A stretch of 41,690 nucleotides of DNA from Xanthomonas cannabis pv. cannabis. Lineage in GTDB: Bacteria > Pseudomonadota > Gammaproteobacteria > Xanthomonadales > Xanthomonadaceae. The translations under genes were made by a program, and so were the position numbers. Shown here in pieces: positions 1-41,690 of the stretch (within the stretch, counting starts at the first letter, position 1; each line of letters opens with the position of its first letter). The notes under the pieces are model-generated. The model searched no databases. It worked only from the letters and a program-made list of their open reading frames with translations, and had not been told where the DNA came from. The stretch covers positions 1 through 41,690 of the forward strand of contig NZ_JSZE01000045.1 of the NCBI RefSeq assembly GCF_000802365.1, in the 5' to 3' direction.

Positions 1-2
1 CC

Positions 3-203
3 GATCGCGACGGCATCGCGTTGCCGTTCCGCATGCGCGGCTATCCGGCTCTGACGGTGCTGGCCCTGGTGATTCTGGCCGTGCTCTTCGTGCTGCTGGC
101 CAGCTCGCCCGATACCCGCGCGCAGTTCCTGTCGATGGTGGCGTTGACGGCCGGCATCGCGGTCGTCAGCGAGCTCGCACGACGGATGCGACGCCAGCGC
201 TAG
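3..203 (+). CDS. Amino acid permease (APC family), C-terminal fragment
   Basis: Only the last 66 codons lie in the window; the gene begins upstream. The visible part has a short polar stretch, then MRGYPALT leading into a hydrophobic helix (about 25 residues, rich in V, L and A), a loop with SSPDTRAQF, a second helix and a basic end (RRMRRQR). This pattern of the last two transmembrane helices, with a pre-helix segment ending in YP and a D-x-R loop, is typical of amino acid permeases of the AnsP/GabP/CycA type. Substrate cannot be told from this fragment. It ends with TAG and is followed by a 408-nt gap before cydA, so it belongs to a separate unit. Confidence 0.7.
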   Translation, partial: DRDGIALPFRMRGYPALTVLALVILAVLFVLLASSPDTRAQFLSMVALTAGIAVVSELARRMRRQR

Positions 204-611
204 TCAGGCGCTTCACGTGGTGGGAGCGCGCTTGACCGCGATCGAGCGTCACCGGTAGAGCGCTTCGCGCGCAAGCCGCTACCACCAGAGCAGGCGCCTG
301 GGTGCTTGGCGCGGCGGAAAGCAGACGTGCGCATTGCACGATGCAGATAGCGCCGGGCTGGGCGCAACGGACACGACGTCGCGCTTTCGGCTTCGCCAGG
401 CGTTGAGCTGGCGAGCAACCGAAAGCACGTCACCGGCGCGCAAGCGCGACGCTTTGACGCAGATGCGACGCCGTGTCGCATCGGGAACGGGCGCGACCGT
501 CCCTATCATGCTGGTGCAGCGCAGGCGGTTGGGATCGGCCACCGCAGCGAGTTCCGGCGATCGATCTGCAATCGGCGCGCTGACGCTATCCACTTTCCTG
601 GAGGGCTCTCC
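204..611. other. Intergenic region upstream of cydA
   Basis: This 408-nt gap holds an imperfect palindromic repeat at its left end (218-292, listed separately) and presumably the cydAB promoter, which I cannot place. The ribosome binding site of cydA, GGAGGG at 600-605, is clear. Short open frames here run into cydA in wrong frames and look like GC-driven shadows. Confidence 0.5.
218..292. repeat. REP-like imperfect palindrome
   Basis: The left arm (from 218, GGTGGGAGCGCGCTTG) pairs imperfectly with the right arm (271-286, GCAAGCCGCTACCACC). Read on the minus strand, the right arm begins TGCTCTGGTGGTAGCGG. A closely similar sequence, TGCTCTGGTAGGAGCG, occurs at 18542-18557 on the plus strand. 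Two related copies about 18 kb apart, both just after a gene end, fit a dispersed intergenic repeat family. Confidence 0.5.
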
Positions 612-2012
612 ATGGACGCTCTGCTGTTGTCGCGGGTCCAGTTCGGGTTCGTCATCGCGTTCCACGTGCTGTTTCCGGCATTCACCATCGGGCTCTCCAG
701 CCTGCTGGCATTTCTGGAATGGCGCTGGCTGCGTACCCGCCGACCGGTGTGGCGCGAGCTGTATTTTTTCTGGCAGAAGATCTTCGCCGTGTCGTTCGGC
801 ATGGGCGTGGTCAGCGGCATCGTGATGGCGTTCCAGTTCGGCGCCAACTGGCCGGAGCTGAGCCGCATTGCCGGCGGAGTGATCGGCCCGCTGTTGAGCT
901 ACGAAGTGCTCACCGCGTTCTTTCTCGAAGCCAGCTTCCTGGGCGTGATGATGTTCGGGTGGGGGCGCGTGTCCGAGCGCCTGCATTTCTTCGCCACCTG
1001 CATGGTGGCGCTGGGCACCTTGATCTCCACGTTCTGGATTCTTTCCTCCAACAGCTGGTTGCAGACGCCGGCCGGCTACGAAGTGATCAACGGCATCGTG
1101 CATCCGGCGGACTGGGTGAAGATCATCTTCAATCCGTCGTTTCCGTACCGCTTGGCGCATATGGCGCTGGGCTCGTTCATCACCACCTGCTTCGTGGTGG
1201 GCGCGGTGGGGGCGTGGTACCTGCATCGCGGCGTGCATCGCGACGCCGGGCTGCGCATGCTCAAGCTGGCGGTGGCGTTTGCCGCCATCACCGTGCCGCT
1301 GCAGATCTTCGTCGGCGACATGCACGGCTTGAATACGCTCAAGCACCAGCCCATGAAAATTGCGGCAATGGAAGCGCACTGGCACGCCGAAGAAGCGGGC
1401 GAGGGCGTCCCGCTGGTGGTGTTTGCTTTGCCCAATGCGCAGGCCGAGCGCAACGACTACGAGCTGGCGATTCCGCGCCTGGGCAGTGTGATTCTCACCC
1501 ATAGCCTGGACGGCAGCATCGCACCGCTGACGTCGGTGCCGGCGAGCGAGCGCCCGCCGGTGACGCCGGTGTTCTTCGCCTTCCGCATCATGGTCGGGAT
1601 CGGTTCGTTGATGCTGCTGGTGGCCTGGGTGTCGGCCTTCGCCTGGTGGCGCGGCAAGCTGGTGCAGTGGCGCTGGTTGCTGGCGACCTGGCGCTGGATG
1701 TTGCCAAGCGGCTTCATCGCGCTGATTTCGGGCTGGTTCGTCACCGAGATCGGGCGGCAGCCGTATGTGGTCTACGGGCTGCTGCGCACCGCCGATGCGG
1801 TCGGCCCGCAGTCGGCCTGGATGACCGCGATCTCGTTGGCGGTCTATGTGGCTGGGTACGCGTTCGTGTTCGGCTGGGGCATCTGGTATCTGGTCAAGAT
1901 CGGCAAGCAGGGCCCCACGCCGCACGCCGACGCACCGCACCTGGACCATGGCGAGCACACGCCGGCGCGCCCGCTGTCGGCGGCCGATGCACCAATCGAC
2001 GGAGCTGCATGA
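612..2012 (+). CDS. cydA: Cytochrome bd-type quinol oxidase subunit I (CIO-like)
   Basis: This is the heme-bearing subunit of a terminal oxidase in the inner membrane; it oxidises quinol and reduces O2 to water. At 466 residues it is shorter than the E. coli type and has the short Q-loop of the cyanide-insensitive (CioA) branch. Visible ligands and functional residues are His18 (b595), His183 and Met327 within FRIMVG (b558), Glu98/Glu106 (proton/heme site) and the quinol-loop pair Lys249/Glu254 in HQPMKIAAMEAHWH. GRQP in the C-terminal third is also diagnostic. The ATG is preceded by GGAGGG at 600-605. The stop overlaps the cydB start, so the two subunits are translationally coupled. Confidence 0.97.
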   Translation: MDALLLSRVQFGFVIAFHVLFPAFTIGLSSLLAFLEWRWLRTRRPVWRELYFFWQKIFAVSFGMGVVSGIVMAFQFGANWPELSRIAGGVIGPLLSYEVLTAFFLEASFLGVMMFGWGRVSERLHFFATCMVALGTLISTFWILSSNSWLQTPAGYEVINGIVHPADWVKIIFNPSFPYRLAHMALGSFITTCFVVGAVGAWYLHRGVHRDAGLRMLKLAVAFAAITVPLQIFVGDMHGLNTLKHQPMKIAAMEAHWHAEEAGEGVPLVVFALPNAQAERNDYELAIPRLGSVILTHSLDGSIAPLTSVPASERPPVTPVFFAFRIMVGIGSLMLLVAWVSAFAWWRGKLVQWRWLLATWRWMLPSGFIALISGWFVTEIGRQPYVVYGLLRTADAVGPQSAWMTAISLAVYVAGYAFVFGWGIWYLVKIGKQGPTPHADAPHLDHGEHTPARPLSAADAPIDGAA

Positions 2013-3028
2013 TGGACATGACGACCGTGTTGCCGGTGGCGTGGTTTGCGGTGATCGGCTTCGGCGTGCTGATGTACGTGGTGCTGGACGGCTTCGTGCT
2101 CGGCATCGGCATCCTGGCGCCGTTTCGCTGCGACGAGCAGCAGCTGGACCTGATGATGAACACCGCCGCCCCGATCTGGGACGGCAACGAAACCTGGCTG
2201 GTGCTGGGCGGGGCAGGGCTGCTGGCGGCGTTTCCGAAGGCATACGCGGTGATGCTGTCGGCGCTGTACCTGCCGGTGTTGCTGATGGTGATGGCACTGG
2301 TGTTCCGCGGCGTGGCGTTCGAGTTCCGCTTCAAGGCGCAGCGTTCGCGGCGGTTGTGGAGCAATGCCTTTGCGGGTGGCTCGATCCTGGCCGCCTTCGC
2401 CCAGGGCGTGATCCTCGGCGCGCTGGTGCAGGGCTTGCCGATCGAGAACGACCGCTATGTCGGCGGCATCTGGGGCTGGTTCAGCCCGTTCGCGATGCTG
2501 ACCGGCGCGGCGTTGGTGTTCGGGTATGCCTTGCTCGGCAGCACCTGGCTGATCCTCAAGACCGAAGGCCACGTGCAGCAGCTCGCGCGTCAGTTCACCC
2601 GGCCGTTGACCATCAGCGTGCTGATCTTCATCGGCCTGGTCAGCGCCTGGCTGCCGTCGTTGCAGTCGCATGTGATGGAGCGCTGGTTCGCTGGCGCGCA
2701 TTACCTGTGGTTGCTACCGGTGCCGGTGCTGGTGGCCGTGGTGGGGTATGCGCTGTGGCGCTCATGCGATGCCGGGCGTGCGGACACGCCGCCGTTCCTG
2801 CTGGCTATGGGCCTGTTCGTGCTCGGCTTCCTGGGCCTGGTGCTGGGCATGTGGCCGTACCTGGTGCCGCCGGTCTACACCCTCTGGCAGGCCGCCGCGC
2901 CGCCGTCATCGCAGCTGTTCGCCATGGTGGGGCTGGTCATGCTGCTGCCGCTGGTGCTGGGCTACACGGTGTGGTCGTATCGCGTGTTCCGCGGCAAGAT
3001 CACCGCCGACACCGGCTACCATCATTGA
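2009..3028 (+). CDS. cydB: Cytochrome bd-type quinol oxidase subunit II
   Basis: This is the 339-residue integral membrane partner of CydA, needed for oxidase assembly. It shows the family hallmarks VLDGFVLGIGIL near the N-terminus and NTAAPIWDGNETWLV around residues 50-65, followed by alternating hydrophobic helices. The start is within ATGATG at the cydA stop (2009 or 2012, a one-codon difference), giving MMDM or MDM. I find no convincing CydX/CbdX small subunit directly after it and no cydDC genes in the window. It converges with the esterase gene; an imperfect GC-rich inverted repeat at about 3080-3126 may serve as a terminator for both. Confidence 0.97.
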   Translation: MMDMTTVLPVAWFAVIGFGVLMYVVLDGFVLGIGILAPFRCDEQQLDLMMNTAAPIWDGNETWLVLGGAGLLAAFPKAYAVMLSALYLPVLLMVMALVFRGVAFEFRFKAQRSRRLWSNAFAGGSILAAFAQGVILGALVQGLPIENDRYVGGIWGWFSPFAMLTGAALVFGYALLGSTWLILKTEGHVQQLARQFTRPLTISVLIFIGLVSAWLPSLQSHVMERWFAGAHYLWLLPVPVLVAVVGYALWRSCDAGRADTPPFLLAMGLFVLGFLGLVLGMWPYLVPPVYTLWQAAAPPSSQLFAMVGLVMLLPLVLGYTVWSYRVFRGKITADTGYHH

Positions 3029-3079
3029 TGGCCTGCGCTCGACGCCGTGCGTGCGGGCCGTGCGCATCCCTGGGCACAG

Positions 3080-3126
3080 GCGCCGCGCGCACCACGTGGC
3101 GGAGCGGTGTGCATGCGCGGCGGCGC
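3080..3126. terminator. Possible bidirectional hairpin between cydB and the esterase gene
   Basis: An imperfect inverted repeat (GCGCCGCGCGCACC against GGTGTGCATGCGCGGCGGCGC) sits between two convergent genes. It has bulges and no T-run, so the call rests mainly on position. Confidence 0.25.
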
Positions 3127-3175
3127 AGGGTGATCGGCCAACGCCGGCCTGCGCCAGGCTCACATGCAACGGTGT

Positions 3176-3973
3176 TCAGCGCAGCCGCTGCGTGAACATC
3201 CACGCCCACATGGCCGGGTCGGCGTAGGTCGTGTCCCACACGTTGTGGCTGCCTTCGGGATATTCGCTGTAGCGCAGGTTGGCGCCGATGCCCTTGGCCG
3301 CGCGATACAGGGCGCGGTCGTCGTGCGGCGGCACGGCGGTGTCCTTGGCGCCATGGAAGGTCCAGATCGGCACGTGCCTGAGCTGGCTGACTGCCGCCGT
3401 GTACGGGTCGGCTTCCTTGAGCACCAGGCTGACGTACAGCGTGCGGCGCTCATCGCGCGGCGCCTTGAGCGCGCCGCAGATCGGCACGATTGCGGCAAGC
3501 CGCTGCGGTTGCATCAGCCCGATTTCCCAGGCGCCATAGCCGCCCATCGAAATGCCGGTGAGGTAGGTGCGTTGCGGGTCGGCAGCGAACTCGGTGCTGG
3601 CCGCATCCAGTGCAGCGATCGCCATGCGCGCATTGATGCCCAGCCATTCTTCGTTTTCGGGCACCTGCGGCAACACCACCAGCGCCGGGAAGTCGGCGCC
3701 GTGTTCGCTCAGGTACGGGCCCAGGCCCACCTCGGCCTGGTCGCGGCCGTTGTCGCCGCGTTCGCCCGAGCCGTGCAGGAACAACACGATCGGCCGCGGC
3801 TGCGGCGCCCTGGCCGCCGGCACGAACACCTGGTAGCGATACAGCCGGCCCTCCAGCTGCAAGGTGCGGGTGACGAAGTGGCCGTGCCGGCCGTCATGCC
3901 GGCGCTCAGCCATGCTGGAGCAGCCGGCAAGCACCAGCGCCAGGATTCCCACCACCAGGCAACGAACGATCAC
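3176..3973 (-). CDS. Lipoprotein alpha/beta-hydrolase (esterase/peptidase-like)
   Basis: The product is a 265-residue secreted hydrolase. The N-terminus is a lipoprotein signal (hydrophobic stretch then LVLAGC, lipid-modified Cys18), so the enzyme should be anchored to a membrane facing the periplasm. The catalytic triad is readable: Ser142 in GISMGG, Asp211 in HGAKDTAVPP and His243 in EGSHNVWD. LFLHGSGERGDNG (about 65-76) supplies the oxyanion-hole region. This layout matches the phospholipase/carboxylesterase and prolyl-oligopeptidase-like family, close to the feruloyl-esterase-like poly-domain group. The substrate is unknown. It reads opposite to cydAB and lies 115 nt downstream of mgtE in the same direction. 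Confidence 0.85.
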   Translation of the reverse strand: MIVRCLVVGILALVLAGCSSMAERRHDGRHGHFVTRTLQLEGRLYRYQVFVPAARAPQPRPIVLFLHGSGERGDNGRDQAEVGLGPYLSEHGADFPALVVLPQVPENEEWLGINARMAIAALDAASTEFAADPQRTYLTGISMGGYGAWEIGLMQPQRLAAIVPICGALKAPRDERRTLYVSLVLKEADPYTAAVSQLRHVPIWTFHGAKDTAVPPHDDRALYRAAKGIGANLRYSEYPEGSHNVWDTTYADPAMWAWMFTQRLR

Positions 3974-4088
3974 GCACTACTCCCCATCGGTCACAGTGCT
4001 GCAGTATCACCGCATGCACCCGCACTGGCACGTCGCACTGCGGCGATCGGCGTGTAGCCGTCACTCGCACGTGCTCACGTGGCTGCGC

Positions 4089-5450
4089 TCACGGCAGCAG
4101 CACCAACGTGGCCAGGCCGAGAAAGCTCAGGAAGCCCATCACATCGGTCAGGGTGGTCAGGATCACGCCACCGGCCAATGCCGGATCGAAGCCCAGGCGT
4201 TTGAGCGTCACCGGCACCAGCACGCCGCCGAACGCAGCGGTGAGCATGTTCGCGGTCAGCGCAGTGCCGATCACCAGCGACAGCATCGGTTGCCGGAACC
4301 AGGCCAGCACGATCAATCCAAGCCCCACGCCCAGGCACAGGCCGTTGATCAATGCGACGGTGAGCTCCTTCTTGAGCAGGGTCATCACGTTGGACGAGCC
4401 GATCTGGCCCAGCGCTAGGCCGCGCACCATCAGTGCCAGGACCTGGGTGCCGGCGTTGCCGCCCATGCCGGCCACGATCGGCATCAGCGCCGCCAGTGCC
4501 ACCAGTTTTTCGATGGTGCCCTCGAAGCGGCTGACCACGCTGGAGGCCAGGAACGCGGTGCACAGATTGATGCCCAGCCAGATCAGGCGGCGGCGGAACG
4601 CACGCCGCGCCGGGCTGAACATGTCCTCGTCTTCGTCCAGACCGGCCGCACTCATGGCCTGGTGTTCGGCCTGCTCGCGGATGATGTCGACCACGTCGTC
4701 GATGGTGATGCGGCCGAGCAGGATGTTGTTGTCGTCCACCACCGGCGCAGAGATCCAGTCGTGGTCGGAGAAGCGCCGCGCGACTTCTTCGGCGCCATCG
4801 CCCACATCGATGGCCGGCTGCTCGTCGTCGATCAGCCGGTTGACCGGCGTGCTGTCTTCGTGGGTCACCAGCGCGGCCAGCGGTACGCGGCCCAGGTACT
4901 GGTGGCGCCGGCTCACCACATACAGGTGATCGGTGTGGTCGGGCAGCTCGCCGCGCAGGCGCAGGTAGCGCAGCACCACATCGACATTGACGTCGGCGCG
5001 CACCGTCACCACGTCCGGGTTCATCAGGCGGCCGGCGGTGTCTTCCGGATACGACAGTACCTGCTCCAGCCGTTCGCGGTTCTCGCGGTCCATCGACTTG
5101 AGCACTTCGTCGATGACGGTGTCGGGCAGATCCTCGACCAGGTTGGCCAGATCGTCGATGTCCAGGTCTTCGACCGCGGCCACGATCTCGTCCGGGTCCA
5201 TGTCGGCCAGCAGGCTTTCGCGGACTTCGTCGCCGACGTGCAGCAGCACCTCGCCATCGTCCTCCGGGTCGACCAGCCCCCACACCACTTCACGCTTGCC
5301 GGGTGGCAGCGATTCGAGCAGGTTGCCGATCTCCGCCGGCGCCAACGTATTGACCAGCCGGCGCACTGGTCCCAGTCGCCCGCTGTCCAGCGCGTCGGAC
5401 AGCAATCGCAGCTGGCGCGCAGTCTTGTCGTGGCGGACGGCTTCGGCCAT
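4089..5450 (-). CDS. mgtE: Magnesium transporter MgtE
   Basis: This 453-residue protein is an inner-membrane Mg2+ channel/transporter. The layout is standard. An acidic N domain (about 1-130, many D and E, as in DPDEIVAAVEDLDIDDL) is followed by two CBS domains (about 135-260). A connecting helix leads into five transmembrane helices from about residue 290. The pore signature PIVAGMGGNAGTQ and the C-terminal TTLTDVMGF, which carries the Mg2+-binding Asp, are both present. In this family the N and CBS domains close the pore when cytosolic Mg2+ is high. The ATG at 5450 gives the normal family length. No regulatory element is evident in the upstream 301 nt. Confidence 0.95.
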   Translation of the reverse strand: MAEAVRHDKTARQLRLLSDALDSGRLGPVRRLVNTLAPAEIGNLLESLPPGKREVVWGLVDPEDDGEVLLHVGDEVRESLLADMDPDEIVAAVEDLDIDDLANLVEDLPDTVIDEVLKSMDRENRERLEQVLSYPEDTAGRLMNPDVVTVRADVNVDVVLRYLRLRGELPDHTDHLYVVSRRHQYLGRVPLAALVTHEDSTPVNRLIDDEQPAIDVGDGAEEVARRFSDHDWISAPVVDDNNILLGRITIDDVVDIIREQAEHQAMSAAGLDEDEDMFSPARRAFRRRLIWLGINLCTAFLASSVVSRFEGTIEKLVALAALMPIVAGMGGNAGTQVLALMVRGLALGQIGSSNVMTLLKKELTVALINGLCLGVGLGLIVLAWFRQPMLSLVIGTALTANMLTAAFGGVLVPVTLKRLGFDPALAGGVILTTLTDVMGFLSFLGLATLVLLP

Positions 5451-5751
5451 GCGCGGCTCCCCGGAAGAGTGGACGCGCCGTCAGTGGAAGACGCGGTGCT
5501 GGGTCAGCACGGCATTATCGCTTGCGCATGGTGACGAAACATACAGTGCCGGCGCGCTTGCGGACGGTCGATCGGGCGCTGCCGGCTTGCTGGCGCGCCT
5601 GGCAAACGCTGCATGCAGCCACGACGAACCCGAGTTGGTCTGTCAGCATTGACCGGTGATTGATTGCCAGGTCGATGATCGACGCAGCGCCCACATCCGC
5701 CCTGCGGGCACTTTCCCCGCACGCGGGAGAAGGCCGTGCAGCAGCGCTGGT
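5451..5751. other. Intergenic region between ptsI and mgtE
   Basis: This gap of 301 nt lies between two minus-strand genes. It should contain the end of the PTS transcript and the mgtE promoter. The only structure I see is a small CCCGC-AC-GCGGG inverted repeat at 5716-5727, too short to call a terminator. No gene is supported here, and I see no obvious Mg2+ riboswitch. Confidence 0.4.
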
Positions 5752-7491
5752 CTAGCTGCTCTTGCAGCTGCCGCCTGGTGCGATGGAGGCCAGCCACTTC
5801 TCGATGCTCTTGCGGTCACGTGCGCGCAGCAATTTCTCGCCATGCACGCGCAGCTCGCCCAGGTGGATGTCGCGTACCGCGCGGCGCACTTCCAGCAAGG
5901 TGGCCGGATGCAGGCTGAATTCGGTTAGTCCCAACGCCAGCAGCATCGGTACGAAACGCGGGTCGCCGGCGATCTCACCGCACACCGCCACCGGCTTGCC
6001 GTGGGCGCGCCCGGTGGCGATGACCTGCGCAATCAGCCGCAGCACCGCCGGGTGCAGCGGCGAATACAGCTCGCCCAAGGCTTCGTTGTTGCGATCCACC
6101 GCCAGCAGGTACTGCACCAGATCGTTGGTGCCGATCGACAGGAAATCGATGTCGTCGATGAAGCAGTCCAGCGCCAACGCCGCCGCCGGCACTTCGATCA
6201 TCGCGCCCAGTGGAATGTGCTCGGCAATCTCGTGGCCCTCGTCGCGCAGCTGCGCGGCGATTTTTTTCAGTTGCTTGCGCAGCAACTGGATTTCTTCGCG
6301 GCCGCTGACCATGGGCACCAGGATGCGCACCTGCCCGTAGCCGGACGCGCGCAGGATCGCGCGCAGCTGCGACTGCGCAACCGCAGGGCGGGCCAGCGAC
6401 AGCCGTACGCCGCGCAGGCCCAGCGCCGGGTTGTCCTCGTCGCTCAGGGTCAGCCCGGTGCGGTCGGCCTTGTCGGCGCCCAGGTCCAGCGTGCGGATGG
6501 TGACCGGGCGGTCGCTCATGCCCAGTACCGTGTCGCGATAGGTCTGGAACTGCTCGTCTTCGTCCGGCAGCTCGTTGCGCTGCAGGAACAGGAATTCGGT
6601 GCGATACAGCCCCAGCCCGCTGGCGCCCAGCGCATGCGCACGCGCGACGTCTTCCAGCGATTCTGCATTGGCCAGCAGGGTGATATCGACGTTGTCGCGG
6701 GTGCGCGTGGGCTTGGAGCGCAGCCGCCCGAGTTCGCGTTGCTCCTTGGCCAATGCGCGCAGCCGCTCGCGGTAATCGCGCAGATGCTCGGGGGTGGGGT
6801 CGACGATCACCTGGCCGGAGCCGGCATCGACGATCAACACATCGCCATCGTTGATGCGCTGGACGGCGTCGCTGACCCCCACCACCAGTGGCAGGTGCAG
6901 GCTGCGCGCCAGGATCGCGCTGTGCGACAGCGCGCTACCGGCGGTGGTGACGATGCCGACCACGCCCTGGGCCTGCAGCTGCGCCAGTTCGGACGGCGCC
7001 ACGTTGTCGCAGACCAGGATCTCGCCGGCCACGCCTTTGAGATCGGGGGCACGCTTGTGCAGGAATGCATGGATGCGGCCGATGACGTGATCCAGGTCGT
7101 CCATGCGGCTCTTGAGGTAGGCGTCCTCCATGCCGTCGAACACCGCCGCCAGGCGGTCGCGTTGCACGCGCAAGGCATAGTCGGCGCTATAGCGGTGCGT
7201 GCGGATCAGCTCGTCCAGCCCCTGCAGCAGCTCCGGGTCGTCCAGCAGCAAGGCGTGCAGCTCGAGAAATTCGCCTACCTCGCGCGCCAGCGCGCCATGC
7301 AGGCGATCACGCAGTTGCTGCATTTCCACCCGTGCAGATTCGATGGCCGTGTGCAGGCGCTGCAGTTGCGTTTCCACCTGATTGGCAGGCACGCGTTGTT
7401 CGGCCACTTCCAGGGTGTGGCTCTGGCGCACGCGCGCACGCCCGAGCGCATTGCCGCGCGAGGCGCCGTGTCCGCGCAAACGCAGGCTCAT
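5752..7491 (-). CDS. ptsI: Phosphoenolpyruvate-protein phosphotransferase (PTS Enzyme I)
   Basis: The enzyme takes phosphate from phosphoenolpyruvate and passes it to HPr, the first step of the PTS relay in the cytoplasm. It is 579 residues, the normal length, and lacks the GAF domain of PtsP, so the ptsI name fits better. The phosphorylated histidine is His190 in GSALSHSAILARS. The PEP-binding barrel has GLYRTEFLF near 294, the second signature FLSIGTNDLVQY at 450-461, and catalytic Cys504 in AVCGEIAGDP. The ATG at 7491 gives MSLRLRG; longer forms run into unlikely sequence. The gene follows ptsH by 58 nt. No sugar permease lies nearby, so its role is likely regulatory. Confidence 0.95.
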   Translation of the reverse strand: MSLRLRGHGASRGNALGRARVRQSHTLEVAEQRVPANQVETQLQRLHTAIESARVEMQQLRDRLHGALAREVGEFLELHALLLDDPELLQGLDELIRTHRYSADYALRVQRDRLAAVFDGMEDAYLKSRMDDLDHVIGRIHAFLHKRAPDLKGVAGEILVCDNVAPSELAQLQAQGVVGIVTTAGSALSHSAILARSLHLPLVVGVSDAVQRINDGDVLIVDAGSGQVIVDPTPEHLRDYRERLRALAKEQRELGRLRSKPTRTRDNVDITLLANAESLEDVARAHALGASGLGLYRTEFLFLQRNELPDEDEQFQTYRDTVLGMSDRPVTIRTLDLGADKADRTGLTLSDEDNPALGLRGVRLSLARPAVAQSQLRAILRASGYGQVRILVPMVSGREEIQLLRKQLKKIAAQLRDEGHEIAEHIPLGAMIEVPAAALALDCFIDDIDFLSIGTNDLVQYLLAVDRNNEALGELYSPLHPAVLRLIAQVIATGRAHGKPVAVCGEIAGDPRFVPMLLALGLTEFSLHPATLLEVRRAVRDIHLGELRVHGEKLLRARDRKSIEKWLASIAPGGSCKSS

Positions 7492-7549
7492 GCGCGTGCC
7501 TGGCGCGCTGGCGCCGTGTCGGCTGCAACCGCACCGACGCCGCGCATGC

Positions 7550-7819
7550 TCAGCTGTCCTCGTCGAAACGACGCTCGAACAACTCCACCAGCGCCTGCAA
7601 GGCCTGCGCTTCGTCTTCGCCATCCAGCCGCACCACCACGCTGGTGCCTTGCCCGGCGGCGAGCAGCATCACGCCCATGATGCTCTTGGCATTCACTTCG
7701 CGGCCCTTGGCCGCCAGCGTGGCGTTGCTGCGATAGGACGACAGCGTCTGCACCAGCTTGGCGGTTGCCCGCGCATGCAGTCCGAGTCGGTTGGACACAA
7801 TGAGTTCGCGTTCAAGCAT
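7550..7819 (-). CDS. ptsH: HPr phosphocarrier protein
   Basis: HPr carries phosphate between Enzyme I and the EIIA proteins. The 89-residue product has the active-site His15 in RLGLHARATA and the regulatory Ser46 in VNAKSIMGVM, the residue modified by HPr kinase in the family. The kinase gene hprK is about 2 kb upstream in the same direction, so both phosphorylation routes are plausible here. Its start overlaps the end of the IIA gene by 8 nt, implying coupled translation; ptsI follows. Confidence 0.95.
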   Translation of the reverse strand: MLERELIVSNRLGLHARATAKLVQTLSSYRSNATLAAKGREVNAKSIMGVMLLAAGQGTSVVVRLDGEDEAQALQALVELFERRFDEDS

Positions 7820-8204
7820 CGTCGATGATCGCTCCGTTGCGGGTACCGGCCGCCGCAGTGGCGGGCAGTTCCTGCAAACCTTGTTCGGGGTAATTCATCA
7901 CCCGCAGCAGCATCGGCAGGCTCAACGCGGACACACGGCGAACCGGCGTGCCCAGCTTGGCCAACCGACTGGCGAGATTGCTGGGGCTGGCGCCATACAG
8001 GTCGGTCATGACCAGCACGCCGTCGCCGCCGTCGACCCGGCGCATCGCCGCCGAGGCCTGGGGCAACAACGCGTCCAGGTCTGCATCGAACGGCACATCG
8101 AACGCTTCGGTCTTCAGCGGCAAATGCCGCAACAGCCCCGTCGCCACGTTCAACAACGCCGCGCCGATGCCGGGATGGGTAATGAGGAGAATGCCACAGG
8201 CCAT
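7812..8204 (-). CDS. PTS mannose-type EIIA component
   Basis: This is a 130-residue stand-alone IIA of the mannose/fructose/sorbose superfamily (ManX N-domain type). His10 in LLITHPGIG is the expected phosphorylation site, and TDLYGASPSN (about 67-76) corresponds to the conserved DLFGGTPxN loop. No IIB, IIC or IID gene accompanies it, so it is unlikely to drive sugar import and probably acts as a phosphorylation-dependent regulator, as in other Gram-negative PTS clusters with HprK. It overlaps ptsH by 8 nt. A 509-nt gap separates it from rapZ upstream. Confidence 0.88.
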   Translation of the reverse strand: MACGILLITHPGIGAALLNVATGLLRHLPLKTEAFDVPFDADLDALLPQASAAMRRVDGGDGVLVMTDLYGASPSNLASRLAKLGTPVRRVSALSLPMLLRVMNYPEQGLQELPATAAAGTRNGAIIDDA

Positions 8205-8469
8205 GCCGAAACGTTAACAGGTCAGCATGACCGCGCGATAGCGTTTGCCCGCACCGATGTGTTGCGAACTGAATAGCCGTTTAGCTCCATCGCAGCGACC
8301 GGCGTGGCGACGCAAAGCGTTCGCGTTTTTCAGCCCTAGGGCGCGCTGATTCGTGATGTGGTCAGCATTGCCAATGCAGACCAGCTCGCAAGCGAGCGCT
8401 GCGGTACTTGCGACAGGGGCAGGGAGCAGTGCGACGCATGACCGATGCCACCAGCCACGCTTTGAACGC

Positions 8470-8509
8470 AACGTCGCAAGCACGTAGCGCGAAAGCGCAG
8501 AGCGACGTT
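8470..8509. other. Long stem-loop with a GAAA-capped inner hairpin
   Basis: AACGTCGC at 8470-8477 pairs perfectly with GCGACGTT at 8502-8509. Inside, GCGC at 8487-8490 and GCGC at 8495-8498 form a short stem closed by GAAA, a GNRA tetraloop on the plus strand. This is suggestive of folded RNA. On the minus strand it would lie about 270-300 nt upstream of the IIA start codon. Confidence 0.4.
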
Positions 8510-8602
8510 TCAGGCACATCAGCAATCCAGCAGCACCGAATGCAGAGCGGCAACTCTCCACAGCACCCACCCAACCCAAGCCATCCACAAACAACCAGAT
8601 TC

Positions 8603-8642
8603 AAAAAGGATCATGCATCCGCAACTCCTCCACGGATGCATG
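8603..8642 (-). terminator. Rho-independent terminator downstream of rapZ
   Basis: CATGCATCCG at 8612-8621 and CGGATGCATG at 8633-8642 form a perfect 10-bp stem with an 11-nt loop. In the minus-strand direction it is followed within four bases by TTTTT (8607-8603). It lies about 70 nt after the rapZ stop, so it should end the rpoN-hpf-ptsN-hprK-rapZ transcript and make the IIA-ptsH-ptsI genes a separate unit. Confidence 0.65.
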
Positions 8643-8672
8643 CAGCCACAGACCCCCGGATACCGCCTTGAC

Positions 8673-8707
8673 GATTCCCGATTCCCGATTTCCGAATCCC
8701 GAATCCC
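8673..8707. repeat. Five-unit heptamer tandem array (GATTCCC-type)
   Basis: Five contiguous 7-nt units occupy the 35 nt: GATTCCC, GATTCCC, GATTTCC, GAATCCC, GAATCCC. The array starts 6 nt beyond the rapZ stop codon. Similar short heptamer runs are, as far as I recall, frequent between genes in Xanthomonas; no function is assigned. Confidence 0.75.
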
Positions 8708-8713
8708 AGCCCC

Positions 8714-9586
8714 TCAGTCCTGCTCGCGATGAAACGTCGCCACTTCCGGCCAACCCTGCTCGCGCGCATGCCGGGCCATGCGTTCGGCCATGTACACCGA
8801 GCGGTGCTTGCCACCGGTGCAGCCGAAGGCGATGGTCACGTAGCTGCGGGTGTCGTTGCGCAAGCGCGGCAGCCAGGTGTCGAGCAGGTCCACGATCTGC
8901 GCGCTGTAACGCTGCACATCGGCTTCCTTGTCCAGATACTCGCGCACCGCGGCATCGCGCCCGGTGAGCGGGCGCAGCTCCGGGTCCCAGTGCGGATTGG
9001 GCAGCACGCGCGCATCGAACACGAAGTCGGCTTCGGCGGGCACGCCGCGCTTGTAGGCGAACGATTCGAACAACAGCGACAGGCGATCATTGGAGCCGAG
9101 CGCAAACTCGGTCACCACACGGCGGCGCAGCTGATGCACGTTGAGCGTACTGGTGTCGATGATGGCATCGGCCTGCAGTCGCAGCGGTTCGGTCAACTGG
9201 CGCTCGCGGGTGATCGCTTCCGGCAAGGCCAGGCCAAGATGGCTCAAGGGATGGCGGCGCCGGGTGTCGGCGTAGCGCTTGATCAACGCCTCGTCGCTGG
9301 CCTCGAAAAACAGCAGCCGCGCCTCGATGCCGTATTCCTGCGCGGCCTGGCGCCATTGCGCCAGCTGGGTCAGGTCGCTGCGGCTGCGGACGTCGATGCC
9401 CACCGCCAGCCGCTGGTCGCCGAGCGGATTGCCACGCAGGCGGCTCTTGACGAAGTCCGGCAGCAACTCCACCGGCAAATTGTCCGAGCAGTAATAGTCC
9501 AGGTCTTCGAAGGTCTTCAGCGCGACCGATTTGCCCGAGCCGGACAGCCCGCTCACGATCATCAGCGTGGAGGGCGCGATACTCAT
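8714..9586 (-). CDS. rapZ: RNase adapter protein RapZ
   Basis: RapZ is a GTP/ATP-binding protein that in E. coli guides RNase E to the small RNA GlmZ and so controls glucosamine-6-phosphate synthase. The 290-residue product has a P-loop (GLSGSGKS, 13-20), a Walker-B-like DVRSRSD near 65, and the conserved C-terminal RNA-binding region with [11 protein letters not shown] (about 254-264). Whether the GlmZ pathway exists in this organism cannot be judged here. Its ATG overlaps the hprK stop by 4 nt. The rpoN-hpf-ptsN-hprK-rapZ order is the familiar one in proteobacteria. Confidence 0.95.
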
Positions 9587-10533
9587 GGCGTGCGTCGCTC
9601 CAGCAGGTTGCTGTGGCGGGCGATGAACATCGCCGCCGGGTCGATGCCCTTGGTGCGCAGGATATGCAGCCGGGTGGCCGCCTCGGTGAGCACGGCCAGG
9701 TTGCGGCCGGGCATCACCGGCAGGGTGATCAACGGCACGTCCAGGTCCAGCACGTGGCGGCTGCCGGAATCGCCGGTCAGGCGCTCGTAGCCGGACGGCG
9801 TGGGCTCGGTCATCGGCCGGGTCAGGTGCACGATCAGGCGCAGGTATTTGTTCTTCTTCACCGCGGTGTCGCCGAACATGTCGCGCACGTTCAACACGCC
9901 CAGGCCGCGCACTTCCAGCAGGTCCTGCAGCAGTTCCGGGCAGGTGCCGTCGAGCACGTCGGGGGCGATCTGGGTGAATTCGGGCGCGTCGTCGGCCACC
10001 AGCCGGTGACCACGGCTGAGCAGTTCCAGCGCCAGCTCGCTCTTGCCCGAGCCGGCTTCACCGGTGATCAGCACGCCGATCGAATAGATCTCCATGAACA
10101 CGCCATGCAACGTGACCCGCGGCGCCAGTGTGCGCGCCAGATGGTAGGACAGGTGGTTGAGCAGTTCGTGGCCGCGCTTGGGCGAGATCCACAGCGGCGT
10201 GTTGGACTCGTCGGCCGCCGCGCGCAGGTCTTCCGGGCAGGACTGGTTCTTGCTGATCGCCAGCGCCAGCGGCTGTACCTGGATGATCTTTTCGATGGTC
10301 TCCCAGCGCTGCCGGGCATCCAGCGAATCCAGCCAGGCCAGTTCCTCGGTGCCCAGGATCTGCACCTTGTTGGGGTAGATCACGTTGAGATACCCGGCCA
10401 GCGACGGGCGCCGCGCATTGTTGCTGCCGGCCTGGATCTCGCGGTGCTCACCCTTCTGGCCGGCGACCCAGCGCAGCGCCAGCTTGTCGCGCTGCTGGTC
10501 GAACAACTCGCGTGCGGTGATGCTGGTATTCAT
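9583..10533 (-). CDS. hprK: HPr kinase/phosphorylase
   Basis: The enzyme phosphorylates HPr on Ser46 using ATP or pyrophosphate and reverses the reaction, tuning how much HPr is available to the EIIA proteins. The 316-residue product has an N-terminal domain (1-130), conserved His143, the Walker A motif GEAGSGKS (158-165) and the family signature [16 protein letters not shown] (206-221). A C-terminal lysine/arginine-rich helix follows. The start at 10533 ([11 protein letters not shown]) gives the normal length; upstream sequence in this frame overlaps ptsN and is not coding. It overlaps ptsN by 4 nt and rapZ by 4 nt. Confidence 0.95.
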
Positions 10534-10988
10534 GCCGCGCTGGCCTGTGGTGGCGGGACGTCGGTCAGCAACGCGAGCAGGGCATCGGCGTTGGGCGCTG
10601 CGCGCAATTGCTGGCGGAAGTCGGCATCGGAAAAGCGCTCGGCCAGTTCCGACAACAGCATCAGATGCTGGTGGGTGTAGTGCGCAGGCACGGCCATCGC
10701 AAAGATCAGATCCACCGGCTCGTCGCCGCCAAAGGCCACCGGCGTGTCCAGCCGCAGCAGGGCGCCGCGGGGTTCGGTCAGATTGGGGCAACGTCCATGC
10801 GGAATGGCAATGCCGTGGCCGATGGCGGTACTGCCCAGGGCCTCGCGCTCGCACAGGTTGGCGTAGAGCTCGTCGGCGCCGGCCTGGCGGCAGGACAGCA
10901 GATCGGCGGCGGTGTGCAGGACGGTGTCGCGATCGGCGGCCGGCGACACCACGGTGCGCACGGCCGCCATCAGATCGTTTAAAGGCAT
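10530..10988 (-). CDS. ptsN: PTS EIIA-Ntr nitrogen regulatory protein
   Basis: This is a 152-residue EIIA of the fructose/mannitol fold, the output protein of the nitrogen-related PTS. His64 in GIAIPHGR is the phosphorylation site. The family is known to influence potassium transport, sigma-54-dependent genes and stress responses. The sequence lacks any IIB or IIC domain. It sits between hpf (21-nt gap) and hprK (4-nt overlap), the usual position after rpoN. An alternative ATG 18 nt downstream (MAAV) is possible, but 10988 gives the better N-terminal match. Confidence 0.93.
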
Positions 10989-11009
10989 GAGGGCATCAAG
11001 CGGGAAGCG

Positions 11010-11327
11010 TCATGCGGGATTGTCGCGCACCTCGCGTGCGTGGTGGTTACATTTCTTTTCTTTGTGCTTGAGCACCAGGCGGTCGAGCTTGTCGACCAGC
11101 AGGTCGATGGCGGCGTACATGGTGGAACCGCTGGCATCTGCGTGCAGCGTGCGACCGGGAAGGTTGACGGTGGCGACCACATGGTGGTCCGGCTTGCGAA
11201 CGGCCAGCTGCGTTCGGACTTCACAGTGCTGGTCGAAATGGCGCTGCAGTCGCTGCAGCTTGCTTGCCACGTACTCCCGCAGGGCAGGGGTCACTTCAAG
11301 CTGGTGGCCATACGTCTCGATGCGCAT
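11010..11327 (-). CDS. hpf: Ribosome hibernation promoting factor (short HPF)
   Basis: The 105-residue protein binds the 30S decoding region and helps inactivate ribosomes in starvation. It begins MRIETYGHQLEVTPALREYV, shows the basic helix KLQRLQRHF, and ends soon after LKHKEKKCNHH, so it is the short form without the dimerising C-terminal domain. A strong GGAGGT lies a few bases before the ATG. It is 87 nt downstream of rpoN, as in many gamma- and beta-proteobacteria. Confidence 0.95.
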   Translation of the reverse strand: MRIETYGHQLEVTPALREYVASKLQRLQRHFDQHCEVRTQLAVRKPDHHVVATVNLPGRTLHADASGSTMYAAIDLLVDKLDRLVLKHKEKKCNHHAREVRDNPA

Positions 11328-11414
11328 CGGATACCTCCATTGGTCGGTGGGCCAATGAACCGTTCCGGTGATCCGACAAACCCGGCGCAGGCCGGCGTTG
11401 CGGTGGTTGCAACG

Positions 11415-12854
11415 TCAGGCGATGCGGACGCGTTCGTGGGAGGCGGAAATGTTCATGGCCTCACGATACTTCGCAACGGTGCGCCGCGCCACTGGTACGC
11501 CGGAGGTTTTCAGCAGATCGGCCAACTTGGCGTCGGATAACGGTTTGCGCGGGTTTTCCGCCTCGATCAGGCGCCGGATCATGGCCTGGATGGCAGTGCT
11601 GGAGGCCTCGCCGCCGCTGTCTGTGTCGATGCCGGAGGCAAAGAACGAGCGCAGCGGGATGGTGCCGCGCGGGGTACGCACGTATTTGCGGGCGATGGCG
11701 CGGGAAATAGTGGATTCGTGCAGGCCGAGCTCGCCGGCGATCTCGCGCAGGGTCAGCGGGCGCAGCGCCTGCGCGCCGAATTCCAGGAACCCGGCCTGGT
11801 GCTGCAGCAGGCAGCGCACCACCCGGAGCAGGGTTTCGCCGCGCGCTTCCAGGCTCTTGAGCAGCCAGCGTGCTTCCTGCAGCTGCCCGCGCAGATAGCC
11901 GGCGTCGGACTCGCCGCAGCTGCGGATCAGGTTCTCGTAGCCGCGGTGGATGGTGACCTTGGGCTGCGCGCGGCCGGCCAAGGAGGCGCGCCAGACCCCG
12001 CGCTGGCGCCAGATCACGCAATCGGGCACCACATAGGTGTCCTGCGCCAGTTCGCCGATCTGCTTGCCCGGGCGCGGGTCCAGCGAGCGCACCAACTGCA
12101 CCGCCTGCTCGACATCGGCGGTGGAGCGTTTGAGTTCGTGTGCCAGCCCGGCCACTCCGCTGCGCGGCAGCCGTTCCAGCGGGCCGGCGACGATCTGCTG
12201 GGCCAGCTCGCGCCCGGGGGTGGCCGGGTCGAGCACGGCCAACTGCAGCGCCAGGCATTCGCCCAGGGTACGTGCACCCACGCCGACCGGGTCGAAGCGC
12301 TGGATCTGGTGCAACACGGTGAGCACTTCGGCCTCGTCCACCGCCGCGCCCAGCGCCAGCGTCTCCAGAATGGCCGGCAGCGGCTCGCGCAGATAGCCGT
12401 CCTCGTCCAGCGCGTCGATCAGCATCGCGCCGATCTGGCGATCGCGCGGCGACAACGGCGACAGGTGCAGCTGCCATAACAGATGGTCGGCCAGCGTCTC
12501 GGACTCGGCCACACGTTCGGCGGCGTCACCGGACTCGTCGTCGTCGAAACTGCCGCCGCTGCCTGAGCCGCTCCACTGCAGTTCGTCCTGCGACCAGTCA
12601 TCGTCGCGCTCGGCAGGGGCCGGATCTTCGCGCTGCGGTTCTTCGCTGGACGACGATGCGCTTGCCTCGGGCGCCGGCTCGTTGGCCGCATGCGCCGCTT
12701 CATCGGCCCATTCCAGCAGTGGATTGGTTTCCACTGCTTCGGCGATTTCCACTTCCAGCTCGGTGGTGGACATCTGCAATAGCTTGATCGCCTGACGCAA
12801 CTGCGGCGTCATGACCAACTGTTGTCCTAGCGATGTCTGGAGCCGGGCTTTCAT
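11415..12854 (-). CDS. rpoN: RNA polymerase sigma-54 factor
   Basis: Sigma-54 directs RNA polymerase to -24/-12 promoters that need an AAA+ activator. The 479-residue product has Region I (glutamine- and leucine-rich, LGQQLVMTPQLRQAIKLLQ at 8-26) and an acidic, serine-rich Region II (about 60-115). The core-binding domain follows, then a helix-turn-helix (REIAGELGLHESTISRAI) and the diagnostic RpoN box ARRTVAKYRE (456-465). The start at 12854 gives MKARLQTSLGQQL, the universal N-terminus. It follows lptB by 40 nt and heads the hpf-ptsN-hprK-rapZ group. Confidence 0.97.
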   Translation of the reverse strand: MKARLQTSLGQQLVMTPQLRQAIKLLQMSTTELEVEIAEAVETNPLLEWADEAAHAANEPAPEASASSSSEEPQREDPAPAERDDDWSQDELQWSGSGSGGSFDDDESGDAAERVAESETLADHLLWQLHLSPLSPRDRQIGAMLIDALDEDGYLREPLPAILETLALGAAVDEAEVLTVLHQIQRFDPVGVGARTLGECLALQLAVLDPATPGRELAQQIVAGPLERLPRSGVAGLAHELKRSTADVEQAVQLVRSLDPRPGKQIGELAQDTYVVPDCVIWRQRGVWRASLAGRAQPKVTIHRGYENLIRSCGESDAGYLRGQLQEARWLLKSLEARGETLLRVVRCLLQHQAGFLEFGAQALRPLTLREIAGELGLHESTISRAIARKYVRTPRGTIPLRSFFASGIDTDSGGEASSTAIQAMIRRLIEAENPRKPLSDAKLADLLKTSGVPVARRTVAKYREAMNISASHERVRIA

Positions 12855-12894
12855 GCGGGCACTGACTGAAAAAAGCGTTGGCGCGGCGACGCGC

Positions 12895-13613
<719 letters not shown>

Positions 13614-13614
<1 letters not shown>

Positions 13615-14168
13615 TACTTCTTCCCCTGCGGCTTGGCTGCGGGCTTGGCGGCCGGCGCCGGCGTGGCCGCGGCAGGCGCAGCGGTCTTCGGCTGGATGAT
13701 GGTGCGCACGCGGCTGCCATCGCCACCGCTCTGCATGTTGCCGGTCTTGGTGTTGTAGACCATGCGCTGGCCGGCGTTGGTGCCCTTGGGCGAGTCGACC
13801 TTGTAATTGCCGGTCAGGACGATGACTTCGTTGGCGACCTGGTACTCGATGTTGTCGGCCTGGCCGTTCATCATTGCGCCGTCGTCCATCTGCTGCTTGA
13901 GCGTGGCCTGCTTGCCGGTGAGCACCACGCGGTCGGTCTGCCCGTTCTTCTGGAAGATGTCGGCGGTGTCGGCATGGATCTCCAGCGTGCCCTGGGTGAT
14001 CACCACATTGCCGCTGAAACGGCACTTGCCGCTGTCGTCGAGCATGTTGCAATCGTTGGCATTGGAGTCGATCGCCATTGGCTGATTGCGATCGCTGGTC
14101 TTGGCCAGGGCCATCGCGGGCAACAGCAGCGCGGCAAACGCCAGTTTAGCGGGCAGCATTCGGTTCAT
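13614..14168 (-). CDS. lptA: Periplasmic LPS-transport protein LptA
   Basis: LptA forms the periplasmic bridge that carries LPS from LptC to LptD. The product is 184 residues with a Sec signal (about 1-22, [11 protein letters not shown]) and the OstA/jellyroll core from about 30 to 145 ([21 protein letters not shown], read in pieces). A low-complexity A/P/K-rich tail starts near 160 and ends QGKK. The tail is probably disordered. It overlaps lptC by 23 nt upstream and lptB by 1 nt downstream. Confidence 0.93.
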
Positions 14169-14721
14169 AGCGGGTCTTGACCTGAGAAAGGAGCTTGTAC
14201 TGGCGTGATTTGAGATCGGCCTCGAAGCCGACCCCGCTCTGCATGATACCCGGCCGGCTCATGCTCACCGGCGCGGCGGTCTTGGCGAGATTCTGCTGCG
14301 GGAACACGTCCAGGCTTTCGGTGCGGAAGGTGGTTGGCGGGGTGTTGCCGGTGGTCGGGCTGTCGCCTTCGACACTGCCGCGCAGGCGCAGTTCGTCGCC
14401 CTTGGGGCTGACCCAACCGGTCTTGGCGCGCAGCGTCCACGGCTGGTTGGCGTTGTCGGGCAGCAGGAACACCGGCGTGGTGATGTCCGAGGTCTGGTCG
14501 GCGCGGTTGCGGTGCATTTCCGGCGCGCGCAGCGTCATCGATTCCTTGCCGGTCTGCTTGTCCAGCGCGATCAGCTCGAAGTCGCGCAGCACGTAGTCCG
14601 CCTTCGACTCGTCCACTGCCGCCGCGACCGGGCGCGCGCGCTGCTGCCATGCCGACCAGCCGGAGATCACGGCGGCGGCGAACAGCACCACGCCCAGGGT
14701 GGTTCTCCAGTTCCAGTTCAT
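14146..14721 (-). CDS. lptC: LPS export protein LptC
   Basis: LptC is a bitopic inner-membrane protein that receives LPS from LptBFG and hands it to LptA. The 191-residue product has one N-terminal membrane helix (about 8-25, TTLGVVLFAAAVISGW) followed by a periplasmic beta-rich domain with the family pattern YVLRDFELIALDKQTGK and a C-terminal strand region. The start at 14721 (MNWNWRTT) overlaps the kdsC stop in an ATGA arrangement. The 23-nt overlap with lptA is unusually long for coupled genes. Confidence 0.9.
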   Translation of the reverse strand: MNWNWRTTLGVVLFAAAVISGWSAWQQRARPVAAAVDESKADYVLRDFELIALDKQTGKESMTLRAPEMHRNRADQTSDITTPVFLLPDNANQPWTLRAKTGWVSPKGDELRLRGSVEGDSPTTGNTPPTTFRTESLDVFPQQNLAKTAAPVSMSRPGIMQSGVGFEADLKSRQYKLLSQVKTRYEPNAAR

Positions 14722-15266
14722 GCGGAAAACCTTTCGATGATGTCCTCGACCTGGCCCTGCGCGGCAAGCACCACGTCGCAGACCTCGCGGGCCGCGCCTT
14801 CGCCGCCACGGGCGCGGGTGTGCCACTGCACGCGCTCGGCAATCCAGGGGTGTGCGTTGGCCGGGGCCACCGGCAGGCCGACCGCCAGCAGGGCGGGCAG
14901 ATCGGGCAGGTCATCGCCCATGAACAGCACCTGGTCCAGCGACAGGCCATGTTCCTGGCACAGCGCCAGGACCGCCAGTCGCTTGTTCCTGACCCCGATC
15001 TGCACATGCAGGCCGAGGTCCTGGCCACGTTTTTCCGCCGACAGGCTGGCACGTGCAGTGATCAGTGCCACATGGATGCCAGCATGCTCGAGTTGCTTGA
15101 GGCCCTGGCCGTCCAGCACGTTGAACGCCTTGCTCTCATTGCCGGCGTGGTCGTAGTACAGGCGCCCGTCGGTCAGGGTACCGTCGACGTCGAAACAGGC
15201 CAGGCGGATCCGCGCGGCGCGGTCGATCAGGTCGGCGGGAAGGTGCTGCAAGGGAGAGTAGGGCAT
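14718..15266 (-). CDS. kdsC: 3-deoxy-D-manno-octulosonate 8-phosphate phosphatase
   Basis: KdsC removes phosphate from Kdo-8-phosphate, giving Kdo for the LPS inner core. The 182-residue protein is a C0-type HAD phosphatase: motif I FDVDGTLTDG with Asp26 and Asp28, motif II LITAR, and motif III with GDDLPDLPAL. I chose the ATG at 15266 (MPYSPLQH); a GTG two codons further upstream is also open. No strong Shine-Dalgarno sequence is visible for either. It is followed by lptC with a 4-nt overlap. Confidence 0.95.
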   Translation of the reverse strand: MPYSPLQHLPADLIDRAARIRLACFDVDGTLTDGRLYYDHAGNESKAFNVLDGQGLKQLEHAGIHVALITARASLSAEKRGQDLGLHVQIGVRNKRLAVLALCQEHGLSLDQVLFMGDDLPDLPALLAVGLPVAPANAHPWIAERVQWHTRARGGEGAAREVCDVVLAAQGQVEDIIERFSA

Positions 15267-15314
15267 CGGCACAAATCGGTAAGAACGGGGTCCGGCGGTT
15301 GAAAACTGAACCTG

Positions 15315-16316
15315 TTAAACCACCTTGGCGCGCAACAGGTCGTGAATGTTCAATGCGCCGACCGCGCGCTGTTGTGCGTCCACCACGATCAGGCCGTTGA
15401 TCTTGTAGTCCTCCATCAGCCGTGCGGCCTCGGCGGCGAGCTGGTCGGCGCCGATGGTGCGCGGGTTGCGCGTCATCACCTCGGCGATGCCGGCATTGCG
15501 CACATCGATATCGCTGTCCAGGGCGCGGCGCAGGTCGCCGTCGGTGAACAGGCCGATCAGCCGGTCCTGGCCATCGACCACGGCGGTCATGCCGAGGCGC
15601 TTGCGGCTCATTTCCATCAACGCCTCGCTCAGGCTGGCGTCCTCGCGCACGCGCGGCAGGTCGTCGCCGGCGTGCATCACGTCGGTGATGTGCAGCAGCA
15701 GCCGCCGGCCCAGGCTGCCGGCCGGATGCGAGCGCGCAAAGTCGTCGGCGGTGAAGCCGCGGGCATCGAGCAGTGCCACGGCCAGCGCATCGCCCATGGC
15801 CAGCGAGGCGGTGGTACTGGAGGTTGGGGCCAGGTGCAGCGGGCAGGCTTCGGCGGAGACGCTGACATCCAGGTGCACGTCGGCGGCCTGGGCCAGGGTG
15901 GAACCTGCGCGCCCGGTCATGGCGATGATCGGGTTGCCCTGGCGCTTGAGCACCGGCAGCAGCATGCGCACTTCGTCCGATTCGCCTGAATACGACAGCG
16001 CCAGCACGATGTCGGCCTCGGTGATCATGCCCAGGTCGCCGTGGCCGGCCTCGCCAGGATGTACGAAGAACGCCGGGGTGCCGGTCGATGCCAGGGTGGC
16101 GGCGATCTTGCGTGCGATATGTCCGGACTTGCCCATGCCGGTAGCCACCACGCGCCCGCGCGAGGCCAGCACCAGCCGGCAGGCGGCAGCAAAGTCGCTG
16201 CCGATCCGCTCGCCCACGTTGGCCAGTGCGTCCTGCTCGATCTGGAGCACGCGCTGGCCGCTGGCGACCAGGCTGGCGTCGCTGACGGTGGCGATGGGCA
16301 GGGGCGAGACAGCCAT
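15315..16316 (-). CDS. kdsD: Arabinose-5-phosphate isomerase (KdsD/KpsF family)
   Basis: KdsD interconverts ribulose-5-phosphate and arabinose-5-phosphate, the first committed step to Kdo. The 333-residue protein has a SIS sugar-isomerase domain (about 40-190) with VVATGMGKSGHIARK, SYSGESDEV and HPAGSLGRRL. Two CBS domains follow (about 215-333), ending NIHDLLRAKVV. It is 48 nt upstream of kdsC, so this Kdo pair feeds directly into the lptCAB genes. It is divergent from ibaG; the 38-nt spacer between them must hold promoter elements for both or overlap the coding ends. Confidence 0.96.
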   Translation of the reverse strand: MAVSPLPIATVSDASLVASGQRVLQIEQDALANVGERIGSDFAAACRLVLASRGRVVATGMGKSGHIARKIAATLASTGTPAFFVHPGEAGHGDLGMITEADIVLALSYSGESDEVRMLLPVLKRQGNPIIAMTGRAGSTLAQAADVHLDVSVSAEACPLHLAPTSSTTASLAMGDALAVALLDARGFTADDFARSHPAGSLGRRLLLHITDVMHAGDDLPRVREDASLSEALMEMSRKRLGMTAVVDGQDRLIGLFTDGDLRRALDSDIDVRNAGIAEVMTRNPRTIGADQLAAEAARLMEDYKINGLIVVDAQQRAVGALNIHDLLRAKVV

Positions 16317-16354
16317 GCAGGACTCGGGTGAAGAGTAGAATGTGCGCTCATTTT

Positions 16355-18421
<2,067 letters not shown>

Positions 18422-18475
18422 GGGTCGAGCGTTTCTGCGTGCTGCGGAGATTCCGCCGCATGCCGATCGGAATGA

Positions 18476-18500
18476 AGAGCCCGGCTCGCGGCCGGGCTCT
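18476..18500. terminator. Hairpin between convergent genes
   Basis: AGAGCCCGGC (18476-18485) and GCCGGGCTCT (18491-18500) form a perfect 10-bp GC-rich stem with a 5-nt loop between the EF-hand gene and the convergent DUF3108 gene. Neither side has a real T-run, so termination would be weaker than usual, but position and symmetry favour a bidirectional terminator. Confidence 0.5.
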
Positions 18501-18541
18501 CATCGCTGTCGGAGGCAAGATGCCTGTCGAGCAGGTTCCCG

Positions 18542-18570
18542 TGCTCTGGTAGGAGCGTGCCCGCGCGCGC
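18542..18570 (+). repeat. REP-like half element
   Basis: TGCTCTGGTAGGAGCG followed by a CG-alternating run closely resembles the minus-strand reading of 266-292. It lies just after a DUF3108 gene end, the kind of intergenic place such elements occupy. Confidence 0.4.
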
Positions 18571-18577
18571 CTGGCGC

Positions 18578-19261
18578 TTAGCGCAGGCCCTTGATGGTCA
18601 GGTCCAGCGCATCCTGGCCCTTTTCCTTCTGCAGCAGGCGCGCCGGCACCGGCAGGTCCTTGACCACCCAGGCGATCAATTCCTTGTCGCCGTCCACGCG
18701 CGAGACCTTGGTGGCCTGTTCCTGCTTGCCGTTGACGGTGATGGTTTCCTTGCCGACCACCTTGTAGCTCATCGGCTTGATGCGGCCTTCGTCCACCATG
18801 CGGTAGTTGAGCGGCTTGCCGGCGGCCAGGTCGCGGGTGATTGCCAGGTTGATCAGCAATGCGTCCATATCGCCAGGCTGCAGCTTGACCGGACCGCGAC
18901 GGTCCGGCTTGATGTCGCCGCCCCAGGTGGCCTGGCTGGTTTTCCAGTCGTAATTGGCGGTGACGTTGCGGCGCTTGACCATCATCGACGAGGTGTCGTT
19001 GCTGCTCACCGGGCGCAATTGGCCGTTGGCTTCCTCGAACACCGTGCTCTGGGTCAGGTTGGCCAGCTGGTTCTGGATGGTCAGCGTGTAGCGCCACTGG
19101 TTGGCGCCGGCCGCGGCCAGGGTCATGGTGCCGTTGGCCTGCATACCCATGTAATTGGCCGAGTAGTCGGCCTGGAAGGGCTGCACGGCAAACGCCGGCA
19201 GGCTGGCCACGGCCAGGGCAGCGGCGGCGATCAATGCGCTGGGGCGGAAAGAGAATGTCAT
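18578..19261 (-). CDS. DUF3108 secreted protein
   Basis: The 227-residue product has a Sec signal (SALIAAAALAVASLPAFA, cleavage near 25) and a beta-rich DUF3108 domain. Typical pieces are FQADYSANYMGMQANGTMTL, STVFEEANGQLRPVS and LDLTIKGLR at the end. The family is periplasmic or outer-membrane-associated with unknown biochemical function. It lies 2 nt after the paralogous gene upstream (19264-20091), and the two share the pattern Y-x-G-[KM]-x-A, then W-R at the second strand and STVF. They look like an ancient tandem duplication. Confidence 0.8.
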   Translation of the reverse strand: MTFSFRPSALIAAAALAVASLPAFAVQPFQADYSANYMGMQANGTMTLAAAGANQWRYTLTIQNQLANLTQSTVFEEANGQLRPVSSNDTSSMMVKRRNVTANYDWKTSQATWGGDIKPDRRGPVKLQPGDMDALLINLAITRDLAAGKPLNYRMVDEGRIKPMSYKVVGKETITVNGKQEQATKVSRVDGDKELIAWVVKDLPVPARLLQKEKGQDALDLTIKGLR

Positions 19262-19263
19262 GG

Positions 19264-20091
19264 TCAGGCTCCTTGGTATTCGACCAGGCGGAGATCGACC
19301 TGATCCTCACCTTTGTCACGTTGCAGGATGCGCACCGGGGTCGGAACCCCGTTGGCGATCCAGAGGATGGTTTCGTTGTCGCCGCCGTTGACGCGATACA
19401 CGCGCAACGCGTCGTAGCTCAGGTCGCCGACCTGCACCACCTCGGTGGTGTCGGCGGCGCGGTAGTCGTACTTGCGCACCTTGCCCACGTCGACATAGCG
19501 ATAGCTCAGGCTGCGGCCGGGCTGCGCGTCGCGCATCAGCGACAGGTTCAAGGAGAGCGCGCTCTGGTCGCCGTGCTGCAGCGGAATCGGTTGTTGGCGT
19601 TCCTTCTTCAGATCGCCATCCCATTGCGCGGTGCCGGCCTGCCAGTTGTAGACGCCGGTGACCTTCTTGCCGAAGAACACCGCCTTGCGCACGGTGCTCT
19701 GGCTCAGCGGCACGTAGGTGTCACCGTCGACACGGAACACCGTGCTCTGCTCCAGGTTCAGGCCCAGGATGCTGGCAAAGCCTTTACGGCCGCGTACCGA
19801 CATGTCGATGCGCCACTGGCTGCCGTCGCCGTGGCTGACCTGCATCGTGGCGTCGCCCGCTTCCTTGCCGCGATAGAACGCCTGGTAGGTCGCCACGAAC
19901 GGCTCCAGCGGTGGCGGCGTCCAGGTGCTGGCAGGCAGGGTGGCGGCAGATGCCGGTGCCTCCGCAGCAGGGGGCACCGGCGTTGGCTGGGCGGGCACGG
20001 GGACGTGAGTGGCCTGTTGCGCGCGGCCGGGGCCGGCCTGGGTGAGCAGGGCGGTGGTCAACAGCGCGGCGGCGATCGGAAGGACGTTCAT
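19264..20091 (-). CDS. DUF3108 secreted protein, proline-rich N-terminus
   Basis: This is the second DUF3108 paralogue, 275 residues. A signal peptide (about 1-24) is followed by a Pro/Ala-rich linker (about 28-55), then the domain. Visible pieces are PFVATYQAFYRGKEAG, QWRIDMSVRGRKG, STVFRVDGDTYVPLS and, near the end, VRILQRDKGEDQVDLRLVEYQ. The closing strand matches the last strand of its downstream neighbour (LLQKEKGQDALDLTI). The ATG at 20091 gives MNVLPIAA, a proper signal start; nine more codons upstream are open but spoil it. It lies 64 nt after purN. Confidence 0.8.
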   Translation of the reverse strand: MNVLPIAAALLTTALLTQAGPGRAQQATHVPVPAQPTPVPPAAEAPASAATLPASTWTPPPLEPFVATYQAFYRGKEAGDATMQVSHGDGSQWRIDMSVRGRKGFASILGLNLEQSTVFRVDGDTYVPLSQSTVRKAVFFGKKVTGVYNWQAGTAQWDGDLKKERQQPIPLQHGDQSALSLNLSLMRDAQPGRSLSYRYVDVGKVRKYDYRAADTTEVVQVGDLSYDALRVYRVNGGDNETILWIANGVPTPVRILQRDKGEDQVDLRLVEYQGA

Positions 20092-20155
20092 GCGCTGATT
20101 GGGGCACAGGGCCCACAAGGATGTCCGAGGCAGGATGAGGGGGGCGTCTGCGCAT

Positions 20156-20824
20156 TCAGGCGAATGCGGTGTCAGCGGACTCTAGTCGTAGTGGCGTAAA
20201 CAGGCACTGACCGTCGAGGTGGACCGCATCGCCGTGGATCTGCACACGCCCACTGGCCAGCAGGTCGAGGGTGGCAAGCAGCAGCGGATGCTCGCGGGCC
20301 AGGACACGCGCAGCCAGCTGGTCGGCACTGTCGCCAGGCAGCACCGGCACGCGGGCCTGTGCGATCACGCTGCCGGCATCCAGCTCGGGCACCACCAGAT
20401 GCACGCTGGCGCCATGTTCGGCATCGCCGGCTTCCAGCGCGCGCGCATGGGTGTGCAGGCCGCGATACTTGGGCAGCAGCGACGGGTGGATATTGAGCAT
20501 GCGGCCGGCAAAGCGGCGCACCAGCGGCTCGCCGAGGATGCGCATGTAGCCGGCGCAGACGATCCAGTCCGGCTGCACGGCGGCGATCGCATCGCCCAGC
20601 GCCGCATCGAACGCGTCCCTGTCGGCAAACGCGCGCGGGCTGGCGCTCCAGCGCCGTGCCGCGTCCACCTTCTGCAGGGCCGGCGCCTGCGGGCGATCGG
20701 AGAACACCCCGACCACGGTTGCGTGCAGGCGCCCGCTGGCGATGGCATCGAGCATGGCCTGCAGGTTGCTGCCGCGGCCGGAGGCCAGTACGGCCAGGCG
20801 GAGCGGGGCGTCAGTTGCGTGCAT
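20156..20824 (-). CDS. purN: Phosphoribosylglycinamide formyltransferase
   Basis: PurN transfers a formyl group from 10-formyl-tetrahydrofolate to GAR, the third step of purine synthesis. The 222-residue enzyme shows the phosphate-binding LASGRGSNLQAML near the N-terminus, the catalytic Asn/His in MLNIHPSLLPKYRG and the Asp-containing ELDAGSVIAQ. It overlaps the DUF2238 gene by 14 nt. Unlike the usual purM-purN neighbours, two membrane-protein genes lie between it and purM here. Confidence 0.96.
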   Translation of the reverse strand: MHATDAPLRLAVLASGRGSNLQAMLDAIASGRLHATVVGVFSDRPQAPALQKVDAARRWSASPRAFADRDAFDAALGDAIAAVQPDWIVCAGYMRILGEPLVRRFAGRMLNIHPSLLPKYRGLHTHARALEAGDAEHGASVHLVVPELDAGSVIAQARVPVLPGDSADQLAARVLAREHPLLLATLDLLASGRVQIHGDAVHLDGQCLFTPLRLESADTAFA

Positions 20825-21449
20825 TGAGCAATGTCCTCACCACGGGGTAGGCCGCCAGGCTGCCGAGGGTGGCCAGCAGCATGTCGGTATGCGCGTCCCA
20901 GGGATCGCCCTGCTGGCCGTTGTAGGCTTCGGCGGCCTGCGGCGACAGCAGCAGCGCAATGCCCCATTCGAACCACTCGTAAATCAGGCTGACGCACATG
21001 ATGCTCATCACCGTCAGCGCGAAGGCCTGACGCCGCGTCAATCGCGGCCATCGCCGCACCGCCAGCTGCATCACGGCCGGGGTAAAGCACAGCCCGAACA
21101 GCAGATGGATCAGCCGGTCGAAATGATTGCGCGTCCAGCCGAACGCCGTAGCAGGCGACCAGTGCAGCAGCTGCCGGCTCCAGTGTTCGTAGGGCACGTT
21201 GGAATACAGCCAGCGTGCGCCGATGCAGTGCATGCAGATGAACACGCAGATCGCTGTAAAGGCACCGGTGTCCATCGGACAGCGACGGTCGACACCCATC
21301 AGCGCAATCAGCCCGGCCACGGTCAACGTACTGTGCAGCGCCTGCTCGAGCGGCCACAGCGGGGCGATCCAGCTTGCTGCAAACACTGCCAGCGTGGCGA
21401 CCAACGCGGCCAGCTTCGGACGGCGCATGGCGCGTGGGCTCGCCTTCAT
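20811..21449 (-). CDS. DUF2238/YjdF-type integral membrane protein
   Basis: The 212-residue protein has about six hydrophobic helices. The polar parts match the DUF2238 family: YEHWSRQLL, FGWTRNHFDRLIHLLFGL and the acidic YEWFEWG, followed by GQQGDPWDAHTDMLLATLG. This last block, with its conserved Asp and Trp, is the best family marker. Function is unknown. I chose ATG 21449 (MKASPRAMRR); an earlier start is open but poor. It lies 1 nt from the gene upstream and overlaps purN by 14 nt, so all three are co-translated. Confidence 0.8.
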   Translation of the reverse strand: MKASPRAMRRPKLAALVATLAVFAASWIAPLWPLEQALHSTLTVAGLIALMGVDRRCPMDTGAFTAICVFICMHCIGARWLYSNVPYEHWSRQLLHWSPATAFGWTRNHFDRLIHLLFGLCFTPAVMQLAVRRWPRLTRRQAFALTVMSIMCVSLIYEWFEWGIALLLSPQAAEAYNGQQGDPWDAHTDMLLATLGSLAAYPVVRTLLNARN

Positions 21450-21450
21450 T

Positions 21451-21909
21451 TCAACCTGCGGCAGGCGCAGCGCCGAACAGTGCCTTGACCTGGGGGCGCA
21501 GCAAGGTGACCAGCGTGAAGACTCCAAGCACGGTCCCGAACGGCATGAAGCTGCAGGAGATGCCCGCCACGATCAGACAGAGCAGATGCCGCCGGCGCTG
21601 GGCGATGCAGCGCCCGGCATAGGCCATGAACCCGGCCAGGGTCAGGCCGCCGGTGATCAGGGCGGCCGCGAACACCACGAAGATCCAGCCGAACAGGCGC
21701 ATCTCGGCAGGTGCGGGTTCCCCATTGCTGCCCTGCATCGGCAACTGCCCGGTGACAATGGCCAGCCCCATGACCAGATGGATCAGCGGGAACATCGAAA
21801 ACAGCCCGGTGATGCCGGCCAGCACGTAATGAAAGATCGACAGCAGCTTGAGATGCTGCAGGTCGTCGGCGCTGGCCGACGGAGCGGCCAGGGGTGGGGA
21901 AGCGTCCAT
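21451..21909 (-). CDS. Small membrane protein of unknown function
   Basis: This 152-residue protein has a short hydrophilic N-terminus (MDASPPLAAPSASADDL) and about four hydrophobic segments. The first contains LKLLSIFHYVLAGITGLFS, and the last two flank the basic loop AGRCIAQRRRHLLC. The HYV-x-G-x-x-x-LFS-x-FP pattern is one I associate with widespread uncharacterised membrane proteins, with no known job. It lies 13 nt after purM and directly before the DUF2238 gene, so it belongs to the purM-purN transcript. Confidence 0.7.
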   Translation of the reverse strand: MDASPPLAAPSASADDLQHLKLLSIFHYVLAGITGLFSMFPLIHLVMGLAIVTGQLPMQGSNGEPAPAEMRLFGWIFVVFAAALITGGLTLAGFMAYAGRCIAQRRRHLLCLIVAGISCSFMPFGTVLGVFTLVTLLRPQVKALFGAAPAAG

Positions 21910-21922
21910 GCGAGGTTCCTGG

Positions 21923-22948
21923 TCAGCCGATCTGTACGCGTTCGTCGCCGCGCGCGGCGACCACCTGGCCGATCCGCCAGTGGGCGAGCGACTGGCCATC
22001 CAGCGCCTGTTCCAGCGCCGCCGCCTGATCAGGGGATGCGACCAGCACGAAGCCGATCCCGCAGTTGAAGGTGCGCCACATTTCGGCATCGGCCACCGCG
22101 CCTTCGCGCTGCAGCCAGGCAAAGACCGGCGGCAGCGTCCACGCCTTGGCATCGATCTCCAGGCCCAGGCCATCCGGAATCACGCGAATGATGTTTTCGG
22201 TCAGCCCGCCGCCGGTGATGTGCGCCATGGCGTGGATCGATTCGCCATGCGATTTCAGCAGCGCCAGCACCGGCTTGACGTACAGCGCGGTGGGCGCCAT
22301 CAATGCATCGATCAACCTGGTGCCATCGTCCAGCACGTGCTCGGCCGGCGCACCGGCGCGTTCGTAGATCTTGCGGATCAACGAATAGCCGTTGGAATGC
22401 GGGCCGGAGGACGCGATGCCGATCAGCACGTCGCCGGCGCGTACCTGTGCGCCGTCCAGCAACTGCGACTTTTCCACCGCACCGACGGTGAAGCCGGCCA
22501 GGTCGTATTCGCCGGGCGGGTACATGTCGGGCATTTCGGCGGTTTCGCCGCCGATCAACGCGCAACCGGACAGCTCGCAACCGCGTGCAATGCCGCCCAC
22601 CACTGCAGCCGCAGTGTCCACATCCAGCTTGCCGGTGGCGAAGTAGTCCAGGAAGAACAGCGGTTCGGCGCCCTGCACCAGCACGTCGTTGACGCACATG
22701 CCGACCAGGTCGATGCCGATGGTGTCGTGGCGGCCCAGTTGCTGTGCCAGCTTGAGCTTGGTGCCCACGCCGTCGGTGCCGGAGACCAGCACCGGCTCCT
22801 TGTACTTGCCGGACAGGTCGAACAGCGCGCCAAAGCCGCCCAGGCCACCCATCACCTCCGGCCGGAAGCTGCGCTTGACCAGCGGCTTGATGCGTTCGAC
22901 CAGGGCGTTGCCGGCATCGATGTCGACGCCTGCGTCGCGGTAGGTCAT
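21923..22948 (-). CDS. purM: Phosphoribosylformylglycinamidine cyclo-ligase (AIR synthetase)
   Basis: PurM closes the imidazole ring of AIR from FGAM using ATP, the fifth step of purine synthesis. The 341-residue protein begins [13 protein letters not shown] and has [44 protein letters not shown] and [20 protein letters not shown], all PurM landmarks. I chose the ATG at 22948; the open frame upstream runs across the divergent promoter region and is not coding. It starts a leftward purine operon and is divergent from the DUF2066 gene, with 130 nt between them. Confidence 0.97.
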
Positions 22949-23078
22949 GGGCGAGGGAGTAGAAGGCGTTGGGCTGGTCACGGGCGTGGGTGGCTCGGCA
23001 GTAAAGGCGGCGATTTTAACAGCCACGTTGGCGCTAGCGCCCCATTCGGGCAACAATTCACCCGGATACGCCTATGCC

Positions 23079-24191
23079 ATGGAACCGTCGATGCGCCGCA
23101 GTCTCGCTTTCTTTCTCGCCCTCGTGGTCGCCATGCCCGCCGTTCCGGCCTTTGCGCAGGCCGACCTGCGCACCGAAGGCGACGTCGCCAAGGCGCAGAG
23201 CGCCTACGATGCCGAAGTGCCGGTCAACAGCCAGAGCGAATCCGATTGCCCCGGTGCCCTGGCGCGCGCGCTGGGCGCGGTGCTGGGCAAGGTCTCCGGC
23301 GATCGCTCGGTGATGAGCCGCCCGGGGGTGCCGCAGGCGCTGCGCAATGCGCCCAATTACGTCGAGCACTACGACTACCGCCAGGATCAGGGCACTTCGC
23401 GCTCCGGTGCGCCGACCTTCCGCACCACCCTGGTGGCACGGTTTCGGCAGTCCGATGTCGATGGACTGATCGCAGCGTTGGGCCTGCCGGTCTGGCCGCT
23501 GCCGCGGCCCAAGCCGGTGCTGTGGCTGGCCATCGATGACGGCAGCGGTCCGCGCCTGGTCGGGGTTGCCCAGGCCAACGCCGCCCGCAGCGTGCTCGAC
23601 CGCGCCATCGAGCGTGGCTATCGGCTCGGCCTGCCGGGCGGCGCCGCTGCCGAGCAGGTACTGGCCGGTGCGATCTGGCGCAAGGACACCGCCGCGGTGT
23701 CGCGCGCCTCGGCCAAGTACAGCCCGCCGATGCAACTGATCGGCAAGCTCTACCGCAATGCCGCCGGCTGGACCGCCGACTGGGTGTTCGTGGACAACGG
23801 CAATGTGTTGTCCAGCTGGACCAGCAGCGATGGCGATGCGCGGCGTGCGATGGCGGCCGGTGCCGACGGCGCGGCCGATGCACTGGTCAAGCGCTATGCC
23901 AAGCGCGTGGACTCGGGGGTGCCGGGCGTATACCGCGCGGTGATCACCGGCATCCATAGCGCCGACGATTACCTGCGGGTTGCCGCTGCGCTGCAGGGCG
24001 TGTCGGTGGTGCGCAGCATCCGCCCGGTCAGCGCCAATGGCGACCGCATGGAAGTGGATCTGGAATTGCTCACGGGCATTTCCGGGCTCAACCGTATGCT
24101 CGGCGACAATAGTCCCCTGGTCTCGGTGTCGGTCCCGACCGAGGGCCCGATCATTCTCGAAAACGAGCGCGCCGAGTACCGCCTGAAATGA
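23079..24191 (+). CDS. DUF2066 secreted protein
   Basis: The product is 370 residues with a signal peptide (RRSLAFFLALVVAMPAVPAFA). The mature part has the DUF2066 layout: YDAEVPVNSQSESDCPGALARALGAVL near the start, PLPRPKPVLWLAIDDG in the middle and ENERAEYRLK at the end. The family is found next to purM, PerM and hda in gamma-proteobacteria; its function is unknown. ATG 23079 (MEPSMRR) or the internal ATG 23091 (MRRSLAF) are both usable, the second giving a more typical signal. It overlaps the next gene by 4 nt. Confidence 0.82.
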   Translation: MEPSMRRSLAFFLALVVAMPAVPAFAQADLRTEGDVAKAQSAYDAEVPVNSQSESDCPGALARALGAVLGKVSGDRSVMSRPGVPQALRNAPNYVEHYDYRQDQGTSRSGAPTFRTTLVARFRQSDVDGLIAALGLPVWPLPRPKPVLWLAIDDGSGPRLVGVAQANAARSVLDRAIERGYRLGLPGGAAAEQVLAGAIWRKDTAAVSRASAKYSPPMQLIGKLYRNAAGWTADWVFVDNGNVLSSWTSSDGDARRAMAAGADGAADALVKRYAKRVDSGVPGVYRAVITGIHSADDYLRVAAALQGVSVVRSIRPVSANGDRMEVDLELLTGISGLNRMLGDNSPLVSVSVPTEGPIILENERAEYRLK

Positions 24192-25354
24192 CTTTGACTC
24201 CCGAAGCCGAGATCGCCTTATTCCTGCGTCGCCTCAAATGGGCGGCGGTGATCGTCGGTGTGCTGTGGGTGATCTCGCTGCTGGCGCCGATCCTGACGCC
24301 CTTCGTACTGGCCCTGCTGCTTGCGTGGCTGGGCGATCCGCTGGTGGACCGCATCGAGCGCGCCGGGCGTTCGCGCAACGTGGCGGTGGCCCTGGTGTTC
24401 GTGCTGGCCACGCTGTTGTTCGTGCTGGCGCTGATGATCCTGGTGCCGATGATCGAACGCCAGATCATGACCCTGATCGATGCACTGCCGCAGATGCGCG
24501 CCTGGGCGATCAGTACCGCCATCCCGTGGCTGGAAGCCAAGACCGGCGTGGAGCTGATGGGCTGGCTGGACCCGGAGCGGCTGATCGACTGGATCCGCAG
24601 CCATTGGGAACAGGCCGGCGGTGCCGCCAAGACCTTCTTCGGCTACGTGTCGCGCTCGGGCTTTGCGATGGTGACCTGGGTGATCAACCTGGCATTGCTG
24701 CCGATCCTGGCGTTCTACTTCCTGCGTGACTGGGACCGGCTGGTCGAGCGCGTGGCGGCGGTGATACCGCGTGCCTACATCGGCACGGTGAGCCGGTTGG
24801 CGCTGGAATCCAACGACGTGCTCGGCGGCTTCATTCGCGGCCAGTTCCTGGTGATGCTGGCGTTGGGCGCGATCTATGCCACCGGCCTGTCCATCATCGG
24901 GCTGAACCTGGGGTTGTTGATCGGCATCATCGCCGGTTTCATCAGCTTCATTCCGTACCTGGGCGCGACCACCGGCATCGTGCTGGCGCTGCTGGCGGCC
25001 ATCGTGCAGGCGCAGGGCCTGGACCTGAAGCTGCTGATCGGCGTGGGCGTGGTGTTCACCGTTGGCCAGTTGCTGGAAAGCTACGTGCTCACCCCGCGCA
25101 TCGTCGGCGACAAGATCGGCCTGCATCCGGTGGCAGTGATCTTTGCGGTGATGGCCGGCGGCCAGTTGTTCGGCTTCCTCGGGATGTTGCTGGCATTGCC
25201 GGTGGCGGCGGTGGCCAATGTGCTGCTGCGCTACGCGCATGAGCAGTACACCCGCAGCGACCTGTATGCAGGCGAGCGGGCCGGCATCGTGCTGCAGTCC
25301 ACGCCCGAGCGCAGCATCATCATCGACCCGAGCAAGGACGCAGATCGGTCGTGA
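24188..25354 (+). CDS. AI-2E/PerM-family membrane transporter
   Basis: The 388-residue integral membrane protein has about eight helices. Two at the N-terminus lead into PILTPFVLALLLAWLGDPLVDRIE, a soluble segment follows (about 90-150), and the family signature GFIRGQFLVMLALGAIYATGL then precedes the C-terminal helices with ISFIPYLGA. PerM/AI-2E transporters are efflux-type permeases of debated substrate. The neighbours (DUF2066 upstream, hda downstream, each overlapping by 4 nt) match the conserved perM-hda arrangement. Confidence 0.88.
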   Translation: MTLTPEAEIALFLRRLKWAAVIVGVLWVISLLAPILTPFVLALLLAWLGDPLVDRIERAGRSRNVAVALVFVLATLLFVLALMILVPMIERQIMTLIDALPQMRAWAISTAIPWLEAKTGVELMGWLDPERLIDWIRSHWEQAGGAAKTFFGYVSRSGFAMVTWVINLALLPILAFYFLRDWDRLVERVAAVIPRAYIGTVSRLALESNDVLGGFIRGQFLVMLALGAIYATGLSIIGLNLGLLIGIIAGFISFIPYLGATTGIVLALLAAIVQAQGLDLKLLIGVGVVFTVGQLLESYVLTPRIVGDKIGLHPVAVIFAVMAGGQLFGFLGMLLALPVAAVANVLLRYAHEQYTRSDLYAGERAGIVLQSTPERSIIIDPSKDADRS

Positions 25355-26052
25355 GCGTGCCGCAGTTGCCATTGGCGTTGCGCGCGCCATCCGACCAGCG
25401 TTTCGACAGTTACATCGCCGCGCCCGACGGCCTGCTTGCGCAGTTGCAGGCGCTGGCGGCCGGGCAGGTGAACGACTGGCTGTACCTGGCCGGTCCCGCC
25501 GGTACCGGCAAGACGCATCTGGCACTGGCGGTGTGCGCTGCGGCCGAGCAGGCCGGGCGCGCAACGGCGTATCTGCCCCTGCACGCGGCGGCTGGACGGC
25601 TGCGCGATGCGCTCGAAGCGCTGGAAGGGCGCAGCCTGGTCGCACTGGACGGCGTGGACAGCATTGCCGGGCAGCGCGACGACGAAGTGGCGCTGTTCGA
25701 TTTCCACAACCGTGCGCGCGCGGCCGGCATCAGCCTGCTCTACACCGCCCGGCAAATGCCCGATGGCCTGGCCCTGGTCCTGCCGGACCTGCGCTCGCGC
25801 CTGTCGCAATGCATCCGCATCGGCTTGCCGGTACTCGACGATGCCGCGCGCGCGGCGGTGCTGCGCGACCGCGCGCAGCGGCGCGGCCTGGCTCTGGACG
25901 AGGCGGCGATCGATTGGTTGCTGACCCATAGCGAGCGCGAGCTGGCCGGTCTGGTGGCCTTGCTGGATCGGCTGGATCGCGAATCGCTGGCCGCCAAGCG
26001 CCGCATCACGGTGCCGTTCCTGCGGCGTGTGCTTGAGGATCGTGGGTCCTAG
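25351..26052 (+). CDS. hda: DnaA regulatory inactivator Hda
   Basis: Hda is a DnaA-like AAA+ protein that, bound to the beta clamp, promotes ATP hydrolysis by DnaA and prevents re-initiation. The 233-residue protein starts with the clamp-binding motif QLPLAL (5-10), then has Walker A GPAGTGKTH, Walker B LVALDGVDSI and the sensor region TARQMPDGL. The arginine-finger area DLRSRLSQC is conserved. The start codon is GTG within GTGA at the PerM stop. It converges with murU; the 222-nt spacer has only a weak inverted repeat (GCAGTC 26054-26059, GACTGC 26068-26073). Confidence 0.93.
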   Translation: MSVPQLPLALRAPSDQRFDSYIAAPDGLLAQLQALAAGQVNDWLYLAGPAGTGKTHLALAVCAAAEQAGRATAYLPLHAAAGRLRDALEALEGRSLVALDGVDSIAGQRDDEVALFDFHNRARAAGISLLYTARQMPDGLALVLPDLRSRLSQCIRIGLPVLDDAARAAVLRDRAQRRGLALDEAAIDWLLTHSERELAGLVALLDRLDRESLAAKRRITVPFLRRVLEDRGS

Positions 26053-26274
26053 AGCAGTCGGCAGGATGACTGCGCTCGTTGTCGGGGAGGCGCGGTGTGC
26101 CTTGCGCTTCCCGGCCGCGCGTCTATCTGCAGCGCCCAGGCTGTCGGAGCACGACCCCTAGAGCTTACAGAGCGGATGGTCTGTTGCGCTGCTGCAAGGA
26201 CCCGTCGGGATGGTCGGTGCGCCTGGTGCACGCAATGCCGATGCACACCGCGCGATGCGGCGTTGTGGCCACGA

Positions 26275-28001
<1,727 letters not shown>

Positions 28002-28046
28002 ATTCTATGGTGTTTTGTCGTGGTGGGGCAGGCGCGCGGGCAGCGC

Positions 28047-28319
28047 TCAGCGTTTGCTGCCGCTGAACAACCGCAGCAGCGCGAGGATGGCGATGGCACC
28101 GAGCAATGCGCCAAGGAAACCGGCCGGCTCGCCTGCGCGGTACCACCCCATGTAGCGCCCAAACCAGCTGGCAACAACTGCACCGGCGATCCCGAGCACG
28201 ATGGTCAGCAGGCAGCCCAGGCGCTGGGTACCGGGGGTGATGAAACGCGCCAGCAGCCCGACGACAAAACCGACCAGCAGGATGTAGAGCCAGCTATCGC
28301 TACCAAATAGATTGTTCAT
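28047..28319 (-). CDS. GlsB/YeaQ/YmgE-family small membrane protein
   Basis: This 90-residue protein has three hydrophobic segments, with the family pattern GFVVGLLARFITPG early on, LTIVLGIAGAVVASWFG in the middle and FLGALLGAIAILALLRLF near the end. The family (transglycosylase-associated protein domain) is often stress-induced; its function is not settled. It lies 45 nt ahead of amgK in the same direction. A 510-nt gap precedes it. Confidence 0.88.
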   Translation of the reverse strand: MNNLFGSDSWLYILLVGFVVGLLARFITPGTQRLGCLLTIVLGIAGAVVASWFGRYMGWYRAGEPAGFLGALLGAIAILALLRLFSGSKR

Positions 28320-28628
28320 CGCAGCACCGCGAGTGGACGGGATCGGCAGCCTAGCATTTCGGATGTCGCTACCTGGCGCCGCGGGCGCAGGAGTGACCGC
28401 GCCGATGCATCGGCTTCAGAGAGCGTAGTGATTGGCTTCTGCCGCTGTGCGCTTTTGATTCGTGCGAAGCCATCTCCCCGACCAGCCGCTTCCCAAGAGA
28501 CATGTCCGCAGAAAAATATCGCGGATGAGGTTTGCAAAACCAAAGGCATCGCAGGCGACGCTTCAGGGAAAGACAACGGCTCTGCATCGGCAAGCCACTC
28601 CCAAATCCGAAGAGGAGCAGATCCTAAG

Positions 28629-28651
28629 CCCCTCTCCCATTGGGAGAGGGG
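28629..28651. repeat. Palindromic CCCCTCTCCCA/TGGGAGAGGGG element
   Basis: Arms 28629-28639 and 28641-28651 are exact reverse complements. The sequence continues GTTGGGGTGAGGG, so the whole unit matches a repeat motif that I recall as common between genes in many GC-rich proteobacteria. It lies within a gene-free gap. Confidence 0.65.
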
Positions 28652-28787
28652 TTGGGGTGAGGGTACGGGGCCAGGCGACGCGTAAGGCCAGGCAGAGCCA
28701 AGTGCACCAGGAGCCTTCTCGCCAACCCGCCAGCCAGCCCACCCACCACGCAAGCACCCGCACGAACCGCCACTCACCTTTCCCAGC

Positions 28788-28818
28788 AACCGATGCAAGC
28801 CAACTGCATGCATCGGTT
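28788..28818 (-). terminator. Stem-loop after the M20 peptidase gene
   Basis: AACCGATGCA (28788-28797) and TGCATCGGTT (28809-28818) make a perfect 10-bp stem with an 11-nt loop, 12 nt beyond the peptidase stop codon. The following minus-strand bases begin TTGCTGGG, so there is no full U-tract; it is a likely but weak terminator. Confidence 0.5.
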
Positions 28819-28829
28819 CAACCGCTAAC

Positions 28830-30323
28830 TCAACAGCAACCGTGACCCCCATGCCGGGTGCCGCTATCGGCCGCCACCGGCGAGCCACTGGTTTCGCCTC
28901 GCAGACAGGCCGCGTGATGGTCGGCGATCACCTTCGATACGCAGGCGGTGACGCGCTTGCCCATCGGGATATGCAGGAACTCGTTCGGACCGTGTGCGTT
29001 GGAGTGGGGCCCCAGCACGCCGGTGATCATGAACTGCGCACCGGGGAACTTCTCGCCCAGCATGCCCATGAACGGGATCGAGCCGCCTTCACCCATGTAC
29101 ATCGCCGGCTTGTGGAAAAACGCCTGGCTGGCGTCGTCGATGGCCTTTTCCAGCCACGGCGCCATAGCCGGTGCATTCCAGCCGGACGAGGCCTTCTCCA
29201 GCTCCAGCGTCACCTGGGCGCCGTTGGGCGGATCACGCAGCAGCGCTTCCTTGAGCAACTCGCCGCAGGCCTTGCCGTCGGCCGTCGGCGGCAGCCGCAG
29301 CGACAGCTTCACCGCCGTCTGCGGACGCAGCACGTTGCCGGCCGAGGCCAGCGGCGGCATGCCGTCCACACCGGTGATCGACAGCGCCGGGCGCCAGGTG
29401 CGGTTCAACACCAGCTCGGTGAGGTCCTCATGCATCGGCACCAGGCCATCGACCATCGGGAACTTGTCGAAAATGGCGGTATCCAGCGTTGCCGCTGCAG
29501 CCTTGGCCTGGCTCAGTCGTTCCGCCGGCACCTCGACATGCAGGCCGTCCAGCAGGATGCGGCCGCTGGTTTCGTCTTCGATGCGCGAGAGCAGCTGACG
29601 CAACAGCCGGAAGCTGGACGGCACCACGCCGGACGCATCGCCGGAGTGCACGCCTTCTTCCAGTACCTTCACCGTGAGGTTGCCGCCGGTCAGGCCGCGC
29701 AACGAGGTGGTGCACCACAGCTGCTCGTAATTGCCGCAGCCCGAGTCCAGGCAGACCACCAGCGACGGCTTGCCGATGCGCTGTGCCAGGTGGTCCACGT
29801 AGGCCGGCAGGTCGTAGCTGCCGGACTCTTCGCAGGCCTCGATCAGCACCACGCAACGCGCGTGCGGCAGGCCCTGCGTGCGCAGTGCCAGGATGGCCGC
29901 CAGCGAGCCGTAGATGGCGTAGCCGTCGTCGGCGCCACCGCGGCCGTACAACTTGTCGTCGCGCAGTACCGGCTCCCAGGGGCCAAGGTCGGCATCCCAG
30001 CCGGTCATTTCCGGCTGCTTGTCCAGGTGCCCGTACAGCAACACGGTGTCGTCGCCCGATTCCGGGCCGGTGGCCGGGATCTCGATGAAGATCAACGGCG
30101 TGCGGCCTTCCAGGCGCACCACCTCGACCTGCATGCCGTCGATCGCCTGTGCCCGCGCCCAGCTTTCCATCAGGGTGACGGCCTGCTCCATGTATCCGTT
30201 GGCCACCCAATCGGTGTCGAACATCGGCGACTTGTTGGGAATACGGATGTAATCGACCAGTTGCGGGACGATCTCGCGGTCCCAGGTGTCGCTAATGAAT
30301 TGGTCGATCTTGGCGCTGTCCAT
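28830..30323 (-). CDS. M20-family metallopeptidase (dipeptidase-like)
   Basis: The 497-residue enzyme is a two-zinc peptidase of the M20 family, close to the carnosinase/CNDP-like group. Metal and catalytic residues are visible: His and Asp in LLYGHLDKQPE, the bridging Asp in GRGGADDGYA, the Glu pair in EACEESGSYD, Asp in CLDSGCGNYE and the C-terminal His in GPHSNAHGPNEF. A lid/dimerisation domain (about 210-370) separates the halves. There is no signal peptide, so it should be cytoplasmic. I chose the ATG at 30323 (MDSAKIDQF). It ends in a Gly/His-rich tail and is divergent from the comEA-like gene. Confidence 0.9.
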   Translation of the reverse strand: MDSAKIDQFISDTWDREIVPQLVDYIRIPNKSPMFDTDWVANGYMEQAVTLMESWARAQAIDGMQVEVVRLEGRTPLIFIEIPATGPESGDDTVLLYGHLDKQPEMTGWDADLGPWEPVLRDDKLYGRGGADDGYAIYGSLAAILALRTQGLPHARCVVLIEACEESGSYDLPAYVDHLAQRIGKPSLVVCLDSGCGNYEQLWCTTSLRGLTGGNLTVKVLEEGVHSGDASGVVPSSFRLLRQLLSRIEDETSGRILLDGLHVEVPAERLSQAKAAAATLDTAIFDKFPMVDGLVPMHEDLTELVLNRTWRPALSITGVDGMPPLASAGNVLRPQTAVKLSLRLPPTADGKACGELLKEALLRDPPNGAQVTLELEKASSGWNAPAMAPWLEKAIDDASQAFFHKPAMYMGEGGSIPFMGMLGEKFPGAQFMITGVLGPHSNAHGPNEFLHIPMGKRVTACVSKVIADHHAACLRGETSGSPVAADSGTRHGGHGCC

Positions 30324-30522
30324 GGAGGCTCCGAATGCGTGACGTAGCGGCACATTCTACGCCGGTGACATGGGGTAGGGATTTCCCTACAAGGCGGCGC
30401 GCAGTTCACCGGCTGTGTGAAAAGTTCGTTGGCGATAGGATTGCTGCATGTGGCGCGGGACACTGGCTCCGCCGGCAGGAATGCTGGCTAGGACCATCAC
30501 CCAAGCCACAAGGAGCGTTGCA

Positions 30523-30855
30523 ATGAAGTCATTTACCGTAGTCCTGAAGTCCCTGCTACTGGCGTTGCTGTTGTCCTCAAATGCGTACGCGCTTGAGAAG
30601 GTCGATATCAATACCGCGTCTGCTGAGGAATTGGACAAGGTGCTGACGAACGTCGGGCGATCAAAAGCCGAGGCAATCGTCGAGCACCGTCAGGCAAACG
30701 GTCCCTTCAAAAGTGCCGAGGAACTGGCACTGGTCAAGGGCATCGGACTCAAGACGGTCGAACGGAATCGCGACCTGATCGAGGTAGGAGCCACGATGGC
30801 TCCCGCCAAGAAGGCTGCCAAGGGGGCGGCGGTGAAACCGGTGGGACGGCGTTAA
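30523..30855 (+). CDS. Secreted ComEA-like helix-hairpin-helix protein
   Basis: This 110-residue product has a signal peptide (KSLLLALLLSSNAYA, cleavage near 23). One ComEA-type helix-hairpin-helix region (about 26-85) follows, beginning VDINTASAEELDKVL and containing VKGIGLKTVERN. A short basic tail (KKAAKGAAVKP, then GRR) ends it. ComEA proteins bind incoming DNA in the periplasm during natural transformation; this one lacks the membrane anchor of the Gram-positive type, as is usual in Gram-negatives. AAGGAG at 30510-30515 sets the ATG at 30523. Its base composition looks somewhat less GC-rich than its neighbours. A terminator follows about 100 nt after the stop. Confidence 0.85.
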   Translation: MKSFTVVLKSLLLALLLSSNAYALEKVDINTASAEELDKVLTNVGRSKAEAIVEHRQANGPFKSAEELALVKGIGLKTVERNRDLIEVGATMAPAKKAAKGAAVKPVGRR

Positions 30856-30957
30856 GGGGAAGGGATCCGAGATACGGTTCGACGCGAGGATGCGTGGCCG
30901 CAACCTAACTGGACAGGATGTCTGGGGGATGGCTGGAAGCCGACAAGGACGTGGAAT

Positions 30958-30996
30958 CGCCCGGTGTTGCACTTGGATGTGCAGCCGGGCGTTTTT
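30958..30996 (+). terminator. Rho-independent terminator after the comEA-like gene
   Basis: CGCCCGG (30958-30964) pairs with CCGGGCG (30985-30991), and TGCAC/GTGCA inside extends the stem. TTTTT follows at 30992-30996. This is a textbook terminator for the plus-strand comEA-like transcript. Confidence 0.8.
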
Positions 30997-31154
30997 CGTT
31001 GGGGCAGGCGGAACTGGCGGCTCCGCGGAAACTGGTCCACTCCATGAGCGAGGGCCGTGCCGGGCAGGCGGGGCAGGGCAGCGGTGATGTCTGCGTGCCC
31101 GGCCATCGAGGGCGGGTGACGCTGTGACGGCAGGGCTTGGGGCACAATGCGCCG

Positions 31155-31904
31155 ATGCAGCTGACAGACCTGAGCAGCCGGGTGATTCCGGCCACCGACT
31201 ACCGCCGCGAGCGCTGGCGCAATCAATTGGGGTGGACGCGCGAGATCCTGCGGCTTGGGGACGCCGAGCACTGGGCGCTACGCCTGTCGATCGCCGAGAT
31301 CGAGCAGGACGCTGTGTTTTCTGCGTTTCCGGGCGTCGACCGCGAACTGGTGCTGCTGCACGGTAACGGCATGCGGCTGCAGTTTGGCAACGGCGAGCAC
31401 GCCGCCGATGGTGATGCGGGCCATGGCGATGCTGCAGGTGCAGATGCAGATGCAGATGCAGATGCAGGCAGAGATACAGGTCAGAGCGGCGACCTTCTGA
31501 TCAACGCGGCTGCTGGCGTGGCCTCCCCTCGTGCGGGCCGTCGTGTGGCGTTGCTGCCGCCTTACCAGCGCGTCCGATTTGCGGGCGAAGAGACGGCGAG
31601 TGCCGAACTGCTCGACGGGCCGACCCAGGACTTCAACCTGATGTGGCGGCGCGATCTATTGCGGACCGAGCTGCTGCATCGGCCCCTGGTCGGCACCATG
31701 CTGTTTTTCGCCGACCCTTCCAACGCCTGGGCGATCCATTTGCTGGCCGGTCAGGCCAGTTTTGGCCGCGATAGTGCGCTGCCGCCGTTGGCGGCCGGCG
31801 ATACCGCCTGGCTGAGCGCCGCGACACGCAGTCGCTACGTTCTGGATGGCGGTGGCGAGTTGCTGGCGATTCGGGTGAGCCCGTATCCGGGCGCGGCCGA
31901 GTAG
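31155..31904 (+). CDS. HutD-family cupin-like protein with acidic repeat insert
   Basis: The 249-residue product matches the HutD/Ves family: RVIPATDYRRERWRNQLGWTREI at the start (read in pieces), LRLSIAEIEQDAVFSAFPGVDREL, and the later DFNLMWRRD plus a C-terminal LLAIRVSPYP. HutD is linked to histidine-utilisation loci in some bacteria, but no hut genes are in this window, so the link here is weak. It is longer than the roughly 190-residue family norm because of an acidic insert (about 80-112) rich in D, A and G. The insert contains a GCAGAT repeat at 31440-31466. It converges with the reductase gene; only 9 nt separate the stop codons. Confidence 0.8.
   Translation: MQLTDLSSRVIPATDYRRERWRNQLGWTREILRLGDAEHWALRLSIAEIEQDAVFSAFPGVDRELVLLHGNGMRLQFGNGEHAADGDAGHGDAAGADADADADAGRDTGQSGDLLINAAAGVASPRAGRRVALLPPYQRVRFAGEETASAELLDGPTQDFNLMWRRDLLRTELLHRPLVGTMLFFADPSNAWAIHLLAGQASFGRDSALPPLAAGDTAWLSAATRSRYVLDGGGELLAIRVSPYPGAAE
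31440..31466 (+). repeat. GCAGAT hexanucleotide repeat (4.5 units) in the hutD-like gene
   Basis: Four perfect GCAGAT units plus a half unit encode alternating Ala-Asp from residue 96 to 104. The unit length is a multiple of three, so gain or loss of copies keeps the reading frame. Degenerate DA/GD codons on both sides suggest past expansions. Confidence 0.9.
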
Positions 31905-31913
31905 GCCACAGGC

Positions 31914-33581
31914 TCAGTACACGTCGCGGCGGTAGCGGCCGCTGTCCACCAGCGCCTGCCTGAGTTCGGTTCCTAAAATGGTGTCGAGTGCGCGATCGAC
32001 GTCGGGTGCCATGCCGCGCAGGCTACCGCAGAGATAGAGGCGGGCGCCGCGGTCGACCCACTGGCGCAAGGTGTCGGCAGCGGCGGTGAGTACATGTTGT
32101 ACGTAGCGCGGCGCGGCGTCCTGGTCGCGCGAGTACACCAGATCGAGACGGGCGATCCAGCCCTCACGCCGCCACTGCTGCAATTCTTCGGTGTAGAGCG
32201 CGTCGTATGCGGCATTGCGTTCGCCGAAGATCAACCAGTTGTTGCGCGCGCCCGCGGCAATGCGTGCGACCAGATGCGCGCGCAACCCGGCGATGCCGGT
32301 GCCATTGCCGATCAGCAGCATGGGGTGCTCCGGTACCGGTGGATGGAAGCCCGGATTGCTGCGCACACGCAGCGCGATGTGTGCACCGATCGGCGCATGC
32401 AGGCAAAGCCAGGCGCTGCCGACACCTGGGCGTCCATCGGCCTGCCGGTGTTCGCGGATCAGCAGTTCGGCGTGTCCTTCCTCGGGGATCGATGCCAGCG
32501 AATACTCGCGATGCGGCAACGCAACCAGGTTGTGCACCAACGCGTCGAGGTCTGCATTGAATATCGCGGCATCGGCATCGGCATCGGCATCGGCATCGGC
32601 ATCAACATCAACATCAACGTCAACATCAACATCGTCAGGCAAACGCGCGCCGCTGAGCCAGTCGCGCAGCGGGCGGCCGTCGATCATCCGCGCGCCATCG
32701 CATCGGTGCTGCTGCAACCAGGCCTCCACCTGCTCCGGCGGATTTTGCGGGGCGATCTCGGCGATGTCGCCAGCCTGCCAGTGCGGCAGCGGCCCCTCGC
32801 AGGGCGTGAGCCGAAGCCGATGGACTGCTGCGCCGGCACTGCCAGGATTGACGTGGCAACGGTCGCGTAGCTGCCAGGCGGCATAAGTCGGCAGGCTCCA
32901 GTTCGGCTGCGCATCGAGCGCAGGTGTGAGTGCCGCCAGATGGTGCTGCCACCGTTTCAGCGCAAGCGGGTCGGCATTGTCGACCTCGATGCGCTCGAAC
33001 AGACGGACGCCGCCACGCGCCTGCAGGCGATGATCGAGGCGACGACCGAACGCGCAGAACTGCGCGTATCGCCGATCGCCCAGTGCCAGCACCGCGTACT
33101 GCACGGCTGCCAGATCCTGCCCGTCGTCGCTGAGCCAGTCGCGCTCCGCTACCTGTGCGTGATCCGGCGCATCGCCCTCGCCGGTGGTGCTGACGATGCA
33201 CAGCAACCGCGGTACGCGCGCCAGTTGCTCTGCACTGACCGCCTCCAGCGGCAAGGCGTGGGCGCCAATGCCTGCCAACTGGAATGCCGCTGCGCTGCGT
33301 TCGGCAAGCTCGCGTGCGAACCCGGTCTGGCTTGCCCACGCGATCAGCAGGCTGCTGCCGCGCCCGTGCCGCGCACCGGTCCGGGTGCGGCGGCGGAGGA
33401 AGATGGCGGTGCACAATCCTGCATAGCTCGCCACGCCAAGGCCGGCCCACTGCCAGCGATGCGGAGTGGGCGCGCTCCACCATGTGCCAGCATGCAGGCT
33501 GGCAAACCATGCGCCCAGCGCGGCCAGGGCGAGCAGCAGCGCGCCATTGCCAAACCAGATGCGGGCAGGTGCGCCGCTCAC
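31914..33581 (-). CDS. Membrane-anchored diflavin reductase (CysJ-like)
   Basis: The 555-residue protein has two N-terminal membrane helices (about 8-29 and 44-63). A flavodoxin-type FMN domain follows (about 75-215, with WASQTGFAREL and STTGEGDAPDH), then a connecting/FAD domain with REYSLAS and an NADPH domain with LLIGNGTGIAGLRAHL and VYSRDQ. It ends RRDVY as CysJ does. It should take electrons from cytosolic NADPH and pass them to a membrane partner, most likely the PepSY protein of the same operon. The start is GTG in a GTGA overlap with apbE. The connecting domain carries an 11-unit hexamer repeat encoding Asp-Val and Asp-Ala pairs (residues 317-338). Confidence 0.88.
   Translation of the reverse strand: MSGAPARIWFGNGALLLALAALGAWFASLHAGTWWSAPTPHRWQWAGLGVASYAGLCTAIFLRRRTRTGARHGRGSSLLIAWASQTGFARELAERSAAAFQLAGIGAHALPLEAVSAEQLARVPRLLCIVSTTGEGDAPDHAQVAERDWLSDDGQDLAAVQYAVLALGDRRYAQFCAFGRRLDHRLQARGGVRLFERIEVDNADPLALKRWQHHLAALTPALDAQPNWSLPTYAAWQLRDRCHVNPGSAGAAVHRLRLTPCEGPLPHWQAGDIAEIAPQNPPEQVEAWLQQHRCDGARMIDGRPLRDWLSGARLPDDVDVDVDVDVDADADADADADAAIFNADLDALVHNLVALPHREYSLASIPEEGHAELLIREHRQADGRPGVGSAWLCLHAPIGAHIALRVRSNPGFHPPVPEHPMLLIGNGTGIAGLRAHLVARIAAGARNNWLIFGERNAAYDALYTEELQQWRREGWIARLDLVYSRDQDAAPRYVQHVLTAAADTLRQWVDRGARLYLCGSLRGMAPDVDRALDTILGTELRQALVDSGRYRRDVY
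32568..32633 (-). repeat. Eleven-unit hexanucleotide repeat in the reductase gene
   Basis: On the plus strand there are six GGCATC units (32568-32603), then AACATC, AACATC, AACGTC, AACATC, AACATC (32604-32633). The coding strand gives Asp-Val five times followed by Asp-Ala six times, in frame. The 66-nt tract is perfect in length register with one substitution, so it is a candidate for copy-number variation. Confidence 0.95.
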
Positions 33582-34552
33582 GACGCCGCCAGGTGCTGCT
33601 CGAACGCGGGGCTCATCGCTTCGCTCAGGGCGCCGTCCTGTCGGGTCAGAAAGCGCACGGCCAGGTTGGCGTTGCGTGCGTAGGCCAGCCCGGCATCGGC
33701 GCCAAGGACGGTCATTGCAGTGGCCCAGGCATCGGCATGCATCGCATCGCACGCGAGCACGGTCACGGCAGCGGGCGCATGCGCGATCGGGGAACCCGTG
33801 CGCGGGTCCAGCGTGTGCGTGTAGCGCGTTCCGTCCGCGTCGAAACGGTGCCAGCGATCGCCGGAGGTGGCCACGGCCAGTCCGTCCAGGGCGACTACGC
33901 GGGGTGGCAGTGCAGCGCCAGCCTCTTCATCGGGCGCGGATTCGACCAGCACGCGCCAGGCGCTGCCATCGGGCTTGCGTCCATAGCCGAACAACTCGCC
34001 GCCGACCTCGATCAAGGCGCTGGCAATATCGGCCTTGATCAGCGCGTGGTGCACACAATCCACGCCGTATCCCTTTGCGATGCCGGACAGGTCCAGCGCG
34101 ACGGCACCTGACTGCAGCAGCCGCTGGCCATCCAGCTCCAGTCGCCGCCACCCGCAACGCAGGCTGGCCAATGCGATCTGCTCGGGGGAGGGCACGCGTC
34201 GCCGGCCGCCGGAAGGGCCAAAACCCCACAGCTCGACCAGCGGCCCGATGGTCGGATCGAACGCGCCACCGCTGGCCTGCGCGATCTGCAGCGCGGCGTG
34301 CAGCACGCGCTGGAAATCCTCGGGCAAGGGATGCCAGCCTCCCGCAGCAGCACGGTTGTAGCGGCTGATGTCCGAGCCCGCTTCCCAGGTGCTCATCTGC
34401 GCCACCACCCGGTCGAGCGCAGTCTGGATGCCTGCATGCAGGGGATGCAGGTCGCGCGTGCGTGGCGCCACCAGCTTCACGCTCCAGGTGGTGCCCATGC
34501 TGCGGCCGCCCAGGGTGGCAAGCGTTGCGTCTGCGGGAATCGGTGAGTTCAT
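33578..34552 (-). CDS. apbE: ApbE-family FAD:protein FMN transferase
   Basis: ApbE enzymes attach FMN covalently to a Ser or Thr of extracytoplasmic redox proteins. The 324-residue protein shows the family landmarks GRSMGTTWSVKL near the N-terminus, DLSGIAKGYGVD, EVGGELFGYG, TSGDRWHRF and HTLDPRTGSPI. Unlike many ApbE proteins it has no visible signal peptide or lipobox, from the chosen ATG (34552, MNSPIPADA) or from starts further upstream. That is odd if its target is periplasmic. It lies between the DUF4198 gene (359-nt gap) and the diflavin reductase gene (4-nt overlap); the neighbouring DUF2271 protein is the likely FMN acceptor. Confidence 0.9.
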   Translation of the reverse strand: MNSPIPADATLATLGGRSMGTTWSVKLVAPRTRDLHPLHAGIQTALDRVVAQMSTWEAGSDISRYNRAAAGGWHPLPEDFQRVLHAALQIAQASGGAFDPTIGPLVELWGFGPSGGRRRVPSPEQIALASLRCGWRRLELDGQRLLQSGAVALDLSGIAKGYGVDCVHHALIKADIASALIEVGGELFGYGRKPDGSAWRVLVESAPDEEAGAALPPRVVALDGLAVATSGDRWHRFDADGTRYTHTLDPRTGSPIAHAPAAVTVLACDAMHADAWATAMTVLGADAGLAYARNANLAVRFLTRQDGALSEAMSPAFEQHLAAS

Positions 34553-34911
34553 ACGTGGACTGGTGGGCGGGCGCTGCGGCAGGAACGCCATGGTGAGGTG
34601 CGGCGCAGCCGATTGCATCCGCATGCTGGCGGTTCGACGATCAATGCCCTCTGCTGTTCGCATCCTTCCAGCATCCCGGCGTGGACCGTTGCGACGCGGA
34701 CGGTAGCGCGGGGCGACGGCTCCCTCGTGCACGGTCCTGGTATGCCACCAGAACCGTTGCGCGCGCTGCCGTCACTGCGGCCAAGAAAGCTAGAAAGCAG
34801 TCGCCAGGTGGGCATCGGCCCTGCACATGAGCCGAAAGTGCACGAGGACACGCAGATGCCGAGCACCGACCGCGTCTGCCGGCTGGTGCGTAGCAATGGC
34901 GTCAGCCGCTC
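34553..34911. other. Gap between the DUF4198 and apbE genes
   Basis: This gap of 359 nt lies inside an otherwise tight minus-strand gene run. I see no gene, strong hairpin or known site. A second promoter for apbE and the reductase gene could lie here. In-frame sequence upstream of the apbE ATG does not look like protein. Confidence 0.4.
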
Positions 34912-35715
34912 TTATTGCGGCAGCACTTCCAGCGTTGCCACATAGCCCAGGCGACGCTGCTTGGCCTGCGGCAGCGAGGTCCTGGTGTCTTCGCTGGTGG
35001 TCTCCAGCCAGTACATGCCCGCTTCCGGCCAGGTCACGCTGAAGTTGCCCTTGGCGTCGGTCTTGAGCTTGATTTCATGTTGCGCATCGCGATAGCGGGT
35101 GCCGCCTCGCACGATTTCGATCTCGAGGCCGGCTGCCGGCTTGCCATCCAGCTGCAGGGTGAACTGCGCCGCTTCGCCGGCCACCAGATCGTTGGGGTGG
35201 GTGACCGGTAGCAGCTCGATGCCCTTGCCGGTGGGCTTGAATACGGTGGTGGTGGGAGCGCCGCGGGTAACGAAGGTCTCTACGCGGTTGAGCGATTGCG
35301 AGACCTGCAGCTCCTGCGCATTTTTCGGCACGTCGGTGGCGAAGCTGGCTTCGTTGCCGCGCCAACGCTTGGGCTTGCCGTCTTCCTTCCAGCTGGCGAA
35401 CAGGCCGGCGTTGACGATGCCGAGCTTGTAGGTGCCCGGCTGGGTGAGTTGCAGGTCGAACACGCTGCGGTATTTGCCGGTTGCCGGATTTTCCGGCTTG
35501 AGCGTGCTGCCGTCCGGCGCAGTGATGCTCAGGTTGTCCAGGCGCAGCGGCACGTGATTGAAGTAGAACAGGTCGTTGGACACCGCCGCATCGACGGTGA
35601 TCCACGGGGCTTCGCCGGCCAGCACGGTCTGCGACGGCAGCAGCCAGGCCTTGTGGGCCAGCGCGCTGACAGGAAGTGCGGCAAGCATGGCGATCAGGGC
35701 GAGCGAACGTGTCAT
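34912..35715 (-). CDS. DUF4198 periplasmic protein
   Basis: The 267-residue product has a signal peptide ending ALPVSALA, so the mature protein should start with His21 ([10 protein letters not shown]), a conserved feature of the family. The rest is beta-rich: [33 protein letters not shown] and a C-terminal carboxypeptidase-like repeat with [22 protein letters not shown] (read in pieces). DUF4198 proteins occur in metal-uptake contexts; an N-terminal histidine could bind metal. AAGGAG sits before the ATG at 35715. It lies 160 nt after the DUF2271 gene. Confidence 0.85.
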
Positions 35716-35875
35716 GACAACTCCTTGAAGACGATCAGGTCGATGGGGCGCGTGGTTGAGCAGCGCGCTGCGGCGCTGCGGGGGCAATAGGCCGGCGAGG
35801 TAGAGCGTGTTTGCTGCGAGGAAACCGCGTGCGTCCTGCGCGCCGCTGCATGCCTGGCCGCGGCGCGCTCGCGCA

Positions 35876-36391
35876 TCACGGTTTGGCAGTCAGGGTGACC
35901 GTGCCCAGCTCGCTGCTGCCGCTGGCCTTGGCGGATTGCGCAGACGTGGCCGGCCAGGTGAAAGGCACCTTGACCAACTCACGCCCGCCCACTTCGCGCG
36001 CGGCCTCCACCACCAGCGTGTATTGCCCGGCCGGCAGCGCCTTCAGCGCGCCCTTGGTGTCGGAGAACGACAGCGCGTGCGCGCCGGCCGGGCGGGTCGG
36101 GCCGGTCACGCCATCGACCGGCACGGTCAGGGTGCGGCCGGACTTGCGCCACCACTGGCGCAGGTCCGGCAGCCACTTGGTGCCGTGGCCTTCGGCGGTG
36201 TCCTTGGACTGGTACCAGACCGCCAGGTTGGCCGCGACTTTCTGATCGGCGCCTTCCAGCCAGATCGCCACGTACGGGCGGTGATATTCGGCGACATTGA
36301 GCTTGGGGATTTCGACGTTGATGTCGAGCGTGGCCGCATACGCCGGCATGGCGAGCAGGCCACTCAGGGCGATGGTCAGGGTGGCGCGCAT
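35876..36391 (-). CDS. DUF2271 periplasmic protein with candidate FMN-attachment site
   Basis: This is a 171-residue secreted protein with a signal peptide ending MPAYAA. The domain includes [20 protein letters not shown] and [10 protein letters not shown], then [14 protein letters not shown], all typical of DUF2271. The segment [11 protein letters not shown] at 93-103 resembles the covalent-flavin motif DGxSGAT recognised by ApbE; Thr99 would be the acceptor. An apbE gene lies two genes downstream and a PepSY protein gene directly upstream (21-nt gap). That makes a flavin electron carrier in the periplasm the favoured role. The flavinylation is inferred, not shown. Confidence 0.85.
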
Positions 36392-36412
36392 GATCGTCTC
36401 CGGTAACGAGGG

Positions 36413-37051
36413 TCAGTGGATCAACAGCAAGGCAAGCAGGAGCGGCACCAGCAAACCGAGGCCGACCAGCGGCCAGGTCATGCTGCGCTGACGGGCATGT
36501 AGGTGCAGCAGGAACAGGCCGGTGATGCAGAACACCAGGCAGGCGATGGCGAACACGTCGATGAACCAGCCCCAGGCTGGCCCCGCGTTGCGGCCCTTGT
36601 GCAGGTCGTTGAGGTAGGCGATCGCGCCACGCGTGGTGGATTCGTATTCGATCGCGCCAGTGTGGCGGTCCAGGCTCAACCAGGCATCGCCGCCTGGGCG
36701 GGGCAGGGCCACGTACACCTCGTCCGCGGACCACTCGCCGCTGCGCGCGCCGATGCCGGTGTCCAGTTCGCGCTCCAGCCAATGCGCCACGCGTGGCGGC
36801 AGTGGTGCGTCGCCCTCCTGCGTGTTGCCCAGGGTGGTCAGCAGCGCAGGCGGCAGGGTCAGTGCGCGCTGCTCGGTCGATGGGCTGGCTTCGATGCGTG
36901 CAGCGTGATTCAGGGTCAACCCGGTAAGCGTAAACAGCAGCATGCCGATCAGGCACAACGCCGAACTGATCCAGTGCCACTGATGCAGCATGCGCAACCA
37001 GAATCCGCGGCGTTGCCGGGCGTTGGCGACAGCGTCGTTCGAGGTGGACAT
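36413..37051 (-). CDS. Small PepSY-associated transmembrane protein
   Basis: The 212-residue protein has one N-terminal helix (about 27-47), a periplasmic PepSY-type domain (about 55-160, with [17 protein letters not shown]) and two C-terminal helices (about 163-187 and 192-211). Histidines flank the helices: HQWHW at 23-27, LNH at 48-49, DLHKG before helix two and LHLHARQ after it. This is the pattern expected for heme ligands in PepSY reductases such as FoxB/PiuB. Those proteins are usually longer or fused to a flavodoxin reductase; here the two parts are separate genes in one operon. Confidence 0.87.
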
Positions 37052-37057
37052 GCGGGT

Positions 37058-37816
37058 CTATGCCACGTCCGCAGAGGCAGACGGCTGCGGGTGCGCCTGC
37101 CGCAGGGCCACCTGGCCCAGCAGTGCGCGCAGGCGCGGCTGCGGTGCATTGGCCAGCAGCGGCGTGAGCTGACGCAGGAAGCCGGCGTGTCCCCCGGCGA
37201 TGGCGCGACGCATCCACTGTTCGGCCAGATCCAGTTCGCCACTGTCTGCCAGCAAGGTGGCATAGCTCGCCTGGCCACGGAAATCGCCGGCTTCGGCGGA
37301 GCGGCAATACCAGTGGCGCGCGGCCAGCGGATCGGGGCTGCAGGCCAGGCCCTGGTCGAGATAACGTGCCAGAAAGTTCATCGACTTGGCGTGGCCACGC
37401 TCGGCCGCGCGGCGATACAGCGCCAGGGCCTGCGCGTGGTCCTGCGCCACACCCCGCCCGGAGGCGTACAGATGCGCCAGGTTGTACATGCCCCACACCA
37501 GGTCGTGCTCGGCGGCGCGGCGGTACCACAAAGCCGCCAGCATCTCGTTGGCGGCAGTGCCAAACCCCAGCTCATGGCAGCGGCCCAGTTGATTCATCGC
37601 CTCCGGATGCCCGCCATTGGCGGCCACTTCGTACCACAGCATTGCCAGGGCCGGGTCTGCGGCGATGCCGCGCCCTTCGGCATAGATCTGGGCGAGCAGC
37701 AGTTGCGCGTTCGGATCGTGACCGGCCGCAGCCCTGCGCAGCAACGCAATGGCCTGGTCCGGCTGCGTGCGCAGCAGGCCGATCCACTGCGCAGGGTCCA
37801 GTGCAGGCTCAGACAT
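37058..37816 (-). CDS. Sel1-like/TPR repeat protein
   Basis: The 252-residue protein consists of about five Sel1-type repeats. Examples are [28 protein letters not shown] (read in pieces), [26 protein letters not shown] and [26 protein letters not shown]. There is no signal peptide, so it is cytoplasmic and probably a protein-binding scaffold. It overlaps the piuC end by 8 nt and lies 6 nt before the PepSY gene. Sel1 proteins beside piuC are a recurring arrangement in my recollection. Confidence 0.88.
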
Positions 37817-38495
37817 CGGCCCATTGCCGCAGCAGGTTGTGATAGACGCCGGTGAGCTGGACCAGCGACGGATGGCCGGGGGTGTCCTGTGTGAGGCGCC
37901 TGATCGAGACATCCAGTTCGAACAACAGGCGGCGCTGCGCATCGTCGCGCAGCATGCTCTGGGTCCAGAAAAACGACGCCACCCGCGTACCGCGTGTCAC
38001 GGGCATCACCTTGTGCAGGCTGGTGCCGGGGTAGATCACCAGGTGCCCGGCCGGCAACTTGACCGACTGGGTGCCGTAGGTGTCTTCGATCACCAGCTCG
38101 CCACCGTCGTAACTATCCGGGTCGCTGAGAAACAGCGTGCCCGACACATCGGTACGTACCGGTTCGGCGCCACCGCGACTGCGGTCGTACCGCACCGCGT
38201 TGTCGACGTGATAGCCGAACGACTGCCCGCCGCTGTAGCGGTTGAACAACGGCGGATAGATCCGGCGTGGCAATGCCGCCGAAAAGAACGTGCTGCTGCG
38301 CGAGAGTGCCTCCAGCACCAGCGCACTGGCGTCGCGCGCCACGGCGCTGTCTTCGGGCAGCTGCGCATTGTCCTTGGCCTGTGCCGATTGATGGCCGGCG
38401 GTGATGCGGCCGTCTGCCCAATCGGCCGCGTCCAGTCGCGCGCGCAACGTGTGCAGCTGCGCGGGCGTCAACACATCGGGAATGGGCAGCAACAT
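37809..38495 (-). CDS. piuC: Fe(II)/2-oxoglutarate-dependent hydroxylase, PiuC/PKHD type
   Basis: The 228-residue oxygenase has the metal triad His96, Asp98 ([10 protein letters not shown]) and His161 (SLHKVMPV), plus Arg171 in [12 protein letters not shown] as the 2-oxoglutarate anchor. A C-terminal helix region follows (to LLRQWADV). PiuC-type proteins are encoded beside TonB receptors and induced by low iron; the substrate is unknown. The start at 38495 ([10 protein letters not shown]) lies 47 nt after the receptor gene, so they are co-transcribed. Confidence 0.95.
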
Positions 38496-38542
38496 GCGGT
38501 GTTCTCCACGCCGTCCGTGCCAGCCGGACGGCGTGCCGGGGG

Positions 38543-40861
38543 TCAGAAACTGAAGGTGGCGTTCAATACTGCCGAGCGGCCGTCGCCCGGCAATGCCCAG
38601 CCGTTTCCGGCGGTGACGGTGCCTGCGGCATTGACGGTCAGGTTGTTGCGCACGCTGGTGTAGTACTCCTTGTCGAACAGGTTGTTGACGTTCAACTGCA
38701 GGCTGAGCCAGTCGTTGACGCGTAGGCCGACCATCGCCCGGTGCACCCAGTAATCGTCGGTCTTGATGTAGGCCGCGCCCGACGCATTGTTCGGATAGAA
38801 GCCGCCCTGATAGGTGACGCCATAACCAAAGGTCCACTGGTTGAGCGAATAGGTGGTCCAGATGTTGCCGGCATTGCGCGGGGTCTGCACCAGTTCGCGT
38901 CCGGCGACCGGATCGCCGGTGAGGCTGGCGGTGCGATTGGACACGCTCTGCAGCACTTCGCTGTCCAGGAAGGTGTAATTGGCGAAGATCGACCAGCGGT
39001 CGGTCAGGTACCCGGCCGCACCCAGCGCGATGCCGTCCACGCGTGCCTTGCCGTCCAGCACCTGCTCGGGAATCAGCGGGTCGCCGCTGTTGACCTTGTA
39101 GTTTTCGCGCTCGTTGCGGAATACCGCCGCGGTCAGCGCCAGGCGCTCATCCAGCACGTCCCACTTGCCGCCCAGTTCGATGTTGACTGCCGTTTCCGGC
39201 GCCACATTGCAGTTGGCACCGGCAGTGGCAGTGGCGATCGGGGTGCACGAGCCGTTGACCGAGGCCTTGGAGGGCGTCTTGCTGTTGGCGTAGGACAGAT
39301 ACAGGCTGGCGTTATCGGCCGGCTTGAACACCAGGCCGGCACGATAGGAGAACAGGTCTTCTTCGTTGCCGGCCGGGAAACCTGCGGCAACGCCGGTGAT
39401 GCCACCGGCGGCGTTGACGGTGTAGGTGGTGCTATCGCCTTCGTTGTGCTCGTAGCGCCCGCCGACATTGAGCATCCACTGCTCGTTGAACTGCAGCGTA
39501 TCGAACAGGTAGATCGCCTGGTTGGTCAGGCTGCCCTTGCTGTGAGCGGTGCGGAAATAGTTCTGCGGGCCGGTCCAGATGTTGTACGGATTGTCGAAGC
39601 TCTGCAGCGGGTAGGTGATGCCTGTGGTGGAGCCGTCGGCATTGCGGAAGGTCGTACCGCTGTCCAGCTCGAAGTCTTCCTTGCTGAAGGCCACGCCGGC
39701 GACGATGCGATGCTCGATGGCGCCGGTGCGCAGCGTGGCGGTCAGATCGGTCTGGCTGTGCGCAATGAAATTCTCGGTCTCGCGCACCAGGCCGCGCGGG
39801 CCGCTGTTCGGATTCCAGGTGGCGGGCGGCTGGCTGACACAGGTACGACCGGTGTACGGGTCGGTGCCATCGGGCAGGCACCAGGTGCCCTGCAGCGCGG
39901 TGGCATTGAGGCTCTGGTCCACCCGCTGCAGGCGCGCCAGGCTGCGCAGTTTGAGGGTGTCGCCAAAATCCATGTCCAGCACGCCGGTGAGCATGTCCAC
40001 GTCGATCTCCTGACGCGAGGTATTGCGATAACCGTAATAGGTTTCGCGGTCCACGCCCGGCAACGGGCCGTCGTTGAACGGGCTGAGCGCAAACGGCACG
40101 CCGTACTGCGGCAGGTTGTTGTCGTGCTGGTGCAGGTAGCTCAGGGTGAAGCGGGTGTCCGAGCCCAGGCCGAAGGCCACCGACGGCGCAAAGCCCCAGC
40201 GGTGACGGAATTCTTCGTCGCGGCCCGGCACGTCCTGGGTGTGGCCCATCGCGTTCAGTCGCACGGCGGCGCCGTTGTCGAAGTCGTGGTTGCTGTCGAC
40301 GGTGAGGCGGCCGTAGCGGTCGCTGCCGCCACCGATCAGCACGTTGGTGAAGTCGCCCTGGCCGGCCGTCTTGGTCACCAGATTGATGTTGCCGCCGACC
40401 GAGCCGGCACCGGACATGGCCGAATTGGCGCCGTTGATCAGCTCCACCGCTTCCAGGTTGAAGGTATCGCTGCGGCTGTATTGCGCGCTGTCGCGCACGC
40501 CGTCGGTGGTGATGTCGCTGCTTGCCGTGAAGCCGCGCAGGTTGATGCTGTCGCCATAGCCGCCGCCGCCTTCGCCCGCACCGAAGGTGATGCCGGGCAG
40601 GGTGCTCAGCACATCGCGCAAGGACAGCAGATTCTGCTGGTCCATGGTCTGCTTGGTGACCACGGTGATGGTCTGCGGCGTATCGCGCAGGGCTTCGGTG
40701 TACTTGGGCGAGGACGGCTTCTGCGCACGCTCCTGCTGTACCCGGATGGCATCCAGATCCACTGCACCCGGAGGGGCCGGCGCGTCGCCAGGTTGGGCAA
40801 GGGCGGGGGCGGACAGCGTCAACAGCACGGCCGAGGTGAGCGGGGAAATCCTGGGAGTCAT
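38543..40861 (-). CDS. TonB-dependent siderophore receptor (Fiu/PiuA-like)
   Basis: The 772-residue outer-membrane receptor has a signal peptide ([15 protein letters not shown]), a possible TonB box in VDLDAIRV, and a plug domain (about 50-175). The plug contains [41 protein letters not shown] and [13 protein letters not shown] 22-strand barrel then ends in aromatic ATFSF, the assembly signal. No STN signalling domain is present. Similarity of pattern is to catecholate receptors of the Fiu/PiuA group, consistent with piuC next door. The ATG at 40861 lacks a strong ribosome site. A promoter with a Fur-like box lies about 230 nt upstream. Confidence 0.93.
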
Positions 40862-41090
40862 GAGATGTCTCGAAAAGGAAAGCGATGCTCCGGCCTGGCG
40901 ATGGCTCGGCGGATGCGGGAAGGGTCGAACGCCGCCGCTAGCCCACCGCGACCCGCCGGCTGCCACCACACGCGCGGCGGCGCGGCGCTGAAAAGCGCAG
41001 GCCGGCAACAGGCGGATCAGAGGTGTCGGGCAGGGCAGGGCGCATGGGATCGCAGGCAGGTCAGATGTTAAGAAGACCTGAAGGGCTGCG

Positions 41091-41120
41091 ATCTTAAATG
41101 CAAATCATTCTTCTTTGCAA
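41091..41120 (-). promoter_or_regulatory. Putative sigma-70 promoter for the TonB receptor operon
   Basis: On the minus strand TTGCAA (41120-41115) and TAAGAT (41096-41091) are separated by 18 nt, an acceptable -35/-10 pair in the only AT-rich stretch of the gap. The Fur-like box overlaps its spacer and -10 element, as expected for a repressed promoter. Confidence 0.5.
41094..41112. promoter_or_regulatory. Fur-box-like operator
   Basis: The 19-nt sequence TTAAATGCAAATCATTCTT matches the E. coli Fur consensus GATAATGATAATCATTATC at 12 of 19 positions, including the run AATCATT. It overlaps the putative promoter of the siderophore receptor. Binding of Fur with Fe2+ would repress the operon; the match is by eye. 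Confidence 0.55.
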
Positions 41121-41186
41121 TCTTCGCCGATCGACGGCGCACGCTGTCCGCCGATGGCGGGCGCTAGTGTGGGGTTGCGGGTCGCC

Positions 41187-41516
41187 TCAGCGGTCGTCGC
41201 GGGTCCAGATGCCGTCGTGCTCGCGCTTGACCGGAAACTTGGGCACGGCAGTGTACGCGGGTGCACACAGCGGGCGGCCATCGCGGATATCGAAGCGCGC
41301 ACTATGCAGCTGGCACTCGATGGTACCGGCCACCGGGTCGAAGCTGCCGGGCGACAGCTCGTAGTCTTCATGGCTGCAGCGGTCTTCCAGCGCGTACAGC
41401 TCGCCGTCGAGGTTGAACACCACGATGGGCGCGTCGGTCACTTCATCCCATACGGTTTGCAGTTCGCCGGGCAGCAAGGCTGCGCTGGCGCAGACAAAGG
41501 TCCACGTCTCGCTCAC
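41187..41516 (-). CDS. Rieske [2Fe-2S] ferredoxin-like protein
   Basis: The 109-residue protein carries the Rieske cluster ligands Cys47 and His49 (CSHEDY) and Cys68 and His71 (CQLHSARFD). It resembles the stand-alone ferredoxin subunits of non-heme iron oxygenases, but no oxygenase gene is next to it. There is no signal peptide. The start codon is GTG, overlapping the stop of the upstream acetyltransferase gene in a GTGA arrangement, so the two are coupled. Its partner is unknown. Confidence 0.92.
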   Translation of the reverse strand: MSETWTFVCASAALLPGELQTVWDEVTDAPIVVFNLDGELYALEDRCSHEDYELSPGSFDPVAGTIECQLHSARFDIRDGRPLCAPAYTAVPKFPVKREHDGIWTRDDR

Positions 41517-41690
41517 GGGGATGCGCCGTCCAGCGGTTTTTCCAGCACTTCGAAGCGCAGATCCTGACGCAGCGGCACGCCGAAGCGTTCGTCGCCGTAC
41601 GGAAATGGCTTGAGGATGCCGGTGCGCCGATAGCCGCGGCGCTCATAAAAGGCAATGAGTTCGTTGCGCACATCGATCACGGTCATGCGC
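41513..41690 (-). CDS. GNAT-family acetyltransferase, C-terminal part
   Basis: Only the last 58 or so residues are in the window; the 5' end lies beyond it. The visible sequence has MTVIDVRNELIAFYERRGY, the final helix and strand typical of a GNAT fold (FYERxGF-type motif), then RTGILKPFPYG and a C-terminal tail ending LDGASP. The acceptor substrate cannot be told. The gene is coupled to the Rieske gene through an overlapping stop/start. Confidence 0.75.
   Translation of the reverse strand, partial: RMTVIDVRNELIAFYERRGYRRTGILKPFPYGDERFGVPLRQDLRFEVLEKPLDGASP

Follow-up and report, generated by a model that had tools for sequence, protein, structure and literature searches.

A Xanthomonas locus joining a siderophore receptor to a putative split reductase, with a predicted flavin-attaching enzyme that lacks a recognisable export signal

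How could a protein of the periplasm receive a covalent flavin when the enzyme predicted to attach it bears no recognisable signal for leaving the cytosol? The question is raised by a locus of Xanthomonas cannabis pv. cannabis lying in a window of 41,690 nucleotides (the whole stretch of DNA that was analysed; contig NZ_JSZE01000045.1). A sequence-only reading had described eight same-strand genes here and had overlooked the absence of a leader on the ApbE protein. All eight were found as minus-strand open reading frames at the following positions, with domains scoring above the Pfam cut-offs.

38543..40861, minus strand: TonB-dependent siderophore receptor, PiuA/Fiu type (PF00593 and PF07715; TIGR01783 over its cut-off)
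37809..38495, minus strand: PiuC/YbiX-type Fe2+/2OG dioxygenase, PKHD hydroxylase (PF18331 and PF13640; NF003975 at 345 bits, cut-off 180; scores computed on the stretch starting at 38447)
37058..37816, minus strand: Sel1-repeat protein (PF08238, 4 repeats)
36413..37051, minus strand: PepSY_TM_like_2 protein, probable heme carrier (PF16357, 4.4e-83; three TM helices)
35876..36391, minus strand: DUF2271 protein with Sec-type leader and predicted flavinylation site Thr99 in DGVTGPT (PF10029, 1.3e-52)
34912..35715, minus strand: DUF4198 protein with Sec-type leader (PF10670, 1.8e-62)
33578..34552, minus strand: ApbE FMN transferase, no signal peptide or TM helix recognised (PF02424, 5.4e-82)
31914..33581, minus strand: membrane-anchored flavodoxin plus FNR (CysJ/CPR-like) reductase with GTG start (PF00258 and PF00175)
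32567..32634, minus strand: in-frame hexanucleotide repeat in the flavodoxin-FNR linker (Tandem Repeats Finder)
41097..41115, minus strand: 19-bp Fur box lying some 250 bp ahead of the receptor start (match to the Xanthomonas consensus)

Start codons and coordinates held on recheck and internal stops were absent; chance or mis-called genes were ruled out, as all eight passed the Pfam cut-offs. The Sel1-repeat gene is the member that had been left unnamed. From the receptor through PepSY to DUF2271 the successive gaps are 47 bp, an 8-bp overlap (PiuC/Sel1), 6 bp and 21 bp; downstream of DUF2271 they are 160 bp and 359 bp, followed by a 4-bp overlap of the ApbE stop with the GTG start of the reductase. 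A single transcript for all the genes, across the 160- and 359-bp gaps too, is plausible. The best NCBIfam match of the receptor was Fiu, at 406 bits and under the cut-off of 686. Being a TonB siderophore receptor that adjoins a PKHD-type dioxygenase, it forms a pair of the PiuA/PiuC (CciT/CciO) kind, as in fiu-ybiX of E. coli, piuA-piuB/piuC-piuE of Pseudomonas aeruginosa and cciT-cciO of Caulobacter. Fur boxes have been reported for the last two of these. The piuA-piuB and piuC-piuE operons are divergent, unlike the genes of the window, and PiuB of P. aeruginosa has PepSY, flavodoxin and FNR fused in one chain.

The Fur box matched the X. campestris consensus at 14 of 18 positions and was the sole site in the window with at least 12/18; when the 400 bp upstream were shuffled 2000 times under a first-order Markov model, no shuffle equalled its score. 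The box was kept, with 14-15 matches each, in all 24 Xanthomonas loci scanned (L104 and L140, titled Xanthomonas, were left out). The E. coli consensus discriminated poorly, the site giving 11/19 and 39 of 207 400-base stretches of the window reaching at least 11. Letter for letter, the box is that of XCC2772 (Table 1, PMC1790865), an X. campestris receptor gene for which repression by Fur was measured (PMC1790865). The identical box and its similar distance (244 bp versus about 250) suggest that the receptor is orthologous to XCC2772. With such a box ahead of its first gene, the locus is best read as a predicted member of the Fur regulon.

The best solved relative of the reductase was 6efv CysJ (1.4e-42), and the protein has one clear N-terminal TM segment. 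The linker repeat encodes (VD)n(AD)n between the flavodoxin and FNR halves. Flanks included, the linker stretch was mostly 12-18 residues long in 108 aligned proteins; in Xanthomonas it ran from 17 to 120 residues and differed in most loci listed. The PepSY protein has three hydrophobic segments (AlphaFold pLDDT 93.7) and six near-invariant histidines, namely His23 (116 of 119 sequences), His26 (119), His49 (118), His151 (119), His185 (117) and His212 (113). FoxB (7ABW), also a PepSY-type membrane protein, holds two bis-histidine hemes, and histidines of this heme-binding kind are conserved in the window protein; their structural comparison gave a weak match. The window protein is shorter (212 versus 360 residues of chain) and, unlike FoxB, would need separate reductase and DUF2271 proteins. 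A PDB sequence search for relatives of PepSY, DUF2271 and DUF4198 returned no credible match.

By motif scan, DUF2271 is the sole protein of the operon carrying a flavinylation-type motif, which ruled out another operon protein as the flavin client. The motif was present in 117 of 120 DUF2271 relatives (TGPT 75, SGAT 26, TGAT 13, SGPT 3, none 3), and all 50 aligned proteins keep Thr99. Elsewhere it was rare: PepSY 0/118, PiuC 0/74, Sel1 0/37, DUF4198 1/118, ApbE 2/114, receptors 4/88 and reductases 5/110. A leader-like N-terminus was scored by a hydropathy rule in 117 of 120 DUF2271 and 117 of 118 DUF4198 relatives. Export of a folded, flavinylated DUF2271 by Tat was rejected, no twin-arginine pattern being present in 120 DUF2271 proteins (L032-L151; L152-L191 unscanned). 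The flavinylation loop, residues 94-99, was modelled at pLDDT <50, and a Foldseek search started from the DUF2271 model returned nothing at or below E 0.001.

The locus is probably a Fur-repressed receptor module joined to a split siderophore reductase, in which FMN-DUF2271 would be loaded by the operon's own ApbE, likely before export. The PiuA/Fiu-type receptor would bring into the periplasm a ferric siderophore, probably of the catecholate type. Electrons from NADPH would enter the split inner-membrane reductase at the anchored flavodoxin/FNR protein and, by way of hemes in the small PepSY protein, reach FMN on Thr99 of DUF2271; this, probably with DUF4198, would reduce the ferric siderophore and free Fe2+, while PiuC would work in the cytosol on the siderophore ligand or its breakdown. 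Of the iron-uptake and electron-path proposal in the sequence-only reading, the link to iron has gained the Fur box, and the cast of the path has gained the FoxB-like histidines of PepSY and the motif of DUF2271; the order of the carriers stays conditional, and parts for DUF4198 and the Sel1-repeat protein are inferred. Nothing in the results pointed to metal handling by DUF4198, which that reading had suggested as a possibility.

Much of this arrangement is known in outline. Clusters of PF16357 PepSY-like protein with DUF2271, DUF4198 and ApbE were catalogued in 2021, with periplasmic iron reduction proposed (Meheust et al., PMC8238504). The window likewise has its PF16357 protein beside DUF2271 and ApbE. 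Its DUF2271 reads TGPT where that survey's motif is [S/T]GA[S/T]; we class it as a variant form of the PepSY-like flavinylated system because the residue predicted to be modified, the threonine itself, is invariant in the 50 aligned proteins. The survey also dropped predicted-leaderless ApbE and FMN-binding genes from its count of extracytosolic flavinylation, and the ApbE of the window is leaderless; this is the odd feature of the locus. A precedent for the reaction is A. ursilacus, whose DUF2271 was flavinylated by its ApbE when both were made leaderless in E. coli (PMC8238504).

Caulobacter crescentus matches the locus from PepSY to reductase, five genes in identical order, at CC3059-3063 (CCNA_03155-03159). 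In the available text of PMC3751524 this operon is Fur-repressed, Fur binds the CC3059 promoter, and the iron/fur microarray table prints ratios of 12 to 51 for CC3059-63; in that of PMC12004947, transposon insertions in the locus lower fitness in EDTA and the receptor-dioxygenase pair cciT-cciO sits elsewhere in the genome. Unlike the window, the C. vibrioides locus (L122) had no receptor, PiuC or Sel1 gene found in front of the five; its ApbE is borderline by the rule (1.51), proline-rich and without a clear leader.

A neighbourhood check for co-occurrence of the full set, proposed with the sequence-only reading, found the exact eight genes in 23 of 80 named loci (the best 80 of 247 found with PepSY as query), 22 of them from Xanthomonas and one from Pseudoxanthomonas. 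The order PepSY-DUF2271-DUF4198-ApbE-reductase occurred in 77 of the 80, with receptor and PiuC immediately upstream in 50; because the order recurs to this extent, the arrangement is not attributable to chance. Two further sets gave 30/40 and 14/40, the latter a phylum-level and less biased sample in which receptor and PiuC stood immediately upstream on the same strand in 0/40 and nearby in another arrangement in 9/40. Five loci are second copies of the same records, present through the overlap of the named with the order-level set, and are still inside the counts of histidines, DUF2271 and DUF4198 leaders, motifs and gene order.

These counts bear on whether PepSY acts chiefly as a permease, or as a general reductase of Fe(III)/metal with no tie to the siderophore of the neighbouring receptor. 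For Alteromonas, a siderophore-permease role has been proposed for PepSY proteins near receptors (PMC7190382), and the five-gene core lacked receptor and PiuC upstream in 27 of 77 named loci (three of the 27 with <3 kb of upstream sequence) and in all 14 of the phylum-level set. Three TM helices and conserved histidines nevertheless fit electron transfer better than transport, and a flavodoxin/FNR reductase gene belongs to the five-gene order seen in 77/80, 30/40 and 14/40 loci of the three sets, so that we consider this alternative doubtful.

We turn to the ApbE protein itself. It has an ApbE domain, and its Ser/His/Asp active-site segments, read by eye, align to 5mgy and 3pnd, as expected of an FAD:protein FMN transferase (triad identity from the available text of PMC12052999). 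Extracytosolic ApbE is marked by a signal peptide or lipobox, and hydropathy showed no leader here; the best 19-residue hydropathy was 1.22, the MGT motif lies at residue 19, and no TM segment was seen by hydropathy. The leader test was our own hydropathy rule in slightly differing forms, not SignalP. Among module ApbEs of 127 distinct loci, 11 scored as leadered, 9 as borderline and 107 lower (before removal of duplicates 132 loci, with 12 at >=1.8, 9 at 1.3-1.8 and 111 lower); L065, L069, L070, L071 and L144 were dropped, their MGT motif being unrecognisable. Caulobacter ApbEs scored 1.2-1.5. On visual inspection L040 and L055 seem to have leaders despite their low scores, and L153, which the rule counted as leadered, resembles the proline-rich RVLIP type. 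Rules of the same kind found leaders in 28 of 33 other ApbEs (best-scoring matches of the phylum sample plus six paralogues, not a random set) and in 0/74 PiuC. In the tree, from which near-copies were omitted, leader states were assigned partly on visual inspection, and 6 of 105 rows received none. A second ApbE elsewhere was ruled out by a search of the source genome, which found one ApbE match and one DUF2271. Without a leader on ApbE, flavinylation of a periplasmic protein has no obvious enzyme in that compartment; and as the sole recognised client is exported, either attachment is cytosolic and precedes Sec export or ApbE has another client.

The second of these, a cytosolic client with DUF2271 unflavinylated or its flavin non-covalent, we judge unlikely. 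It has a precedent in Klebsiella pneumoniae, whose leaderless cytosolic ApbE serves a soluble cytosolic fumarate reductase (available text of PMC12052999), whereas the only client recognised in the window has a Sec-type leader. Two sister genomes (G101, G141) keep a leaderless ApbE beside receptor and PiuC, with active-site segments present in both and no DUF2271 or FMN_bind match; these genomes, and TGPT in place of the published motif, speak against cytosolic attachment before export. On the other side, an unmodified DUF2271 need not have kept Thr99 and the DxxTGxT frame (117/120), no other operon protein has such a motif, and three known client families, FMN_bind, NqrB/RnfD and DUF3570, had no match in the source genome. 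That ApbE is periplasmic after all, its leader hidden by a wrong start or its exit made without a classical signal, is highly improbable: some loci have long upstream in-frame extensions (the window ORF opens at 34732) and the rule is home-made, but L047 and L048 leave only 15 codons between the DUF4198 stop and the MGT motif, eleven loci have an in-frame stop 17-21 residues ahead of MGT, similar rules do detect leaders in other ApbEs and DUF2271, and the window protein lacks a TM segment.

As the operon's ApbE has no leader, its loading of DUF2271 would most likely be cytosolic and either precede or accompany Sec export. As a tentative extension, flavinylation followed by export may hold in most sampled apbE-bearing DUF2271 modules, a cytosolic ApbE reading DxxTG[A/P]T on the precursor, with cytosolic FAD supplying the FMN and SecYEG passing the modified chain. 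Periplasmic FAD, a supply called obscure for periplasmic ApbE in a 2025 review (available text of PMC12052999), would then no longer be needed, and the leadered ApbE relatives of Rhodanobacter and Luteibacter would be a natural compartment swap with the client leader unchanged. The locus unites a receptor/dioxygenase pair with a reductase that may release the iron; receptor homologues of such pairs have been linked to cefiderocol resistance (available text of PMC12004947). The widespread leaderless ApbE would mean either that a Sec substrate carries its covalent cofactor through the membrane or that ApbE has a further client.

The eight genes of the operon lie on the minus strand from 40861 to 31914 and encode, in this order, a TonB receptor, a PiuC-type dioxygenase, a Sel1-repeat protein, PepSY_TM_like_2, DUF2271, DUF4198, ApbE and a flavodoxin/FNR reductase; the sequence-only reading had described this one-strand run from receptor to diflavin reductase correctly. 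The intergenic gaps (47, -8, 6, 21, 160, 359 and -4 bp, in gene order) make a single transcript likely, with the two long ones (160 and 359 bp) as a caveat. A convergent HutD-domain gene (31137-31904) is located just downstream and contains an in-frame hexanucleotide repeat (31433-31467) encoding a QM run.

A search with PepSY as the query gave 247 relatives, with Xanthomonas species as the nearest named ones, and gene order was compared in the best 80 of the 247. Among these named loci the order PepSY-DUF2271-DUF4198-ApbE-reductase was kept in 77, the receptor and PiuC were present on the same strand at most 6.5 kb upstream in 50 of the 77, and Sel1 accompanied them in 27 of the 50. The exact eight genes were recovered in 23 of the best 80 (22 Xanthomonas and one Pseudoxanthomonas). 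DUF2271 was present in 43 of 151 genomes order-wide, and the five-gene order in 30 of the 40 order-level regions retrieved; five named loci were the same records as five order-level loci. At the phylum level DUF2271 was matched in 70 of 398 genomes at E 0.001, and 65 exceeded the cut-off. In 40 regions from outside the order (approximately 6 kb per side) the five-gene order was found 14 times; none of them had the receptor and PiuC immediately upstream in the same orientation, and nine had the pair close by in another arrangement. These counts identify the reductase core as the stable unit, with the receptor/PiuC/Sel1 front being typical of the Xanthomonadaceae. Such clusters, their iron link and DUF2271 flavinylation are already published (PMC8238504, PMC11334425, PMC7190382, PMC3751524, PMC12004947).

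Iron control was examined upstream of the receptor gene, where the following features were identified:
41187-41516, minus strand: gene for a Rieske-type ferredoxin, upstream of the Fur box
41097-41115: Fur box of 19 bp, in agreement with the Fur consensus of Xanthomonas at 14 of the 18 positions scored

The Fur box was the sole place in the window with at least 12 consensus matches, and when the 400 bp upstream were shuffled 2000 times (first order), its score was never equalled. It was present at 14-15 matches in all 24 Xanthomonas loci scanned, in a stretch otherwise poorly conserved; the sequence further upstream was not common to all Xanthomonas loci shown. All 19 letters were identical to the Fur box printed for XCC2772, which sits 244 bp ahead of the start of that gene; XCC2772 belongs to a set of seven receptor genes in X. 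campestris for which induction under iron starvation and repression by Fur have been shown (PMC1790865). Given this identity, XCC2772 is very probably the orthologue of the receptor gene, and the iron-starvation response suggested as a check has therefore probably already been measured for the first gene of the operon.

Judged by protein family, electrons would flow from NADPH to ferric siderophore. Flavodoxin and NAD-binding domains were recognised in the reductase, together with one clear N-terminal transmembrane segment; its nearest solved relatives are CysJ and cytochrome P450 reductase. Its flavodoxin-FNR linker is encoded by an in-frame hexanucleotide repeat (32567-32634) giving (VD)n(AD)n. 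Across most Xanthomonas loci listed this segment spans 17 to 120 residues, with differing dipeptide runs (HA, MD, GA, GT), and in other genera mostly 12-18. PepSY was modelled with high confidence (pLDDT 93.7) as three hydrophobic helices with one domain between the first and second. Its histidines 23, 26, 49, 151, 185 and 212, conserved in 113-119 of 119 sequences, would suffice to ligate two bis-His hemes, the number published for FoxB (PMC11334425). FoxB (7abw) was a weak structural match, eighteenth among the matches listed, so PepSY is at most a possible member of the FoxB family. DUF2271 begins with a Sec-type leader and contains DGVTGPT; its Thr99 does not vary among the 50 proteins aligned. 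It alone in this operon carries a flavinylation-like motif, which in relatives occurs in 117 of 120 DUF2271 proteins and in 12 of the 659 proteins of the operon's other types (PepSY 0/118, DUF4198 1/118, ApbE 2/114, reductase 5/110, receptor 4/88, PiuC 0/74, Sel1 0/37).

The ApbE of the window has the conserved MGT motif at residue 19, is not hydrophobic at its start and has no transmembrane helix; on its sequence it is without a recognisable leader, which was unexpected. When one hydropathy rule (score of at least 1.8) was applied across all protein families, leader-like N-termini were found in 117 of 120 DUF2271, 117 of 118 DUF4198 and 12 of 114 ApbE proteins, and among the front genes in 0 of 74 PiuC and 1 of 37 Sel1. 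In a wider set scored by a refined rule, from which five loci without the MGT motif were left out, 11 of 127 distinct module ApbEs were leadered, nine borderline and 107 lower; 31 of 40 DUF2271 proteins in a wider set scored at least 1.8 and 39 at least 1.5. In two relatives' loci (L047, L048) the MGT motif follows the DUF4198 stop after just 15 codons, and an in-frame stop lies 17-21 residues ahead of the motif in eleven loci, so no in-frame leader could be encoded there. Outside such modules 28 of 33 ApbEs passed the leader rule. On a tree of 105 ApbEs, with leader states assigned partly by eye, the trait needs at least three changes, each of which may be a gain or a loss (shuffled mean approximately 14); leadered rows include Rhodanobacter (L148) and Luteibacter (L053, the same as L149), adjoining leaderless Dyella. 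A short RV(L/I)(V/I)P-like element recurs at the start of many leaderless ApbEs outside the Xanthomonadaceae (loci L122, L153, L161, L164, L172, L180). In three loci (L069, L070, L071) DUF2271 and ApbE share one reading frame; their DUF2271 parts have no flavinylation motif, and a leader is present at the start of at least L069 and L071.

The organism's own genome, listed as 100% complete, has one ApbE and one DUF2271, with no match to FMN_bind, NqrB/RnfD or DUF3570. If DUF2271 is flavinylated, the leaderless enzyme is therefore the only ApbE found for it. Exactly one ApbE was present in 25, and FMN_bind in six, of 32 order-level genomes with DUF2271 (of 43 such genomes). FMN may be attached in the cytosol before Sec export; SecYEG is able to pass bulky attached groups. 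Cytosolic modification is chemically possible, because Meheust et al. obtained flavinylation of a DUF2271 protein in E. coli with both proteins made leaderless (PMC8238504). According to a 2025 review, cytosolic ApbEs exist with cytosolic clients, seven residues suffice for recognition, the FAD route to ApbE is obscure, and Salmonella ApbE requires the periplasm for its role (PMC12052999).

The leaderless ApbE might instead serve another client. Two Xanthomonadaceae genomes (G101, G141; loci L227, L228) retain a single leaderless ApbE, active-site segments present, directly after the receptor and PiuC. Neither genome gave a match to DUF2271 or FMN_bind, which leaves this ApbE without a recognised client; either another client is served or the client was lost. 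FMN_bind was present in the other five of seven DUF2271-less genomes searched, and the ApbE starts inspected in four of these five (L229-L232) all had a lipoprotein-type leader. Also against flavinylation of DUF2271 in the cytosol are its TGPT (75/120) and SGPT (3/120) forms, which depart from the published [S/T]GA[S/T]. Among the 78 distinct GP-form loci, no ApbE was leadered by its score and two were borderline; the GP form needs only three changes on the tree, so this association is confounded by descent. In two genomes of the same order (L196, L197), the ApbEs encoded beside FMN_bind likewise score as leaderless.

In the passages covered by a search of openly available literature, no mention was found that DUF2271-linked ApbEs lack a leader. 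The most useful feature of the locus is that ApbE and its client DUF2271 seem to belong to different compartments.
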